Positions 1 to 64,000 of a stretch of DNA of 64,000 nucleotides are shown piece after piece. The notes beneath the pieces were generated by a model. That model was not told where the DNA came from. It searched no databases and saw only the letters and a list, made by a program, of their open reading frames with translations. The translations under genes were made by a program, and so were the position numbers. The stretch covers positions 1,426,001 through 1,490,000 of the forward strand of contig NC_014934.1 in NCBI RefSeq assembly GCF_000186265.1, written 5' to 3'. Positions within the stretch are counted from its first letter, which is position 1; each line of letters opens with the position of its first letter. This DNA comes from Cellulophaga algicola DSM 14237 (GTDB lineage: Bacteria; Bacteroidota; Bacteroidia; Flavobacteriales; Flavobacteriaceae).

Positions 1-231
1 AATCACGATAACTTTAGCTCCAGAGCTTCCAGTTTTACATCTGAAGTCAATGCGATTTTAGTTTCCGAAAATGTAGCAAAAAGTTATGAAGATGCACCAA
101 CAGCCTTTGATGGCTGGATGCATAGTAGTACCCATAAAAAAGCTATAGAAGGAGATTTTACACATTCTGCAGTGAGTGTAAAGACAGACGCTGATGGCGT
201 TTTCTATTTCACACAATTGTTTTACAAATAA
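1..231 (+). CDS. CAP-domain (SCP/PR-1-like) protein, C-terminal part
   Basis: The window opens inside a gene in frame 1; 76 codons and a TAA stop are visible. The fragment carries the end of a CAP (SCP/PR-1) domain: an H-x-N-F element at the first residues, S-E-N-V-A around residues 22-26, and the G-W-x-x-S-x-x-H block near residues 42-50, which supplies one conserved histidine of the family. CAP proteins are secreted; in bacteria most have no proven activity. The start and any signal peptide lie outside the window, so full length and start are unknown. A short inverted repeat follows at 281-302. Confidence 0.75.
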   Translation, partial: NHDNFSSRASSFTSEVNAILVSENVAKSYEDAPTAFDGWMHSSTHKKAIEGDFTHSAVSVKTDADGVFYFTQLFYK

Positions 232-373
232 TCTAATTTATTTCTTTTGCAGTACACATGGTCCCCTCTCTAGAATGTTTGGTTTCTTAGAATTAAGAAA
301 CCTCTAAGATTATATTTATTTTTTTCGGTCTATTATAGTATAGTTTTTTTAACTTTCGTAAAAAAAGCATACT

Positions 374-913
374 ATGGCAATTACTCCTCCATTCAATTTA
401 AACAAATGGATTTCAGAAAATAGAGCTTCTTTAAAACCACCTGTTGGAAATAAGAATCTATACAAAGATGCCGGTGACTATATTGTAATGATCGTTGCTG
501 GACCTAACGCGCGTAAAGATTATCATTACAATGAAACCGAAGAACTATTTTACCAACTAGAAGGCAATATAGAAGTACACGTACAGGAAGATGGTGTAAA
601 AAAAACAATGACATTAGGACCTGGAGATATGTATTTACACCCCGCTAAAATTCCACACTCTCCCGTACGCCATGAGAATTCTATTGGTCTTGTAATTGAA
701 AGAAAACGAAACCATATGAATGTAGATGATGGTTTATTATGGTTTTGTGATCATTGTAATCATAAACTATACGAAGCTTATTTTACGCTTAATGATATTG
801 AAAAAGATTTTTTATCTCATTTTAAATACTTTTATAGTTCTGAAGCATTACGAACGTGTGATAATTGCGGAACGATAATGCCAGTTGATGAACGTTATAT
901 TGCAAAAGAATAA
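374..913 (+). CDS. nbaC: 3-hydroxyanthranilate 3,4-dioxygenase
   Basis: This non-haem Fe(II) dioxygenase opens the ring of 3-hydroxyanthranilate in the kynurenine pathway, giving the precursor of quinolinate and NAD or of tryptophan catabolites. The 179-aa cupin has the iron ligands His51, Glu57 and His95 and the substrate arginines Arg47 and Arg99, at the same numbering as the characterised Cupriavidus enzyme. The C-terminus keeps the rubredoxin-like site Cys125, Cys128, Cys162 and Cys165, which is typical of bacterial and fungal enzymes and lost in animals. Start ATG at 374; the next gene begins 3 nt after the stop, so the two are probably co-transcribed. Other kynurenine genes are not in the window. 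Confidence 0.95.
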   Translation: MAITPPFNLNKWISENRASLKPPVGNKNLYKDAGDYIVMIVAGPNARKDYHYNETEELFYQLEGNIEVHVQEDGVKKTMTLGPGDMYLHPAKIPHSPVRHENSIGLVIERKRNHMNVDDGLLWFCDHCNHKLYEAYFTLNDIEKDFLSHFKYFYSSEALRTCDNCGTIMPVDERYIAKE

Positions 914-916
914 TTT

Positions 917-1276
917 ATGGAAATTACTATTAAGGTTTTAATAGGAGTAATTGCTTTTTTACACCTATACATTATGTATTTTGAGATGTTCGCATGGACC
1001 ACTAAAGGAAGAAAAGTATTTGATAACTTTCCTAAAGATTTATTTGAACCCACTAAAGCCATGGCCGCCAATCAAGGTTTATATAATGGCTTTTTAGCCG
1101 CGGGTTTATTATGGACATTCTTTATTACAAACCTAGAGTGGAGCAACAATATTGCCCTATTTTTTCTAGCATGCGTAGCTACTGCAGGTATCTATGGCTC
1201 CATGACTGTTTCCCGAAAAATTCTATTCGTTCAGACTGTTCCTGCACTACTTACAATAGCCCTCATTCTTTTATAA
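917..1276 (+). CDS. DUF1304 family small membrane protein
   Basis: A 119-aa integral membrane protein with about four hydrophobic segments (roughly residues 5-25, 52-70, 76-95 and 100-119). The early pattern L-H-L-Y-I-M-Y-F-E-M and the later M-A-A-N-Q-G-L-Y-N-G-F-L-A-A-G block are the recognisable signature of DUF1304. No biochemical role is established for the family. It starts 3 nt downstream of the hydroxyanthranilate dioxygenase stop, suggesting translational coupling, but the link to tryptophan metabolism may be only positional. Confidence 0.85.
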   Translation: MEITIKVLIGVIAFLHLYIMYFEMFAWTTKGRKVFDNFPKDLFEPTKAMAANQGLYNGFLAAGLLWTFFITNLEWSNNIALFFLACVATAGIYGSMTVSRKILFVQTVPALLTIALILL

Positions 1277-1293
1277 ACATATTTTTTTTTGGT

Positions 1294-1327
1294 TGTTCAG
1301 GGATACAATTATTAATCGTAACTTTGA
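1294..1327 (+). promoter_or_regulatory. Bacteroidota sigma-A-type promoter of the ALDH7 gene
   Basis: A perfect -7 box TAACTTTG (1320-1327; consensus TAnnTTTG) lies 35 nt before the ATG at 1363, with a TTG (1294-1296) 23 nt upstream as the -33 element. It separates the dehydrogenase from the preceding gene pair as its own transcription unit. Confidence 0.6.
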
Positions 1328-1362
1328 ATAAATATAACATTTAACTAATAAAAAGTTATAAA

Positions 1363-2916
1363 ATGTCAAAAACAACAACAGACTTCGGTATTGATTCTGC
1401 TTTAAAGACTTTAGGAGTATCAGCTACTAATTTAGGTACATCAACAGGATCAAAGTTTTTTGCTTCAGGTGAAGAAATAGCTTCATATTCACCAGTAGAC
1501 GGTAAATTAATTGGCAAAGTAAAAGCAACTACGCAAGAAGATTACGCTAAAGTAATGGAGACAGCAACTGCGGCATTTCAAGAATGGAGAACAAAGCCAG
1601 CTCCGTTAAGAGGCGAAATAGTAAGACAGTTTGGTGACAAACTAAGAGAAAAAAAAGAAGCCTTAGGAAAACTTGTTTCTTATGAAATGGGAAAATCTTA
1701 CCAAGAAGGTTTAGGCGAGGTTCAAGAAATGATTGATATCTGTGATTTTGCAGTTGGCTTATCAAGACAACTACATGGGTTAACTATGCATTCTGAACGT
1801 CCCGGACATAGAATGTACGAGCAATACCACCCTTTAGGAGTTGTTGGTATTATTTCTGCTTTTAATTTTCCTGTAGCTGTTTGGGCTTGGAATACGGCTT
1901 TAGCCTGGATTTGTGGAGACGTATGTATCTGGAAACCGAGTGAAAAAACACCTATGTGCGGAATAGCATGTCAAAATATAGCTGCAGAAGTATTTGCAGC
2001 AAACGGCTTACCTGAAGGTATTTGCAATCTTATAAATGGCGATCATACTGTTGGAGAAATGATGACTAAAGATACTCGTGTACCTTTAATATCTGCAACA
2101 GGTTCTACTCGTATGGGTAAAATTGTAGCAAAAGAAGTTGCTGGTCGTTTAGGAAAATCTTTATTAGAATTAGGAGGTAACAATGCTATTATTGTAACTC
2201 CAGATGCAGATATTAAAATGACAGTTATTGGTGCTGTTTTTGGTGCTGTAGGTACCGCAGGACAACGTTGTACTTCTACAAGGCGTTTAATTATCCATGA
2301 ATCTATTTATGATACGGTTAAAGATGCCGTTGTAAAAGCATACGGACAATTACGAATTGGGAATCCTTTAGATGAAAACAATCATGTGGGACCTATTATA
2401 GATACTGATGCTGTAAAAATGTACGAAGCAGCATTAGCAAAAGTGGTTAAAGAAGGCGGAACTATTGTGGTTGAAGGGGGTGTTCTTTCTGGTGAAGGGT
2501 ACGAATCTGGATGCTACGTAAAACCTGCGATTGCAGAAGCAAATAATACATTTGAAATTGTTCAACACGAAACATTCGCTCCTATACTATACTTATTAAA
2601 ATATTCAGGAGACATACATGATGCCCTAAAGCTTCAAAATGGAGTGGCTCAAGGGTTATCTTCTGCGGTTATGACAAATAATCTGCGTGAAGCAGAAGCA
2701 TTCTTATCTGTACAAGGATCTGATTGTGGCATTGCAAATGTAAACATTGGAACTTCTGGCGCAGAGATAGGTGGTGCTTTTGGTGGAGAAAAAGAAACTG
2801 GTGGAGGACGTGAGTCTGGATCAGATGCTTGGAAGGTTTATATGCGTAGACAAACAAATACTATAAATTATACTACGGAGCTTCCTCTTGCTCAAGGAAT
2901 CAAATTTGATCTTTAA
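1363..2916 (+). CDS. ALDH7 (antiquitin-type) aldehyde dehydrogenase, likely aminoadipate-semialdehyde dehydrogenase
   Basis: A 517-aa NAD(P)-dependent aldehyde dehydrogenase. The sequence aligns by eye over its whole length with antiquitin/ALDH7: P-A-P-x-R-G-E-I-V-R-Q near residue 80, A-F-N-F-P-V-A-V-W around 170, the catalytic glutamate in L-E-L-G-G-N-N near 265, the catalytic cysteine in G-Q-R-C-T-S near 300, and the family tail L-P-L-A-Q-G-I-K-F. ALDH7 members oxidise alpha-aminoadipate semialdehyde (or its cyclic form piperideine-6-carboxylate) in lysine catabolism and can also handle betaine aldehyde or lipid aldehydes. It has its own promoter at 1294-1327 and is followed by a strong terminator at 3017. 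The exact substrate is inferred from the subfamily. Confidence 0.92.
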   Translation: MSKTTTDFGIDSALKTLGVSATNLGTSTGSKFFASGEEIASYSPVDGKLIGKVKATTQEDYAKVMETATAAFQEWRTKPAPLRGEIVRQFGDKLREKKEALGKLVSYEMGKSYQEGLGEVQEMIDICDFAVGLSRQLHGLTMHSERPGHRMYEQYHPLGVVGIISAFNFPVAVWAWNTALAWICGDVCIWKPSEKTPMCGIACQNIAAEVFAANGLPEGICNLINGDHTVGEMMTKDTRVPLISATGSTRMGKIVAKEVAGRLGKSLLELGGNNAIIVTPDADIKMTVIGAVFGAVGTAGQRCTSTRRLIIHESIYDTVKDAVVKAYGQLRIGNPLDENNHVGPIIDTDAVKMYEAALAKVVKEGGTIVVEGGVLSGEGYESGCYVKPAIAEANNTFEIVQHETFAPILYLLKYSGDIHDALKLQNGVAQGLSSAVMTNNLREAEAFLSVQGSDCGIANVNIGTSGAEIGGAFGGEKETGGGRESGSDAWKVYMRRQTNTINYTTELPLAQGIKFDL

Positions 2917-3293
2917 GTTATAAAAAACCACAGAATAGCTTTTCTACCTAGTATGTGGTTTACAACTAACTAATCAAAAGAAGTTTTCATTTCTGTAAAA
3001 ACTTCTTCCTTTTATAAAACCCTTATTTCAATGCCGAAACTTTGTCGGTAGAAATAAGGGTTTATTTTTTACAGGTTTAATAACTAAAATTAAGCTTAAA
3101 AACATAGTTATTTTCGTACACATAGTAGGAAAAACCGTATTGTTTGATAATTTTTAATCCCCGAATACCTCAGCCTATTTTAACATTTACAATTAGTTAT
3201 CTGTTTGATAATGAATATTTAATACACAAATATTTAACATTTTAAGGTTTTTTTTAATACTTTGGTGTAGTTAACACTAAATAACCATCAACA
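2917..3293. other. Intergenic region between ALDH7 gene and OmpA gene
   Basis: 377 bp with no coding potential seen. It contains an inverted repeat at about 2926-2964 (AAACCACA and TGTGGTTT), then the strong terminator described at 3017-3070. Two direct copies of TGTTTGATAAT lie at about 3140 and 3202. A TACTTTG-like motif near 3258 is a weak candidate promoter for the OmpA gene. Confidence 0.5.
3017..3070 (+). terminator. Rho-independent terminator after ALDH7 gene
   Basis: Long hairpin with AAACCCTTATTTC (3017-3029) pairing with GAAATAAGGGTTT (3051-3063), and an inner GCCGA/TCGG stem, followed by a T-rich tract at 3065-3070. It sits about 100 nt after the dehydrogenase stop. Confidence 0.75.
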
Positions 3294-4199
3294 ATGACAA
3301 AAAAAACCACTTATCTTTTAGGAATAGTCATTACTATTCTTCTAGGGACTTATTTTTTTATGACCTGCTGTAGTTGTTGCGAGGCAAGCTCAGAAATTCC
3401 AGAAACTAAAATTGTAGAAGAAAGTCAGCCCGAAGCAACGGCATATCCTTTTAAATTTTCGGATGGGTCTTTTTCTTATGACTCTAATGATAATTTTAAT
3501 TTCAACAGATCTTCCTCTTCCATTTTAAGGCCTTTATCAGCAAAAGTAACTGAAGGAATTGGTGGCATTAAATCTTATTTAAAAGAAAACGCAAGTAAAG
3601 TATTTGACATCACCGGTTTTTATAAAAGTGATGAAGCAAATAAATCTGCTTTTCCAAATCTAGGTATCGCTAGAGCAAATGCTATTAAAAATCATCTAGT
3701 TGCTCAAGGTATTCCTTCTTCTTCCTTAACTATTTTAGGAACACTAAAAGAAGACATGATAAGTTCTTCTGAAAATGTATTTCTAGGCCCTGTGAGCTAC
3801 GCTTTTTCAAATGAACACGAAGACCTTGAAGAGGAGATGAAAGCACTCTATGATAAGATTAAAGCAGATCCATTAGTACTTTATTTTAATACTGGTGAAG
3901 CCGCCATCACCCTTACCGTTAGTGAACGTCAAAAAATTGCAGCTATTTCTAAATACCTTGATAAGATAGAAGGCGCAAATTGCAGTGTTGTTGGTCATAC
4001 CGATAGCCAAGGAAATAGAATTACAAATATTGGCTTAGGACAAGAACGTGCAGACTTCGCAAAGCAATACTTAAGTGAAAATGGTATTCTAGCGTCTAAA
4101 ATCATAGCTACCTCAAAAGGGCCAGACACTCCAATTGCTACTAATGATACAGACGAAGGTCGAAGTCAGAACAGAAGAACGGTTATCACCTTAAACTAA
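3294..4199 (+). CDS. OmpA-family protein with N-terminal membrane anchor
   Basis: A 301-aa envelope protein. Residues 7-24 form one hydrophobic segment followed at once by a cysteine cluster (Cys25, 26, 28, 29), so it may be a membrane-anchored protein or an unusual lipoprotein. Residues about 95-165 look like a degenerate OmpA-like repeat (L-G-I-A-R-A-N-A-I-K-N-H-L). Residues about 195-301 are a good OmpA C-terminal domain, with V-V-G-H-T-D near 235 and a closing N-R-R-T-V, the peptidoglycan-binding fold. There is no N-terminal beta-barrel. The next gene follows after 31 nt and is likely in the same operon. Function beyond peptidoglycan association is not evident. Confidence 0.85.
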   Translation: MTKKTTYLLGIVITILLGTYFFMTCCSCCEASSEIPETKIVEESQPEATAYPFKFSDGSFSYDSNDNFNFNRSSSSILRPLSAKVTEGIGGIKSYLKENASKVFDITGFYKSDEANKSAFPNLGIARANAIKNHLVAQGIPSSSLTILGTLKEDMISSSENVFLGPVSYAFSNEHEDLEEEMKALYDKIKADPLVLYFNTGEAAITLTVSERQKIAAISKYLDKIEGANCSVVGHTDSQGNRITNIGLGQERADFAKQYLSENGILASKIIATSKGPDTPIATNDTDEGRSQNRRTVITLN

Positions 4200-4230
4200 A
4201 TAATCACCTAAACAATAAATACATATTAAA

Positions 4231-4824
4231 ATGAATTTTGAAAACTTAACTATTTGGTGTTGGATTATCCCAGCTTTAGTCGGAATTATTTGTGCAATAC
4301 TTGGCTATCTACTAGGAAAGTCTGGAAATACTACCATTGATAATTCTGCAGATTTAAACCTGTGTGAGGAGAAAAATATACGTTTGAAAGCAGATTTATA
4401 TGCCTGCCAACAAAAATTGAATGCAAAACCAGTCGCAGTTGCTCCTGTTTCCAATTTTGCAGCACCTGAAACTCCTACCGCTGCTGCTCCTGTTACCCTA
4501 ACAACTCCAGTAATACCCGTAATTGCGTTTGATGCAATTGCAGCAAAAGCAGCATTTGGCAAAACAATTAAACAGGATGACCTAAAATTGGTAGAAGGAA
4601 TTGGTCCAAAAATTGAAGCGATGTTTAAAGAAAGTGGCATAAAAACATGGAAAGCACTTTCTGATGCCTCTGTTGCTGATTGTCAAAAAGTTCTTGATGG
4701 TGGTGGAAATAGATATAAAATACACGACCCTGCCTCATGGCCTATGCAAGCCAAAATGTGTTATGAGGGTAAATGGATGGAATTGACTAAATGGCAAGAC
4801 GAACACAAACATGGTAAGTTGTAA
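4231..4824 (+). CDS. Membrane-anchored helix-hairpin-helix (DUF4332-like) protein
   Basis: A 197-aa protein with one transmembrane segment (residues about 8-28), a short polar and possibly coiled stretch, an Ala/Pro/Thr-rich linker (about 68-100) and a C-terminal helix-hairpin-helix domain with L-V-E-G-I-G-P-K-I near residues 118-126. This arrangement is common in Bacteroidota next to OmpA-family genes and is often auto-labelled as a 5' nuclease-like or DUF4332 protein. No catalytic residues are visible, so I infer a binding rather than a nuclease role. It is probably co-transcribed with the OmpA gene and ends at the bidirectional terminator 4846-4887. Confidence 0.75.
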   Translation: MNFENLTIWCWIIPALVGIICAILGYLLGKSGNTTIDNSADLNLCEEKNIRLKADLYACQQKLNAKPVAVAPVSNFAAPETPTAAAPVTLTTPVIPVIAFDAIAAKAAFGKTIKQDDLKLVEGIGPKIEAMFKESGIKTWKALSDASVADCQKVLDGGGNRYKIHDPASWPMQAKMCYEGKWMELTKWQDEHKHGKL

Positions 4825-4845
4825 TACCATGCGTAAACTACATTA

Positions 4846-4887
4846 AATAATAAAGGCGGTATTAAAATACCGCCTTTATTATTTTTA
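4846..4887. terminator. Bidirectional terminator between convergent genes
   Basis: Perfect 18-bp inverted repeat (4846-4863 with 4866-4883, core AAAGGCGGTATT) with a 2-nt loop. A-rich and T-rich flanks on both sides suit termination of the HhH gene on plus and the desaturase on minus. Confidence 0.85.
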
Positions 4888-5880
4888 TAACCTACCGTTT
4901 GCATCAACCCATTTAAAATGATATTGATCTTCAGGAAATTTCATCCTTGTAGCTATACGCTCTAACCTATCTGGCAACTTCATTAAATAATCTCTTGCAC
5001 GCTCACCATCATCATTCAATCCACGGATATTATCTAGCTCCCAATAAGAATTTAATTTTTTAAGAATATCAATGTAATCCAATGCCGTATACACACCTAA
5101 TCGTTGTGCACAATTTGAAAAATTTTCAAATGCAGAACCAATTGTACCACCAGACTCACGTAAAAAATGTGCAGGCATAACAATCTTCTTCTTCATCATA
5201 TCAGCGAATGCTAACATCATTTGATTTGGATCATGCTCAAAAATAGATTTTACAAACTCTCTATACGCTAAATGATGACGCATTTCATCACCCGCAATAA
5301 TAGTACACATTTTACCTAATAATACATTCCCTTTCTTTTTAGCCATTTGCCCAACTCTCTTGTGCGAGATATTGGTTGCTAATTCTTGAAATGAGGTATA
5401 AATAAAGTTTTTATAGGGATCTCTATCGGTACCTATATCAAAACCATCTGCAATTAAATGCTGGGTAGTAATTTCTACTTCACGCATGTTTACTCTACCT
5501 GATAAATACAAGTATTTATTCAATACGTCTCCATGACGGTTTTCTTCTGCAGTCCAATGACGCACCCATTTAGACCAGCCATTTTTATTCTCACCGTGCT
5601 GATCAACACCTTCAACATCCATCAACCAAGATTCATACGTTGGTAATGCTTCTTCAGTAACCGTATCGGCAACCATAGTTACCCAAAAATCGTATCCTAA
5701 GTCTTTAGATTCTTCTTGTATTTGCTTTACAGCATCAAGAAACCCATCGCTTTGCGGATCTGGCAAAAAATCTGTTGGTTGCCAAATGTCTTGAATTGGA
5801 ATTAAGTACTGATCAATAAAACCATTTACCTTCTCCTCAATCGCCCGCATTACTTCTATTCTAATGTTTTTTGCTGACAT
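4885..5880 (-). CDS. Acyl-ACP desaturase (soluble, di-iron, plant-type)
   Basis: This 331-aa enzyme introduces a cis double bond into acyl-ACP using O2 and electrons from ferredoxin, a route to unsaturated membrane lipids. The two di-iron signatures are visible: E-E-N-R-H (near residue 105) and D-E-M-R-H (near residue 200), embedded in the helical ferritin-like fold of the FA_desaturase_2 family. Length agrees with bacterial homologues without a transit peptide. It is transcribed on its own and ends in the shared terminator 4846-4887. Double-bond position cannot be judged from sequence. Confidence 0.93.
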   Translation of the reverse strand: MSAKNIRIEVMRAIEEKVNGFIDQYLIPIQDIWQPTDFLPDPQSDGFLDAVKQIQEESKDLGYDFWVTMVADTVTEEALPTYESWLMDVEGVDQHGENKNGWSKWVRHWTAEENRHGDVLNKYLYLSGRVNMREVEITTQHLIADGFDIGTDRDPYKNFIYTSFQELATNISHKRVGQMAKKKGNVLLGKMCTIIAGDEMRHHLAYREFVKSIFEHDPNQMMLAFADMMKKKIVMPAHFLRESGGTIGSAFENFSNCAQRLGVYTALDYIDILKKLNSYWELDNIRGLNDDGERARDYLMKLPDRLERIATRMKFPEDQYHFKWVDANGRL

Positions 5881-5948
5881 ATTCTATTTTTTTCAAAGTT
5901 CGTAATAATACTTATAATAAGGCTATAATCCTTTTATATTTTAACTGC

Positions 5949-6674
5949 TCAATTTCTTCCTTTTTCATCGGGGTACAATGTATAGACGGGATCACTTTGC
6001 CACACTTGCTTGGTAGCAATATCTATAATAGAAAGTGGCCCTTTAAACGCTGCTCCTGTATCTACATTCCAGACATTAGCCGCATTCTGTGGTGTTGTTT
6101 TACCTATTCTAGTTACCGGCGTATGTCCTATATAAATCTCAGAATAATGTGTTAAACGCTGCGGATAATATTTATGCTCCGGCGTTAAATTTGGGTCTAA
6201 AGAAAGTACTAATTCCCATAACGTCCTATCCCAATAAAAAGTTTTTGAGAAATATTCAAAATCTATTCCCTTTAAGTTAGTAAATCCTGCATGAAGAAAC
6301 AAGCGTTTATCCTCATCTAAATAATAATCTTCCAATTGCGTAAAAAAGTCGATGTGCAATTCTTTAGTTTGCTTATCTAGCTTTGCATATGAATTTACTG
6401 TAGCTTCACCACCATGCTCGTACCACATAGGGTTATCTTTTCGTTCCGTTAACCATGACCTACAGAACTCGTCATGATTACCCCTTATGAAAACACAATT
6501 ATGTGTTTTCTGTAAATCAATTAAAAAATTTATGGTTTCCGTAGCTTGGCTCCACCCATCTACATAGTCTCCCAGAAAGATTAATTTATCTTCTGTAGTT
6601 ACCTTTGCTTTGGCTAAAACTTGTTCTAATGCTTTTAATCCTGAATGGATATCTCCTATGGCTAATACTCTCAT
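5949..6674 (-). CDS. PPP-family metallophosphoesterase
   Basis: A 241-aa calcineurin-like phosphoesterase. Motifs in order are G-D-I-H (7-10), G-D-Y-V-D-G (35-40), R-G-N-H-D (64-68) and the later G-H-T-P-V, which supply the two-metal site of PPP-type Ser/Thr phosphatases; small bacterial members can also act on Ap4A. I place the start at ATG 6674 rather than at an in-frame ATG 69 nt upstream, because M-R-V-L-A-I-G-D-I-H is the normal family start and it gives a 4-nt ATGA overlap with the stop of the upstream zinc-ribbon gene. That overlap indicates translational coupling with the zinc-ribbon/SPFH pair. The physiological substrate is unknown. Confidence 0.88.
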   Translation of the reverse strand: MRVLAIGDIHSGLKALEQVLAKAKVTTEDKLIFLGDYVDGWSQATETINFLIDLQKTHNCVFIRGNHDEFCRSWLTERKDNPMWYEHGGEATVNSYAKLDKQTKELHIDFFTQLEDYYLDEDKRLFLHAGFTNLKGIDFEYFSKTFYWDRTLWELVLSLDPNLTPEHKYYPQRLTHYSEIYIGHTPVTRIGKTTPQNAANVWNVDTGAAFKGPLSIIDIATKQVWQSDPVYTLYPDEKGRN

Positions 6675-7756
6675 GATTGTGTAAAAATCGCAATAACTGT
6701 TATAATAATAATGATTAAAAGTACTAAAAAGAATATTTTCCAAAAAGAATATGGCCGTATTCCGCTAATTGCACCTGTTTGTCCGTTTACATAAAATTGA
6801 TATTCTTTACCATTATAAACATAAGAACTTAAATAAACAGGCACTAAAATGTGTTTGAAGGTCTCTTCTGATAGTTTAATATCTGTATGATCTATTCTTT
6901 GCGTATCTCCCCCTATGTCTTTGTTTATCCAGCCATACGCAATATTCTTTGCTTCTTGAAAAGATTGATGGTGCCCCTCTTTTAAGGAAATGGTATATTT
7001 TTCAGTTACAAAACCTGACAAATACTTTGAATTAAAAACTACTAATTCTTTTAAATTCCATTGCGCTATTTTACTAGGAATATCTCGTCTTTTTTTTTCA
7101 GAAGCATTAATTAAAATATCATCAACAAAACCATTAACTGCTCCCGATGTATTTGACCAACGTGTTTTACGCACCTGTCTTGTTTGTCTTCCGTTTTTGG
7201 TTTTATAGCTTTCCGTTACGTAATAATAATCTCCTCGTTGCCCTTGATACGTAGCATATAAATTGGCATCAAAAGTCCAATGAGGCACATATAAACCATG
7301 TAAACCTTCTGCATCTAAAGCTGCTTTTTTAAGTTTATTTGGCGCAAACCAAAGACTATGCACCCAACCCTTGAAAATTATTTTTGCCTTCTTTGCGTCT
7401 ATTTGAAAAGGAACAAGTGCACCCGGCAAAATCCACCCTTCTTTTACGATGTCTTCTCTAATTAATGGATCGCCACAATATACACAACCTAAAGATTTAT
7501 AATTTTCTTCTACATGCTGATTAGCACCACAGTTTTTACAATGAAGTAATTCTATTGTTTCGGTATAAGCATTATCTCCAACAACTTTTAAATAGTGCTG
7601 AAGTTCTAATTCTTCAAAACTAGTTTTAGCCTGTTCAATAAATTCCTCATAGCCACAATATTCACATTTTAATTGGTTAGAGCCTGGTTTAAATTTAAGC
7701 TCCGCACCACAATTAGCACATGATTTTTTATGTTCACTTAAAAACGCTTCTTCCAT
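6671..7756 (-). CDS. Double zinc-ribbon membrane protein (YdjG-like)
   Basis: A 361-aa protein with two CxxC-CxxC zinc ribbons (Cys13/16/31/34 and Cys73/76/91/94), a long soluble middle domain and a single C-terminal transmembrane helix (about 341-358), giving a tail-anchored topology. Homologues are sometimes mislabelled as PriA-like because of the ribbons; no helicase motifs exist here. The neighbouring SPFH gene 66 nt upstream recalls the Bacillus YdjG/YdjI pair, in which a zinc-ribbon membrane protein works with an SPFH protein in envelope-stress scaffolding. Its stop overlaps the phosphatase start by 4 nt. The function here is inferred from that context only. Confidence 0.75.
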   Translation of the reverse strand: MEEAFLSEHKKSCANCGAELKFKPGSNQLKCEYCGYEEFIEQAKTSFEELELQHYLKVVGDNAYTETIELLHCKNCGANQHVEENYKSLGCVYCGDPLIREDIVKEGWILPGALVPFQIDAKKAKIIFKGWVHSLWFAPNKLKKAALDAEGLHGLYVPHWTFDANLYATYQGQRGDYYYVTESYKTKNGRQTRQVRKTRWSNTSGAVNGFVDDILINASEKKRRDIPSKIAQWNLKELVVFNSKYLSGFVTEKYTISLKEGHHQSFQEAKNIAYGWINKDIGGDTQRIDHTDIKLSEETFKHILVPVYLSSYVYNGKEYQFYVNGQTGAISGIRPYSFWKIFFLVLLIIIIITVIAIFTQS

Positions 7757-7822
7757 GAATCACCATTAACGGTAAGTTGACACTATACGGCATCAATACT
7801 ATTATTTATATAAATAAGTTTA

Positions 7823-8953
7823 TTAGTTTGGCAATGGCGGCGGAGTATTGCCACCCAAGAAGGTTTTAAGCTCTTCTATTTCATGCAATGCTTTCCAGTT
7901 CTCCATTCCTTGTTTCCAGATAAGTGAATCTTTATTTACCGTTCTGCCCGCAAAAAGTTCTTTTAATTTATCAAAAGGTACAGGCCCCATTTGGGATCCA
8001 CTTACTGCATAATGATATAGCACTTGTACCGGTATTGGTGGCGGAACAGCTGCTTGTTGTAGGTTAGGATTGGTCTGCTGCGACATTTGCGGGTTCATCA
8101 TTCCTCCCATTTGCTGCGCCAGAACAAAGCCCATTCCCATTCCCATACCAGCACCTGCAGTACCACCTTCATTCTTAGCTGCTTCTTCAATAGCTTTTGC
8201 AGTTTTAAACTGTGTGAGTTTGGCCATATCTAGCTTATCTAACCTAGAATACTCGAAGATTTCTTTTTTAAGATCTTCAGGCATGGATACATTTTCAATG
8301 TAGAATTTCTCTAATAAAATTCCTACACGGCCAAATTCTGGCTGCATTACCTCTTGGCATGTTTCTGATAATTCTGTAGTATTTGCAGCATAGAGCTCAA
8401 TAGGCAATTTTGCTTCTCCTACCGTATCTGTAAAACGCGTAACAATTAAACTTTTTAAATGCTCATTAACTTCGTAGTTAGTAAAATTACCATCTGTCCC
8501 TACAACATCTACTACAAATTTTCCAGCATCTTGAATGCGGAAACTATACGTTCCGAAAGCTCTAATTTCCGTTAACCCAAACCGTTCATCATTTAAAATA
8601 ATTGCATTTTTTGTACCCCATTTTTCATCCGTAAACAAATGGGTATTCACAAAATACACCTCTGCTTTAAACGGACTATCAAATCCGTACTTCCACCCTT
8701 TTAAAGTGGTCAGAATTGGTAAATTCTGTGTGCTTAAGGTATAAGTGCCTGGTTTAAAAACATCTGCGAGCTTGCCCTCATTAATAAAAACAGCTACTTG
8801 ACCTTCACGAACAATTAATTTCGCATTATTTTTTATTTCATTCTGGTACCGTTCAAATCTATGAACAATAGTATCGTCTGTACTATCTAGCCATTCTATA
8901 ATATCTATAAATTCATGACTCAGTTTTTTCTTTATTTCGTCAAATAGTCCCAT
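7823..8953 (-). CDS. SPFH-domain protein with C-terminal GYF_2 domain (YdjI-like)
   Basis: A 376-aa protein. Residues about 1-250 form an SPFH/virion-core-like domain of the YdjI type (it begins M-G-L-F-D-E-I-K-K-K and lacks a membrane helix). A glycine/methionine/glutamine-rich linker covers about 263-305, and residues about 315-370 make a GYF_2 domain (Y-H-Y-A-V-S-G-S-Q-M-G-P-V and W-K-Q-G-M-E-N-W), a fold that binds proline-rich peptides. SPFH proteins oligomerise on membranes. It is first in a probable three-gene unit with the zinc-ribbon protein and the phosphatase. Confidence 0.82.
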   Translation of the reverse strand: MGLFDEIKKKLSHEFIDIIEWLDSTDDTIVHRFERYQNEIKNNAKLIVREGQVAVFINEGKLADVFKPGTYTLSTQNLPILTTLKGWKYGFDSPFKAEVYFVNTHLFTDEKWGTKNAIILNDERFGLTEIRAFGTYSFRIQDAGKFVVDVVGTDGNFTNYEVNEHLKSLIVTRFTDTVGEAKLPIELYAANTTELSETCQEVMQPEFGRVGILLEKFYIENVSMPEDLKKEIFEYSRLDKLDMAKLTQFKTAKAIEEAAKNEGGTAGAGMGMGMGFVLAQQMGGMMNPQMSQQTNPNLQQAAVPPPIPVQVLYHYAVSGSQMGPVPFDKLKELFAGRTVNKDSLIWKQGMENWKALHEIEELKTFLGGNTPPPLPN

Positions 8954-9022
8954 TTTGGTTTGTCTTTATTTAATTTTTATCAAGATACCTAATTCCTTAA
9001 AAAGTACCAATACTTGTAATTT

Positions 9023-10159
9023 TTAATTATATTTTACTTTCCTCATAATTCGTAACGATTCCTTTAGAGATCGATATACGTGACCGCTCCTATTTTTTAA
9101 AAGTACTTTAGCATTTTCCATTTGTTCTTTAGCCCCTTCAAATCCGTTTAAAAAACAAATTAAATACGTTGCAGGCAACAACTCAAGATCCTTATTTTCT
9201 AATGCAGATAAAGGTATCTTCTTTTCTATTTTTTGCAACAATACGCTGTTGGCATTAAAAATATGATGGAGAACTTTTTTGTCATATTGTGGTGCTTCAA
9301 AAACCAACTCACTCTGAATGGTATAGGTTCCGTTTTCGTGAAAAGTTATTTTTACCTTTTCTAAAGGATAATATTTTTGCTGTTCTCCTAAACCCAATTG
9401 TACATATTCTACCGTACTAAAAGAATCCTCATCATAACTAATTGTTATTTCATCTAATGCGGAATAAAAAAGTTTTACTTGCTCATTGATCAATTCAATA
9501 TCTACCCGCGAGTAATAGGTTTCGTTATTTACCTTTTTTTTATTCCCCGCCCAACACACAACAAATTGCTCTTTAAACACTTTATAGTTACTGCTTAAAT
9601 CTTTATGGCGGTGGTTTATAAAATCGATAACACCATCTAAAGTTAATTCTATATTATTTCTAGCATGCAACTCTATAGTGGCTACAGCTTCTGAATTGGT
9701 GTCTTTCAATTCTATATCATAACTTTTAGGCAAACTAATACTACCCTCTCTAAAAAAAACAGACCCTCCGTAATATTTCCAGATATTTTTACGGAGTGAA
9801 CAAACTTTTCCTGCAGATTTAATAGTTACTAACCCCACCACTTTACCCTCTGGCAAATGTGGAAACGGAATATTTTCATAAGAAATTAAAGGCGGATTGT
9901 CTAAGTAAGCGTTAACAAGGTTTTGAATTTTGCTGTCATCAAAAAAATCTACTCCTACTATTTTGTTATCTTCATCCTCCACACCAATAACTATAAAAGA
10001 ATTATTGTTAGGGTTGCTATTTGCTAGTGCACAAACGTGTTTTAGAAATTTAGCCTTCCCCTCGCGTTCTCCTATAGTTATAAAACGCTTTTTATCATAA
10101 AAACTATTCTCGTCATTATGAGCAAGAAGGTTTTTTACAAGCAAGCGCTTATTAATCAT
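9023..10159 (-). CDS. AlbA_2 (Schlafen-like) domain protein
   Basis: A 378-aa protein whose first ~125 residues match the AlbA_2/divergent AAA-4 type domain: A-L-A-N-S-N-P-N-N-N-S-F-I-V-I-G-V-E-D followed by I-V-G-V-D. This domain is found in bacterial Schlafen-like putative DNA- or RNA-binding proteins. The rest (about 130-378) has no recognised domain. Its start codon overlaps the stop of the upstream SDR gene by 4 nt (ATGA), so it is translated from the same message as the two oxidoreductases. No enzymatic activity should be assumed. Confidence 0.72.
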   Translation of the reverse strand: MINKRLLVKNLLAHNDENSFYDKKRFITIGEREGKAKFLKHVCALANSNPNNNSFIVIGVEDEDNKIVGVDFFDDSKIQNLVNAYLDNPPLISYENIPFPHLPEGKVVGLVTIKSAGKVCSLRKNIWKYYGGSVFFREGSISLPKSYDIELKDTNSEAVATIELHARNNIELTLDGVIDFINHRHKDLSSNYKVFKEQFVVCWAGNKKKVNNETYYSRVDIELINEQVKLFYSALDEITISYDEDSFSTVEYVQLGLGEQQKYYPLEKVKITFHENGTYTIQSELVFEAPQYDKKVLHHIFNANSVLLQKIEKKIPLSALENKDLELLPATYLICFLNGFEGAKEQMENAKVLLKNRSGHVYRSLKESLRIMRKVKYN

Positions 10160-10911
10160 ACCTTTTTATTTACAATCGTAGCACTTGCTTGAGCTGTTGG
10201 CATCACTATTAAATCTGCAATATTTACATGATAAGGCCTTGTCACTACAAAATAAATAATATCTGCAATGTCTTCTGGTTTTAAAGGTTGAAACCCTTTA
10301 TAGACATTTTCTGCCTTGTGTTCATCGCCTTTGAACCGAACCTTACTAAATTCTGTTTCCACTAAACCAGGATTCACCGCTCCAACCCGTATTCCATAAG
10401 GATTCAAATCCATCAACATTCCTTTTGTTATGGCATCTACCGCATGTTTGCTTGCACAATACACATTACCTTTAGGATACACTTCTTTACCAGCCGTAGA
10501 ACCTATATTAATAATATGACCCGCTTTTTTCGCAATCATTTTTGGAATAATAGCCTTAGATACATACAAAAGTCCTTTTACATTAATATCTAACATAGCA
10601 TCCCAATCGTCCGTATTTCCTTGATCAATAGTATCTAAACCATGTGCATTCCCTGCATTATTAACTAAAATATCAATATCTGTGAAATCTGACGGTAATG
10701 ACTCAATAGCCTCAAAAACGGCAGCCTTGTCCCTAACGTCAAAATTTAAGGTATGTACTTTTGTTTCTTTACCTAACTCCTGCTTTAATGCATTAAGCCT
10801 TTCCTGTCTTCTACCACACAACACCACATTGTAGTTATTTGCAGCGAATAAAATAGCCGTAGATTTCCCTATACCACTGGTTGCCCCTGTTATTAATACT
10901 GTTTTATTCAT
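10156..10911 (-). CDS. Short-chain dehydrogenase/reductase (YdfG-like)
   Basis: A 251-aa classical SDR. The cofactor motif T-G-A-T-S-G-I-G is at residues 8-15, N-N-A-G follows near 88, and the catalytic pair Y-C-A-S-K is near 150, with a conserved serine before it. The overall pattern resembles YdfG, an NADP-dependent 3-hydroxy acid/serine dehydrogenase that also reduces malonic semialdehyde; the substrate here is not determined. It lies between the aldo/keto reductase (21 nt upstream) and the AlbA_2 gene (4-nt overlap), forming a three-gene unit. Confidence 0.9.
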   Translation of the reverse strand: MNKTVLITGATSGIGKSTAILFAANNYNVVLCGRRQERLNALKQELGKETKVHTLNFDVRDKAAVFEAIESLPSDFTDIDILVNNAGNAHGLDTIDQGNTDDWDAMLDINVKGLLYVSKAIIPKMIAKKAGHIINIGSTAGKEVYPKGNVYCASKHAVDAITKGMLMDLNPYGIRVGAVNPGLVETEFSKVRFKGDEHKAENVYKGFQPLKPEDIADIIYFVVTRPYHVNIADLIVMPTAQASATIVNKKV

Positions 10912-10932
10912 GCCTCTCTTTAAAATTTTTAG

Positions 10933-11805
10933 TTATGCTACTTCTTTTCCTTGACTTGCTTCTAACAATAAAAACCAATCTTGTAGCTCTACATCTAGTT
11001 CTATTGCCGCAACTGATTCTGATAATCGCTCAAAATTTGTTGTCCCAACCACAGGAAATATTGATGCCGGATGCTTTAGCAGCCAAGCTAATAAAATTTG
11101 ACTTTCGGTGGCATTATATTTCTCTATAAGGGATACAAGTACTTTTTTTATTCTATCTGTTTGAGCATCATTTACTTTAAAATAAGTCCCCAATGGACTC
11201 CAACACATCGCAAACCTTTTATGCACCATACAATCATCCAAAGTACCATCAGTCATTGTATCATGCTGTGTCAATGACAATTCTACTTGATTTGCAGAAA
11301 CAGGAATTGCTGTTTCTAATAAAGCTATTTGGTTTGCTGTGAAATTAGAAACCCCGAATTTTTTTATTTTTCCAGAGTTTTTGAGACTTAATACGGCTTC
11401 CGCTACTTCTTCTGGTTGTAAAAGCGGACTTGGTCTATGCAGCAGTAAAACATCTAAATATTCTGTATTTAGTTTTTTTAAGGATTGTTCTGTCGATGAA
11501 ATAATATACTCTTTATCGTATTGATAATGCTTTACCTTATTTTCTCTCCCAGTAATCATTTGAATTCCGCATTTACTTATAAATTGAACTTTAGACCTAT
11601 CAATAGTACTCGCTTTAAATGCTTTTCCAAAAGCTGTTTCTGTTCCATAATCTCCATAAATATCTGCATGATCAAACGTCGTAATCCCAAGGCTTATACA
11701 TTGTTCCATTAAGGAGGCCATTTCTTGTGTAGAAAGTTGTTTTCCCCAACTTCCCCAAGTCATAGTTCCTGCAATAATTTTCGAATAATTTGTCTTATTT
11801 CCCAT
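10933..11805 (-). CDS. Aldo/keto reductase
   Basis: A 290-aa TIM-barrel NADP-dependent oxidoreductase. The catalytic tetrad is recognisable: Asp45 and Tyr50 in F-D-H-A-D-I-Y-G, the lysine in I-S-K-C-G near 83, and the histidine in L-L-L-H-R near 121. The C-terminal part has the cofactor-binding region around F-P-V-V-G-T-T. It resembles the YdhF subgroup. It is the first gene of the minus-strand unit and is divergent from the MoxR gene across a 148-bp region that must hold both promoters. Substrate unknown. Confidence 0.9.
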   Translation of the reverse strand: MGNKTNYSKIIAGTMTWGSWGKQLSTQEMASLMEQCISLGITTFDHADIYGDYGTETAFGKAFKASTIDRSKVQFISKCGIQMITGRENKVKHYQYDKEYIISSTEQSLKKLNTEYLDVLLLHRPSPLLQPEEVAEAVLSLKNSGKIKKFGVSNFTANQIALLETAIPVSANQVELSLTQHDTMTDGTLDDCMVHKRFAMCWSPLGTYFKVNDAQTDRIKKVLVSLIEKYNATESQILLAWLLKHPASIFPVVGTTNFERLSESVAAIELDVELQDWFLLLEASQGKEVA

Positions 11806-11953
11806 CAGAATGTGAAATTAAAAAATAAATACCTTAAAGCCTTCATAAAACTTAGGCCTTTTGTTAATTTTTAACCAATTGTTAACAGCGCATATCTAAA
11901 TAAATTTTCAATTTGCGTATCAATTTATTAGCTTGTCCAAATATATAATACAT

Positions 11954-12955
11954 ATGGAAGAAAATACTTCAATCGATATTAGTGCTATCAACGAGAAAAT
12001 TGCGCGAGAAAGTGCTTTTATAGATTTATTAATGCTAGAGATGAACAAAGTAATTGTTGGTCAAAAGTATATGGTAGAACGATTACTAATTGGGCTCTTA
12101 GGCCAAGGTCATATTCTACTTGAAGGTGTACCTGGTTTAGCAAAGACTTTAGCGATTAACACCTTAGCAAAAGCTGTAAAAGGTAGTTTTAGCAGAATAC
12201 AGTTTACACCAGATTTATTACCCGCAGATGTTGTTGGTACCATGATATTTAATATGAAAGAGAATGATTTTTCTATTAAAAAAGGACCAATCTTTGCCAA
12301 CTTTGTTTTAGCAGATGAAATTAACCGTGCACCTGCAAAAGTGCAATCGGCACTTTTAGAAGCAATGCAAGAAAAGCAAGTAACTATTGGCGACCAAACA
12401 TTTATTCTAGACAAACCATTTTTAGTAATGGCTACGCAAAACCCAATTGAGCAAGAAGGTACATACCCTTTACCAGAGGCTCAAATTGACCGTTTTATGC
12501 TAAAAACGGTAATTGATTATCCTAAAATGAATGAGGAGCAATTAATTATGCGCCAGAATCTAAGTGGTAATTACGAGCAAGTAAATGCTGTGGTTACTAC
12601 GGAACAAATACTTAGTGCACAAAAAGCGGTGAGAGAAGTATATATGGATGAAAAGATTGAAAAATATATCTTAGACATCATCTTTGCCACACGTTACCCA
12701 GAAAAATACAAGTTAGAAGATTTAAAACCACTAATTAGTTTTGGAGCTTCTCCAAGAGGAAGTATTAACTTAGCAAATGCAGCTAAATGTTATGCCTTTA
12801 TTAAAAGAAGAGGTTATGTTGTTCCTGAAGATGTTAGAGCTGTAGTACATGATGTTTTAAGACATAGAATTGGTATTACCTATGAAGCAGAAGCAGAAAA
12901 TGTAACCTCAGTAGATATTATCAATAAAATTGTAAACGAAATAGAAGTGCCTTAA
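11954..12955 (+). CDS. MoxR-family AAA+ ATPase
   Basis: A 333-aa AAA+ ATPase heading the Bat (Bacteroides aerotolerance-type) operon. Motifs are Walker A G-V-P-G-L-A-K-T (near 59), Walker B L-A-D-E-I-N-R-A-P (near 120) and the sensor/arginine segment A-T-Q-N-P-I-E-Q-E-G through Q-I-D-R-F. MoxR ATPases act as chaperone-like partners of von Willebrand A proteins, several of which follow. A longer reading from a TTG at 11933 is possible, but the ATG at 11954 gives the usual family N-terminus and is preferred. Confidence 0.93.
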   Translation: MEENTSIDISAINEKIARESAFIDLLMLEMNKVIVGQKYMVERLLIGLLGQGHILLEGVPGLAKTLAINTLAKAVKGSFSRIQFTPDLLPADVVGTMIFNMKENDFSIKKGPIFANFVLADEINRAPAKVQSALLEAMQEKQVTIGDQTFILDKPFLVMATQNPIEQEGTYPLPEAQIDRFMLKTVIDYPKMNEEQLIMRQNLSGNYEQVNAVVTTEQILSAQKAVREVYMDEKIEKYILDIIFATRYPEKYKLEDLKPLISFGASPRGSINLANAAKCYAFIKRRGYVVPEDVRAVVHDVLRHRIGITYEAEAENVTSVDIINKIVNEIEVP

Positions 12956-13065
12956 ATCTCATCCTAAATCCTTCCACAAATGAGGGAGGACTTTACAAGA
13001 GGTGCTAAAAATTAAATTTTTTAAAAGACCTTTCTCACTTAGAGAGAGGGTTGGGAGAGAGGAAA
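12956..13065. repeat. Intergenic palindromic elements inside the Bat operon
   Basis: Two short hairpins occupy the MoxR-DUF58 gap: CCTTCC/GGGAGG near 12973-12992 and CTTTCTC/GAGAGAG near 13030-13048. They resemble interspersed palindromic repeats seen between flavobacterial genes. The purine-rich right arm of the second runs up to GAGAGGAAA just before the DUF58 ATG, so the fold could mask or present the ribosome-binding site. No other copy was noticed in this window. Confidence 0.4.
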
Positions 13066-13932
13066 ATGGATACCAAAGAGTTATTAAAAAAAGTTCGTAA
13101 AATTGAGATTAAGACGCGTCGTCTTTCTGACCATATTTTTGGAGGGGAATACCATTCCACTTTCAAAGGTAGAGGTATGACGTTTAGCGAAGTACGTCAA
13201 TACCAATTTGGTGATGACGTCCGTGCTATTGATTGGAATGTAACTGCTAGATATAACGAACCTTACATTAAAGTTTTTGAAGAAGAAAGAGAACTCACCA
13301 TGATGCTTGTGGTAGACGTAAGTGGCTCTGAGCTTTTTGGTTCTTCTAATCAATTCAAAAATGAAATTATTACGGAGATATCTGCAACCCTTGCTTTCTC
13401 CGCATTACAGAATAATGATAAGATTGGATTGATTTTATTTTCTGATCAAATAGAACTTTTCATTCCTCCTAAAAAGGGGAAAAGTCATGTTTTAAGAATC
13501 ATCAGAGAATTAATAGAATTTACCCCAAAAAGTAATAAGACGGATTTAGCCGTAGCACTGAAGTATTTAACCCGTGTTATGAAGAAAAAAGCTATTGTTT
13601 TTGTACTATCTGATTTTATCACGGAAGACTACTTACAAACCTTACGCATCACAGGAAAAAAACATGATGTTACCGGAATTCGTGTTTATGATGAACGGGA
13701 AGAAACCATACCAAATATAGGAATGGTACAAATGGAAGATGTAGAAACCGGCCAATTACAATTAGTAAACACACAATCTAAGAAAGTACGCCTTAGCTAT
13801 GGCAAATACTACCAAGAACGAGTAGACTATTTTCAGAATACGTTTTCAAAATCGGGCTGTGGGGTACTAGCATGCCGAGTAGATGAAAGCTATGTCAAAA
13901 AATTATTAGGGTATTTTAAGCGAAGAGGATAA
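13066..13932 (+). CDS. DUF58 domain protein of the Bat operon
   Basis: A 288-aa protein of the DUF58/VWA-like family. Early residues carry the diagnostic G-x-G-M-x-F-S-E-V-R-Q-Y and D-x-V-R-A-I-D-W-N signatures (about 33-60), and a degenerate metal-ion-dependent adhesion motif D-V-S-G-S lies near 85-89. I choose ATG 13066, preceded by GAGAGGAAA, over a TTG at 13051. MoxR and DUF58 genes travel together widely; DUF58 is thought to be a cofactor or client of the MoxR ATPase. It is followed by the next gene after a single base. Confidence 0.88.
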   Translation: MDTKELLKKVRKIEIKTRRLSDHIFGGEYHSTFKGRGMTFSEVRQYQFGDDVRAIDWNVTARYNEPYIKVFEEERELTMMLVVDVSGSELFGSSNQFKNEIITEISATLAFSALQNNDKIGLILFSDQIELFIPPKKGKSHVLRIIRELIEFTPKSNKTDLAVALKYLTRVMKKKAIVFVLSDFITEDYLQTLRITGKKHDVTGIRVYDEREETIPNIGMVQMEDVETGQLQLVNTQSKKVRLSYGKYYQERVDYFQNTFSKSGCGVLACRVDESYVKKLLGYFKRRG

Positions 13933-13933
13933 C

Positions 13934-15586
13934 ATGATAAACTTTAATTACATACTTATTTCTTGCTTTTCGTTTTGTAAACGAAACTTACTGTTATGCC
14001 TATTACTGGCGACCACCATTGGGTGGTCACAATCTAACCCTAAAGTAGCTTCTGGTGTCGATATAAAAGACATCAAAATTGGAGAGCAAATAAATTTCAC
14101 TGTCAATGTACGTATTGATAGCATAGACCAAGTAACCTTTCCTGAAGGACAATCTTTTGCTCCTCTAGAAATGGTAGAATCTTTTGCTACAGATACTATT
14201 CCGGAAAATGGCAAACTCACGCTGATAAAAAAATATGCATTAACCCAATTTGATTCTGGGACTTATACATTACCACAGCAAAAAGTAATTATTAATCAAA
14301 AAATATTCTCTACCGATTCTGTCAATATCTATGTAAATACAATTCCCGTAGATACCATAGCGCAACAACTATTTGATATCAAAGACATTATTAATGTTGA
14401 GAAGAAAAATAGCTTCCCTTGGTTTTGGACTCTTGTAATAATAGGAAGTATCTTAATACTTGCTGGATTGTTATATTTCTTTATCTGGAGAAAAAAGAAG
14501 CTTACAGAAGAGGAGAAAGTTGCATTATTACCACCGTATGATAGAGCAATGTTAGAATTAAAGAAATTAGAAAATTCTAAATACCTAATTCAAGATGAAT
14601 ACAAACAGTATTATTCTGAACTAACTGCAATTGTCCGTTCTTATTTAGAAGAAGATGTACATATTTCTGCTTTAGAAAGCACAACAGACCAGTTAATTGA
14701 GAAATTAGAAATGCTTAAAGATGCTGGAAATTTGAAATTAGATGGAGATACCATTCATCAATTTAAAAATATATTACAGACATCAGATTTAGTGAAATTT
14801 GCTAAATCTAAGCCAGACACTTCTGTTGCAGAACAAGACAGAAAAGCTATTGAAAATATTGTCACAAAAACAAAAGACGCAATACCGCCGCCAACAGAAG
14901 AAGAACTATTACAACGCGAGGAATATTTAGAAGAGTTAGAACGTAAAAAACATCGCAATAAAATTATTATTACCGTAGTAATTGCTGCTTCCGTTTTGAT
15001 CATCTCAACAGTAACAGCAGTTAGTTATTTTGGATTTAGTTATGTAAAGGATACAATCCTAGGACACCCAACTAAAGAATTATTAGAAACAGAATGGATC
15101 TCTAGCACCTATGGCTACCCTCCTATTACGATAGAAACTCCAAAAGTTTTAATACGACAGGAATTTGAGATAACACCTGAATTAAAAGCTGATATTAAAG
15201 AGGCACAGGTTTTCATGTATAAAAGTTCTATTGGGTTATTTTCGGTAGGAGTTTCTTCTATTACACTTACGAAACCCGTAGAACCAGACACTGAATTATC
15301 TATAAACGCAGTGCTACAACAATTTGAGGCCCAAGGAGCAAAAAATATTATAACTAAGACGGAAGAATTTACTACGGTAGGTGCCGTAAAAGGAATAAAA
15401 ACATACGGTACTGGTAAGTTTTCGGTATCCGAATCAAAAGATCTTGTAAATGGAGAATATGCTATTGTAACATTTGGTGGCAAAGGATTTCAACAGCAAA
15501 TTATCCTTACTTGGCTGGAGGAAGACATGTACGCAAAAGAAGTAGTAGACCGTATTTTATCAACCATAGATGTAAAAACAGAATAA
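13934..15586 (+). CDS. Bat-operon membrane protein, 550 aa, function unknown
   Basis: A protein positioned between DUF58 and BatA. An N-terminal hydrophobic segment (about 17-33) acts as signal or anchor, residues about 37-145 form a periplasmic beta-rich domain like the N-terminus of BatD-type proteins, a second transmembrane helix is at about 162-184, then a long helical cytoplasmic region (185-340, ending in a Glu/Arg/Lys-rich stretch), a third helix at about 343-365 and a C-terminal domain (370-550). The last domain resembles none I can name. Proteins at this position occur in flavobacterial Bat operons; a membrane scaffold for the VWA proteins is a reasonable inference. Confidence 0.65.
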   Translation: MINFNYILISCFSFCKRNLLLCLLLATTIGWSQSNPKVASGVDIKDIKIGEQINFTVNVRIDSIDQVTFPEGQSFAPLEMVESFATDTIPENGKLTLIKKYALTQFDSGTYTLPQQKVIINQKIFSTDSVNIYVNTIPVDTIAQQLFDIKDIINVEKKNSFPWFWTLVIIGSILILAGLLYFFIWRKKKLTEEEKVALLPPYDRAMLELKKLENSKYLIQDEYKQYYSELTAIVRSYLEEDVHISALESTTDQLIEKLEMLKDAGNLKLDGDTIHQFKNILQTSDLVKFAKSKPDTSVAEQDRKAIENIVTKTKDAIPPPTEEELLQREEYLEELERKKHRNKIIITVVIAASVLIISTVTAVSYFGFSYVKDTILGHPTKELLETEWISSTYGYPPITIETPKVLIRQEFEITPELKADIKEAQVFMYKSSIGLFSVGVSSITLTKPVEPDTELSINAVLQQFEAQGAKNIITKTEEFTTVGAVKGIKTYGTGKFSVSESKDLVNGEYAIVTFGGKGFQQQIILTWLEEDMYAKEVVDRILSTIDVKTE

Positions 15587-15589
15587 TAA

Positions 15590-16588
15590 ATGCTTGAGAA
15601 TATAGAATTTGCTAATCCACAATTTTTTTGGTTGTTTTCACTACTTCCAGTAGCTGTGCTTTGGTATTTTTTTAAGCGTAGAAAAGAAACTGCTTCTTTA
15701 AAAATTGCAAGCATCAAAGGTTTTTCTACTGATAGTTTGCTACCCAAATTAAAGCCGTTACTTTTTATACTTCGTTTGCTTGCCCTAGCTGCAATTATTG
15801 TAGCACTTGCCAGACCACAAACAGAAGATATTTCTACAAAAACAAAAACGACCAAAGGTATAGACATTGTTATGGCTATTGATGTTTCTTCTAGTATGCT
15901 TGCTAGAGATTTAAAACCAAACCGTTTAGCCTCCTTAAAGAAAGTAGCCGCAGATTTCATTAAAAAAAGACCTAATGACCGTATTGGCTTAGTGGTCTAT
16001 GCTGGTGAAAGCTATACTAAAACGCCCATTACTAGCGACAAAGGCATTGTGTTAAATGCCTTAAAAGAAATTACCTATGGCAGTTTAGAAGATGGTACAG
16101 CAATAGGTATGGGCTTAGCTACCTCTGTAAACAGGTTAAAAGAGAGCAAAGCTTTGAGCAAGGTTATTATTCTACTTACTGATGGCATAAACAACTCTGG
16201 TTTTATAGAACCACAAACAGCGGCAGAATTAGCTGTAGAATATGACATAAAAACGTATACCATAGGACTAGGTACTAACGGAAATGCCCTTTCACCAATA
16301 GCCATAAATAGCGATGGTTCTTTTAGATACGGAATGAAACCGGTAGAAATAGACGAAGGACTTTTAGAGCAAATAGCTAAAACAACTGGCGGCGCTTATT
16401 TTAGAGCAACCAACAATGAAAGTTTAGCGTCTATTTATGACGAAATAAATAAATTAGAAAAAACAGAAATAGAAGAGTTTAAATACACCAGATTTGAAGA
16501 AAGATATAGACCTTGGATTTTTCTAGCTGGTATTTTATTACTCGTAGAGTGGTTATTGAGAAACACGCTATTTAGAAGTTTTATATAA
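15590..16588 (+). CDS. batA: BatA, von Willebrand factor A membrane protein
   Basis: A 332-aa VWA protein anchored by hydrophobic segments at about 10-28, 55-75 and near the C-terminus (306-325). The VWA domain spans about 85-285 with an intact MIDAS D-V-S-S-S-M near residue 98 and the later T-D-G-I-N-N. Bat proteins were named from Bacteroides aerotolerance; they form an envelope-associated complex with the MoxR ATPase, though the original oxygen phenotype is debated. It begins 3 nt after the preceding stop. Confidence 0.92.
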   Translation: MLENIEFANPQFFWLFSLLPVAVLWYFFKRRKETASLKIASIKGFSTDSLLPKLKPLLFILRLLALAAIIVALARPQTEDISTKTKTTKGIDIVMAIDVSSSMLARDLKPNRLASLKKVAADFIKKRPNDRIGLVVYAGESYTKTPITSDKGIVLNALKEITYGSLEDGTAIGMGLATSVNRLKESKALSKVIILLTDGINNSGFIEPQTAAELAVEYDIKTYTIGLGTNGNALSPIAINSDGSFRYGMKPVEIDEGLLEQIAKTTGGAYFRATNNESLASIYDEINKLEKTEIEEFKYTRFEERYRPWIFLAGILLLVEWLLRNTLFRSFI

Positions 16589-16619
16589 GTGTAAATTTTA
16601 GCACAACAAGAATTTTAAA

Positions 16620-17666
16620 ATGATTCAATTAGAAGAAAAAATATATTTTTATCTACTGTTTGCCATTCCTATTTTGGTGGCAGCATTTGTGCTCTTACAA
16701 TTCTGGAAGAGAAAGACGCAGAAAAAATTTGGAGACCTTGGCCTTTTAAAAAGGTTAACGCCGTCAAAATCTATCTTTAAATCTACTCTAAAATTTGTAC
16801 TCTTTTTAGCAGGATTAGCGCTACTGGTAGTAGGACTCGTAAATCCAAAAATTGGTACAAAGCTAGAAACAGTTAAACGAGAAGGTGTAGATATTGTATT
16901 TGCGCTAGATGTCTCTAAAAGTATGCTGGCAGAAGACATTGCGCCTAATAGGCTAGAAAAAGGGAAGCGATTAATTTCGGAAATTATCAACCATTTAGGC
17001 AGTGATCGTATTGGCATTATTGCTTATGCAGCCCAGGCCTATCCGCAGCTTCCTATAACAACAGATTATAGTGCTGCTAAAATGTTTTTGCAAAGTATGA
17101 ATACAGATATGCTTTCATCTCAAGGAACAGCAATAAATGAAGCTATAGAATTGGCCTCTACGTATTATGATGATGAAACGCAGACTAATAGAGTACTTTT
17201 TATCATCTCGGATGGAGAAGATCATGCAGAAGGAACCACAGAAGATGCTGTTGAAAAAGCCACAGAGGAAGGAATAAGAATTTTCACGATTGGCGTTGGA
17301 AAAGAAAAAGGAGCTCCCATACCTATAAAACGTAATGGAATTGTAGAGAGTCTAAAAAAGGACATGAATGGAGAAGTCGTAATTACAAAACTTAATGAGG
17401 TTATTCTAAAAGAAATTGCAGCAGAAGGTAATGGCGAATACATTAATGGAGATAATACAAGTGAGGCTGTTGAATACATTAAAGAGCAGTTGAACCAAAT
17501 GGATAAAAAAGAATTTGAAGCAAAACAGTTTGCTGAATACAAAGATCAATTTCAATGGTTTGTTGCTGGTGGTTTTCTATTACTATTTTTAGATTTGTTT
17601 GTTTTAGACCGAAAAACCCAATGGTTAAGAAAACTGAATTTGTTTAATGAAAATAAAAAAAAGTAA
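16620..17666 (+). CDS. batB: BatB, von Willebrand factor A membrane protein
   Basis: A 348-aa paralogue of BatA with the same architecture: two N-terminal membrane segments (about 9-26 and 57-75), a VWA domain (about 85-300) with MIDAS D-V-S-K-S-M near residue 98 and S-D-G-E-D later, and a C-terminal helix (about 316-332). It is 31 nt downstream of batA, and its stop is 1 nt before the batC start. The two VWA subunits are expected to form a heteromeric membrane complex. Confidence 0.92.
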   Translation: MIQLEEKIYFYLLFAIPILVAAFVLLQFWKRKTQKKFGDLGLLKRLTPSKSIFKSTLKFVLFLAGLALLVVGLVNPKIGTKLETVKREGVDIVFALDVSKSMLAEDIAPNRLEKGKRLISEIINHLGSDRIGIIAYAAQAYPQLPITTDYSAAKMFLQSMNTDMLSSQGTAINEAIELASTYYDDETQTNRVLFIISDGEDHAEGTTEDAVEKATEEGIRIFTIGVGKEKGAPIPIKRNGIVESLKKDMNGEVVITKLNEVILKEIAAEGNGEYINGDNTSEAVEYIKEQLNQMDKKEFEAKQFAEYKDQFQWFVAGGFLLLFLDLFVLDRKTQWLRKLNLFNENKKK

Positions 17667-17667
17667 C

Positions 17668-18522
17668 ATGAAAAATTTAGTATATCTATTACTTCTTGTT
17701 GCCACATTTTCTTTTGGACAGGAAGATAAGGAAGAGAAAGAAAAGCTACGCATAAAAGAGTTACAAGAATCGGTAAACTATACTTGGGATGCCAACAAAG
17801 CATTATCCGAAAAAGATTTTACGAATGCCGAAGTTGATTACAGAAAGGCTATTGCAAAAAGTACAGAAAACAGCGCTGCATCTTATAATTTAGGAAATGC
17901 ATACTATTCTAATGAAAGCTTTAATGAAGCCTTTACACGCTATAAGCAAGCAGGTGAAACAGCTACGAGCAAAGAAGATAAACATAAGGCATACCATAAT
18001 ATGGGGAATGTTTTTATGAAAGAAAAACAATACGAAAAAGCTGTAGAAGCCTACAAACAAGCATTACGTAACAATCCTACAGACGAAGAAACACGTTACA
18101 ATTTGGCTCTAGCACAAGAAATGCTTAAAAAGCAACAAGACGAAGACAAAAAGAACCAGGATAAGGACAAGGACGATAAAAAAGACGAAGACAAAAAAGA
18201 AGGCGATAACGAAGATAAGAACGAAGGAGACCAGAAAGACGATAAAAATAAAGACCAAGGAGACGAAGGAGATAAAGGGGACGAAAAAGAAGACAACAAA
18301 GAAGGAGACGGCGACAAAAAGGAAGAAGAAAAGAAAGATCCTAGCAAAGGCGATAAACCTGAAGATAAAAAAGGAGAACAACAAAAAAGACCAAGTCAAC
18401 TATCTAAACAACAAGTACAGAATCTCTTAGAAGCAATGCAAAATGAGGAGAAAAAAGTACAAGAAAAGATGGACGCCCAAAAAGTAAAAGGTGTTAAAAC
18501 AAGAAACGAAAAAGACTGGTAA
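17668..18522 (+). CDS. batC: BatC, TPR protein with highly charged tail
   Basis: A 284-aa exported protein. Residues 1-18 form a signal peptide ending in F-S-F-G-Q, and residues about 35-150 hold tetratricopeptide repeats (the motif A-S-Y-N-L-G-N-A-Y-Y and A-V-E-A-Y-K-Q-A-L-R-N-N-P). Residues about 153-250 are an almost uninterrupted Lys/Asp/Glu/Gly low-complexity stretch, and a short ordered C-terminus follows. I use the ATG at 17668, since an upstream in-frame ATG lies inside batB and would bury the signal peptide. Its stop overlaps the batD start by one base (TAATG). Confidence 0.88.
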   Translation: MKNLVYLLLLVATFSFGQEDKEEKEKLRIKELQESVNYTWDANKALSEKDFTNAEVDYRKAIAKSTENSAASYNLGNAYYSNESFNEAFTRYKQAGETATSKEDKHKAYHNMGNVFMKEKQYEKAVEAYKQALRNNPTDEETRYNLALAQEMLKKQQDEDKKNQDKDKDDKKDEDKKEGDNEDKNEGDQKDDKNKDQGDEGDKGDEKEDNKEGDGDKKEEEKKDPSKGDKPEDKKGEQQKRPSQLSKQQVQNLLEAMQNEEKKVQEKMDAQKVKGVKTRNEKDW

Positions 18523-20300
18523 TGGTATTTACACTTAAGAAATATATTGCGTTACTAACACTGATGTTCTTAACTTTTTCGGTAAAAGCTCAAGAAGATG
18601 AGGTAACTTTTGAAATGGCTGTAAGCAAAGAAAAGCTTGGCTTAAATGAAAGACTACGTGTAGATTTCACCATTAATCGTGATGGTGATAATTTTAACCC
18701 TCCAAATTTCGAAGGGTTTCGTGTCGTTATGGGCCCTGCACAATCTATTCGAAATTCTTGGATAAATGGTGTGAGATCTTATTCTAAAAGCTATTCATAT
18801 ACGCTAATGCCTACGGAAAAAGGCACATTCACTATTGGCCAATCAAGCATTATTGTAGATGGAAAAGTATACAAATCACTTACAAAAAAAATAGAAGTAA
18901 GCGCTGCTGTTGAAGACCCAAACGCACCACCTACAGCAGAATCTATTGCAGATGACAACCTACATTTAGTAGCAGAGGTTTCTAATAATAACCCATATCT
19001 TAATGAAGCGGTTAGTGTTGTATACAAACTCTATGTAAGCAACTCAATTAGAGTAACAAACTTTAGACCGCTAGATAGTCCTAAATATAATAATTTCTGG
19101 AGTCAGGATATGCCTGTAAAGCAATATAGCGCACAAGAAGGAACTTTTCAAGGAAAACCGTATCAATATGTAATACTTAAACGTATTGTGCTCTATCCTC
19201 AGAAAACCGGAAAGTTAGATATTGAACCTCTATCTTTAGATGTATCTGTAGAAGTACCCACTAGTAGACGCGACTTTTTTGGCCGCCCACTATATACCTC
19301 GACACATAAAACAGTTTCCGCAGGTAGCAGAACATTAAATGTAAAAGAATTACCCTTAACAGGCAAACCAGAAAACTTTACTGGAGCTGTAGGTAAGTTC
19401 GATTTTTCTGTTACCACAAGTAAAAAAGCCTTAAATGCCTCAGAATCTTTACAAGCTTCTGTGAAAGTAAGCGGCTCAGGTAATTTAAAATTATTTCAAT
19501 TACCTGAACCTAGCCTACCTAGTGCTTTAGAAGTTTACGAACCTGAATTTGATGAGCTTATAAAAACTACGATTACAGGAATGGAAGGAAGTGTAAAAAA
19601 TAACTACACCATAGTTCCAAGTTATAAAGGCAAATACCCTATTCCTAGTATTGCGTTTAGTTATTTTGATCCAAAAGCAGAAAAATACATAAGTATTGCT
19701 TCTAAAGAAATAGTAATTAATGTGATAGAAGGCCCTACTAATGGTGGAGTTTCTGGTAGTACTACTCCTTCAAACCGTCAAGAAGTAGTGAGTACAGGCA
19801 GTCAATTTCTATTTATTAAGCTTAGTACAACACTACAACCAAAAGGTAATAATTATTTCTATGGATCAACAGCCTATTTATTATGGCTTTTACTCCCATT
19901 AATTTTAATTCCTTTAGCCATCTTATTTGGAAAAAAGAGAGAAGCCATACGTGGTGATGTTGAAGGCAACAAAGTAAAAAAGGCAAATAAACTGTCTCGA
20001 AAATATTTATCTGCTGCCAAGAAAACCTTAGGAAACAAAGAAGCCTTTTATGTAGCCTTAGAAAAAGCATTACATAATTATTTAAAAGCAAAATTAAAAA
20101 TTGAAACATCGGAATTTAGCAAAGATAAAATTGCGCAATTATTTGAAGAAAAACAGGTAAACCAATCTACTACAGATGGGTTTATGGCATTATTAAAAAA
20201 CTGTGAAATGGCTAGATATAGTCCTTTTTCTAACGTTCAGATGCAAGAAGATTACAACACGGCAAGTGAAGTAATCTCATCAATGGATAAGCAATTATAA
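18522..20300 (+). CDS. batD: BatD, exported membrane protein of the Bat complex
   Basis: A 592-aa protein with a signal peptide (about 1-24, ending V-K-A-Q), several periplasmic immunoglobulin-like beta domains (about 25-440), a transmembrane helix (about 448-468) and a cytoplasmic C-terminal helical domain. This is the usual BatD layout and length. The single-base overlap TAATG with batC points to coupled translation. The periplasmic domains are thought to carry the contact of the MoxR/VWA machinery with envelope clients. Confidence 0.9.
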   Translation: MVFTLKKYIALLTLMFLTFSVKAQEDEVTFEMAVSKEKLGLNERLRVDFTINRDGDNFNPPNFEGFRVVMGPAQSIRNSWINGVRSYSKSYSYTLMPTEKGTFTIGQSSIIVDGKVYKSLTKKIEVSAAVEDPNAPPTAESIADDNLHLVAEVSNNNPYLNEAVSVVYKLYVSNSIRVTNFRPLDSPKYNNFWSQDMPVKQYSAQEGTFQGKPYQYVILKRIVLYPQKTGKLDIEPLSLDVSVEVPTSRRDFFGRPLYTSTHKTVSAGSRTLNVKELPLTGKPENFTGAVGKFDFSVTTSKKALNASESLQASVKVSGSGNLKLFQLPEPSLPSALEVYEPEFDELIKTTITGMEGSVKNNYTIVPSYKGKYPIPSIAFSYFDPKAEKYISIASKEIVINVIEGPTNGGVSGSTTPSNRQEVVSTGSQFLFIKLSTTLQPKGNNYFYGSTAYLLWLLLPLILIPLAILFGKKREAIRGDVEGNKVKKANKLSRKYLSAAKKTLGNKEAFYVALEKALHNYLKAKLKIETSEFSKDKIAQLFEEKQVNQSTTDGFMALLKNCEMARYSPFSNVQMQEDYNTASEVISSMDKQL

Positions 20301-20311
20301 AAAATAAAAAA

Positions 20312-21070
20312 GTGAAAAAAATACTATTCATATTCATATTATTCATTGGCTTTCTAGGGTATTCCCAGAACGCAAAATTATTTGATGCAGCAAACACAGC
20401 TTATAATGATGGTAAATATGAAGTAGCAGAAAAAACGTACCTAAAAATAGTAGATAATGGAGAAGCCTCTTCAGAACTTTATTTTAATCTAGGAAACGTT
20501 TATTACAAGGAAAACAAAATTGCTCCTAGTATTTATTATTATGAAAAAGCACTCCTCTTAAAACCCAATGATTCTGATATAAAAAATAATTTAGCTTACG
20601 CCCAAAATATGACTTTGGACGCTATAACTACTGCACCTGAAACAGGTTTCGCAAAATTATACAAGAATACAACCTCATTTTTTTCCTTTGAACAATGGGC
20701 GTATAGTAGTGTAATCTTGATGTTCCTTTTTGTTCTTGCATATCTATTATATTACTTCTTAGCTAACGCAACATTAAAAAGAATTTCTTTTATTTCCTCC
20801 TTGGTATTTTTAGTCATTGCACTAGCATCTATCGCTTTAGCTTATTTAAAGTATGGAGAATTTAAAGACGACCAACCCGCTATTGTTTTTGAAAAAGAGA
20901 GCTCTATACAAGCTGAACCTAATGGCAGAAGTACGGAGACATTTAAATTACATGAAGGTACTAAAGTAATGGTTTTAGAAACCCTAAATGACTGGAGTAA
21001 AATTAAAATTCCTGACGGGAAAACAGGCTGGATTCCTACAAGTGAAATTAAAATGTTAAAAGATATTTAA
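20312..21070 (+). CDS. batE: BatE, TPR and SH3-like domain protein
   Basis: A 252-aa protein closing the Bat operon. It has a signal peptide (about 1-18), two to three TPRs (about 22-100, with Y-F-N-L-G-N-V-Y-Y), two membrane helices (about 128-150 and 156-180) and a C-terminal bacterial SH3 domain (about 190-250, ending W-S-K-I-K-I-P-D-G-K-T-G-W-I-P). The start is a GTG at 20312, 11 nt after batD; no better ATG is available without losing the signal peptide. Confidence 0.88.
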   Translation: MKKILFIFILFIGFLGYSQNAKLFDAANTAYNDGKYEVAEKTYLKIVDNGEASSELYFNLGNVYYKENKIAPSIYYYEKALLLKPNDSDIKNNLAYAQNMTLDAITTAPETGFAKLYKNTTSFFSFEQWAYSSVILMFLFVLAYLLYYFLANATLKRISFISSLVFLVIALASIALAYLKYGEFKDDQPAIVFEKESSIQAEPNGRSTETFKLHEGTKVMVLETLNDWSKIKIPDGKTGWIPTSEIKMLKDI

Positions 21071-21103
21071 ATATTTCTTAACACTTTTTAATAGTAATAC
21101 TAT

Positions 21104-21111
21104 TATATTTG
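21104..21111 (+). promoter_or_regulatory. -7 box directly before a small membrane-protein gene
   Basis: TATATTTG matches TAnnTTTG perfectly and ends 8 nt before the ATG at 21120. The expected start of transcription falls within a few bases of the start codon, implying a leaderless or near-leaderless message. No clear TTG -33 element is seen. Confidence 0.5.
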
Positions 21112-21119
21112 CAACTGCT

Positions 21120-21437
21120 ATGTTAAGAATTTCAAGAAATACTGTTCAGTTTATATTGCTCGTTTTTTGGCTTGTTGCCTTGACAGCGCCTACTGCTATT
21201 ACATTTCTTGATGATGAATCTTCTGTACTTGTGAATAATATGAACGAAGAAGAGCAGCAAGAGCAACATCAATGTAAAAAAATCAATGAAGTAGAAAAAT
21301 TTATCGCTTCAGATTTTTCTTATCGTCTTTATATTTCTGATCAAAGAAATGTTTCTGTCAATGACAGATCTACACTAAACAATTCACTACATACAGCTAA
21401 AATTATACTCCCACCTCCCGAGGTAACTTCTATTTAA
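21120..21437 (+). CDS. Small exported or membrane protein, unknown
   Basis: A 105-aa protein with a hydrophobic N-terminal segment (about residues 10-29), then a Glu/Gln-rich stretch (about 41-50) and a polar C-terminus ending in P-P-P-E-V-T-S-I. I recognise no family. It lies alone between the Bat operon and the SulP cluster, on the same strand, with a perfect -7 box 8 nt before the ATG. An internal ATG at 21240 would allow a normal leader but lose the hydrophobic segment. Coding reality rests on the promoter, the plausible signal segment and the open frame. Confidence 0.5.
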   Translation: MLRISRNTVQFILLVFWLVALTAPTAITFLDDESSVLVNNMNEEEQQEQHQCKKINEVEKFIASDFSYRLYISDQRNVSVNDRSTLNNSLHTAKIILPPPEVTSI

Positions 21438-21508
21438 TCCCGAGTATTTTTTATTTTTTTTGTCAACCTGCCTTTTCCAAATCTGAATAAAGGCATAATT
21501 AATTATGT

Positions 21509-23101
21509 ATGTTTAAAACATTAAAAAACGACTTGCCTGCAAGTGTCGTTGTATTTTTCGTTGCGTTACCTTTATGTTTAGGTATTGCACTCGCTAGTGG
21601 AGCTCCTTTATTTGCTGGAATTATTGCCGGTATTGTAGGAGGTGTAGTTGTAGGAGCATTATCCGGCTCTAAAATTGGAGTTAGTGGTCCTGCTGCCGGA
21701 TTAGCAGCCATAGTATTAACAGCAATAGGTACACTTGGCGGATATCAAAACTTTTTAGTTGCCGTAGTAATTGGTGGTGTCATTCAAATTATATTCGGAC
21801 TTCTTAAAGCAGGGATAATAGGTTACTATTTTCCTTCATCTGTAATTAAAGGAATGCTAACTGGTATTGGTATTATTATCATTTTAAAACAGATTCCACA
21901 TTTTTTTGGCTATGATCCAGATCCAGAAGGAGATTTTGCTTTCTTTCAAGTAGATGGAGAAAATACTTTTTCTGAAATTTTCAGAGCAATTAACAATATC
22001 AGTTTAGGCGCAACAATTATTGCTATCATAGGCTTAGCAATACTAATATTATGGGATAAAGTTTTCTCTAAAAAAGGAAAGTTTTTTCAAATAATACAAG
22101 GGCCCTTAGTGGCTGTAGTCCTTGGGATTTTATATTTTGTATTTACAAAAGACAACGAGGCATTTGGTATTTCGGCTAAACATTTAGTGAGTGTACCTAT
22201 TCCAGAAGATGCGGCATCATTCCTTGCACAATTCAAATTCCCTAACTTTTCAGCAATAACAAATCCTGAAGTTTGGATCACTGGGTTTACCATTGCCTTG
22301 GTTGCTAGTTTAGAAACCCTACTGTGTGTAGAAGCATCAGATAAAATAGATCCAGACAAAAATGTAACCCCAACCAACCGTGAGTTATTAGCGCAAGGAA
22401 CAGGTAATATTATTTCAGGACTTATTGGTGGTTTACCAATAACCCAAGTAATTGTTCGTAGTTCTGCAAACATTCAATCTGGTGGTAAATCTAAATTATC
22501 TGCCATTATACATGGTTTATTATTACTTATTTCCGTAATCCTTATTCCAACATTATTAAACATGATACCGCTTTCTGTATTAGCATCAATTTTATTTATT
22601 GTTGGTTTTAAATTAGCAAAACCATCTTTATTTATAAAAATGTATGGAATGGGTTGGAAACAATCTGTACCATTTTTTGCAACTGTTTTTGGCATTGTTT
22701 TTACAGATTTATTAATAGGAATAAGTTTAGGCTTAGCCGTAGGAGTTGTTGTTATTCTTTTAAAAAGCTACCAGAACTCTCACTTTCTTCATATTGAAGA
22801 TAATAGCAACGGAAAGCACAAAATTAAAATGACTCTTGCTGAAGAAGTTACCTTTTTCAACAAAGGGGCTATTTTAAAAGAACTAGATAGTTTGCCACGA
22901 GATACTTATTTAGAGTTAGACCTTTTAAAAACGCGTTATTTAGATAATGATATTATTGAAATTTTAGAAGACTTTTCAATTAAAGCAAAAGAAAGAGGTA
23001 TTGATATAAAGCTAGTTTCTAAGCGTGGTGTTGTAGAAAACCCTACCAGCTATGTTGAATTCTTTAATGAAAGACCTAAATCAGATTTAAGTTTAAGCTA
23101 G
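21509..23101 (+). CDS. SulP-family anion transporter (putative bicarbonate transporter)
   Basis: A 530-aa SLC26/SulP carrier with 10 or more transmembrane segments over about 1-420 (it starts at once in L-P-A-S-V-V-V-F-F-V-A-L-P-L-C-L-G-I-A) and a C-terminal STAS-like cytoplasmic domain (about 430-520). SulP members move sulfate or bicarbonate with H+ or Na+. The substrate is not readable from sequence, but two beta-carbonic anhydrases and a second SulP follow on the same strand, which favours HCO3-. The universal stress gene starts 6 nt downstream. Confidence 0.85.
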   Translation: MFKTLKNDLPASVVVFFVALPLCLGIALASGAPLFAGIIAGIVGGVVVGALSGSKIGVSGPAAGLAAIVLTAIGTLGGYQNFLVAVVIGGVIQIIFGLLKAGIIGYYFPSSVIKGMLTGIGIIIILKQIPHFFGYDPDPEGDFAFFQVDGENTFSEIFRAINNISLGATIIAIIGLAILILWDKVFSKKGKFFQIIQGPLVAVVLGILYFVFTKDNEAFGISAKHLVSVPIPEDAASFLAQFKFPNFSAITNPEVWITGFTIALVASLETLLCVEASDKIDPDKNVTPTNRELLAQGTGNIISGLIGGLPITQVIVRSSANIQSGGKSKLSAIIHGLLLLISVILIPTLLNMIPLSVLASILFIVGFKLAKPSLFIKMYGMGWKQSVPFFATVFGIVFTDLLIGISLGLAVGVVVILLKSYQNSHFLHIEDNSNGKHKIKMTLAEEVTFFNKGAILKELDSLPRDTYLELDLLKTRYLDNDIIEILEDFSIKAKERGIDIKLVSKRGVVENPTSYVEFFNERPKSDLSLS

Positions 23102-23107
23102 ACTATT

Positions 23108-23926
23108 ATGAAAAATACTACCTACAAAATTTCGGTACTATTGGACTTAAAAAATTCTAGTACAGCAGCTTTAAAAAGCACTGCAAGCTTAGCAAAAATA
23201 ATCAATGCAAAAATTGAATTATTTCATATTCAAAAATCGACTGAATTGGTCGATATGGAGAGCCAGCTATCTGCGAAGAGAGCTATTAACGATTCCTATA
23301 GGATTACGGAAAATAAATTAAAAAAAATAGCAGTCGAACTCTCAAAGACATATGGCAGTGCAATTGAATACTCATTTACTTCCGGAAATGTAAAGCGTGA
23401 AATAAAACAGTATTTAAAAGATACAAAGCCAGATATAGTGGTCTTAGGGAAAAAGAAAAGGAAAATTTTAAAACCCATAGGCGATAACTTTACCTCTTTC
23501 ATGTTAAAACAGTACAAAGGGGCAATTTTAATAGCAGACTTTAAAAATAGTTTTGAGCCAAATAACGAGTTATCTTTAGGTTTGTTCAATTATGAACAGC
23601 TGCCAACTTCTATAAGTTTTCTTCCGGAATTAATGGCTCATATAAAAAAACCTTTAAAATCATTTAAAATGGGCAACAATCTAGAGCATTCAAAAGACCC
23701 ACAAATAACTCCTATAGATACGGTTGATTTTGTTTTTGATGCGTGTGAAAATGTACCGGAAACACTTTCTAAATATGTAGCTATAAATGAGGTGAATTTA
23801 TTGTGTATTGAAAGACCTAGTAAAGGCAAAAAATCTACTACCCTTCAAGCCAATTTAAAAGACATCATAAATACTATAAACGTGCCTTTACTGATTACAG
23901 GAAGTAAAGAGCTCCATTTAACTTAA
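23108..23926 (+). CDS. Universal stress protein (UspA-like)
   Basis: A 272-aa protein with one recognisable Usp domain in the N-terminal half (about 1-140): start Y-K-I-S-V-L-L-D-L, and D-I-V-V-L-G-K-K-K near 115, where an ATP-binding Usp would have G-x-x-G-x(9)-G. That glycine motif is replaced by a lysine-rich sequence, so nucleotide binding is doubtful. The C-terminal half is a degenerate second Usp repeat. It is sandwiched 6 nt after the SulP gene and 37 nt before a carbonic anhydrase, as Usp genes often are beside anion transporters. Confidence 0.75.
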   Translation: MKNTTYKISVLLDLKNSSTAALKSTASLAKIINAKIELFHIQKSTELVDMESQLSAKRAINDSYRITENKLKKIAVELSKTYGSAIEYSFTSGNVKREIKQYLKDTKPDIVVLGKKKRKILKPIGDNFTSFMLKQYKGAILIADFKNSFEPNNELSLGLFNYEQLPTSISFLPELMAHIKKPLKSFKMGNNLEHSKDPQITPIDTVDFVFDACENVPETLSKYVAINEVNLLCIERPSKGKKSTTLQANLKDIINTINVPLLITGSKELHLT

Positions 23927-23963
23927 TCCTATTTCAACAAGCTATAAATAAAATAAAAAATAT

Positions 23964-24590
23964 ATGAAAGCACATACTAAAGAAACACAATCAACAATGT
24001 CTCCTCAAAAAGCATTGGACTTTTTAAAAGAAGGTAATCAACGGTTTCAAAATAATTTAAAAGCAAATCGTAATTTACTAGAACAAGTAAATGATACCAG
24101 TGAAGGTCAATTTCCTTTTGCAACCATATTAAGCTGTATAGATTCTCGTGTTTCTGCCGAGTTAGTTTTTGATCAAGGGCTAGGAGATGTTTTTAGCATC
24201 CGTATTGCAGGTAATTTTGCTAACGAAGATATTCTAGGAAGTATGGAGTTTGCTAGCAAGTTAGCAGGGACAAAACTTATTGTAGTTCTTGGTCATACCA
24301 GTTGCGGTGCTATTAAAGGAGCCTGTGACCATGCAAGAATGGGTAATCTAACGGCACTAATTAATAAAATAGAACCTGCAGTAGCTGCGGTTAAAGAACC
24401 ACAAGACGAAAGTTTAAGAAATTCTAAAAACTTAGAATTTGTAGATGCCGTTTCTGCTGAAAACGTTTTACAAACTATTAAAAATGTTAGAGAGCGAAGT
24501 CAAATTTTAGCCGATATGGAAAAGCAAGGCGAAATAAAAATAATTGGTGCTATGTATGATCTATCAACGGGTGCGGTAGATTTTTATTAG
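23964..24590 (+). CDS. Beta-carbonic anhydrase
   Basis: A 208-aa zinc enzyme interconverting CO2 and bicarbonate. Zinc and catalytic residues are Cys58, Asp60, Arg62, His111 and Cys114 (S-C-I-D-S-R and G-H-T-S-C-G-A). No signal peptide is apparent, so it is probably cytoplasmic. It differs clearly from the second carbonic anhydrase just downstream, so they are distinct subclades rather than a fresh duplication. A hairpin terminator follows at 24615-24644. Confidence 0.93.
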   Translation: MKAHTKETQSTMSPQKALDFLKEGNQRFQNNLKANRNLLEQVNDTSEGQFPFATILSCIDSRVSAELVFDQGLGDVFSIRIAGNFANEDILGSMEFASKLAGTKLIVVLGHTSCGAIKGACDHARMGNLTALINKIEPAVAAVKEPQDESLRNSKNLEFVDAVSAENVLQTIKNVRERSQILADMEKQGEIKIIGAMYDLSTGAVDFY

Positions 24591-24614
24591 TCTTACACAC
24601 ACCATAGTAATTTC

Positions 24615-24650
24615 AAAATGGCTTACCTTGTGGTAAGTCATTTTGTTTAA
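24615..24650 (+). terminator. Terminator between the two carbonic anhydrase genes
   Basis: Hairpin AAAATGGCTTACC (24615-24627) with GGTAAGTCATTTT (24632-24644), a 4-nt loop and a T-rich tail. It may separate or attenuate expression of the second anhydrase relative to the first SulP unit. Confidence 0.6.
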
Positions 24651-24685
24651 TAGAGTATCTTTCCAACCAAATAAATCCTGAACAA

Positions 24686-25312
24686 ATGAATCTTGATTTT
24701 GTATTCGAAAATAATAAAAAATGGGTTAACGACAAGTTAAGCGAAAACACCAATTATTTTGATGAAATGGGAAAAGGTCAAAACCCAGAATTATTATACA
24801 TTGGCTGCTCAGACAGTAGGGTTAGCGCAGAAGAATTAATGGGTTTAGAACCCGGTGAAGTGTTTGTACATAGAAATATTGCAAATATGGTTATAGGAAC
24901 AGATTTGAATGCCATGTCTGTGGTTGAATATGCTGTAATGCATTTAGGTGTAAACCATATTGTGGTATGTGGCCATTATGGATGCGGCGGAGTCAAAGCA
25001 GCTATGCAATCTAAAGATCTAGGGATTCTTAATCCATGGCTTAGAAATATCCGAGATGTATATCGCATTCATAAAAAAGAGCTAAATGCGATTAAAAATG
25101 AACAAGATAAATATGAACGCCTAGTAGAATTAAATGTTGAAGAACAATGTGTAAATCTTATTAAAACTGCAGCGGTACAAAAAGCCTATAGAGATCATGG
25201 TTTAAAGGTACATGGCTGGGTGTTTGATATTCATACAGGGAAATTAATCGATTTAAAAATTGATTTTGAAGGTATTCTCGGTAATATTATGGAGATTTAC
25301 CACTTAGACTAA
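24686..25312 (+). CDS. Beta-carbonic anhydrase (Can-like)
   Basis: A second 208-aa beta-carbonic anhydrase, closer to the Escherichia Can type. Active-site residues are Cys41, Asp43, Arg45, His97 and Cys100 (G-C-S-D-S-R-V and G-H-Y-G-C-G-G), with the Can-like H-R-N-I-A-N-M near 62-68. No export signal is seen. It lies 96 nt before the second SulP gene, consistent with supplying or consuming the bicarbonate moved by it. Confidence 0.94.
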   Translation: MNLDFVFENNKKWVNDKLSENTNYFDEMGKGQNPELLYIGCSDSRVSAEELMGLEPGEVFVHRNIANMVIGTDLNAMSVVEYAVMHLGVNHIVVCGHYGCGGVKAAMQSKDLGILNPWLRNIRDVYRIHKKELNAIKNEQDKYERLVELNVEEQCVNLIKTAAVQKAYRDHGLKVHGWVFDIHTGKLIDLKIDFEGILGNIMEIYHLD

Positions 25313-25408
25313 AACCAGCTAAGTATTTAATTTAAAAATAATTAGCTCAGGGAAAACTTCAAAATTGTTTAAAAATAAAGCCACTATAGTTTCACGAAAT
25401 TTATTTCT

Positions 25409-27283
25409 ATGAAGAATTTATTTTCTAATTTTAAAGGAGACCTTTTTGGAGGCATTACTGCAGGTATAGTTGCACTACCGCTAGCACTAGCTTTTGGTGT
25501 CAGCTCTGGTTTAGGGCCGAGTGCAGGCTTGTATGGCGCTATATTTATTAGCTTCTTTGCTGCAATATTTGGAGGAACAAATACACAAATATCTGGTCCT
25601 ACTGCACCTATGACAGCCGTTAGTATGGTTATAATTGCAGGAATCATTGCAATTAATGATGGGAGTGTTGAAAAAGCGCTACCAGCCATTCTAACGGTTT
25701 TCCTTTTGGGAGGTATCATGCAGATAGGTTTAGGGGTACTAGGTCTCGGTAAATACATTCGTTATATACCCTATCCAGTAGTATCTGGTTTTATGACCGC
25801 CATAGGTCTTATCATTATCATTACGCAAACACTGCCTACCTTAGGGTATTATCCAAAAGATGACATAGAATTTGTTGATCAATATAAGCCACAAGCAGAA
25901 GAATTTATTTTAAAAAATATTTTAAAAGAAGAAGCTGGTGAAGGTATTTTAGTTTTAGAAAACTTTGAAGAAACGATCAACAGATCTAATGAAATTACAC
26001 CAGAAAGTATTCAGAAAGAGGCGCAGACTTTAGCTAATTCAGAAACTAAAGGTGCATTAGGTGCTTTAAAGGTTATCCCTCGTGCATTACAAAATATTAA
26101 TTGGCTAGAATTTGGTTTAGCATTAGCAACTATATTTATTATTTACGGTTTTAAGCGAATAACCACAGTAGTACCAAGTACGCTAGTGGCATTGCTCGTA
26201 GTTTCTGGTATTGCCTTTGGCTTTGATTTGAATTATAGGCCAATAGAGCAGATCCCTGCAGGATTTCCTATGCCTAATTTTAAAATTTTCACAGAATTTA
26301 GTCTAGGGAGCGTTACTCCGTATTTCTTTTCTGCATTGACCTTGGCTCTTCTTGGAGCTATTGACTCATTGTTAACCTCGGTGGTAGCAGATAACATGAC
26401 CAAGACAAAACACATCCCAAATAAAGAATTGGTAGGACAAGGAATTGGAAATAGTATTGCTGCACTTTTTGGCGGGTTACCAGGTGCTGGAGCCACCATT
26501 AGAACCGTAGTAAATATTAATTCTGGAGGTAAAACAAAGCTATCTGGAATGATGGCTGGGATATTATTATTGTTTATTCTATTAGCCTTAGGGCCAGTAG
26601 CCTCAAAAATACCCGCAGCAGTTTTAGCGGGCATACTAGTGACAGTTGGAATTAGCGTTATGGATTATAAAGGATTAAAAGCAATCCCAAGTTTACCTAA
26701 AGATATTAAAATAGGACCGATAAAGTTAAGTTCAGAAGTTATTGTTATGATCGTGGTAATGCTGCTTTCTACATTCTGGAATTTAATTTATGCTGTAGGC
26801 ATTGGTTTGGTAATTGCCTCATTAATGTTTATGAAAAAAATGGGCGATTTAACTGCGGAACGTTCCGACGTAAAATCATTAGAGGAAGAAAAAGCATGGT
26901 CAGATGAAATTGATTTTCCTAAAAACTTAAAAGAAGAAGTTTTTATTAAACATTTAAAGGGACCTTTATTTTTTGGATCTACAAGTGAATTTCAACAACT
27001 AGCAAATCAAATTCCAAAAACAGCATCAACCGTAATTATTAGAATGGGCCGTATGCAGTATATGGATCAATCGGGATTATATACCTTAGAAGATGTTTTA
27101 ATCGATTTAAAGAAATCTAATATAACGATTCTCTTTGTGGGAGTTTTAAAACAACCAAGATACATGATGGAGCGGGTAGATGTCATTCCAGATTTAATTC
27201 CTGAAGCACACATTTTCAAAACCTTTAATGAAAGTTTACTTTGGGTAAAAGAAAATATTAAAGACACTACAGGTACTTCTTAA
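25409..27283 (+). CDS. SulP-family anion transporter with STAS domain (putative bicarbonate transporter)
   Basis: A 624-aa SLC26/SulP transporter. It has an extended membrane domain (about 1-485) with an unusually long loop between early helices (about 145-230) and a clear C-terminal STAS domain (about 510-615, with I-R-M-G-R-M-Q-Y-M-D-Q-S-G). Together with the upstream SulP, Usp and two carbonic anhydrases it forms a bicarbonate/CO2 cassette resembling BicA-plus-anhydrase loci reported in marine flavobacteria. A sulfate substrate cannot be excluded. Confidence 0.87.
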   Translation: MKNLFSNFKGDLFGGITAGIVALPLALAFGVSSGLGPSAGLYGAIFISFFAAIFGGTNTQISGPTAPMTAVSMVIIAGIIAINDGSVEKALPAILTVFLLGGIMQIGLGVLGLGKYIRYIPYPVVSGFMTAIGLIIIITQTLPTLGYYPKDDIEFVDQYKPQAEEFILKNILKEEAGEGILVLENFEETINRSNEITPESIQKEAQTLANSETKGALGALKVIPRALQNINWLEFGLALATIFIIYGFKRITTVVPSTLVALLVVSGIAFGFDLNYRPIEQIPAGFPMPNFKIFTEFSLGSVTPYFFSALTLALLGAIDSLLTSVVADNMTKTKHIPNKELVGQGIGNSIAALFGGLPGAGATIRTVVNINSGGKTKLSGMMAGILLLFILLALGPVASKIPAAVLAGILVTVGISVMDYKGLKAIPSLPKDIKIGPIKLSSEVIVMIVVMLLSTFWNLIYAVGIGLVIASLMFMKKMGDLTAERSDVKSLEEEKAWSDEIDFPKNLKEEVFIKHLKGPLFFGSTSEFQQLANQIPKTASTVIIRMGRMQYMDQSGLYTLEDVLIDLKKSNITILFVGVLKQPRYMMERVDVIPDLIPEAHIFKTFNESLLWVKENIKDTTGTS

Positions 27284-27311
27284 AAAACCGCACTATTAAA
27301 GTACTTCATTT

Positions 27312-27340
27312 AACCCTTACCTTTCTAAGGGTTGAATTAT
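27312..27340 (+). terminator. Probable terminator after second SulP gene
   Basis: Inverted repeat AACCCTTA (27312-27319) and TAAGGGTT (27326-27333) with a 6-nt loop, followed by an AT-rich but not pure T tail. Confidence 0.5.
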
Positions 27341-27425
27341 TTAAAATAATACACTAAAAACACACAATTTCACTGCTGATTAAAAAACTTTAAAGCAGTT
27401 CGCTATACTACTCCCATAAAAGTTT

Positions 27426-27433
27426 TAAATTTG
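27426..27433 (+). promoter_or_regulatory. -7 box of the pheS promoter
   Basis: TAAATTTG, a perfect TAnnTTTG match, 17 nt before the pheS ATG. The upstream -33 element is not distinct. Confidence 0.55.
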
Positions 27434-27450
27434 TCGGCTAGTCCATTGTT

Positions 27451-28470
27451 ATGATTGATAAAATAAAAGAACATATTGCTGAAATTGAAAAGTTTACTTC
27501 CGACTCTAAAGAGGCGGTAGAAAGCTTAAGAATTAAATACCTTGGTAAAAAAGGACTTTTAAATGATTTTTTTACGGAATTTAAAAATGTACCAAATGAT
27601 CAGAAGAAAGAATTTGGGCAAACCATCAATCAGTTAAAGACAATTGCTACTGAAAAAATTAACAAGCTTAAAGAAGCTATAGAAGATAAAGTTGATGACA
27701 AAGGTGGTTATGGTGACTTAACACGCCCTGGAGAACCTGTTGAATTAGGTTCAAGACATCCAATATCTATTGTAAAAAATCAAATAATTGATATCTTCTC
27801 TAGAATAGGTTTTAATGTTTCTGAAGGTCCAGAAATTGAGGATGACTGGCATAATTTTACAGCATTAAACCTGCCAGAATATCACCCAGCACGTGATATG
27901 CAGGACACCTTCTTTATTCAAACAAATCCTGATATCTTACTACGTACACATACCTCATCGGTACAAGTACGCTATATGGAAGATAATAAACCTCCAATAA
28001 GAACTATTTCTCCGGGTAGAGTATATAGAAACGAAGCTATCTCCGCTCGTTCTCATTGTTTTTTTCATCAAATAGAAGGATTGTATATTGATAAAAATGT
28101 TTCTTTTGCAGACCTTAAACAAACATTACAGTTTTTTACTACTGAGCTTTTTGGTAAATCTAAGATTAGATTGAGACCTTCTTACTTCCCCTTTACTGAA
28201 CCAAGTGCAGAACTAGATGTGTACTGGGGATTAGAGACAGAAGCAGACTACAGAATCACCAAAGGAACAGGCTGGTTAGAAATTGGAGGTTGTGGTATGG
28301 TAGATCCTAATGTATTGACCAATTGCGGCATAGATCCTAATGAATATTCTGGTTTTGCTTTTGGTGTGGGTATTGATCGTATTGCAATGCTACTACACCA
28401 AATTACAGATATCCGACTTTTAAGTGAGAATGATGTTCGCTTTTTAGAGCAATTTAAATCTGCACTATAG
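27451..28470 (+). CDS. pheS: Phenylalanine-tRNA ligase alpha subunit
   Basis: The catalytic alpha chain (339 aa) of the (alpha-beta)2 enzyme that charges tRNA-Phe. It has an N-terminal coiled-coil tRNA-binding arm (about 1-85), then the class II core: [11 protein letters not shown] motif-1 region (about 118-130), the motif-2 arginine region with F-H-Q-I-E-G (near 208) and motif 3 [10 protein letters not shown] (near 308). The beta-subunit gene is not adjacent, which is common in Bacteroidota. Confidence 0.97.
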
Positions 28471-28521
28471 CATAAAGTAAAAGTATATTTTTAGTAAAAA
28501 CCCTTCTAAAGGAACCTACTC

Positions 28522-28917
28522 TTGAAAAAAGATATTGATATCCCTGTTGTTGAAGACGTTTATGTTGCCATTGTTTATGAATGGGATGACGAAATGTTGA
28601 CTAAAGTTTGGAACGCCTATTTAATTAACAATAAAGAGACTGCAATAGAAATGGCTATTATAGTTTCAAACGGTTCTAATGATACAGATAAGACAGCCAC
28701 TATTAGACATGGCTTAGGAACTTTAGAAGGCAAATCATTTAAAAAATTTGAACCGTTGCAAGAAGAAATCTTTGCTCTGGACAACGTTTTTTCACTTTCC
28801 TTTTTCTCCAATAATAGGTTATTTGACAAAAAATATATTTTCAAAAAAAATACCATTAGCAGTAAAGCACTCACAACCATACCTTTGATAGGTAAAGAAG
28901 GGATAATCACTCCGTAA
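28522..28917 (+). CDS. Conserved hypothetical protein next to pheS
   Basis: A 131-aa protein, predicted soluble, with no named domain (starts M-K-K-D-I-D-I-P-V-V-E-D-V-Y). Small proteins of this look are found downstream of pheS in other Flavobacteriaceae as far as I recall, which supports the TTG start at 28522; the upstream AAAGGA could serve as a ribosome site. The first in-frame ATG (about 28594) would delete the N-terminal strand. It lies 51 nt after pheS and is probably co-transcribed. Function unknown. Confidence 0.7.
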   Translation: MKKDIDIPVVEDVYVAIVYEWDDEMLTKVWNAYLINNKETAIEMAIIVSNGSNDTDKTATIRHGLGTLEGKSFKKFEPLQEEIFALDNVFSLSFFSNNRLFDKKYIFKKNTISSKALTTIPLIGKEGIITP

Positions 28918-28958
28918 ATCTTAAAATTTTCATAAAAATACATTTTTAAGTTCTTTTG

Positions 28959-28991
28959 GTTCGGTTTGTTCCGAACTAATAAATATATTTG
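28959..28991 (+). promoter_or_regulatory. Promoter with palindromic operator of the efflux operon
   Basis: A perfect inverted repeat GTTCGG-N6-CCGAAC (28959-28976) covers the -33 region, and a perfect -7 box TATATTTG lies at 28984-28991. The gene directly downstream encodes a MarR/GbsR-type regulator, so this is the natural site for autorepression of the efflux operon. Binding is inferred, not shown. Confidence 0.65.
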
Positions 28992-29052
28992 CACAGAATT
29001 TTACTGTCCATGGATTTTTATACCCAAAAAACAGTAGGAAATAAATTTAAAA

Positions 29053-29568
29053 ATGGCAAATAGTATATGTAAAGAAAAAATGTCTTTAGTTGAAAAACTG
29101 GGGGTGCATTTAGAAAATAGAGAACAGCTGGCACCGGTTGCCGCACGTATCCTATCCTATATTATTTTAACTGGTAAAAAAGGAGCTACGTTTGAGGACA
29201 TGGTAACCATTCTTTGTGCTAGCAAAAGCACTATTTCTACACACATTAATCACTTACAGGATTTAAAAAAAATTGAGTATTTTACAAAGACGGGAGATCG
29301 TAAAAAATATTTTATTATAAACGCAGACACTATCATTCAGCATGTTGATAAAATGATAACTGATTGGAAAGAAATACGTGAATTACACCTAGAAATAAAA
29401 AACTACAAAGACAATCAAAATAATAAAAGTATTGAAAATGAAGAGGAAAAATTTGATTTAAATTTTCATAACGATTATATAAAATTTATAGATGGCGCTT
29501 CTGCTTCTATTGAAGAATTAAGAGTAAAATTAATTAAAGTTAAAAACAACAAACAAATCGATATTTAA
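29053..29568 (+). CDS. GbsR/MarR-family transcriptional regulator
   Basis: A 171-aa winged-helix regulator. The DNA-binding domain covers about 20-100, with recognition helix region C-A-S-K-S-T-I-S-T-H-I-N-H-L near 56-69 and the wing T-K-T-G-D-R-K-K-Y-F. The C-terminal helical part probably mediates dimerisation. It is first in an operon with an RND efflux system 12 nt downstream and follows a palindromic operator, so it is most likely an autoregulated local repressor of efflux. Confidence 0.88.
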   Translation: MANSICKEKMSLVEKLGVHLENREQLAPVAARILSYIILTGKKGATFEDMVTILCASKSTISTHINHLQDLKKIEYFTKTGDRKKYFIINADTIIQHVDKMITDWKEIRELHLEIKNYKDNQNNKSIENEEEKFDLNFHNDYIKFIDGASASIEELRVKLIKVKNNKQIDI

Positions 29569-29580
29569 ACTAAGCACAAA

Positions 29581-30714
29581 ATGAGACATAATAAATTATT
29601 AACGATACTAGCAATAACCCTACTTTTAGTCGTTTCAAGTTGCGGAGGCAATGGAGAACAAAAAGCTGCAGCGCCAGCGGGCCCTGCTCCTTCTTTCCCT
29701 GTAGTTGAAATGCAAACTAAAACCGTAACAGGATATCAAGAATACCCAGCAAATATAGAAGGTATTGTAAACAGTGATGTTAGAGCAAAAGTATCTGGTT
29801 ATATTCAAAAAGTATTAGTAGACGAAGGACAAAAAGTACGTAAAGGTCAGGTGTTATTTAAATTAGAAACACAATCTCTAAGTCAAGATGCAGGTGCAGC
29901 AAAAGCTCGTATCAACGTAGCTCAAGTAGAAGTAAACAAGTTAATTCCTCTTGTAGAGAAAAACATTATTAGTCCTGTACAATTAGAAACCGCCAAAGCA
30001 AATTTAGCACAAGCACAAGCAAATTACAGCAGTGTATCTGCTAGTGTTGGTTATGCAACCATTAAAAGTCCTGTAGATGGCTACGTTGGTGCCATTAACT
30101 TTAGAGAAGGCGCCTTAATTAGTCCAAGTGATAGTATGCCATTAACAACAGTTAGCGAAATTAGTCAAGTGTATGCCTTTTTTAGTTTTAACGAAGCTCA
30201 GTATATAGATCTTTTACAAAGATCTGAAGGAACTACAAAAGCAGAACGTATTAAAAACTCGCCAGATTTAAGCTTAGTTTTAGCGAACGGGAAAATTTAT
30301 TCTGAGACTGGACGTATTCAAACCAGTACTGGTCAGATCAATGAAAATACGGGAACTATAAAAATAAGAGCCGCTTTTAATAATCCAAATGAAATTTTAA
30401 CCAATGGAAACAGTGGTACAATTAGATTTCCAATAGAATATAAAGATGCTATTGTGCTACCCCAATCATCAACATATGAACAACAAAAAGACATTGTTGC
30501 TTTTATAGTTGATAAAGACAACAAAGTACAATCTACTATTCTAAAAGTACAAGGTACAGTGGGTAATTTATATGTGGTAGAATCTGGACTTAAAGCTGGT
30601 GATAGACTTGTTGTTTCTGGAGTTGGGAAATTAAGAGATGGTATGGCCATTACTCCACAAGACACCCCATTTGATGAGGCTATTAAACCGATAGAGGTTT
30701 TATTTAAGAATTAA
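29581..30714 (+). CDS. RND efflux periplasmic adaptor (AcrA/MexA-type)
   Basis: A 377-aa membrane-fusion lipoprotein. The signal ends in a lipobox V-S-S-C with Cys near residue 21, followed by a short Ala/Pro linker. Domains are a lipoyl half-motif (S-G-Y-I-Q-K-V-L-V-D-E-G-Q-K-V), an alpha-hairpin (about 105-150), a second lipoyl half (I-K-S-P-V-D-G-Y-V-G) and beta-barrel and membrane-proximal domains to the end. It links the inner-membrane pump with the outer-membrane channel encoded next. Confidence 0.94.
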   Translation: MRHNKLLTILAITLLLVVSSCGGNGEQKAAAPAGPAPSFPVVEMQTKTVTGYQEYPANIEGIVNSDVRAKVSGYIQKVLVDEGQKVRKGQVLFKLETQSLSQDAGAAKARINVAQVEVNKLIPLVEKNIISPVQLETAKANLAQAQANYSSVSASVGYATIKSPVDGYVGAINFREGALISPSDSMPLTTVSEISQVYAFFSFNEAQYIDLLQRSEGTTKAERIKNSPDLSLVLANGKIYSETGRIQTSTGQINENTGTIKIRAAFNNPNEILTNGNSGTIRFPIEYKDAIVLPQSSTYEQQKDIVAFIVDKDNKVQSTILKVQGTVGNLYVVESGLKAGDRLVVSGVGKLRDGMAITPQDTPFDEAIKPIEVLFKN

Positions 30715-30736
30715 CAAATTATAAACTTATTTAGTT

Positions 30737-33700
30737 ATGTTAAAAACATTTATTGAAAGGCCAGTGCTTTCAACAGTAATCTCTATTATCATAGTAATAC
30801 TTGGTGTCATCAGTATATCAAGCTTACCTATAGAGGAGTATCCAGATATTGCGCCACCTACCATTAAGGTAACAGCGTCTTATGCAGGAGCCAATGCAGA
30901 AACCGTTTTAGAGAGTGTAATTATCCCTATCGAAGAACAAATTAACGGTGTAGAAGGTATGAGTTATATTACCTCTACTGCATCTAACACCGGTGCTGCA
31001 GAAATTACCGTTTACTTTAATCAAGAAGTAGATGCAGATATAGCTGCGGTTAACGTTCAAAACCGTGTATCTAGAGCAAATGCATTACTACCACAAGAGG
31101 TTATACAGACCGGGGTAATCACACAAAAGCAAGAAACGAGTGCGTTAATGTTTATCTCTATGTATTCTGAAAATGAGAATTACGATGCGACATTCATTCA
31201 GAATTACTTGAAAATAAATGTGGTACCTGCAATGCAACGTATTAGTGGTGTTGGAGATGTTAGTTTATTCTCTCAACAAGATTATGCGATGCGTATTTGG
31301 TTGAAACCTGAAAAATTAGCAACATACGGTTTAATACCTTCAGATATTACTGCAGCTTTAGCCGAGCAAAACTTAGAAGCTGCAGCAGGTACTTTAGGGC
31401 AGAATAATGGGGAAGCATTCTCCTATACATTAACCTATAGCGGACGTTTTAAACATGAACAACAATATGCCGATATAGTTATTAAAGCTTTAGGTAATGG
31501 AGAGTTTCTTCGATTAAATGATGTAGCTACTATTGAGTTAGATGCACAATCTTATGCTGCTAACGCTATGAGTATGGGAAATCCTGCCGTATTTATGGGT
31601 ATTTTCCAAACCAAAGGTTCTAATGCAAGAGAAATTATTGAGAATATCAAAGTTACACTAGAAGATGTAAAAAAAGACCTTCCAGAAGGTTTAGATATTT
31701 TTGTGCCTTATGATACTAGTTTGTTTTTAAATGCCTCTATAGAAAAGGTAATTAGCACCTTATTAGAAGCGTTCCTATTAGTGTTCTTAGTGGTATTCCT
31801 ATTCTTACAAGATTTCAGGTCTACATTAATTCCAGCAATTGCGGTTCCGGTTTCTATTATAGGTACGTTCTTTTTCTTGAATGTTTTTGGATACTCTATT
31901 AACCTATTGACACTATTTGCGTTAGTTCTTGCCATTGGTATTGTGGTAGATGATGCTATTGTAGTGGTAGAAGCGGTGCATGCCAAATTAGATGCAGGCG
32001 AAAAGAATCCTAAAAAGGCAACCTTAGTCGCCATGAATGAAATATCTGGCGCCATTATATCTATTACTTTGGTAATGGCAGCAGTGTTTATTCCTGTAAC
32101 GTTTATAACAGGACCTACAGGTGTATTCTATGAGCAATTTGGGGTTACTTTGATTATAGCTATTTTAATATCAGCCGTGAATGCATTGACTTTAAGTCCT
32201 GCATTATGTGCATTATTATTAAAAGGACATAAAGATGATGAAGAGTTAAAAAGCAAAAGCCCATTAAAACGATTTTACACCCTTTTTAACCGCGGATTTA
32301 ATGCCACTATAGACCGATACGGAAAATCGCTTCAGTTTTTATATAAAAGAAAGTGGATCTCTCCGGTATTATTAGTGATTGCAGTTGCAGGTATATACTG
32401 GGCATCTCAAACAACACCAACAGGATTTGTACCTAATGAAGATAGAGGTATTATTTTTGCAAATATTGCCTTACCAGAAGGTGCTTCTTTAGATAGAACA
32501 GATGCTGTTTCTAGAGATTTGTACAGTAAAATAAATGGTATTGAAGGTATTGTTGCCGTAAACTTTATTAAGGGTAGAAGTTTAATTAATGGACAAGGGA
32601 GTAACTATGGTTTTGGAATTATAAAATTAGCAGATTGGGCAGACCGTGAAGATGCTGCAACCTCAGTACAAGCCATTACAGGTAAACTATTTGGTGTAGC
32701 GGCAGGAATAAAAGAAGCTAATATCATATTCTTCTCACCTCCTAGTATTCGTGGTTTTGGTAACTCGGCAGGTTTTGAGGTGAATTTATTAGATAAGTTT
32801 GGTGGAGAATTCAAAGATTTAGATCAAGCGAATAAAGACTTTGCCATGGCTTTAATGAAGCACCCAGAAATAAAATATGCGCAATCTTCTTTCAGTACAA
32901 ATTACCCACAATACGAAATGGAAGTGAATGTGCCTTTAGCAAAAGAAAAAGGGGTACCTATTAACAGCATTTTCTCTACACTACAAGGGTATATAGGTGG
33001 TATTTATGCTTCAGATTTCTCTAGATTCGGGAAGCAATTTAGAGTGTATATTCAAGCGTTACCAGATGACAGAGCTGATGTTGATGATCTAAATAGTATG
33101 TATGTACGAACAGATTCTGGTGAGATGACTCCTATTACGCAATTTGTAAAACTAGAGCGTGTCTACGGGCCGCAATCAGTAACCCGTTTCAACCTATTTA
33201 ATTCTACAGCTATAACTGGTGCTACCAATGATGGGTTTAGTACAGGTGATGCTATTAGAGTTATTGAAGAGGAAGTTAGCAACTTACCAAATAATTACAC
33301 CATTGCTTATTCTGGTTTAACGCGAGAAGAAGTAAGTGCAGGAAGCCAAACAATTTTCATTTTTGGTTTAAGTATTCTCTTTGTATACTTTTTATTAAGT
33401 GCACAATATGAAAGTTACTTACTCCCATTTGCTGTAATTTTATCATTGCCATTTGGAGTATTTGGCGCCTATATAAGCACCAAATTATTAGGGTTGGAAA
33501 ACAACATCTATTTCCAGATTTCTTTAATTATGCTTATAGGACTACTCGCCAAAAATGCCATACTTATTGTAGAAATTGCCTTGCAGAAACGGAAAGCTGG
33601 CGAAAGTATCGTTGAGGCAGCTATTGATGGCGCTAAATCTCGTTTGCGTCCTATTTTAATGACCTCATTTGCCTTTATTCTAGGGTTAATGCCATTAGTA

Positions 33701-33874
33701 TTAGCTAAAGGTGTGGGATCTGAAGGAAATAGATCTATTGGAACAGGTGCCGTTGGAGGATTACTCATAGGAACCCTTTTAGGTGTCTTTGTTATTCCAA
33801 TATTATTTATATTATTTCAGTGGTTACAAGAAAAAATTTCTAGTAAACCCGAAGTACAAACTATTGAAGCATAA
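30737..33874 (+). CDS. RND multidrug efflux permease (AcrB/MexB, HAE-1)
   Basis: A 1045-aa proton-driven inner-membrane pump of normal HAE-1 length. It shows the N-terminal helix F-I-E-R-P-V-L-S-T-V, two large periplasmic loops (about 40-330 and 560-870) and twelve helices. The proton-relay acidic pair is present in helix 4 (G-I-V-V-D-D-A-I-V-V-V-E near 403-414), and the conserved lysine of helix 10 is present in G-L-L-A-K-N-A-I-L-I-V-E. Drugs transported cannot be predicted. Confidence 0.96.
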   Translation: MLKTFIERPVLSTVISIIIVILGVISISSLPIEEYPDIAPPTIKVTASYAGANAETVLESVIIPIEEQINGVEGMSYITSTASNTGAAEITVYFNQEVDADIAAVNVQNRVSRANALLPQEVIQTGVITQKQETSALMFISMYSENENYDATFIQNYLKINVVPAMQRISGVGDVSLFSQQDYAMRIWLKPEKLATYGLIPSDITAALAEQNLEAAAGTLGQNNGEAFSYTLTYSGRFKHEQQYADIVIKALGNGEFLRLNDVATIELDAQSYAANAMSMGNPAVFMGIFQTKGSNAREIIENIKVTLEDVKKDLPEGLDIFVPYDTSLFLNASIEKVISTLLEAFLLVFLVVFLFLQDFRSTLIPAIAVPVSIIGTFFFLNVFGYSINLLTLFALVLAIGIVVDDAIVVVEAVHAKLDAGEKNPKKATLVAMNEISGAIISITLVMAAVFIPVTFITGPTGVFYEQFGVTLIIAILISAVNALTLSPALCALLLKGHKDDEELKSKSPLKRFYTLFNRGFNATIDRYGKSLQFLYKRKWISPVLLVIAVAGIYWASQTTPTGFVPNEDRGIIFANIALPEGASLDRTDAVSRDLYSKINGIEGIVAVNFIKGRSLINGQGSNYGFGIIKLADWADREDAATSVQAITGKLFGVAAGIKEANIIFFSPPSIRGFGNSAGFEVNLLDKFGGEFKDLDQANKDFAMALMKHPEIKYAQSSFSTNYPQYEMEVNVPLAKEKGVPINSIFSTLQGYIGGIYASDFSRFGKQFRVYIQALPDDRADVDDLNSMYVRTDSGEMTPITQFVKLERVYGPQSVTRFNLFNSTAITGATNDGFSTGDAIRVIEEEVSNLPNNYTIAYSGLTREEVSAGSQTIFIFGLSILFVYFLLSAQYESYLLPFAVILSLPFGVFGAYISTKLLGLENNIYFQISLIMLIGLLAKNAILIVEIALQKRKAGESIVEAAIDGAKSRLRPILMTSFAFILGLMPLVLAKGVGSEGNRSIGTGAVGGLLIGTLLGVFVIPILFILFQWLQEKISSKPEVQTIEA

Positions 33875-33879
33875 AAATT

Positions 33880-35295
33880 ATGAAAACTATTATAAATCGT
33901 AAAAACATAACTAAAACCATGCTCTTAGGTGTGGTTTTAGTAACCCTTCAAGGTTGCTTTGTTGCAAAAGACTACAAACGTCCAGAATTAGCAGAAACTG
34001 AAGCACTTTATCGCACCGATAATTTACCTATGGATAGTGTTTCTATGGCTGATGTTTCTTGGAAAACCATGTTCACTGATACCTATCTGAGTGAATATAT
34101 AGAAGAAGGATTAGAAAACAACATGGATATCCGTATTGCTATTCAGCAAATGATAGCTGCCCAAGCATATGCAAAACAAGGAAAAGCAGGGTATTTTCCA
34201 ACATTAAGCGTTGGACCTAATTACACACGACAAGAATTTTCAGAAAATAGCCAATTCGGGTCTCTATTTACTGGAGGTTTAGACACGTATGACGTTACAG
34301 CAGACTTATCTTGGGAAGCTGATATATGGGGAAAAATAAGAAGCAATAAAAGAGCATCACAAGCAGATTATTTACAAAATGTTGCAGGGCATCAAGCCGT
34401 AAAAACACAATTGATTTCTAGTATTGCAAATACCTATTATAACTTATTAGCTTTAGACGCCCAATTAAAAGTAACTAAGGAAACCATAGCAACTAGAGAA
34501 AGTGGTGTAGAAACTATTAAAGCATTAAAAGATGCTGGACAGGTAACACAAGTTGCCGTAGATCAAAACGTAGCGCAATACAATAGTGCCAGAGCATTAC
34601 AAGTAGATATTGAAGCTGCTATATTTAAAACAGAAAACACTTTTAGTATTTTACTAGGTAGAACCCCTCAAGAGTTTGAAAGAAGTAGCTTAGATACGCA
34701 AAGTATTGATCAAGAAATGAAGCTGGGCGTACCAACAACATTACTGAGAAATAGACCAGATGTTATGGCTGCAGAATATGCGTTAATTAAAGATTTTGAG
34801 TTAACCAATGTAGCGAATAGTAGTTTTTATCCATCGCTTACTTTAACCGCTTCTGGTGGTCTACAAAGTTTAGAGTTAGATAAATTGTTTAATGCCAACT
34901 CATTATTTGCGACGATAGTAGGCGGATTAACACAACCACTTTTAAATCAAAGAAAATTAAAAACTCAAAAGGAAGTTGCCCTTGCTAATCAAGAAACCTC
35001 TTTATTAAATTTTAAGAAAACCTTATTGGTTGCAGGAAGTGAAGTCTCTAATGCTTTGTACTCTTATGAAGCCGAAACTAAAAAATTCGAATTTAGAAAG
35101 AATGAAGTTGAAGCGTTACGCACAGCCGAAGCAAACTCTGAAGAATTACTTAAAAACGGTTATGCGAACTATTTAGATCTATTAACCGCAAGACAAAGTT
35201 CATTAAGCGCAGAACTTAATATCATAGATAGTAAATTAAAACAATTAGTTGCTATTGTAGATTTATACGAAGCACTTGGTGGCGGATGGAAATAA
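33880..35295 (+). CDS. Outer-membrane efflux lipoprotein (OprM/NodT-type)
   Basis: A 471-aa outer-membrane factor. It has a lipobox around L-Q-G-C (Cys near 26), then two tandem OEP domains of long alpha-helical hairpins with beta strands; the motif R-N-R-P-D-V-M-A-A-E-Y near 285 is typical of the family. It starts 5 nt after the permease and completes a tripartite efflux system. Confidence 0.95.
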   Translation: MKTIINRKNITKTMLLGVVLVTLQGCFVAKDYKRPELAETEALYRTDNLPMDSVSMADVSWKTMFTDTYLSEYIEEGLENNMDIRIAIQQMIAAQAYAKQGKAGYFPTLSVGPNYTRQEFSENSQFGSLFTGGLDTYDVTADLSWEADIWGKIRSNKRASQADYLQNVAGHQAVKTQLISSIANTYYNLLALDAQLKVTKETIATRESGVETIKALKDAGQVTQVAVDQNVAQYNSARALQVDIEAAIFKTENTFSILLGRTPQEFERSSLDTQSIDQEMKLGVPTTLLRNRPDVMAAEYALIKDFELTNVANSSFYPSLTLTASGGLQSLELDKLFNANSLFATIVGGLTQPLLNQRKLKTQKEVALANQETSLLNFKKTLLVAGSEVSNALYSYEAETKKFEFRKNEVEALRTAEANSEELLKNGYANYLDLLTARQSSLSAELNIIDSKLKQLVAIVDLYEALGGGWK

Positions 35296-35310
35296 TTATT
35301 TATTATAAAC

Positions 35311-35913
35311 ATGATAAATAAAGATCGATTTTTAGAAATAGCCATATCCAAATTCACAAGATTTGGATGTAAGAGATTTACCTTAGATGATTTAGCTCAC
35401 GAGATGGGTATTTCTAAAAAAACGATTTATGAAAATTTTGATACAAAAGAAACTATAGTTAATGATAGTTTAGATTTTCTCTTAAAGAAGATTGAACTTG
35501 AAATTATAGCAATTACAACTAAAAAAGGAGCAAACCCAATCCTGTCTATTATTGAAATCTACAGGATTGGATTTCTTTATGTAAAAAGTATTAGTCCAAC
35601 TTACATTAACGGATTAAGAAAATACTACCCAAAATCTAATACGCTGTATTCCGATTTTAAACTGCGTTTTACACATACGTATATTAAAGGTTTATTAGTA
35701 AAAGCTCACAAGAGCAATCTAATAAAAGCTACCATAGACATTGATCTTACTTGTGATTTATACTTTGGTAATTTAGAAAACCTAAGTTTAATAGCATCCA
35801 ATTTATATGAGAAATATACTGTTGATGAAATTCTGGAACACCTTATCATTACTTATTTAAGAGGTATTGTTACAGAAGAATATTTAAAAGAGAATGATCT
35901 TTTAATCCCTTAG
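35311..35913 (+). CDS. TetR-family transcriptional regulator
   Basis: A 200-aa regulator with the TetR HTH at about 5-50 (F-T-L-D-D-L-A-H-E-M-G-I-S-K-K-T-I-Y) and a divergent ligand-binding domain. It is 15 nt downstream of the outer-membrane factor and reads in the same direction, so the efflux operon carries a regulator gene at each end. Its operator is not obvious. Confidence 0.88.
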   Translation: MINKDRFLEIAISKFTRFGCKRFTLDDLAHEMGISKKTIYENFDTKETIVNDSLDFLLKKIELEIIAITTKKGANPILSIIEIYRIGFLYVKSISPTYINGLRKYYPKSNTLYSDFKLRFTHTYIKGLLVKAHKSNLIKATIDIDLTCDLYFGNLENLSLIASNLYEKYTVDEILEHLIITYLRGIVTEEYLKENDLLIP

Positions 35914-35954
35914 CTACGCAATCAATTTTAAGTGATTCAATTCTATTATTTTTA

Positions 35955-36494
35955 CTAAGAATCAATCTGTTGCCATGTCCTCAATTTGTTGTTTAATTCT
36001 TTTTCTGCATTAATAATATCTAATAGCATTAATCTTAATACTTGTTTTTTATCAACTCCAGTTTCTTTTGTATTTGAGTAAATGAAATTCATTAAATTTT
36101 AGAATTAGAAATAGCTTTCCAAGAATTTATTTTAATGGTAGGTAACTGAATTCCGTTGACCTTCATCACGATATCAAATACTAAATTTTATCATCTTTTT
36201 TTAAATATCAAGGAAATTAATAAAAGATTTTTGAAATACAATAGTATCAATAATGTCTTCCGTTGTTTCAGATGACTCTTTCTCAATTGAAAAAGAAATT
36301 TGTTCAAAGTACTTTCTATCTTTTCGATTCTCATTCCAATTATTAATCGACATGGCTATTAGAATTCCAACTAGTACTGGAATTATTACTTTGATAAGTG
36401 CTTTAATATTATCTTCATTTGAGCTTAGTACGGTTATTTTTTTAATATTTAGAGTGCTGCATAGTGCAGAAGCAAGAAAATTCTTAGTTGTGTA
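35955..36494 (-). pseudogene. Decayed DUF6090-like membrane protein gene
   Basis: Three minus-strand fragments read as one broken protein. Fragment A (36201-36494) contains a membrane helix followed by I-N-N-W-N-E-N-R-K, the hallmark of flavobacterial DUF6090 proteins, and ends at a stop next to a run of seven A. Fragment B (36092 to about 36181, frame +1) reads on with V-N-G-I-Q-L-P-T-I and S-W-K-A-I-S-N-S-K-I. Fragment C (35955-36092), back in the frame of A, continues with I-I-N-A-E-K-E-L-N-N-K-L. The order and character fit the C-terminal half of such proteins. No start codon is found before A, so the 5' end is lost. A plus-strand frame over the same bases is only its shadow. Confidence 0.6.
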
Positions 36495-36555
36495 CTAAAC
36501 TAAAATTTACTGGTTATCAAGAAAGCAGATTTTGTATGTTTTTTATATAATACCA

Positions 36556-37830
36556 TTACCTTATTATTTTTAACTCATTAGATCCTTTGGGCTCGTAGAG
36601 ATAAAAATTAAAAGGATCATCATAATTTTCTTCTTCAAAAATTATCATTTCTTTAGTGTCCTTTGGGTGGCAATATATTAATTTACCGTTGGTACTAAAA
36701 TCAATTTCAAAGTCTTTAGAAACTGTATGATTTACATATACACTTCGCTCTATTAAGTTGCCCCACAAAATTCTAGCAGTTAGAAATGTGGTATCATAAT
36801 TCACTTGCTGAACTTCAAATTGACGCTGATAAAGCATGGAGTTAAGCATTTGCTCATCGTTTTCTAAAATAGCTTTCCCTAGTTTATTATATAAGGCAAT
36901 TACCTTTTCTTTAAGTTTTTTTTCTTTTCTTAAGTCACTACCATTTGTCCATGCCTCAGGGTAATACGGTAATTCAGAATTAAAAGAAGTTTCAAAAACA
37001 ACAGTTTTATCTCCAAGAAATCTACCTTCAATTATTTTAACATCTTCATTAATGCTTTGATCTAAAATAGCGGCAGAATAGTACACCTTTTCATTATAAT
37101 CTGGCTCACGTTTAGCTATTATTTTTACAGATGTAACGTTACTAGTTATATACTTATTTAAATGAAGTCTGTCGTAGGTATAGTTTTCTTCAATTTTAAT
37201 ACCATTTATAAAAACATCATAAATAGAATGCTCTGTAGATGAAGAAAGCACATAATCTGGCTGCTTTTTAAATTTTTTTATTTTATGATGAATTTTTGCA
37301 AGTGGTATTTTGTAAATAGGTTTAAAGTCTATTTTTAAAACAGCAAAGTCTTTATCTCCTAATAAAGCTAGGTTTTCGCCATTCACAAATTTTACTCTTA
37401 AATTAATCGTCTCAGTTTCTTTTTCCCAATCGTAGCTTCTATCATTATAATAAACTGGTGTTAGTCCGTTTTCAGATTCTATTTTTTCTAATAATTTTTT
37501 ACCAGAATAATTTAAGGTATCTGTAGTTAGCTTTATGCTATTGTTGGAAAATATAGCTTCGGCAATAGGTATACCAGCATAATGCATTCCTTTCACATAA
37601 ATTTTTGAACTATATATACCACGAGAACTGGTAACTATATCGTCTACCACTTTAGCATCCTCTATAAACTCCAGTAACATACTACTACGTGTTTCTTTAT
37701 GCTCATCCATTATTTTTAACAATAGCTTTTGCAAATCTGGGCTAGATTTTATTTCAGAAAAATTGTAGTTGGTTTGACTATTAATAGCGGTACTCATTAG
37801 TAAAATGAGTACTATGATAAAGTTTTTCAT
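36556..37830 (-). CDS. Secreted protein of unknown function, 424 aa
   Basis: An N-terminal signal peptide (about 1-18, ending I-N-S-Q) precedes a soluble protein with alternating beta-strand-like segments and no recognised domain. The region about 185-235 is lysine-rich. It is 11 nt downstream of a second small secreted protein, so the two form an operon, and it sits in the accessory stretch between the efflux operon and dinB. Periplasmic or surface location is inferred from the signal. Confidence 0.65.
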   Translation of the reverse strand: MKNFIIVLILLMSTAINSQTNYNFSEIKSSPDLQKLLLKIMDEHKETRSSMLLEFIEDAKVVDDIVTSSRGIYSSKIYVKGMHYAGIPIAEAIFSNNSIKLTTDTLNYSGKKLLEKIESENGLTPVYYNDRSYDWEKETETINLRVKFVNGENLALLGDKDFAVLKIDFKPIYKIPLAKIHHKIKKFKKQPDYVLSSSTEHSIYDVFINGIKIEENYTYDRLHLNKYITSNVTSVKIIAKREPDYNEKVYYSAAILDQSINEDVKIIEGRFLGDKTVVFETSFNSELPYYPEAWTNGSDLRKEKKLKEKVIALYNKLGKAILENDEQMLNSMLYQRQFEVQQVNYDTTFLTARILWGNLIERSVYVNHTVSKDFEIDFSTNGKLIYCHPKDTKEMIIFEEENYDDPFNFYLYEPKGSNELKIIR

Positions 37831-37841
37831 TCAATATGTTA

Positions 37842-38288
37842 TTATTCATGAAGGGTTATAAAGAACCATTCAAAGGTGTTAAACTCCCCATCTATTTTGT
37901 TTATACTAAGAACTATACTGCGCTCATTAGTATCCCACCTGTAGTCGCAACTGTAGCCTCTATCATTTAATTCTGGAGCACCATACGTTTCTATTAGCTT
38001 AGACCTTATTTTGTTAAAGTCTTCAACTTTATTAAACGGAGTTATCATTATAGCCAATTCATCAACAAAATAAGCAATTTGAGCTTCGTCTATAATTACA
38101 TCATAGAAGCGTAAAAACCGATCATCATAAAAAGTGTAATTAGTGCCACTATAGGGAAGGCCTTCAAAAAACTGGGGTAAATCTGTTTTAGCGGTTATTT
38201 CTTCTAGGTTTTTAACAAGTGTGTCATAATCTATTTGTGCATAGCCAACTACAGATGTTAAAAATAAGGTTAGTGCTAGTTTTTTCAT
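37842..38288 (-). CDS. Small secreted protein of unknown function, 148 aa
   Basis: A signal peptide (about 1-17, ending V-G-Y-A-Q) is followed by a short acidic domain rich in aromatic residues (F-F-E-G-L-P-Y-S-G-T-N-Y near 40-52; two cysteines absent except one near 119). No family recognised. It is first of a two-gene unit with the 424-aa secreted protein. Co-transcription suggests that the two act together. Confidence 0.62.
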   Translation of the reverse strand: MKKLALTLFLTSVVGYAQIDYDTLVKNLEEITAKTDLPQFFEGLPYSGTNYTFYDDRFLRFYDVIIDEAQIAYFVDELAIMITPFNKVEDFNKIRSKLIETYGAPELNDRGYSCDYRWDTNERSIVLSINKIDGEFNTFEWFFITLHE

Positions 38289-38741
38289 TTATTTTCAGTT
38301 TCAGCTATTCATTACAATCAGTGGTTTTGTGTAAGGTTAATTGCGTGGTTGAGCAACTAATTTAAGAAATAAATAATCTCTAAAATTTTAAATTTGGCAA
38401 GGCTAGATTCTTGCTATTATGCGTGTACATTTGGCTGACTTAGAAAATAGGTAAACGTTTTAAAGTTCGCACTAAATCTCTTATCACTCATGGGTTTTCA
38501 GCGCGTGGTTATTTATATTCGATACTCTTCCATGTAACCAGAGCCCATTTTAAATCCACTTCATCATCAAAATAGAAAAATATTTGGAAAAGTTTCAATA
38601 CTAAACTCTTTTATTTTTCTAATTTTTAAGAAGACACAACACTACGGCTATTAGTCTATTGATTAGAAGTACTAGATTTTTAATTTAGATCTTTTTAGTG
38701 GTTATCTAAGATCGCGTTTTTAAGGTTACTTTTTTTGCATT
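38289..38741. other. Long non-coding spacer in accessory region
   Basis: No open frame of note on either strand. The octamer GCGTGGTT occurs twice (about 38343-38350 and 38503-38510). The region has a base pattern unlike the neighbouring genes, as in spacers between isolated accessory genes further right. Its role is unknown. Confidence 0.4.
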
Positions 38742-38779
38742 AAAAAACTCCACACATTTTAAATAAAATATGTGGAGTT
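38742..38779 (-). terminator. Terminator of the 178-aa lipoprotein gene
   Basis: Stem AACTCCACACATTTT paired with AAAATATGTGGAGTT (38746-38779), preceded on plus by a run of A (38742-38747) that becomes the U tract on minus. Confidence 0.75.
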
Positions 38780-38814
38780 TACTATACGTCTTTCTATTTT
38801 TAGAACCTGAAAAA

Positions 38815-39351
38815 TTAGTTTTTATAAGTTTCCATATCAGAATCTGCTAAAAAGTCTTTAATTCTGTACATCTTATTTATAATAGTACTGTTCCCCGTAA
38901 TTGATATCTCATCTTTTAATGGTTCAGTTACATTATAGTTAATATTACTATGTGGTATAACAATATCTGTATGGACTTTAAAGTTTCCCGTGTATTTATC
39001 ACCTGCTATTTCTACTTCTACTGCTTCTGGGAGCGTACTTGCACTGTTTGGATTAATAGAGTACTCAATAGCACATTCAATATATGTAGCGTTTGTACAG
39101 TTTATAAATGAAACTCCATTAATCTCTATTTCTACTTCTTTACCATCAACTCCCTTAAATTTTTGTTTTCCACTAGTACCATCTGGAACCCTTTTTAATT
39201 CACCAGGAGCTATATCGTATTTTTTTCCGTCAATTTCAACTGAAATTGCCTCATCTGTTGGGTTATCTAACCAAAGAAGTTCTCCTCCCGATCCACATGA
39301 TAGGAATAAAAGGCTAATAAATACTGTTAATACTAGAATCTGTTTTTTCAT
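38815..39351 (-). CDS. Putative lipoprotein of unknown function, 178 aa
   Basis: The N-terminus has a lipoprotein signal with lipobox L-F-L-S-C (Cys about 19), followed by G-S-G-G. The mature part (about 24-178) is beta-rich with repeated V-E-I-D/V-E-I-E/V-E-I-A strands, suggesting a small beta-sandwich, and has a Cys pair near 84 and 92. No named family. It is a single gene flanked by long non-coding DNA and its own terminator. Confidence 0.65.
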   Translation of the reverse strand: MKKQILVLTVFISLLFLSCGSGGELLWLDNPTDEAISVEIDGKKYDIAPGELKRVPDGTSGKQKFKGVDGKEVEIEINGVSFINCTNATYIECAIEYSINPNSASTLPEAVEVEIAGDKYTGNFKVHTDIVIPHSNINYNVTEPLKDEISITGNSTIINKMYRIKDFLADSDMETYKN

Positions 39352-39490
39352 AATTTGTTTTATATATAACTATTAACTTTTGTTTATTAAAATTATTGTT
39401 AACTGCCTTATATAAGATCAGTAGCGCGTAACATAAGCGATAACTACTCGGATAAAACAAAAGCTAAATTTTTAAATGTTGCCAATAATT

Positions 39491-40258
39491 TTAATTGATT
39501 AAATAAAGAAATAGAACTAAAATTGATAATATAATTCCAAATACTATTTTTAATGGAAATTGCGCAACACCAAAAGTGAAATTCATAATTTTTTCTAATC
39601 CTGTTGTAGCAGATGAAATTGAATTTAAATAAATTCTTAGCGCATTTGAATCTCCTTCTTTTTTATTAAGTTCTTGTGATAGCTTTTCTTCATCAAACTT
39701 TACTTTATCAGAAAATAGTGTTAAAATCTTTTTTACTATCCTTTTAACAATCCCTCCAACAAATGGTACTTTATCTGATATTACTTTTGAAATCATTGGG
39801 ATTGTAACAATATGAATTATGCCTTTAAAAAGTAAACCAAGCACATCTTTTCTATTTTCTTCATTAACCTGATTATTAACTTGAATCATATCCGTTATTG
39901 CAGATTTCATGATATCTAATGAATAGTTTACAACTCCCCACATATCGGATTTCATTTTCCACATCAGTAAAAGTAATCCAACTAAGATTCCAGTAATTAA
40001 AAAGAGAATTAATCCTACAGTTCCATAAATCACATATTCAATGTGAACTAAATCAAAAATAAAGAACCCAACAATGAAAATTAGAATCGAAATTAGAAGT
40101 GGTCTAATTAGGCAATTGAATATGTATTTTGGGAAAACTAATAGTTCTACAAAGTTTTCGATAACTTCTTCATTACGGTACTTTTGCACATCAATTCCCA
40201 GTTCCTCTTTTATCTTATTATCTAATTTTTCAACATCTTTTTTTGTTCTTATCTTCAT
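39491..40258 (-). CDS. Integral membrane protein of unknown function, 255 aa
   Basis: A short charged N-terminus (about 1-45) leads to hydrophobic segments at about 50-72, 77-98, 140-165 and 232-254. The region between (about 165-225) is amphipathic and includes G-G-I-V-K-R-I-V-K-K-I. I recognise no family. The gene is isolated within the accessory region with no obvious promoter box. Confidence 0.55.
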   Translation of the reverse strand: MKIRTKKDVEKLDNKIKEELGIDVQKYRNEEVIENFVELLVFPKYIFNCLIRPLLISILIFIVGFFIFDLVHIEYVIYGTVGLILFLITGILVGLLLLMWKMKSDMWGVVNYSLDIMKSAITDMIQVNNQVNEENRKDVLGLLFKGIIHIVTIPMISKVISDKVPFVGGIVKRIVKKILTLFSDKVKFDEEKLSQELNKKEGDSNALRIYLNSISSATTGLEKIMNFTFGVAQFPLKIVFGIILSILVLFLYLIN

Positions 40259-40766
40259 TCTTCGGATTTATATTTTTAAAAACGATTACCCTTTAGCTAT
40301 GAGTCCTTAGGAAGCAAACTTGCGCTCAATTTTTTTTCGTTCTAAATGTCGAATTAAACTAGTTTATCAACATAGTAAATATACGCAAATCATTTAATTA
40401 AGTACCAGACCTCCACTTTACACATAGTGTTTATTACCTCACGTTTTTTATTCTAACGTAAGACTACGTAACGCTTCCGGTTTTATCTATCGTAAAGATT
40501 AGTGATTACTATTAATTTTGAGGGTAATTTTTTTTCGCATACAAATAGGCAAAAATCCTCTTGAAGTATCGGTTTAATTACCGCAAAAATCTGCTAAAAA
40601 TGGATGTTAAATTTACCGTTTAACTTAGTCCAATTATAGGCAATATTTGTTAAGGGACATGATTTACACAAGTTAAATATATAGCAAGTTGGCCAGAAAA
40701 TAAGCGGTTCCTTTCAGTTAAGCCTTAAAGTTCGCATTAGGTTTAGGCTTTGCTATATTCAGTTAT
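40259..40766. other. Long non-coding spacer in accessory region
   Basis: 508 bp without credible open frames, AT-rich, with a few short inverted or repeated words (for example AACGTAAGAC and ACGTAACGC near 40456-40475). No promoter, terminator or RNA could be supported. Confidence 0.4.
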
Positions 40767-41471
40767 TTAGAGTCCAACCCCATTTTTCCAATTACTCATA
40801 GTTGTCGGATGTTCCATATTATTTGGGTAGTGGCTATTCACGAAGCTAAGTTGTTGGACTGTTAATAAAACAAAAGAACCATCATTTGCACAGTTTATTG
40901 GGTAAAACTGTTCACTAGACCCCTGAAGTTTTAATTCGACGTTAAGCATTTCTATAAAATTCACATAGGCAATTCCCCAATCAATATCAGAAAATTGTCC
41001 GTCAAATGCTGCGTATTCATTCCCGTTTATTTCGATTGTATGTTTCCAGTTTGTTTGGTCTTGTAAACTTTGCTCATTTCCATATTCCAACTGTAGTCCT
41101 AACTTTTTAAAAGTTCTTTGTACTTGTCCTAGATATTCTGTCAAGCCTCCAACTTCGAATAATTCTTCACAATCTACCCAGAAATATCTATTGTCCATAA
41201 AATCAAGAGTTTCCGCTCGCATTGGACCTTGAAAGAAATTCAAGTCCGTGTACGCTTTTTCAAAATCAGCTTTCACTTTATCAAGCTCTAAAGAATCAGT
41301 CAATATGAAATAGTTTAGTTCTTCAAGTCCATCGACAACTTCTTTTCCATTTAGTTTTTTTTGAAGCTGTACTTTTGGGTTTTCATTTTTGATTTCAGTA
41401 GTCGAATTGTTTTGCTTAGAGTTACAGGCTAAAAAAGTGACTATAAAAGCAAAAATTAAAAGTTGTTTCAT
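40767..41471 (-). CDS. Putative lipoprotein of unknown function, 234 aa
   Basis: I start at ATG 41471, which puts a lipoprotein signal with lipobox F-L-A-C (Cys 16) at the N-terminus; a longer frame from 41489 adds six residues before it. The mature protein is acidic and rich in aromatic residues, with E-L-N-Y-F-I-L-T-D-S-L near 50 and W-V-D-C-E-E near 100. No family recognised. Like its neighbours it is a lone gene, and the spacer upstream carries inverted-repeat ends. Confidence 0.62.
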   Translation of the reverse strand: MKQLLIFAFIVTFLACNSKQNNSTTEIKNENPKVQLQKKLNGKEVVDGLEELNYFILTDSLELDKVKADFEKAYTDLNFFQGPMRAETLDFMDNRYFWVDCEELFEVGGLTEYLGQVQRTFKKLGLQLEYGNEQSLQDQTNWKHTIEINGNEYAAFDGQFSDIDWGIAYVNFIEMLNVELKLQGSSEQFYPINCANDGSFVLLTVQQLSFVNSHYPNNMEHPTTMSNWKNGVGL

Positions 41472-41489
41472 TGATCTGTAAAATTGCAT

Positions 41490-41686
41490 ACAACGTTAAG
41501 TATAAGAAACGTAGGGCAGGTTCTAAGCGATATGTTTCGGATTGGCACTAAGCCAAATAGAAATATTTTGCTTTTATCATTTTTTGTAAATGCCGAATTT
41601 TATAGTTGGCGGACTTTGTAAATAACCACAGACCTTTCGATTATACCCAAAAGCACTATGTTTAATGTTTACTTATACATTGTTAT
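41490..41686. repeat. Spacer element with imperfect terminal inverted repeats
   Basis: Left end ACAACGTTAAGTATAAG (from 41490, continuing AAAC) is the near-inverse of the right end GTTTACTTATACATTGTTAT (41667-41686). Between them lie about 155 bp with a small hairpin TTGGC-ACTAA-GCCAA. The shape is that of a short mobile or cassette-type element (MITE-like or attC-like); no transposase or integrase is present. About 90 further bp to 41779 show nothing. Confidence 0.4.
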
Positions 41687-41779
41687 CAAACGTATTTTTA
41701 ATCAGTTCAGGTGCATTTGTAATAGTGCTTTTTTATTCTTGACATAAATACTTTCAACACGCAAAAGTTAAATTAAGGC

Positions 41780-41813
41780 AAAAAAAAAAAACCTAGAGCA
41801 CAATGTCTAGGTT
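41780..41813 (-). terminator. Terminator downstream of the Abi_2 gene
   Basis: Stem AACCTAGA (41790-41797) with TCTAGGTT (41806-41813); on the minus strand it is followed by a pure run of at least ten T. It lies about 75 nt past the Abi stop, leaving a short 3' region. Confidence 0.8.
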
Positions 41814-41887
41814 CTGTATAATTTTTTATAGTGCAACACTAAAGCGTAATGAATAGCTAGGCACTTTATATTGCAAATATACAAGAT

Positions 41888-42760
41888 TTACATCTTATAA
41901 CCAATTTTATCCGTAATTATTAATTTAATCGTCTCGTTATTTTCGTATTCTTTGAACAACATATTTATTTCAATATTCATATCATTATGTCTTTCCTCAG
42001 ATATGTTTTTTAAAATAAAGGATATTGTTTTGATTCCAGCATCTAATGATTGATTATTGTTGTCGTTAAATTTAGTTCTAGGGATTTTGTATATACCTTG
42101 AGGGAAATTTAAATCATATAATACTCCTGCGTGAGCACAAATATTTCGAATAAATTTTATAGTATGAATAAAATTTATAAATGTATTTAGGTTGTTTAAT
42201 CCATAAAGTTTTGAAATTTCTTTTTTAAGTTCCTCACTTTTTAATGCGTTAAAAACAGTAACGATTGCTCCAAATGTCAAAAACTCAAAAGTTTTCCAAG
42301 TAGGTGCATATATATCATTTCTGTATTTTATATGGTGAAGTTTTATTTGCTTATTCTCGTCTTTAAATTTATCTGTGTATAGTTTTATATCTAGATTGTT
42401 TATAAACCAATGAGCCATTATTTTAGGATTGGAATACCATATAGGGTCTTCTTTATGTTTATTAGAAGTATAATAAATAATTTTAGTTCTAAAGTTAACC
42501 TCTATACGCTTTAAATATTTAAGTAAAACATTTCTTAAATCTACGTCTAAGTAGTAAAGGTTAATTATATTCGAAAATAACGTTCCTTTTTCAAAGTTAT
42601 GGTCCTTGTCTATTTCGAAAGGAAACCAATAAAATCCAAGTCTATAATAACCGATATCTAGGAGTATTTCTTCAGCTTTTTCTTCTCCGCAATCGAAAGT
42701 CATTCCTCTTTCTTTTAAAATTACTATTTGTTCTTTTGCAGTTGTTGCTTTTTTACTCAT
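41888..42760 (-). CDS. Abi_2 family abortive-infection protein (AbiD/AbiF-like, HEPN motif)
   Basis: A 290-aa protein of the Abi_2 family. The N-terminal signature G-Y-Y-R-L-G-F-Y-W-F-P-F spans residues 37-48, and the HEPN-type ribonuclease motif R-x4-H is intact as Arg205-Asn-Ile-Cys-Ala-His210. Such proteins are RNA-cleaving toxins that stop growth on phage infection; several relatives are held in check by a neighbouring structured RNA. The gene stands alone among long spacers and ends about 75 nt before a strong terminator. No antitoxin protein is adjacent. Base use is AT-richer than in the core genes, consistent with acquisition. Confidence 0.85.
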   Translation of the reverse strand: MSKKATTAKEQIVILKERGMTFDCGEEKAEEILLDIGYYRLGFYWFPFEIDKDHNFEKGTLFSNIINLYYLDVDLRNVLLKYLKRIEVNFRTKIIYYTSNKHKEDPIWYSNPKIMAHWFINNLDIKLYTDKFKDENKQIKLHHIKYRNDIYAPTWKTFEFLTFGAIVTVFNALKSEELKKEISKLYGLNNLNTFINFIHTIKFIRNICAHAGVLYDLNFPQGIYKIPRTKFNDNNNQSLDAGIKTISFILKNISEERHNDMNIEINMLFKEYENNETIKLIITDKIGYKM

Positions 42761-42903
42761 TTTAATTTATCGTGACTTATAGTCTTAATTAAGATATAAA
42801 TATATCGTTTTACTCGTCGTTACTATTCTTTTTTATTTAAATAAATTACGTTTGCTAATATTCGTATGAGTGGTAATTTCTGGTAACAATTATATACTCA
42901 CTT

Positions 42904-43371
42904 CTACCATTTCTTAAACGGATTCTTACTTAATTGAGAATTATAATATTTTGTTATTCCAGAAACTTCTTCTCCTAACCAATTTGGTTTCTCAAAAGCT
43001 TCTTCCTCTGAGCTTAACTCAACCTCAGCCACTATCAAACCTTCATTTTCACCAAAAAACTCATCAACCTCAAAAATATGCTTTCCTACTTGTACCTCAT
43101 ATCTGAACTTATCAATACTACCAGGTTCTGCAATTTTTAGCAAGGCTTCTGCTTCTGGGACAGCAATCTCCTTTTCCCATTCAAAGCGAGAAACTCCTGT
43201 AGTATTTCCTTTTCCTTTTACGGTTATAAAGCCTTGATCACCTTTAATCCTTATCCTTACTGTACGCTCAGGATCAGTATTTAAAAAACCTTGTACTATT
43301 CTAGTTTTAGTGTTTGCCTCTGTTTTGTAAGCATTAGACAACACTAAAAATTTTCGTTCTATTTCAACCAT
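42904..43371 (-). CDS. CYTH-domain protein (triphosphate tunnel metalloenzyme)
   Basis: A 155-aa CYTH protein. The E-x-E-x-K signature is at Glu3, Glu5 and Lys7, and alternating charged strands follow with the usual R-I-R-I-K and acidic E-V-D-E-F-F elements. Bacterial members of this size hydrolyse tripolyphosphate or nucleoside triphosphates; a class IV adenylate cyclase role is less likely. It starts 1 nt after the stop of the upstream oxidoreductase gene, so the two are co-transcribed. Confidence 0.88.
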   Translation of the reverse strand: MVEIERKFLVLSNAYKTEANTKTRIVQGFLNTDPERTVRIRIKGDQGFITVKGKGNTTGVSRFEWEKEIAVPEAEALLKIAEPGSIDKFRYEVQVGKHIFEVDEFFGENEGLIVAEVELSSEEEAFEKPNWLGEEVSGITKYYNSQLSKNPFKKW

Positions 43372-43372
43372 A

Positions 43373-44041
43373 TTACTGCACTAAAGCCTTTATTTTATCA
43401 GATTCTATTATAGTTTGGCTATAGTCATTATTCGCCAACCAAATCATTGCAGCTGCAATAGTTTCTGGCGCAATAGTTCTATACTTCTTTAATGAGCCTA
43501 TAAGAACCATATTTAGCACTTTCATTACTTTCTTAAAGATCCATTCCCCTGTTCTTTTTTCTGTCCTCTCTCCCCCAATTAAAGAAGGTTGCAAAATAAA
43601 AGTCCTAGGAAATTTCTGTGCCAAAACAGCATCTTCCATCTCTCCTTTTACTGTATTGTAAAACACCGTACTTTTTGCACTTGCTCCTAAGGCTGAAATA
43701 ACTATAAAAGTATTTACTTCGTTACTTTTTGCCACTTTTGCTGCTGTAACAGGAATACCATAATCTATCTTTTTATAGGTTTCATTATCTGGAGTTTTCT
43801 TTTTGGTTGTTCCAATGCAACAGAACACCTCATCTGCCATGAAATCTTCCTTATGTTCTTCTAAGCTTAAAAGATCTATCAAGTGTTCTTCAATTTTAGG
43901 ATGAGAAATTCCTACAGAAGATCTTGAGAATAATTTTATTTTTTGATAGCGATCATCCTTTAATAAGTAATCTAATAATAGTCCACCTGTGAGTCCGGTT
44001 GCACCAAGAATAATAGCAGTCTTATCTTTTGTTTTCATCAA
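43373..44041 (-). CDS. NAD(P)-binding Rossmann protein (HTATIP2/NmrA-like)
   Basis: A 222-aa atypical SDR. The nucleotide-binding motif G-A-T-G-L-T-G is at residues 13-19, and the rest resembles the HTATIP2/TIP30-type group (F-C-C-I-G-T-T-K-K-K near 74, S-A-L-G-A near 115, Y-N-T-V-K-G-E near 126, which includes the Y-x3-K). Substrate unknown. It is divergent from dinB, with only 25 nt between the start codons, and is followed by the CYTH gene. Confidence 0.85.
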   Translation of the reverse strand: MMKTKDKTAIILGATGLTGGLLLDYLLKDDRYQKIKLFSRSSVGISHPKIEEHLIDLLSLEEHKEDFMADEVFCCIGTTKKKTPDNETYKKIDYGIPVTAAKVAKSNEVNTFIVISALGASAKSTVFYNTVKGEMEDAVLAQKFPRTFILQPSLIGGERTEKRTGEWIFKKVMKVLNMVLIGSLKKYRTIAPETIAAAMIWLANNDYSQTIIESDKIKALVQ

Positions 44042-44066
44042 CCTAAATATAGTTTAATTTTGCAGT

Positions 44067-45167
44067 ATGTCAATTGATTTACCCATCAGAAAAATTATTC
44101 ATGTAGATATGGATGCCTTTTACGCATCTGTAGAAGAATTGGATAATCCAGATTTAAAAGGGAAACCTTTAGCTGTAGGTGGTAGCGAAATTAGAGGTGT
44201 TGTTGCTGCAGCAAATTACGAAGCTCGTAAATATGGTGTCCGTAGTGCTATGAGTAGCGTTATGGCAAAGCGCAACTGTCCGCAAATAACTTTTGTACAA
44301 CCCAGATTTGAACGGTATAAAGAGATCTCTCAGAAAATAAGAAAGATATTTTATGATTATACAGATCTGGTAGAGCCCTTATCTTTAGATGAAGCCTACT
44401 TAGATGTAACGGTGAACAAAAAAGGAAATCCTTCTGCATCACTAATCGCTAAAGAAATTAGGCAACGAATTTTTGACGAATTAGGTCTCGTAGCATCTGC
44501 AGGAATTTCTATCAATAAGTTTATTGCAAAAGTTGCTAGTGATTACAACAAGCCTAACGGACAAAAAACGGTAAACCCAGAAGAGGTTATTGAATTTTTA
44601 GAAAAGCTAGAAATTAGAAAATTTTATGGCGTAGGGAAGGTTACTACTGAAAAGATGTACAAATTAGGCATCTTTACAGGGTTTGATTTAAAACAGAAGT
44701 CCGAGATTTTCTTAACTGAAAATTTTGGTAAAAGTGGAGGGTATTATTATCATGTTGTTCGTGGCGTACATAACAGTGCTGTAAAACCACATCGTATTCC
44801 TAAATCTGTAGGTGCAGAACGTACATTTAGCGAAAACCTAAGTAGTGAAATTTTTATGTTAGAGCGTTTAGAACATATTGCCACAGAATTAGAACGCCGC
44901 CTAAAAAAATCTACTATTTCTGGGAAAACAATTACGTTAAAAATAAAATATAGTGATTTTACCTTACAAACACGAAGCAAAACATTACGCTATTATATCG
45001 CTGATAAGCATTTAATTTTAGAAACTGCTAAAGAACTTTTATACCAAGAAAAATTAGAAAATTCTGTACGCTTACTAGGCATTTCATTAGCAAATTTAAA
45101 TACGGATAAAAAAGAAAAAACCGAAGATAAAAAAATGGTAACCATTCAATTACAATTCGATTTTTAA
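44067..45167 (+). CDS. dinB: DNA polymerase IV (Y-family)
   Basis: A 366-aa translesion polymerase. Catalytic residues are in H-V-D-M-D-A-F-Y (about 13-20) and S-L-D-E-A-Y-L (about 107-113), and the thumb and little-finger domains follow; the protein ends with Q-L-Q-F-D-F, a likely beta-clamp-binding peptide. Its start lies 25 nt from the divergent oxidoreductase start. A bidirectional terminator follows at 45174-45201. Confidence 0.96.
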   Translation: MSIDLPIRKIIHVDMDAFYASVEELDNPDLKGKPLAVGGSEIRGVVAAANYEARKYGVRSAMSSVMAKRNCPQITFVQPRFERYKEISQKIRKIFYDYTDLVEPLSLDEAYLDVTVNKKGNPSASLIAKEIRQRIFDELGLVASAGISINKFIAKVASDYNKPNGQKTVNPEEVIEFLEKLEIRKFYGVGKVTTEKMYKLGIFTGFDLKQKSEIFLTENFGKSGGYYYHVVRGVHNSAVKPHRIPKSVGAERTFSENLSSEIFMLERLEHIATELERRLKKSTISGKTITLKIKYSDFTLQTRSKTLRYYIADKHLILETAKELLYQEKLENSVRLLGISLANLNTDKKEKTEDKKMVTIQLQFDF

Positions 45168-45173
45168 TACAAA

Positions 45174-45201
45174 AACCCCATAAATCTTAGTTTATGGGGT
45201 T
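45174..45201. terminator. Bidirectional terminator between dinB and cupredoxin gene
   Basis: Perfect 11-bp stem AACCCCATAAA (45174-45184) with TTTATGGGGTT (45191-45201) and a 6-nt loop, between convergent genes. Confidence 0.8.
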
Positions 45202-45220
45202 AATGCAGAAACCTAAATAA

Positions 45221-45601
45221 TTATTTTACAGTTAACGTATTATCTGTAGCAGTTGGGTTTAAAGGACAGAAATAAACATATTCTCCTTTAGCTAATTTTG
45301 TTGGCTTAGATGTTCCTTTTAAACCTGTACCCACAGCTTTTGTAACGTATGCTGTTTGTATATGGTTTTCTGGTTTAGAAATATCTTCTCCCTTTTTTAC
45401 TAATACAAAACCTACATCATGACCTACTGCGTTATTCGCAATTTCAAAAGTATAGGTACCTTCATCTACCGTAATTTGTTTTTGAGTAAACTCTCCTTTG
45501 GTTTGTTCAAGAGAAATTGTTTTGCTCATTTTCATGTCTTGCGCATTTACTGAAAATAATGATCCTAATGCAACGGCTAATACTACTACTAAATTTTTCA
45601 T
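45221..45601 (-). CDS. Cupredoxin-like secreted protein lacking a full copper site
   Basis: A 126-aa protein with a signal peptide (about 1-20, ending V-N-A-Q) and a single plastocyanin-like beta-sandwich. The positions that bind copper in blue proteins are only partly kept: His61 and Cys112 are present, but the C-terminal loop reads C-P-L-N-P-T, with Asn where the second histidine should be and no methionine. A type-1 copper centre therefore looks incomplete. It is the last of a probable cluster with an AhpD-like protein and a 54-aa protein. Confidence 0.75.
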   Translation of the reverse strand: MKNLVVVLAVALGSLFSVNAQDMKMSKTISLEQTKGEFTQKQITVDEGTYTFEIANNAVGHDVGFVLVKKGEDISKPENHIQTAYVTKAVGTGLKGTSKPTKLAKGEYVYFCPLNPTATDNTLTVK

Positions 45602-45652
45602 GTTTTTGTTTTATTTAAATGATTACTTAATTGTTATTGAACTGATTTTTTA

Positions 45653-46189
45653 TTAAAGTGCTATACGTACTTCCGGAAAATCTACAGGTACATCTGTAGT
45701 TTTGTGTAAATAATTTGAAATGGTTTTGTCTCCTACTAATACAATAGTATCTACCAAGTTTTCTTTTGTCCAACCTGCGTTAAAGAAACTTTCTACGATA
45801 GCGGCATCTGTAGCTCCTCTATTTTCAGTTATGTTTTTTGATAATGCTGCTAAAGCATTTAGTTTCGCGTCAAAAGAGGCTTTACCAGCACGCAATTCTA
45901 AAATTTGTTCGTCTGTAAAACCGTTCATTTTACCTATTGCGGTGTGTGCTGCTAAACAATAAGAACATTCATTAACTTGACTCACCGCTAAGTTGACTAC
46001 TTCTTTCTCTTTTGCTTTAAGTGATGTTTTTGCGCCACTTAGTGCTAAATAATTTTGCAATGCATTTTCGCTATAGGCATAGGTTGCATATAAATTAGGA
46101 ACAAAGCCTACTGCTTTTTCTAAATTGTCAAATAAGGCCTGATTGGTACTTGATACTTCTTCTCTTTTAGGTACATTAAATGTGCTCAT
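45653..46189 (-). CDS. AhpD-like carboxymuconolactone decarboxylase family protein
   Basis: A 178-aa all-helical protein. The redox-active motif C-S-Y-C with histidine (Cys75, Cys78, His82; E-C-S-Y-C-L-A-A-H) marks the peroxidase-related AhpD/YciW subgroup rather than true decarboxylases, so a role in peroxide or thiol stress is likely. A 54-aa gene ends 16 nt upstream, and the cupredoxin gene starts 51 nt downstream. An AraC-type regulator lies just upstream on the same strand. Confidence 0.85.
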   Translation of the reverse strand: MSTFNVPKREEVSSTNQALFDNLEKAVGFVPNLYATYAYSENALQNYLALSGAKTSLKAKEKEVVNLAVSQVNECSYCLAAHTAIGKMNGFTDEQILELRAGKASFDAKLNALAALSKNITENRGATDAAIVESFFNAGWTKENLVDTIVLVGDKTISNYLHKTTDVPVDFPEVRIAL

Positions 46190-46205
46190 AATGATATGTT
46201 TTTTT

Positions 46206-46370
46206 TTAAAAATTAGATGCTATAAAAGGTTTCTCTGCATCACAATAAAAATCATGATGATATTTTTCTGAACAATGATCTTGAGAGATGCTGTTCAATG
46301 CTAAATGTTGTTTTGGAGTACTACGGAATATTTCAATTAAATTGAAAAGTGATTTATTTTTTGTTTTCAT
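46206..46370 (-). CDS. 54-aa Cys/His-rich small protein
   Basis: A short open frame with ATG at 46370 and TAA at 46206-46208. The N-terminal half is amphipathic (S-L-F-N-L-I-E-I-F). The C-terminal half is dense in possible metal ligands: D-H-C-S-E-K-Y-H-H-D-F-Y-C-D, with Cys33 and Cys43 and His32, 38 and 39. It is placed 16 nt before the AhpD-like gene and below the AraC regulator, as expected for a co-transcribed gene. I know no family for it. Its small size makes chance occurrence possible. Confidence 0.5.
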   Translation of the reverse strand: MKTKNKSLFNLIEIFRSTPKQHLALNSISQDHCSEKYHHDFYCDAEKPFIASNF

Positions 46371-46463
46371 CTTTTAGCTGTTTTTTAATTACAGTACAAA
46401 GATGCGATGAGAAACAAACTTTTTGTTATCACTAATTTCCCGACTAGTTGTAGAAATTTCCCC

Positions 46464-47312
46464 TTAGCTTAAAATAGACTTGTTTTCACGGTATTGTGTA
46501 GGAGAAGTACTCGTCATTTTTTTAAAAAAACTACTAAAATGGGCCGAATCGTTAAAACCAAGTTCAAAAGCTATCTCTTGATTTTGTTTATCTGTAAACT
46601 GCATTAACCGTTTTGCTTCTAATGTAATACGTTCTAATATAATTTGCTGAGGAGATTTCTGATTGTATTTGGCAAAAAGATTAGATAATGTTTTTGGACT
46701 CTTAAAAAGTAGATCCGCATATTCTGCTACTTTTCGTTTTGTTTTATAATGGGTATCTACCAAAACATTAAATTTTCTAATAACATCTACCTGATCATTA
46801 TCAAAGTCTTTAAGAATCAATTGTTCTTTTGCTAAGCGCGTACAAATGATAATCAATCTTTTTAAAAGCATTTGAAGCATATCTCCTTGAATTTTATCAG
46901 GCGTAGCAAATTCGTCCTGGAAAATTTCATAAAGGGTCTCAAATTTTTTCTCCTGAGCTTCGGGAATTGTTATAATAGGTAAGTCTTGTGTTCCAAAGAA
47001 TAAAATACCGTTACATGACACTTCACTATCATGATCTGCAATACAGTAAAATTCTCGGTTAAATAAGAAACTAGTTAAAGGTAATTGTGTTTTCTCAAAA
47101 GAAACATGATGTAAGTAGGTAGTCGTTACTATTTGGTTTGGCAGTAATAAGATGTCTGCATTATCTATAGTAATCTCTAAAGAAGTATTGTTTCTATTCC
47201 ATAAAAAACTAATCGTAGAAGAATTTATGCGGAATGATTTTTCGTCTTTCTTAATATCATCTGTTAACCCAAATATGGAACCCAAATTAGTATCATAAAA
47301 TTCGTATTTCAT
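46464..47312 (-). CDS. AraC-family transcriptional regulator
   Basis: A 282-aa regulator with a cupin-like N-terminal sensing domain (about 1-130) and a C-terminal pair of helix-turn-helix motifs (about 185-280, with E-I-A-F-E-L-G-F-N-D-S-A-H-F-S-S-F-F-K). It is directly upstream of the small protein, AhpD-like and cupredoxin genes on the same strand and is the natural candidate to control them, probably in response to an oxidative or redox signal. Confidence 0.9.
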   Translation of the reverse strand: MKYEFYDTNLGSIFGLTDDIKKDEKSFRINSSTISFLWNRNNTSLEITIDNADILLLPNQIVTTTYLHHVSFEKTQLPLTSFLFNREFYCIADHDSEVSCNGILFFGTQDLPIITIPEAQEKKFETLYEIFQDEFATPDKIQGDMLQMLLKRLIIICTRLAKEQLILKDFDNDQVDVIRKFNVLVDTHYKTKRKVAEYADLLFKSPKTLSNLFAKYNQKSPQQIILERITLEAKRLMQFTDKQNQEIAFELGFNDSAHFSSFFKKMTSTSPTQYRENKSILS

Positions 47313-47414
47313 ATAAGTTGATTTTGCAGTATGTTTTAATTAGTCAGAAATTAAAAATAACCTTACGCTTACAAATTATACTATAAAAATTGAATATTAC
47401 ACTATTCTAAAAAT

Positions 47415-47454
47415 AAAAAACCTCAATCTTAAATAAATAAGATTGAGGTTTTTT
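47415..47454. terminator. Terminator of pyruvate kinase gene
   Basis: Stem of about 17 bp (AAAAAACCTCAATCTTA with TAAGATTGAGGTTTTTT) and a 6-nt loop. A and T runs on both sides make it work in either direction; on minus it ends the pyk message. Confidence 0.85.
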
Positions 47455-47471
47455 ATATTATAATCATCTAA

Positions 47472-48914
47472 TTACATATGAGAAGCTTCTATCTCTGTAA
47501 CTCTTAATGTATTTACCATACCCTTATCTTTCATAGGCATTGCTGCAAGACTAACAAGCATGTCTCCAATTTCTAAGTATCCTTTTTCACACGCCATTTT
47601 ATTTACGTCTTCTATAGTTTCATCAGTAGTAACATACTTATCATAATAGAATGCTTTAACACCCCATAATAAGTTAAGTTGCGTTAAGATTCTTCTGTTT
47701 GATGTAAAAACCAAAATGTGTGCACTTGGTCTCCAAGCTGAAATTTGGAAAGCAGTATATCCACTATTTGTTAAGGTAGATATTGCTTTAGCTTTTATAT
47801 CATTAGCCATTAATGCTGCATGGTAACAAACAGATTTTGTAATAAAACGTTTTGTTCTTACATGTGGCGCTTCATGTGGCACTTTAATTAAGCTTGAATT
47901 TTCTACTGTCTCTAAGATACTAGACATTTTTTCAATTACCTGTACTGGATAATTACCTACTGAAGTCTCTCCTGATAACATCACAGCATCTGCACCATCC
48001 ATCACAGAATTTGCAACATCATTTACTTCTGCTCTTGTTGGCGTTAAACTTGTAATCATTGTCTCCATCATCTGAGTAGCAATAATTACAGGAATTCTAG
48101 CTCTTTTTGCACGTAAAACTAATTGCTTTTGAATTAATGGAACTTCTTGAGCAGGAATTTCTACACCTAAATCTCCACGAGCAACCATTAGACCATCACA
48201 ATACGCAACGATAGAATCAATATTTTCAACAGCTTCTGGCTTTTCTATTTTAGCAATAATTGGAATTTTCTCATCAGTATGTTCTTTTATTAGATTCTGA
48301 AGATCTATTAAATCTTGACTAAAACGAACGAATGATAATGCAATCCAATCTACTTTTTGAGATACCGCAAAGATTGCATCTTTAATATCTTTTTCAGTAA
48401 GCGCTGGAAGCGATATATTTGTATTAGGAAGGTTTACCCCTTTTTTAGATTTAAGTGGACCACCTTGTATAACTTTAGCTAGAACTTCATTCTCTCTATT
48501 CGTAGAGATTACTTGAAACATAAGTTTCCCATCATCTAAAAGAATACGCTCTCCTGGGTTTACATCTTTAGGGAATGAATCATAATTCATATAAACGCGC
48601 TCTGCAGTACCCTCAAAAGGTTCTCCTGTAACGAAAGTAATTTCATCTCCTGGAGCAACAACAACTTCACCAGCCATTACACCTACTCTTAATTTAGGGC
48701 CTTGTAAATCTCCTAAAATAGATATGTTTAACCCTAACTCCTCATTAAGCTCACGAATCATTTTAATACGCTCCGCAACATCTTCATAATCTGCGTGAGA
48801 AAAATTAATCCTAAAGACATCTACTCCAGCATTAATCATATCTCTTAGAACTTCTTTCTTGCTTGTAGCAGGCCCTAAAGTAGCAACAATCTTAGTCTTT
48901 TTTTTAGTCAGCAT
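47472..48914 (-). CDS. pyk: Pyruvate kinase
   Basis: A 480-aa enzyme making pyruvate and ATP from phosphoenolpyruvate and ADP. It shows the N-terminal K-I-V-A-T-L-G-P-A-T, the signature I-P-I-I-A-K-I-E-K-P-E-A near 218 with the catalytic lysine, V-A-R-G-D-L-G-V-E near 243 and A-T-Q-M-M-E-T near 280, then the C-terminal regulatory domain. It starts 4 nt after the IPExxxVDY gene, an arrangement usual in Bacteroidota. Confidence 0.97.
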   Translation of the reverse strand: MLTKKKTKIVATLGPATSKKEVLRDMINAGVDVFRINFSHADYEDVAERIKMIRELNEELGLNISILGDLQGPKLRVGVMAGEVVVAPGDEITFVTGEPFEGTAERVYMNYDSFPKDVNPGERILLDDGKLMFQVISTNRENEVLAKVIQGGPLKSKKGVNLPNTNISLPALTEKDIKDAIFAVSQKVDWIALSFVRFSQDLIDLQNLIKEHTDEKIPIIAKIEKPEAVENIDSIVAYCDGLMVARGDLGVEIPAQEVPLIQKQLVLRAKRARIPVIIATQMMETMITSLTPTRAEVNDVANSVMDGADAVMLSGETSVGNYPVQVIEKMSSILETVENSSLIKVPHEAPHVRTKRFITKSVCYHAALMANDIKAKAISTLTNSGYTAFQISAWRPSAHILVFTSNRRILTQLNLLWGVKAFYYDKYVTTDETIEDVNKMACEKGYLEIGDMLVSLAAMPMKDKGMVNTLRVTEIEASHM

Positions 48915-48918
48915 TATT

Positions 48919-49383
48919 TTAAAATATTAAATTATTTTTTGATTTTAAGGTATCGGTGTTTATTGTATAAGCGGTGATTATTTCTGGTATGGCCAATATT
49001 GATTTTAAAATTGCGGATTCTAAATCCAAATCTTCTTGTTCTAACTTTAAGAAATAATCAACATTTTTATATTCTGGAATTAAATGTTGTTTTTTGATCG
49101 AAGGCATGTCGTTAAACAATCCTGTATTTTCATTGCTTTCTTCTGATTGGCCCGTATTTGAAATAATAGTCCAATACCTATCAGTAATGGTGTCCTTCCA
49201 TTCAAAAATAGGAAGCGAAATTGTATCAGAAAACACTAAATTATCTTTTCGCCTTTTAAAACCACATTTAAGAAATTTATTTATGGTATAGACTAATTTA
49301 TGATCCTCTATATTACAATGCAAAGCAATCAAAGCGAAAGAATCTTCGTAAAAATCCAGCGACATTTTATGCATTGCGACCAT
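48919..49383 (-). CDS. IPExxxVDY family protein
   Basis: A 154-aa protein with the name-giving motif I-P-E-Y-K-N-V-D-Y near residues 102-110 (L-I-P-E-Y-K-N-V-D-Y-F-L-K-L). The family is confined to Bacteroidota and sits between rnc and pyk; its function is unknown. The start codon at 49383 follows a 118-nt gap after rnc, so it may have its own promoter, and pyk starts 4 nt after its stop. Confidence 0.9.
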   Translation of the reverse strand: MVAMHKMSLDFYEDSFALIALHCNIEDHKLVYTINKFLKCGFKRRKDNLVFSDTISLPIFEWKDTITDRYWTIISNTGQSEESNENTGLFNDMPSIKKQHLIPEYKNVDYFLKLEQEDLDLESAILKSILAIPEIITAYTINTDTLKSKNNLIF

Positions 49384-49501
49384 AGGCTATTAAAAAAAAC
49401 CAAGTTGTAAATATATGATTTCTACGAGTGTAATACTAGTAGATAACATTTTTTTAAGCTATGAAAAATTGCGAAAACGTTATAGATTTAAAAAAATAAC
49501 A

Positions 49502-50239
49502 CTATTCTTTATCTATTTTATTTTGCAACGCATAATAAGCTCTTTTTGAAGCAATTTCTTCGGCCTTCTTTTTAGAAGTTGCTCTAGCCTTAGAAACTAT
49601 TTTTTTATTTATATGAAGCTTTACAGCAAAATGCTTTACGGCATCATTACCAGTGTCTTCATAAATATCGTAGTAAAAAGATTTTTTTTGCTTTTGACAC
49701 CATTCTATCAAAAGGCTTTTGTAGCTGATAACTTTACCTTCTAGTTGCTCTATGTCAACATAAGGAACTATTACGCTTTTATGAATAAATTTCTCGCAGT
49801 ACTTGTAACCACGATCTAAATAAATAGCACCTACTAAAGCCTCATATACATTTCCATGAATATTATCGCCAAAGTGTGATTTAGGTATTCTACTTTCTAC
49901 ATAATGAATTAAGTTTAACTCTTTCCCTAATTCATTCAAATGCTCTCTACTCACTATTTTAGAGCGCATTTTAGTTAGATAACCTTCATCTCCTGTAGGA
50001 ACTTCAGTATACAAATATTTAGAAATGATGGTCCCTAACATAGAATCGCCTAAAAATTCAAGGCGTTCATAATTCATAGGCGTACCATCTTCATCTCTAA
50101 TATTAGCCGACCTGTGTAAAAAGGCCTTCTTGTAAACGGCCAGTTTTTTAGGTTTAAAACCTAAAATTCGGGTCATCCCTAAAAAAAAATCCCCATCCTC
50201 TTTAGAATGGGAATTAAATATATTTGAGGGAAAATTCAT
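49502..50239 (-). CDS. rnc: Ribonuclease III
   Basis: A 245-aa double-strand-specific endoribonuclease for rRNA and mRNA processing. The signature E-R-L-E-F-L-G-D-S near residue 60 and the second acidic site in N-V-Y-E-A-L-V-G-A-I-Y-L-D are intact. A C-terminal dsRNA-binding domain covers about 168-240. It starts 7 nt after fabF and shares its message. Confidence 0.96.
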   Translation of the reverse strand: MNFPSNIFNSHSKEDGDFFLGMTRILGFKPKKLAVYKKAFLHRSANIRDEDGTPMNYERLEFLGDSMLGTIISKYLYTEVPTGDEGYLTKMRSKIVSREHLNELGKELNLIHYVESRIPKSHFGDNIHGNVYEALVGAIYLDRGYKYCEKFIHKSVIVPYVDIEQLEGKVISYKSLLIEWCQKQKKSFYYDIYEDTGNDAVKHFAVKLHINKKIVSKARATSKKKAEEIASKRAYYALQNKIDKE

Positions 50240-50246
50240 CCGTAAA

Positions 50247-51497
50247 TTAACTTATTTTTTTAAAGATAACACAAGCATTGTGTCCACCAAAACCAAAAGT
50301 ATTACTTAATGCAACTTTCACATCTCTTTTTTGAGCCTTATTTAACGTTAAGTTTAATTTGGGATCAATGTTTTCATCAAAGTGTTTGTGATTAATTGTC
50401 GGAGGAACAATTCCGTGCTCCATAGATAATATCGCTGCAATAGCTTCAATAGCTCCTGCTGCCCCTAACAAATGCCCAGTCATAGACTTTGTAGAGTTAA
50501 TATTAATCTTATGAGCATGATCACCAAAAACCTTAGATATAGCTTTTAACTCTGCAACATCACCAAGTGGTGTAGATGTACCATGAGTATTAATCGCATC
50601 AACATCTTCTGGCTCAAGGCCTGCATCTTTTAAACAGTTTTGCATAACACGTACAACACCAATTCCATCTGGATGTGGAGCCGTCATATGGTAAGCATCA
50701 CTTGAAAGTCCGCCACCTGCTACTTCTGCATAAATTTTTGCACCTCTTGCTTTCGCATGTTCATATTCTTCAAGAATTAATGCCCCAGCACCTTCACCAA
50801 GTACAAAACCATCTCGAGTAGCATCAAAAGGTCTTGATGCCGTTTCCATTTCATCATTTCTGGTTGATAGCGCATGCATTGCACCAAATCCTCCCATACC
50901 AGCAATTGTTACTGCTGCTTCACTACCACCAGTAACTATAACATCACAATGTCCTAGTCTAATCGTATTTAACGCATCAATAATTGCATTTGCAGAAGAT
51001 GCACATGCAGAAACTGTAGTATAATTAGGTCCCATAAAACCATGTTTGATTGAAATATTACCTGGGGCAATATCTGCAATCATTTTAGGAATAAAGAAAG
51101 GATTAAACCTTGGGGTACCATCACCTGCTGCAAAATTTAGAACTTCATTTTGAAAAGTTTCTAAACCTCCTATACCTGCTCCCCAAATGACACCAACTCT
51201 AAATTTGTCAACAGTATCAAAATCAATACCACTGTCTTTAATTGCTTCATCTGAAGACACCAGTGCATATTGTGCAAATCGGTCTAATTTTCTTGCTTCT
51301 TTACGATCAAAAAAATCTTCAGCCTTGAAGTTTTTTAGCTCGCAAGCAAATTTGGTCTTAAATTTCTCACTATCATAATAGGTTATTGGGGCCGCACCGC
51401 TTTTACCATTCACCAAACCATCCCAATATTCTTCAATAGTATTACCAATTGGGGTTAATGCCCCAATTCCTGTAACAACAACTCGCTTTAACTGCAT
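50247..51497 (-). CDS. fabF: 3-oxoacyl-ACP synthase II
   Basis: The condensing enzyme of fatty-acid elongation (416 aa from the chosen start). The Cys-His-His triad is visible in V-S-A-C-A-S-S-A-N-A, N-T-H-G-T-S-T-P-L-G-D and M-T-G-H-L-L-G-A-A-G. I prefer ATG 51497 (M-Q-L-K-R-V-V-V-T-G), the usual family start, over ATG 51506 three codons upstream. The acpP gene precedes it, with a hairpin between. Confidence 0.96.
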   Translation of the reverse strand: MQLKRVVVTGIGALTPIGNTIEEYWDGLVNGKSGAAPITYYDSEKFKTKFACELKNFKAEDFFDRKEARKLDRFAQYALVSSDEAIKDSGIDFDTVDKFRVGVIWGAGIGGLETFQNEVLNFAAGDGTPRFNPFFIPKMIADIAPGNISIKHGFMGPNYTTVSACASSANAIIDALNTIRLGHCDVIVTGGSEAAVTIAGMGGFGAMHALSTRNDEMETASRPFDATRDGFVLGEGAGALILEEYEHAKARGAKIYAEVAGGGLSSDAYHMTAPHPDGIGVVRVMQNCLKDAGLEPEDVDAINTHGTSTPLGDVAELKAISKVFGDHAHKININSTKSMTGHLLGAAGAIEAIAAILSMEHGIVPPTINHKHFDENIDPKLNLTLNKAQKRDVKVALSNTFGFGGHNACVIFKKIS

Positions 51498-51550
51498 TGA
51501 TTTCATTTTATTTAAGTAAACAACTTTATCAAAAGTAGGTGTAAATTAAA

Positions 51551-51590
51551 AAAAAATATCCATGCGGAGTAATTACCACATGGATATTTT
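51551..51590 (-). terminator. Hairpin between acpP and fabF
   Basis: Stem AAAATATCCATG (51554-51565) with CATGGATATTTT (51579-51590); on the minus strand it is followed by a run of T. Placed inside the acpP-fabF unit, it would act as a partial terminator giving more acpP than fabF message. Confidence 0.7.
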
Positions 51591-51615
51591 ATAATCTTAA
51601 TAAGATATCATGAAA

Positions 51616-51849
51616 TTACTTTGCTTCTTCTATATAACTTATAGCCTGACCAACAGTAGCAATATTCTCTGCTTGATCATCTGGAATTTGGATATCAAAT
51701 TCTTTTTCGAATTCCATGATTAACTCAACAGTATCCAATGAATCTGCTCCTAAGTCGTTTGTGAAGCTTGCTTCAGTAACAACTTCGTTCTCATCAACTC
51801 CTAATTTATCAACGATGATAGCTTTAACTCTTGATGCAATATCTGACAT
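51616..51849 (-). CDS. acpP: Acyl carrier protein
   Basis: A 77-aa acidic carrier protein. The phosphopantetheine serine lies in G-A-D-S-L-D-T-V-E (about residues 35-43). It delivers acyl chains to FabF and to the acyl-ACP desaturase encoded at 4.9 kb. It is the first gene of the acpP-fabF-rnc group and is divergent from purN. Confidence 0.97.
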
Positions 51850-52008
51850 AATTATTCTTGTTTTAAAAATTTAACTGGTGGCAAAAATAAAAAACTTTGG
51901 ATTAATAACACTATTTGTCGTTAAAATGTATCAGATTTTAAGCAAATTAATTACAAGAGTGTTATTTTCGCCTAAGATTTCACCTCTTTAATAACCCCAA
52001 AATACCTT

Positions 52009-52575
52009 ATGAAACGTATTGTTCTTTTTGCTTCTGGTTCTGGATCTAATGTTGAAAACATAGTACATTATTTTCAAGATAATTCCGAGGTTACGATCGC
52101 CACGGTATTTACTAACAAAAGCGATGCCAAAGTTTTAGAACGATGTAATAGACTGAAAATAAGTAGTTTATACTTCAATAAAACTTCGTTTTATGATAAT
52201 GATTGTATCTTAGATATCTTGAAAGGAATAAATCCTGACTTAATTATACTAGCTGGATTCCTCTGGAAAATTCCAGAAAAATTAGTAAAAAACTTCCCAA
52301 ATAAGATTGTAAATATTCACCCAGCACTGTTACCAAAATACGGAGGCAAGGGAATGTATGGAATGAACGTTCATAATGCCGTGAAAGACAATAATGAGCA
52401 AGAAACTGGTATTACAATCCATTTTGTGAACGAAAATTACGACGAAGGCGCGATTATAAGTCAGATAAAAACTAAAATTACACCAGAAGATACCCCTGAA
52501 GATATTGCGAAAAAAATTCACGAATTGGAATACGAACATTTCCCTAAAGTTATAGCTCAAATATTACATGGATAA
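52009..52575 (+). CDS. purN: Phosphoribosylglycinamide formyltransferase
   Basis: A 188-aa enzyme that formylates GAR with 10-formyl-tetrahydrofolate in purine synthesis. It has F-A-S-G-S-G-S-N-V-E-N near the N-terminus, the catalytic H-P-A-L-L-P-K-Y near 104 and G-I-T-I-H-F-V-N with the later aspartate. Its 3' end overlaps rnhA by 8 nt, indicating coupling. Confidence 0.95.
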   Translation: MKRIVLFASGSGSNVENIVHYFQDNSEVTIATVFTNKSDAKVLERCNRLKISSLYFNKTSFYDNDCILDILKGINPDLIILAGFLWKIPEKLVKNFPNKIVNIHPALLPKYGGKGMYGMNVHNAVKDNNEQETGITIHFVNENYDEGAIISQIKTKITPEDTPEDIAKKIHELEYEHFPKVIAQILHG

Positions 52576-53035
52576 TATACAAGTACATATTTATACCGAT
52601 GGTGCTGCAAGAGGCAATCCTGGTCCTGGAGGATACGGCATTGTAATGGAATGGGTGGGAAAACCCTATAAAAAAGAATTTTCTGAAGGCTTTAAGCACA
52701 CTACAAATAATAGAATGGAACTTCTTGCTGTAATTGAAGCTTTAAAAAAGCTGAAAAATGAAGGAACGGCGGTTAAAGTTTTTACAGATTCTAAATATGT
52801 AGTAGATACCGTTGAGAAAAAATGGTACGTTAAATGGGAGAAAACAAATTTTAAGGATAAAAAAAATCCCGATCTCTGGAAACTCTTCCTTATAGAATAC
52901 AGAAAACAAAAAGTATCCTTTCAGTGGATAAAAGGACATAACAACCACCGGCAAAATGAAAGATGCGACACGCTAGCTGTTGCCGCATCAAAAGAACGCA
53001 ACCTAAAAGAAGATACTGGTTTTATAACCAATTAA
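52568..53035 (+). CDS. rnhA: Ribonuclease HI
   Basis: A 155-aa RNase HI that cuts RNA in RNA-DNA hybrids. The four acidic catalytic residues fall in Y-T-D-G-A-A-R-G-N-P-G-P, T-N-N-R-M-E-L, F-T-D-S-K-Y and R-C-D-T-L-A; the histidine loop K-G-H-N-N-H is present. It overlaps purN by 8 nt and runs 4 nt into the convergent S10 peptidase gene. Confidence 0.95.
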   Translation: MDNIQVHIYTDGAARGNPGPGGYGIVMEWVGKPYKKEFSEGFKHTTNNRMELLAVIEALKKLKNEGTAVKVFTDSKYVVDTVEKKWYVKWEKTNFKDKKNPDLWKLFLIEYRKQKVSFQWIKGHNNHRQNERCDTLAVAASKERNLKEDTGFITN

Positions 53036-54522
53036 TATTTTGCGCTCTTACCGTTGGCCTGCGTTTTACGGATAAAAACACGAATATCATCATTTGCGCT
53101 TTTTAAATCTTCTTTACGCAAATACATCATATGTCCGCTTCGGTAGCCTTTAAATTCAAACCTATCTTTCATACGACCACTAGGGTCTACTTGCCACATG
53201 GTATATTTAGCATTAAAATAAGTTGTTGCCCCATCATAATACCCACTTTGTACTAAGACATTTAAATATGGGTTTTGCGCCATAGCTTGTCTTAGATTAT
53301 CACGGGTATGATCCTCACTATTATCCCAGGGGTGTACTGGACCAAACATATTGTATTTAATATCTGTCTTAAAGTTTAACTCTTCTTGCAGGTAATAATT
53401 AATTGCAGGTGTAAAACTGTGTAACCAAGAGGTAATTTCGGCATTATAATCTGGTGTATCTCCTGACAACTGCTTATCTATTCCTAAATATCGGCTATCT
53501 AACCTTCCTATAGTATACCCACTTTTCTCCTTTAACAAATTCTTCCAGAAATAGCCTGTAGGCACAACAAGATTTTGATCCAATATTTCTTTCTTAGACA
53601 AGCCAGAATAGAACGCCATCTTTTCAGCTACCTCATTTTTTTCTACATCAGAAATAAACCCCCCTTTTGCAATTGCAGGCAATAAAGTATTTATGGTATA
53701 AGCTTCCGAAGCAGGTAGAATATCATCCAAATCTTTATATTGTAGTGCTGCTGGCAATGCTTTATGGTGCCATGCAGCGGCCGTATAATAGGGTAAGTTT
53801 AAAGCACTTGAAACAGGTCCGTCTTCCCTTAACACCTTATAATCGGCTGGTGAAACCATAATAACACCATTTAAATACATCCATTGTTGGTCTTGCAAAG
53901 CCAGAGATAAACCCATAACGCGTGTTCCTCCATAACTCTCCCCAATAATATACTTAGGAGAACGCCAACGATTATTCCTTGTCACAAAAGTGCTTAACCA
54001 TTCTGCCAAGTATTTTATATCAGCATTAATTCCGAAAAACTTTTTGCGATCTACAGCATCTCCCCTTTCTGGAATAGTTCTACTGTAGCCCGTATTTACA
54101 GGGTTTACATATACAATATCAGTTACATCTAAAATAGAATATGGATTTTCATTTATTCCATAAGGTTGTATTGGATACCCTTCATCATCAATTTTTAATA
54201 TTCTAGGCCCAGTATAAGCTAAGTGCATCCAAACAGAAGCAGAGCCTGGGCCTCCATTAAATGAAATAAGCAAGGGCCTAGATGCACGGTCTTTTATATT
54301 ATCCCTAGTATAATAGGTATACTGCAAACTTGCAATTGGCTTTCCGTTTTCATCCCAAACAGGCTGCATTCCTGCTTGTACCGTATAATTAACCAAGGTT
54401 TCATTTATGGTTACCTTATTTTTTGTAGTAATAATGGTATCAACAGGAATTTTTCTGGCTTGACCAAAAGTAGCGTTAATAAATAAAAATGAAATAAAGA
54501 AAAGAGACCTTGGAGCTTTCAT
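53032..54522 (-). CDS. S10-family serine carboxypeptidase, secreted
   Basis: A 496-aa protein with a signal peptide (about 1-21, ending T-F-G-Q) and the S10 alpha/beta-hydrolase core: oxyanion motif F-N-G-G-P-G-S-A-S near 88, nucleophile in G-E-S-Y-G-G-T near 194 and the histidine in Y-R-S-G-H-M-M-Y near 466. A periplasmic peptidase of this type removes C-terminal residues from peptides. It overlaps the rnhA stop by 4 nt on the opposite strand. Confidence 0.93.
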   Translation of the reverse strand: MKAPRSLFFISFLFINATFGQARKIPVDTIITTKNKVTINETLVNYTVQAGMQPVWDENGKPIASLQYTYYTRDNIKDRASRPLLISFNGGPGSASVWMHLAYTGPRILKIDDEGYPIQPYGINENPYSILDVTDIVYVNPVNTGYSRTIPERGDAVDRKKFFGINADIKYLAEWLSTFVTRNNRWRSPKYIIGESYGGTRVMGLSLALQDQQWMYLNGVIMVSPADYKVLREDGPVSSALNLPYYTAAAWHHKALPAALQYKDLDDILPASEAYTINTLLPAIAKGGFISDVEKNEVAEKMAFYSGLSKKEILDQNLVVPTGYFWKNLLKEKSGYTIGRLDSRYLGIDKQLSGDTPDYNAEITSWLHSFTPAINYYLQEELNFKTDIKYNMFGPVHPWDNSEDHTRDNLRQAMAQNPYLNVLVQSGYYDGATTYFNAKYTMWQVDPSGRMKDRFEFKGYRSGHMMYLRKEDLKSANDDIRVFIRKTQANGKSAKY

Positions 54523-54712
54523 ACACGTGTTTGTGAAATTTGAATTCTAAAAATAATGAATTTTACAGAAATAACGGTAGCTAAGCCTAAATAGCACCTA
54601 GAAAATGAGCCTTTAAAAGAATAGCTATTATTCCTTAATAAACAATCTAAACAACTTAGTTAAACTGTTCATACTTTTTTAAATCTCCTTTACATACCTC
54701 AAAAGTTACCCT

Positions 54713-54720
54713 TATATTTG
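54713..54720 (+). promoter_or_regulatory. -7 box of the PfkB kinase promoter
   Basis: TATATTTG, a perfect TAnnTTTG match, 19 nt before the ATG at 54740. Confidence 0.5.
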
Positions 54721-54739
54721 CACAAAATTACAGACCATA

Positions 54740-55666
54740 ATGGGTAAATTATTAATTGTTGGAACGGTTGCTTTTGATGCTATTGAAACACCTTTTGGAA
54801 AAACTGATAAAATATTAGGAGGGGCTGCAACCTATATTGGTTTAGCTGCATCTCAATTTAATGTAGAATCTGCAATTGTTTCTATTGTTGGCGATGATAT
54901 GCCAGAGGAATATTTAACACTTTTAAAAGACAAGAACATTGACCTTTCTGGTTTAGAGATTGTAAAAGGCGGTAAGACTTTCTATTGGAAAGGAAAATAT
55001 CATAATGACTTAAACTCTAGAGATACACTTGTAACAGAACTTAATGTACTCGCAGACTTTAATCCTGTTGTACCTAGTGGTTTTAAAGATGCTGATGTTG
55101 TTATGTTAGGAAATTTACACCCTAGCGTTCAATTAAGTGTAATTAATCAGATGGAAAAACGACCAAAGTTAATAGTATTGGATACTATGAATTTTTGGAT
55201 GGACAATAGCTTACCTGAATTGGTAGAGGTTATTAAACATATTGATGTTATAACCATTAATGACGAAGAAGCTCGCCAATTAAGTGGAGAATACTCTTTA
55301 GTTAAAGCAGCTGCCAAGATTGAGAAAATGGGACCAAAATATGTAGTGATTAAAAAAGGAGAGCATGGCGCATTATTGTTCCATAAAAAAGAAGTCTTCT
55401 TTGCTCCTGCATTACCACTCGAAGAAGTATTTGACCCAACTGGCGCTGGCGACACTTTTGCCGGTGGATTTTCTGGGTATTTAACACAGACAGAAAATAT
55501 CTCTTTTAATAATATGAAAAATGCTATTATACAAGGTTCAAATTTAGCATCGTTCTGCGTAGAGAAATTTGGCACAGAGCGCATAAAAAAATTAACAAAG
55601 GAAGAAACCACAAAGAGATTACATCAATTCAAAACGTTAAGTCAATTTGATATTGAATTACAATAA
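54740..55666 (+). CDS. PfkB-family sugar/nucleoside kinase
   Basis: A 308-aa ribokinase-like kinase. It has the N-terminal substrate region with G-G-A-A-T-Y near 31 and the C-terminal signature D-P-T-G-A-G-D-T-F-A-G-G-F near 236-248, which holds the catalytic aspartate and anion hole. The phosphorylated sugar is unknown. A terminator follows at 55677, so despite the short distance it is not clearly in one operon with the PurF-like gene. Confidence 0.92.
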   Translation: MGKLLIVGTVAFDAIETPFGKTDKILGGAATYIGLAASQFNVESAIVSIVGDDMPEEYLTLLKDKNIDLSGLEIVKGGKTFYWKGKYHNDLNSRDTLVTELNVLADFNPVVPSGFKDADVVMLGNLHPSVQLSVINQMEKRPKLIVLDTMNFWMDNSLPELVEVIKHIDVITINDEEARQLSGEYSLVKAAAKIEKMGPKYVVIKKGEHGALLFHKKEVFFAPALPLEEVFDPTGAGDTFAGGFSGYLTQTENISFNNMKNAIIQGSNLASFCVEKFGTERIKKLTKEETTKRLHQFKTLSQFDIELQ

Positions 55667-55676
55667 AAAAACCTAC

Positions 55677-55700
55677 GCCCTGTCTTTTCAGGGCTTTTTT
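55677..55700 (+). terminator. Terminator after PfkB kinase gene
   Basis: GCCCTG (55677-55682) with CAGGGC (55689-55694), a 6-nt loop and six T (55695-55700). It is followed only 20 nt later by the next start codon. Confidence 0.85.
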
Positions 55701-55719
55701 AATATATCTAGACAAGAAA

Positions 55720-57618
55720 ATGAGTGATGCCATTAAACACGAATGCGGAATTTCTTTAATACGTTTATTAAAACCGCTAGAATATTATCAAGAGAAGTAC
55801 GGTACTGCTTTTTACGGCCTAAATAAGATGTACCTTATGATGGAGAAGCAGCACAATCGTGGTCAAGACGGTGCTGGTTTTGCAAGTATTAAATTAGATA
55901 TGGATGCTGGCGAACGCTATATGAGTAGAGTACGCTCCATTGCACAGCAACCTATTCAAGATATTTTTGCCCAAATAAATGACAGAGTAAATACGGCTAT
56001 TAAAGAAAATCCGGAGTATGAAAACAATGTTGCACTTCAAAAAAAACATATCCCATATATTGGTGAAGTTTTATTAGGGCACGTTCGTTATGGTACTTTT
56101 GGAAAAAACAGTATTGAAAGTGTACATCCTTTTTTGAGACAAAATAACTGGATGCATCGTAATCTTATTGTTGCTGGGAATTTTAACATGACCAATGTTG
56201 ACGAGCTCTTTGATAATTTGATTCAAATAGGGCAACACCCTAAAGAGATGGCAGACACGGTTACCGTTATGGAAAAAATCGGACATTTTTTGGATGATGC
56301 TGTTGCCAAACTTTACAAACAAATAAAAAAAGAAGGCTTTAATAAACAAGAAGCTTCCCCGTTAATCGCAGAACGTTTGAATGTTGCAAAAATTCTACGT
56401 AGAGCAGCTAAAAATTGGGATGGTGGTTATGCTATGGCTGGCTTATTAGGTCATGGTGATGCCTTTGTATTACGTGACCCTGCAGGGATTAGACCTGCTT
56501 ATTACTACCAAGATGACGAAGTAGTCGTAGTCGCATCAGAAAGGCCGGCAATACAGACGGTATTTAATGTTCAATTTGAAGATATAAAAGAATTAGACCC
56601 TGGACATGCAATTCTTGTAAAAAAGAATGGAAAAACAATTATTAAAGAAATCTTAGCACCTACAGAACGTAAGGCATGTTCTTTTGAACGTATCTACTTC
56701 TCAAGAGGAAGCGATAAAGAAATTTATCAAGAACGTAAAGAATTAGGAAAACTTATATTCCCTCAAATACTAAAGTGTATTGATGAAGATATAAAAAACA
56801 CCGTATTCTCATACATTCCCAATACTGCAGAAACCTCATTTTACGGAATGGTAAAAGAGGCTCAAAATTACATGAACAAAAAGAAAGAAGAACAAATTCT
56901 TTCCATAGGTTCAAAAATCACGAAAGAGGAACTACATGAAATTTTAGATGTTCGTCCTCGAATTGAAAAAGTAGCTATTAAAGATGCCAAACTTAGAACA
57001 TTCATAGCACAAGATAGTGGCAGAGATGACTTGGTTGCTCATGTATATGATATCTCATATGGTTCTGTGAAAAAAGGAGATAACCTTGTTATTATAGATG
57101 ATAGTATTGTACGTGGAACTACACTAAAGAAAAGTATCTTAAAAATATTAGACAGGCTACACCCCAAGAAAATTGTTGTAGTTTCTTCTGCTCCACAAAT
57201 TAGATACCCAGACTGCTATGGTATTGATATGGCAAAACTAGAAGATTTTATTGCATTTAGAGCGGCTTTAGAATTACATAAAGATAGAAACACCATGCAT
57301 ATTGTTGATGATATCTATCAAAAATGCCTTTCGCAAGTAAATTCTAACGACAAAGATGTTATCAATTTTGTAAAAGAGTTTTACCTGCCTTTTACAGCTA
57401 CAGAAATTTCAAATAAGATTGGAGAATTATTAAGTTCTTCTGAGATTAAGGCTGAAGTTCAAATTATATATCAGACAATATCTAATTTGCATCAAGCTTG
57501 CCCTGATAACTTAGGAGATTGGTATTTTACAGGAGAATACCCAACTCCAGGAGGTAATAGAGTTGTAAATAGAGCATATATTAATTTTTACGAAGGAAAA
57601 AACGAACGCGCATATTAA
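55720..57618 (+). CDS. PurF-like amidophosphoribosyltransferase, long form
   Basis: A 632-aa protein combining a class II glutamine amidotransferase with a type I phosphoribosyltransferase. Cys9 after H-E is the expected N-terminal nucleophile once an 8-residue propeptide is removed. Glutaminase elements are H-N-R-G-Q-D-G-A-G-F and G-H-V-R-Y-G-T-F-G, and the PRPP loop is V-I-I-D-D-S-I-V-R-G-T-T (about 462-473). It is over 100 aa longer than ordinary PurF (about 500 aa), with extra sequence in the amidotransferase half and the C-terminus, and reads A-G-N-F-N where PurF usually has H-N-G. It makes phosphoribosylamine in purine synthesis or is a specialised paralogue. Confidence 0.85.
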   Translation: MSDAIKHECGISLIRLLKPLEYYQEKYGTAFYGLNKMYLMMEKQHNRGQDGAGFASIKLDMDAGERYMSRVRSIAQQPIQDIFAQINDRVNTAIKENPEYENNVALQKKHIPYIGEVLLGHVRYGTFGKNSIESVHPFLRQNNWMHRNLIVAGNFNMTNVDELFDNLIQIGQHPKEMADTVTVMEKIGHFLDDAVAKLYKQIKKEGFNKQEASPLIAERLNVAKILRRAAKNWDGGYAMAGLLGHGDAFVLRDPAGIRPAYYYQDDEVVVVASERPAIQTVFNVQFEDIKELDPGHAILVKKNGKTIIKEILAPTERKACSFERIYFSRGSDKEIYQERKELGKLIFPQILKCIDEDIKNTVFSYIPNTAETSFYGMVKEAQNYMNKKKEEQILSIGSKITKEELHEILDVRPRIEKVAIKDAKLRTFIAQDSGRDDLVAHVYDISYGSVKKGDNLVIIDDSIVRGTTLKKSILKILDRLHPKKIVVVSSAPQIRYPDCYGIDMAKLEDFIAFRAALELHKDRNTMHIVDDIYQKCLSQVNSNDKDVINFVKEFYLPFTATEISNKIGELLSSSEIKAEVQIIYQTISNLHQACPDNLGDWYFTGEYPTPGGNRVVNRAYINFYEGKNERAY

Positions 57619-57626
57619 CACATAAG

Positions 57627-57664
57627 TATCGATGAAATACACCAAATAGTGCATTTCATCGATA
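57627..57664 (+). terminator. Hairpin after the PurF-like gene
   Basis: Strong stem TATCGATGAAAT (57627-57638) with ATTTCATCGATA (57653-57664), plus an inner CAC/GTG. It is not followed by a T tract, so it is a 3'-end or processing signal rather than a classical terminator. It ends 61 nt before the first small-RNA copy. Confidence 0.55.
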
Positions 57665-57725
57665 ATATTAACCGATTAACGTAAAATTAGTCCTTTCAGC
57701 GAGTGGCAACTGTAATTTTAGATTG

Positions 57726-57795
57726 CCATAGCATAAGTAGGTTAAGTTTATGGTAAGATTTGGGGAAAAAGGTGGAGTCTAACTCCGCCTTTTTT
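57726..57795 (+). ncRNA. Tandem small RNA copy 1
   Basis: First of four 70-nt units in one intergenic region. The core begins CCATAGCATAAGTAGG exactly where transcription should start: the -7 box TAATTTTA (57713-57720) ends 5 nt before it. Core bases 1-5 can pair with 24-28 (CCATA/TATGG). A terminator hairpin follows at 57771-57789, GGTGGAGT with ACTCCGCC and a 3-nt loop, then six T. There is no open frame of note. It shares 39 core bases with the other copies, differing only at position 24. Family identity is unknown to me; comparison with Rfam small-RNA motifs of Flavobacteria is needed. Confidence 0.82.
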
Positions 57796-57939
57796 ATTTA
57801 AATACTTTTCCTATCCCACAACAATATATCTCGGTCATCTAAAGTGCCGCTACTCCTAATATTACCTTTCAACTTTTATAATCGAATGTTCATCTAATAC
57901 TTTCGTGAACAACGGCATACTTAACATACCTTTAGAGAA

Positions 57940-58009
57940 CCATAGCATAAGTAGGTTAAGTTCATGGTAAGATTTGGGGAAAAAAGGTGGGGTCTAACTC
58001 CACCTTTTT
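57940..58009 (+). ncRNA. Tandem small RNA copy 2
   Basis: Second unit, 214 bp after the first. The -7 box TACCTTTA (57927-57934) is at the same distance from the core. Core base 24 is C, so the closing stem becomes ACCAT/ATGGT. The terminator stem at 57986-58004 is GGTGGGGT with ACTCCACC and the same 3-nt loop, then five T. A box GTTCATCTAA occurs 52 bp before the core (57888-57897), as in copy 3. The spacer to copy 1 shows no similarity outside these elements. Confidence 0.82.
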
Positions 58010-58144
58010 ATTTTTACACTTTTTTTACCTCAAAAAAATGCAAGAAACACTTCTAAAAAGTTAAAAAGCGCATTTCAACTTAGATTAACGGCGTTCATCT
58101 AAAAATTTCTTTAAAATATACTATCTAAACCTACTTTTGTAGGA

Positions 58145-58214
58145 CCATAGCATAAGTAGGTTAAGTTCATGGTAAGATTTGGGGGAAAAAGGCGGAATAA
58201 TATTCCGCCTTTTT
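58145..58214 (+). ncRNA. Tandem small RNA copy 3
   Basis: Third unit, 205 bp after copy 2, with the best promoter: -7 box TACTTTTG (58132-58139) and a TTT -33 element 19 nt upstream of it. The core is identical to copy 2. The terminator stem at 58191-58209 is GGCGGAAT with ATTCCGCC, a fully paired 8-bp stem that differs from copies 1 and 2 by compensatory changes, then five T. GTTCATCTAA lies 52 bp before the core (58093-58102). A short minus-strand open frame across this copy is a shadow. Confidence 0.83.
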
Positions 58215-58348
58215 CATTTCTGATACTCAGCACTTTACCCCATAAAATAGCATTTAATCGATTCTTTTTCACAAAATTTATAGCTTCTACCCTATAAAAT
58301 ATCAATATATCTTTTGATATTTCTCACAATACCAGTAACTTAGCATTG

Positions 58349-58418
58349 CCATAGCATAAGTAGGTTAAGTTTATGGTAAGATTTGGGATGAAAAGGATGG
58401 AGACTTCTCCATCCTTTT
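58349..58418 (+). ncRNA. Tandem small RNA copy 4
   Basis: Fourth unit, 204 bp after copy 3. The -7 box TAACTTAG (58336-58343) is weaker, but a TTG (58314-58316) sits at the ideal 19-nt spacing. The core matches copy 1 with T at position 24. The terminator stem at 58395-58414 is GGATGGAG with CTCCATCC and a 4-nt loop, then TTTTCTGTTTTT. The stem has shifted in sequence at several paired positions while keeping 8 bp. It ends 76 nt before the convergent sodA stop. Confidence 0.82.
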
Positions 58419-58493
58419 CTGTTTTTATAAACCAAAAAACCCAGCAGAATTAACTAGTGGGCTTTGTACTAAGAAAAAAATTCTTATTTTCTA

Positions 58494-59102
58494 CTACTTG
58501 TTTGCTGCATATAATTCAGAAACCTTATTCCAATTAATAACATTAAAAAATGCATTAATATAGTCAGGTCTTCTATTCTGATAGTTTAAATAGTAAGCAT
58601 GTTCCCATACATCTAATCCTAAAACTGGAAAACCACCACAACCTACACCAGGCATTAATGGGTTATCTTGATTTGGAGTAGAACAAATTTCTACCTTACC
58701 ACCTTTATGCACACATAACCAAGCCCAACCAGATCCAAATCTAGTTGCTGCCGCTTTAGAAAAAGCATCTTTAAAAGCTTCTAATGAACCATAAGCTGCA
58801 TCTATAGCAGTAGCTAATTCTCCTGTTGGCTTACCACCACCATCTGGAGACATTACTTCCCAAAAAAGAGAATGATTATAAAAACCACCACCATTATTTC
58901 TTACAGCTGCATTACTCATGTCTAAAGTATCAAGAATAGTTTCAATAGATTTGCTCTCTAAATCTGTTCCTGCAATTGCATTATTTAAATTCGTTGTATA
59001 TCCATTGTGATGTTTCGTATGGTGAATTTCCATAGTTCTAGCATCAATATTTGGTTCTAGTGCATCATATGCATATGGTAATTTTGGTAAATCAAAGGCC
59101 AT
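58494..59102 (-). CDS. sodA: Superoxide dismutase (Fe/Mn type)
   Basis: A 202-aa cytoplasmic enzyme converting superoxide to peroxide and oxygen. Metal ligands are His27 in M-E-I-H-H, a second histidine in the N-H-S-L-F-W region near 77, and the aspartate and histidine in L-D-V-W-E-H-A-Y near 163-170. Metal choice (Fe or Mn) cannot be settled by eye. It is convergent with the small-RNA array and divergent from the AddA-like gene. Confidence 0.95.
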
Positions 59103-59139
59103 AATATATTTGTATTTAAGTTAATAAAATGTTGTCTAA

Positions 59140-59147
59140 CAAAGTTA
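59140..59147 (-). promoter_or_regulatory. -7 box of the sodA promoter
   Basis: Read on the minus strand this is TAACTTTG, a perfect TAnnTTTG match, 37 nt before the sodA start codon. The -33 element is unclear. Confidence 0.55.
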
Positions 59148-59192
59148 AGGTTTTAAGAAACTAATTCCACTAATAATTTGTTAAGAACTGTA

Positions 59193-59200
59193 TAAGTTTG
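59193..59200 (+). promoter_or_regulatory. -7 box of the AddA-like gene promoter
   Basis: TAAGTTTG, a perfect TAnnTTTG match, 23 nt before the GTG start at 59224. Confidence 0.5.
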
Positions 59201-59223
59201 CGTAATTTGCAAGTAAAAACTAG

Positions 59224-62200
59224 GTGGAAAACACATCATATAATATATATAATGCCTCAGCAGGGTCTGGAAAGACATACACCCTTACAAAATCATACCT
59301 AAAAATTATACTCTCCAGTGCAACATCTGCCAATTACAGAGAGATTCTAGCCATCACATTTACCAATAAAGCGGTAGCTGAGATGAAAGAGCGTATTATT
59401 GATAGTTTATACGATTTTGGAAAAGTTAAGACCGCAGACCATGCACCTTCAATGTTTTTAGATCTTGTAAAAGAACTACATATAGATGTTGAAACTTTAC
59501 AAAAAAGAGCTAAAACAAGACTAAAAGAAATTCTTCACAACTATGCCTTTTTTGATGTTTCTACTATAGACAAATTTACCCACCGTTTGATACGGACTTT
59601 TGCCAAAGATTTAAAACTACCTCAGAACTTTGAGGTAATCCTAGATACAAACTTACTTTTAAGCGAAGCGGTAGACCGTTTAGTAAATAAAGCGGGTGTT
59701 GAGCCTGAACTTACCAAAGTATTAATTGCATTTGCATTAGAAAAAGCGAATGAAGACAAAAGCTGGGACATATCTAGAGATATTTTTGACATGGGAAGGG
59801 AACTTCTTTTTAAGGAAAAGTATGAAGATGCCCTTGAAGCAATTGAACAAAAAAATATTGGTGATTTTGATGCTCTAAAAAAACTATTAAAAACAAAAAT
59901 TAAAAAAGCAGAAGACGACATACAGCTTGCAGGAAAAACCAATTTGCAACTAATGACCGATAATGGTTTAGAGCTAAAGGATTTTAAAAGTTCCTATTTT
60001 TCAAAATTCATGATAGATGTAGCTGAACTAAAACCCACCATAAATTTTAATGCCGCTTGGAAACAAGATTTTGAAAACACAGCTTTATACACCAAAACAT
60101 TAGCCGAAGATAAGAAAGCAACCATTGACAACTTACACCAAACGTTTAACAAACACTTTCAGGTTATAAAAACTAGTTTCTTTGAACTTGCTTTTCTTAA
60201 AAATGCCTATAAAAATATTGTACCGCTAACCGTACTTAACGCTTTACAGAAAGAATTAAAAAACCTAGAATTAGAACGTGATGAAATTCCGTTAGCTACA
60301 TTCAACAGTATTATTTCTAAAGAAATAAAAAACCAACCCGTTCCTTTTATCTATGAACGCCTAGGTGAAAAATACCGTCATTATTTTATTGATGAATTTC
60401 AGGATACCTCTGAGCTGCAATGGAGCAATCTAATTCCTTTGATTGGAAATGCCTTAGAAAGTCAGGATGAAAAAGGCAACAACGGCTCCTTATTATTGGT
60501 TGGTGATGCCAAGCAAGCCATCTATCGCTGGAGAGGCGGTAAAGCAGAACAGTTTTTAAATTTAGTACATCAAACCAAAAATCCGTTTGTGAATTTTCCT
60601 AATGTAGAAAATTTGCCTGCCAACTATAGAAGCTACCACGAGGTCATTAATTTTAACAATAGTTTCTTTTCTACGATTAGTGCCAATATCACTAACACTG
60701 TTTACAAAGAACTTTATGAAGAAGGCAATAAGCAGAAGGTAAATAATAAAGAAGGTGGCTTCATTCAGATTTCATTTATAGCAGAGGAAGATAAAAACGA
60801 AGATGAATTGTATTGTAACGAAGTGCTACAAACCATTACAACCCTCTCTGAAAAAAAATATCCCCTTAAAGATATCTGTATTTTAGTTCGTGATAAAAAA
60901 CACGGAATACTACTGGCAGATTTTTTAAGCACAAATAAAATACCAATAATTTCTTCTGAAACATTACTACTTAAAAACAATCCCAAAGTTAACTTCCTAG
61001 CTAATCTTCTAAAATTTAGCGTAGATAGCGAAGATTTTGAAGCTGCCTATGCACTATTGTTCTATTTAGGAGAGCAGACGGGACAACCAAAACATGCATA
61101 CATCTCAGAAAATCTCAATCAGCTAGAGCGTCATCTTTCTAATCAATATAATTTTGAAATAAATACCTTAAAACAATCTAGCGTCTATGACGGCTTTGAA
61201 CAAGCGGTTAAACATTTTAATTTAGTCGATGAATCAGACGCCTATATTACCTATTTCTTAGATGAAGTTTTAGATGTAGAGTACAAACAAGGGGCTAGCG
61301 CCACCTTATTTTTAGATTATTGGGAAAAGAAGCAAGATATGCTGAGTATCAGCGCCCCATTAGAAATGGATGCGGTACAAATCATGACTGTTCACAAATC
61401 TAAAGGATTAGAATTTGAAGTGGTTTTATTCCCGTACGCCAATAGTCATATATATAAGGAGATAAAACCAAAAACTTGGTTGCCCGTAGCAGCCGAAGAA
61501 TTTAATGGCTTTACAGATGTATTGATTAATAAGAATAAAGAAATTGTAAATTATAGCGAAACCGCTGAAAGTATTTACAATGAAGAACATGAAAAACTGG
61601 AGTTAGATGCTTTTAATGTATTGTATGTTGCGTTAACCAGAGCTGTAAAATGTTTATTTATTTTTACCAAAAAAGAATACGAAGGAAAAACAGAAAACCC
61701 TAAAACAGATTATTATTCTGGACTATTCATTAGTTATTTAAAACAACGTGGAGTTTGGCAAGACCTACAACTGCATTATCAATTTGGACAACTAGATGAA
61801 AACAAGATAAGCAATGAGGTACTTCATGAGCAAGAAGAAATTAAATTTCAATACTCCTTTAAAGAACGTACAAGCTTTAAAATTGTCACCACATCTGGAA
61901 TGTTATGGGATACTACTGCAGAAGCTGCACTTTCAAAAGGAAATACCATTCATAAAATATTGAGTTTAATAGAAACTGTTGATGATATTACGCCATGTTT
62001 TGAAATGCTGGTTAAAAAAGGATCATTAAGCACAGAAGAAGTTCCTTTGTTAGAATTAAAAGTAAGAGCTATTATAGAACATAGAGATTTAAAAGAATTC
62101 TACACCAAAGATGCTATCGTTAAAAATGAAACTGATATAATCACAAAAAATGGCATAATTTTGCGCCCAGATCGCTTGGTAATTAAAGAAAACAAAGCCA

Positions 62201-62349
62201 CCATAATAGATTATAAAACGGGTGCTAGAAACATTTCTTATAAAGACCAAATAGATACTTATGCTTATGCCATTGAAGAAATGGGATATCAAATTAATAA
62301 AAAAATTATCATTTATATAAATGAAGAAATAATTCCTGAATTTATTTAA
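59224..62349 (+). CDS. UvrD/AddA-like helicase-nuclease
   Basis: A 1041-aa SF1 helicase with a C-terminal RecB-type nuclease. Motifs in order are Walker A A-S-A-G-S-G-K-T (near 11-18), motif Ia T-F-T-N-K-A, Walker B F-I-D-E-F-Q-D-T-S (near 390), G-D-A-K-Q-A-I-Y-R-W-R, N-Y-R-S, T-V-H-K-S-K-G-L-E and Y-V-A-L-T-R-A (near 805). The nuclease is marked by R-P-D-R-L and I-D-Y-K-T-G near the end, which keep the acidic and lysine residues of PD-(D/E)XK enzymes. It should process double-strand ends for recombination with an AddB-type partner, which is not adjacent. The start is GTG. Confidence 0.92.
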   Translation: MENTSYNIYNASAGSGKTYTLTKSYLKIILSSATSANYREILAITFTNKAVAEMKERIIDSLYDFGKVKTADHAPSMFLDLVKELHIDVETLQKRAKTRLKEILHNYAFFDVSTIDKFTHRLIRTFAKDLKLPQNFEVILDTNLLLSEAVDRLVNKAGVEPELTKVLIAFALEKANEDKSWDISRDIFDMGRELLFKEKYEDALEAIEQKNIGDFDALKKLLKTKIKKAEDDIQLAGKTNLQLMTDNGLELKDFKSSYFSKFMIDVAELKPTINFNAAWKQDFENTALYTKTLAEDKKATIDNLHQTFNKHFQVIKTSFFELAFLKNAYKNIVPLTVLNALQKELKNLELERDEIPLATFNSIISKEIKNQPVPFIYERLGEKYRHYFIDEFQDTSELQWSNLIPLIGNALESQDEKGNNGSLLLVGDAKQAIYRWRGGKAEQFLNLVHQTKNPFVNFPNVENLPANYRSYHEVINFNNSFFSTISANITNTVYKELYEEGNKQKVNNKEGGFIQISFIAEEDKNEDELYCNEVLQTITTLSEKKYPLKDICILVRDKKHGILLADFLSTNKIPIISSETLLLKNNPKVNFLANLLKFSVDSEDFEAAYALLFYLGEQTGQPKHAYISENLNQLERHLSNQYNFEINTLKQSSVYDGFEQAVKHFNLVDESDAYITYFLDEVLDVEYKQGASATLFLDYWEKKQDMLSISAPLEMDAVQIMTVHKSKGLEFEVVLFPYANSHIYKEIKPKTWLPVAAEEFNGFTDVLINKNKEIVNYSETAESIYNEEHEKLELDAFNVLYVALTRAVKCLFIFTKKEYEGKTENPKTDYYSGLFISYLKQRGVWQDLQLHYQFGQLDENKISNEVLHEQEEIKFQYSFKERTSFKIVTTSGMLWDTTAEAALSKGNTIHKILSLIETVDDITPCFEMLVKKGSLSTEEVPLLELKVRAIIEHRDLKEFYTKDAIVKNETDIITKNGIILRPDRLVIKENKATIIDYKTGARNISYKDQIDTYAYAIEEMGYQINKKIIIYINEEIIPEFI

Positions 62350-62358
62350 AATTAAAAC

Positions 62359-63552
62359 ATGTACGGAAACATTAAAAATTACTTGACAGAAGAACTAGAA
62401 AACATTAAAGAATCTGGTTTATTTAAGAAAGAAAGAATAATTACCTCACCTCAAGATGCAGTGATCACAATAAGCACGGGAGAAGAAGTGATTAACTTTT
62501 GTGCCAACAACTATCTAGGTTTATCATCACACCCAGAAGTAGTGCAAGCCGCAAAAGACACACTAGACAGCCATGGTTTTGGAATGTCATCAGTACGTTT
62601 CATTTGTGGAACTCAAGATATACACAAAACCCTAGAACATACAATAGCAGATTTTTATGAAACTGAAGACACTATATTGTATGCCGCAGCTTTTGATGCT
62701 AATGGTGGTGTATTTGAGCCCTTACTTTCTGGCGAAGATGCTATCATTTCAGATTCATTAAATCATGCTTCTATTATAGATGGCGTTAGGTTATGTAAAG
62801 CCATGCGTTATCGTTATGCAAATAATGATATGGCAGATCTAGAGGAACAATTAAAAAAAGCAAACGACGACGGTGCGCGTTTTAAAATAATAGTTACCGA
62901 TGGCGTGTTCTCTATGGATGGTGTTTTGGCGCCCCTAGATAAAATATGCGATTTAGCAGACAAATACGATGCCCTAGTCATGATAGACGAATGCCATTCT
63001 GCCGGCTATATTGGAGCTACCGGGAGAGGTACCTTAGAAGAAAAAGGTGTTTTAGGTAGAATAGATATTATTACAGGTACGCTTGGCAAAGCATTAGGTG
63101 GTGCTATGGGCGGTTATACTACAGGAAAAAAAGAGATTATTGAAATGTTACGCCAACGTTCCAGACCTTATTTGTTTTCAAACTCTCTAGCTCCGGCAAT
63201 TGTAGGTGCCTCTATAAAAGTGTTTGAAATGTTAAAAAGAGATACTTCCTTAAGAGATAAGTTAGAAGAAAACACGTTGTACTTCAAAAAAGGTATGAAA
63301 GCAGCTGGTTTTGATATTATCGAAGGAGACTCTGCAATTGTGCCTGTTATGCTCTACGATGCTAAATTATCGCAGCAAATGGCAGACCTATTATTGGAGA
63401 AAGGTATCTATGTAATTGGCTTCTTTTACCCTGTTGTACCTAAAGATAAGGCCAGAATTAGGGTTCAATTGTCTGCTGCACACACAAAAAAACACCTTGA
63501 TAAAGCAATTTCTGCCTTTACGGAGGTAGGGAAAACATTGAAAATCGTGTAA
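62359..63552 (+). CDS. kbl: Glycine C-acetyltransferase (2-amino-3-ketobutyrate CoA ligase)
   Basis: A 397-aa PLP enzyme cleaving 2-amino-3-oxobutyrate to glycine and acetyl-CoA, the second step of threonine breakdown. It has N-N-Y-L-G-L near 52, D-E-C-H-S-A-G-Y with the cofactor aspartate near 210, and the PLP lysine in [10 protein letters not shown] near 240. The first step enzyme (Tdh) is not in the window. It starts 9 nt after the helicase gene. Confidence 0.95.
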
Positions 63553-63601
63553 ATGCATCATTTAATGCTTTATATGTGTTAAAAAAAATAACAAATTGAT
63601 T

Positions 63602-63631
63602 TTGTTAATAATTCTTAACAACTTACATTTG
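63602..63631 (+). promoter_or_regulatory. Full Bacteroidota promoter of the outer-membrane protein gene
   Basis: TTG (63602-63604), 19 nt, then TACATTTG (63624-63631). This is the best complete -33/-7 pair in the window and lies 34 nt before the ATG at 63666, consistent with a highly expressed porin-like protein. Confidence 0.7.
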
Positions 63632-63665
63632 CAGCTAATAAACCCTTAAACTTAAATATAATAAA

Positions 63666-64000
63666 ATGAAACATCTTAGCAAATTATTGGTTGTTGCCCT
63701 ACTTTTTGTAGGATTTAACAGCATTCAAGCGCAAGACGAGAATAATCCATGGCAAGTTGGTTTTGGTGTAAACGCAATTGATGTTTATCCAACTAGTGAC
63801 TTCGTAGGTAGTTCTTTTGGAAATGAATATTTCAACGCTACTGATCACTGGAATATCCTTCCTTCTATCTCTTATGTATCTGTATCTAGATTCGTAGGTG
63901 ATGGTTTTTCTGTTGGAGCTAGAGGTTCTTTAAACAGAATTGACAAGTTAGGTGACGTATCTGTTGATGATTTATCTCACTACGCACTTGATGGTACTAT
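63666..64000 (+). CDS. Outer-membrane beta-barrel protein (OmpA-type), N-terminal part
   Basis: The gene runs off the window after about 111 codons. It begins with a signal peptide (about 1-22, ending I-Q-A-Q) and goes on with D-E-N-N-P-W-Q-V-G-F-G-V-N-A and further alternating strands typical of the N-terminal barrel of major flavobacterial OmpA-family proteins. A strong promoter precedes it. The peptidoglycan-binding C-terminus expected for this family is outside the window. Confidence 0.75.
   Translation, partial: MKHLSKLLVVALLFVGFNSIQAQDENNPWQVGFGVNAIDVYPTSDFVGSSFGNEYFNATDHWNILPSISYVSVSRFVGDGFSVGARGSLNRIDKLGDVSVDDLSHYALDGT

What the first reader, a model, noticed from the sequence alone, without database searches (positions are those of the whole stretch)
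57713..58418. Four tandem, independently promoted 70-nt small RNAs with an invariant core
Between the PurF-like gene and sodA lie four units starting at 57726, 57940, 58145 and 58349. Each is exactly 70 nt from core start to the end of the T tract. The first 39 nt (starting CCATAGCATAAGTAGG and ending ATTTGGG) are identical except position 24 (T in copies 1 and 4, C in copies 2 and 3). The 130-140 bp spacers are otherwise unrelated, so the copies are old and the core is under strong selection. No peptide is encoded. This looks like a multicopy trans-acting sRNA family, possibly undescribed.
Basis: partly seen in the sequence, partly recalled or inferred. Interest (0 to 1): 0.92.

Follow-up and report, generated by a model that had tools for sequence, protein, structure and literature searches.

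The report
Four tandem flavobacterial small RNA genes
A bacterium of the family Flavobacteriaceae carries four tiny RNA genes in a row that share one almost unchanging sequence; the same genes lie at the same place in many relatives, and sequence comparison suggests that they control a motor gene used for surface gliding and protein secretion.

Summary
Four 70-nt units share a 39-nt core that differs only at position 24. Each has a -7-type promoter box that places the start at the core's 5' end, and an intrinsic terminator that covaries across relatives. Rfam has no match. A model of the copies hits 96 of 120 family genomes; hits outside are weak. Where neighbours could be placed, the array lies between purF-like and sodA. 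The 5' hairpin shows no compensatory change and the only ATG frame is not conserved, which points to a base-pairing RNA. Best target: the leader of gldL, a type IX secretion and gliding motor. Pairing beats shuffles in 21 of 30, 16 of 24 and 19 of 22 leaders of RNA-bearing genomes, against 4 of 15 in relatives lacking it. In this genome gldL ranks 3 of 989. Against it: no genome-wide seed enrichment, gldM also scores in one group, RNA-leader co-variation is clear in two lineages only, no expression data. I read it as an undescribed sibling-sRNA family of a known kind that probably represses gldL.

The parts
57726..57795 (+). sRNA copy 1 (first position; core 57726-57764, T at core position 24; terminator hairpin 57765-57795)
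57940..58009 (+). sRNA copy 2 (middle position, C24, GGGGA after the core; terminator hairpin 57981-58009)
58145..58214 (+). sRNA copy 3 (middle position, C24, GGGGG after the core; terminator hairpin 58185-58215)
58349..58418 (+). sRNA copy 4 (last class: T24, GGGATG at the end of the core; terminator hairpin 58390-58419)
57713..57720 (+). -7 box of copy 1, TAATTTTA, 5 nt before the core
   Evidence: read; spacing statistics; consensus TAnnTTTG from PMC9723704
57927..57934 (+). -7 box of copy 2, TACCTTTA
58132..58139 (+). -7 box of copy 3, TACTTTTG (fits the consensus exactly)
58336..58343 (+). -7 box of copy 4, TAACTTAG
58325..58335 (+). CACAATACCAG, conserved across genera just upstream of the -7 box of last-class copies; possible operator or special promoter element
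   Evidence: (ATACCAG found upstream in 58 of 64 last-class copies)
55720..57618 (+). PurF-like gene, conserved upstream neighbour (TIGR01134 hit below its cut-off)
58494..59102 (-). superoxide dismutase gene (sodA-like), conserved downstream neighbour on the other strand

Best explanation
The four units are sibling small regulatory RNAs. Each is transcribed from its own housekeeping-type promoter, starts at or within a base of the core, folds into a weak 5' hairpin and a strong terminator hairpin, and acts in trans by base pairing. The copies share one targeting core but differ in promoter, so several signals may feed one output. The best-supported target is the leader of gldL, the motor protein of type IX secretion and gliding. 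The RNA's single-stranded linker (GATTTGG), its loop region (TAGGTTAA) and its 5' end (CCATAR) pair in antiparallel order with blocks of the leader, the last one over the gldL start codon. I infer that pairing blocks translation initiation and turns the motor down. Shown by sequence: array, conservation, copy classes, terminator covariation, synteny. Supported by comparison only: the gldL pairing. Inferred: transcription, repression, the signals, any helper protein.
For: Array and conservation. Fixed place. TA..TT at -13 in 360 of 431 copies, terminator-like fold in 429 of 441. Terminator helix: double-sided changes in 12 of 13 pairs; 5' hairpin: 0 of 10. Only ATG frame reads MVRFG in 256 and MVDLG in 179 of 440 copies, because of a one-A indel. 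gldL was found by an exact 12-nt complement to the loop region. Pairing against shuffled cores, P<=0.05: 21 of 30 and 16 of 24 leaders of RNA-bearing genomes, 4 of 15 of RNA-lacking relatives; 19 of 22 in genus g121, 1 of 6 in other families. Without the start codon and the RNA's first 6 nt: 7 of 14, 19 of 30, 13 of 22 against 3 of 15 and 0 of 6 (10 of the 24 leaders left out there). Ranks: 3 of 989 leaders here, 1 of 351 in G059, 187 of 360 in RNA-lacking G025. Leaders of four array neighbours score in 3 of 70, 5 of 70, 1 of 70 and 2 of 30. Own-type leaders prefer the two-A core in 13 of 14, g121 leaders the one-A core in 18 of 22. The lineage's own core is best, ties allowed, in 49 of 66, shuffled labels mean 25.0, maximum 39: 11 of 14, 17 of 30 and 21 of 22 by group.
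Against: No transcript evidence. Related genomes are not independent, so counts overstate events. Seed complements are not enriched in leaders genome-wide beyond permuted seeds in most tests, and RNA-lacking G025 looks the same. The anchored loop pattern gave 66 rows against 60 for the reversed control, and 7 of the 66 are the RNA itself; the two-block pattern gave 311 against 769 (summed). gldM leaders, meant as a control, score in 15 of 29 of the first group, though 1 of 22 in g121. The one-A/two-A match fails elsewhere: first-group leaders show no preference (17 against 13), and of eight left-out leaders whose genome has one RNA type only 2 prefer that type. Of the ten left-out leaders 4 reach P<=0.05 with the composite core. 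20 of 76 leaders of RNA-bearing genomes miss P<=0.05. The direction of regulation is not shown.
Confidence: 0.57

Rival explanations
1. A base-pairing sibling sRNA family whose main regulon is elsewhere (for example exported and outer-membrane proteins, as for FopS), with gldL a minor or chance match.
For: A DUF805 protein and a SprB-repeat protein outrank gldL here. A 147-aa protein of unknown function has a 12-14 nt loop complement right before its start in three genera. Many genes next to exact loop complements start with signal-peptide-like stretches (by eye, not tested against background).
Against: gldL is the one leader examined with cross-lineage support. No genome-wide seed enrichment was found.
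Confidence: 0.24
2. The gldL complementarity reflects a DNA operator or general leader composition, not RNA pairing.
For: In the first group the site runs on into TACTTAAGTA, a palindrome. gldM leaders of that group also score. Linker and loop words are frequent in leaders of RNA-lacking G025 too. The one-A/two-A match fails outside two lineages.
Against: Leaders of other genes in RNA-bearing genomes average z near 0. Three groups have different leader sequences yet pair above shuffles.
Confidence: 0.24
3. A protein-binding RNA or sponge: the invariant core is held constant by binding a regulator, and copy number sets its titration.
For: The core is nearly invariant, paired positions included, and copies are redundant.
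Against: In two lineages core changes are matched in the gldL leader, which a protein site does not explain. No RRM_1 protein in this genome; other RNA-binding families were not searched.
Confidence: 0.1
4. A repeat, attachment site or other DNA element, or a short coding gene.
For: Near-identical cores in tandem; orphan copies elsewhere in some relatives.
Against: Conserved neighbours, covarying terminators, conserved promoter boxes, and a start-codon frame broken between lineages.
Confidence: 0.02

Closest known systems
FopS sRNA family of Bacteroides (RF04319; PMC11697453, abstract and passages seen)
   Same: Bacteroidota; 14 paralogues in two length clusters of about 65 and 70 nt; shared 5' pairing region; own promoters; represses by pairing near start codons.
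   Different: No match to RF04319 in this genome (17.1 bits in the window against a cut-off of 56). Its members are described as intergenic (9), antisense (4) and 3'-UTR-derived (1). Its partner RbpB is an RRM protein; none found in this genome. Targets reported there are mostly susC-type genes.
LhrC family of Listeria (PMC4132741, seen only in a search listing with the start of its abstract)
   Same: Multicopy sRNA; by title it regulates a surface adhesin.
   Different: Different phylum; no sequence comparison made; anything beyond the listing is recalled.
Qrr and other sibling sRNAs (PMC4211561, search listing only)
   Same: Related sRNAs present more than once in a genome.
   Different: Qrr gave only a 15-bit, cut-off hit on the other strand; hosts and helpers differ (recalled).
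Rfp18 of Flavobacterium psychrophilum (PMC9723704; passages, section 15 part 1 of 2)
   Same: Conserved flavobacterial sRNA thought to act on mRNAs.
   Different: Described as pairing through a third stem-loop; the present RNA has two hairpins. Sequences were not compared, since supplements were not readable. Whether one of the other Rfp RNAs is this RNA is unknown.
Candidate sRNAs of Flavobacterium columnare (PMC5395568, passages seen)
   Same: Flavobacterial, without Rfam matches according to its authors.
   Different: Their sequences were not seen; one of them may or may not be this RNA.

Membership tests
Sibling (multicopy) trans-acting sRNA, general kind | Several near-identical RNA genes sharing a targeting core | tested here: met
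   4 copies here; 442 copies in 194 loci, 1 to 6 per locus held, 59 loci with one
Sibling (multicopy) trans-acting sRNA, general kind | Own promoter and intrinsic terminator per copy | tested here: met
   by sequence only:
Sibling (multicopy) trans-acting sRNA, general kind | No conserved coding frame | tested here: met
   frame broken between lineages
Sibling (multicopy) trans-acting sRNA, general kind | Transcribed as discrete short RNAs | not testable with these tools
   no expression data at hand
Sibling (multicopy) trans-acting sRNA, general kind | Pairs with mRNA targets in trans | tested here: inconclusive
   comparative support for gldL; limits
FopS (RF04319) | Matches the family's covariance model | tested here: not met
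   0 matches in own genome; below threshold in the window
FopS (RF04319) | Host has an RRM protein such as RbpB | tested here: not met
   no PF00076 match in own genome; the control rings in Bacteroides ihuae
FopS (RF04319) | Represses susC-type genes through the 5' region | not tested
   susC leaders were not examined as a set
Any Rfam 15 family | Score at or above the gathering threshold | tested here: not met
   0 hits in the window and in 8 relative loci
Mobile or attachment repeat | Variable genomic location or transposition footprints | tested here: not met
   neighbours fixed in side and strand wherever found; at least seven loci hold copies elsewhere with their own promoter and terminator; footprints were not searched for as such
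Rfp18 | Third stem-loop as pairing region | tested here: not met

The most novel reading that the evidence does not exclude
A dedicated sRNA array of the Flavobacteriaceae, fixed between purF-like and sodA, gives the gliding and type IX secretion motor its post-transcriptional control: copies with distinct promoters report different signals, and one core pairs in three blocks with the gldL leader over its start codon, RNA and leader having changed together in at least two lineages; SprB-type adhesins may be co-regulated.
Probability: 0.45. Interest if true: 0.85.

Novelty: new member of a known kind. Interest (0 to 1): 0.72.

Why it matters
It would be a family-wide, nearly invariant regulatory RNA in a large group of marine and soil bacteria for which few sRNAs have known targets. 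It offers a handle on how gliding and type IX secretion are switched, and a natural system, with copies under different promoters, for asking why bacteria keep redundant sibling sRNAs. The predicted pairing makes direct tests possible in a laboratory strain.

Tried and rejected
Rfam at E up to 10: every hit is far below its threshold, many on the terminators. Exact 10-nt seed in own genome: four non-array hits against 14 for the reversed control. K-mer excess in translation starts looked strong, but against permuted seeds it mostly failed (one ratio test at 0.04) and RNA-lacking G025 gave a like ratio; the linker complement was frequent in G059 and G025 alike; I withdrew it. Two-block pattern in 119 genomes: 311 against 769 for the control, fewer in 93 genomes. 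CCAAA upstream of loop sites: 8 of 25 start sites against 4 of 30 others; two of those four (L311, L322) prove to precede open frames, which would make it 10 of 27 against 2 of 28; not pursued. Diverged array beside sodA: 24 genomes given to (22 family members without a match, of them 18 of the 24 such genomes, and 2 from other families), 23 with a SodA hit; nothing above 23.2 bits near it. Weak hits outside the family were not inspected. Rows dropped: searches left out ten of the 24 leaders (L396-L401, L418-L421) as not of this genome's leader type; one search tests them. Odds lowered after that check (best explanation 0.62 to 0.57, novel case 0.50 to 0.45). One search used at most the first 70 leaders per gene.

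Full report
WHAT IS THERE. The window holds four exact copies of the 39-nt core at 57726, 57940, 58145 and 58349, none in 100 shuffles, and no others with up to three mismatches in the genome. Only core position 24 varies. Each unit is 70 nt to the end of its T run. The four fold alike: a weak 5' hairpin closing CCAU with AUGG around a GUAGG loop, a single-stranded linker GUAAGAUUUGGG, and a strong terminator hairpin. Whole units fold better than shuffles (z -2.8 to -4.2); the two core versions alone do not.

HOW WIDELY IT OCCURS. A covariance model of the four copies matched 96 of 120 genomes of the same family, this one included, and 85 of 100 good ones. A wider model matched 43 of 246 genomes drawn from the order: 33 in the family, ten outside at 31.3-38.6 bits. 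In the phylum 32 of 296 matched: 26 in the family, six outside at 32.6-37.7 bits. The outside hits were not inspected. A genus called g121 here, probably Flavobacterium by its weight in the sample (an inference; no call names it), mostly carries a variant with T at position 10. Some loci are one genome fetched by two routes.

WHERE IT SITS. In 195 loci the PurF-like gene lay upstream on the same strand in 174, SodA downstream on the other strand in 157, a UvrD-like gene beyond it in 120 and a PfkB gene before it in 92; no other arrangement was counted (loci are 1-8 kb, so many do not reach the neighbours). At least seven loci had none of these genes (part of that output was cut); they hold orphan copies with their own box and terminator. 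Beside sodA in genomes without a match I saw no copy (23 genomes).

COPIES HAVE CLASSES. Among 442 copies in 194 loci, a class with T24 and GGGA[CT]G occurs 64 times, 61 as last and 3 as only copy, with ATACCAG upstream in 58. A class with GGGGA is mostly in the middle (91 of 101) with its own upstream words; first copies carry GGGGC in 125 of 135 arrays. This scheme holds for part of the family: in many other arrays every copy is of the GGGGC kind. In this window copy 4 fits the last class, copies 2 and 3 lie in the middle, and copy 1 (GGGGA, T24) is unusual for a first copy. The -7 box lies 5 nt before the core in 348 of 442 copies, which with the published box at -12 to -5 (PMC9723704) puts the start at the core's first base, give or take one.

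WHAT KIND OF MOLECULE. In 94 distinct copies the terminator helix has double-sided changes at 12 of 13 pairs, the 5' hairpin at none of 10 (alignment fitted to the model). The terminator is kept as structure, the core as sequence. The ATG frame in the core reads differently in lineages with one or two As in the linker, so no peptide is conserved. Rfam has no family for it.

TARGET. A search for the loop region's exact complement just before an ATG in 199 genomes gave 66 rows against 60 for the reversed control (hand sum), seven of the 66 being the RNA itself, so counts alone mean nothing. But orthologous genes recurred: gldL in three genomes, two with a second full or near-full site, and a 147-aa protein in three genera counting this one. 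GldL was identified by TIGR03513. Against shuffled cores, pairing was significant in 21 of 30 gldL leaders most similar to the query, 16 of 24 others with the RNA, and 4 of 15 without it (one more lacking genome gave no start) (with one composite core). In g121 it was 19 of 22, in other families 1 of 6. Leaders of PfkB, PurF-like, SodA and UvrD-like genes gave 3 of 70, 5 of 70, 1 of 70 and 2 of 30. Leaving out the start codon and the RNA's first six bases kept the contrast. In this genome gldL, added by hand to 988 sampled leaders, ranks third by z and eighth by energy; second is a 2863-aa protein with SprB repeats and a type IX sorting domain. In G059 gldL ranks 1 of 351, in RNA-lacking G025 187 of 360.

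CO-VARIATION, AND ITS LIMIT. Of 14 leaders of this genome's type 10 carry a CCAAAT-CTTA-like word matching the two-A linker (5 have CCAAATCTT); of 22 in g121, 6 carry CCAAATCTA, matching the one-A linker. Two-A cores pair better with 13 of those 14 and one-A cores with 18 of the 22. Over 66 leaders the lineage's own core is best, ties allowed, in 49; shuffled labels average 25.0 and reach at most 39. But the first group shows no preference (17 against 13), and among eight left-out leaders with one RNA type only two prefer it. With their own cores five of nine such leaders still pair at P<=0.05. So pairing is broad, while matched change is seen in two lineages only, and shuffles ignore kinship.

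AGAINST. Genome-wide seed enrichment failed its controls. gldM leaders score in 15 of 29 of the first group, 1 of 22 in g121: a second target in one group, or leader composition. Start codons are my own calls. Nothing shows transcription or the sign of regulation. I choose repression because the pairing covers the start codon, as reported for FopS (PMC11697453, passages).

KNOWN OR NOT. Open-paper searches found no text with the core and three papers with both gldL and sRNA, of which I looked into one; it reports candidate sRNAs whose sequences I did not see. Subscription papers and supplements could not be searched. It works like FopS and other sibling sRNAs, but is not FopS: model and partner-protein tests failed.

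Noticed in passing
58325-58335 and relatives: CACAATACCAG before the -7 box of last-class copies is conserved across genera; it may be an operator for one signal.
   Followed up: partly
G000:C1:4181256 (minus), L305, L345: A 147-aa protein of unknown function (the L345 form has no Pfam hit) has a 12-14 nt complement of the sRNA loop region right before its start in three genera, with unlike flanks.
   Followed up: partly
G000:C1:80877: A DUF805 protein has the best-scoring leader of 989 for pairing with the sRNA.
   Followed up: no
L083 (G259): Five nearly identical tandem copies about 242 nt apart, looking like a recent amplification, with a variant 5' part.
   Followed up: no
L065, L074: Diverging extra copies in g121 that keep the loop word and most of the linker.
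   Followed up: no
L008, L041, L086, L094, L114, L137, L195: Copies away from purF-like and sodA, each with its own promoter box and terminator; L041 and L086 share downstream neighbours.
   Followed up: partly
57627-57664: A 16-17 bp inverted repeat just after the PurF-like gene, possibly its terminator.
   Followed up: no
gldM leaders in loci L352-L381: In one group the gldM leader also pairs with the sRNA better than shuffles (15 of 29), not in g121 (1 of 22).
   Followed up: partly
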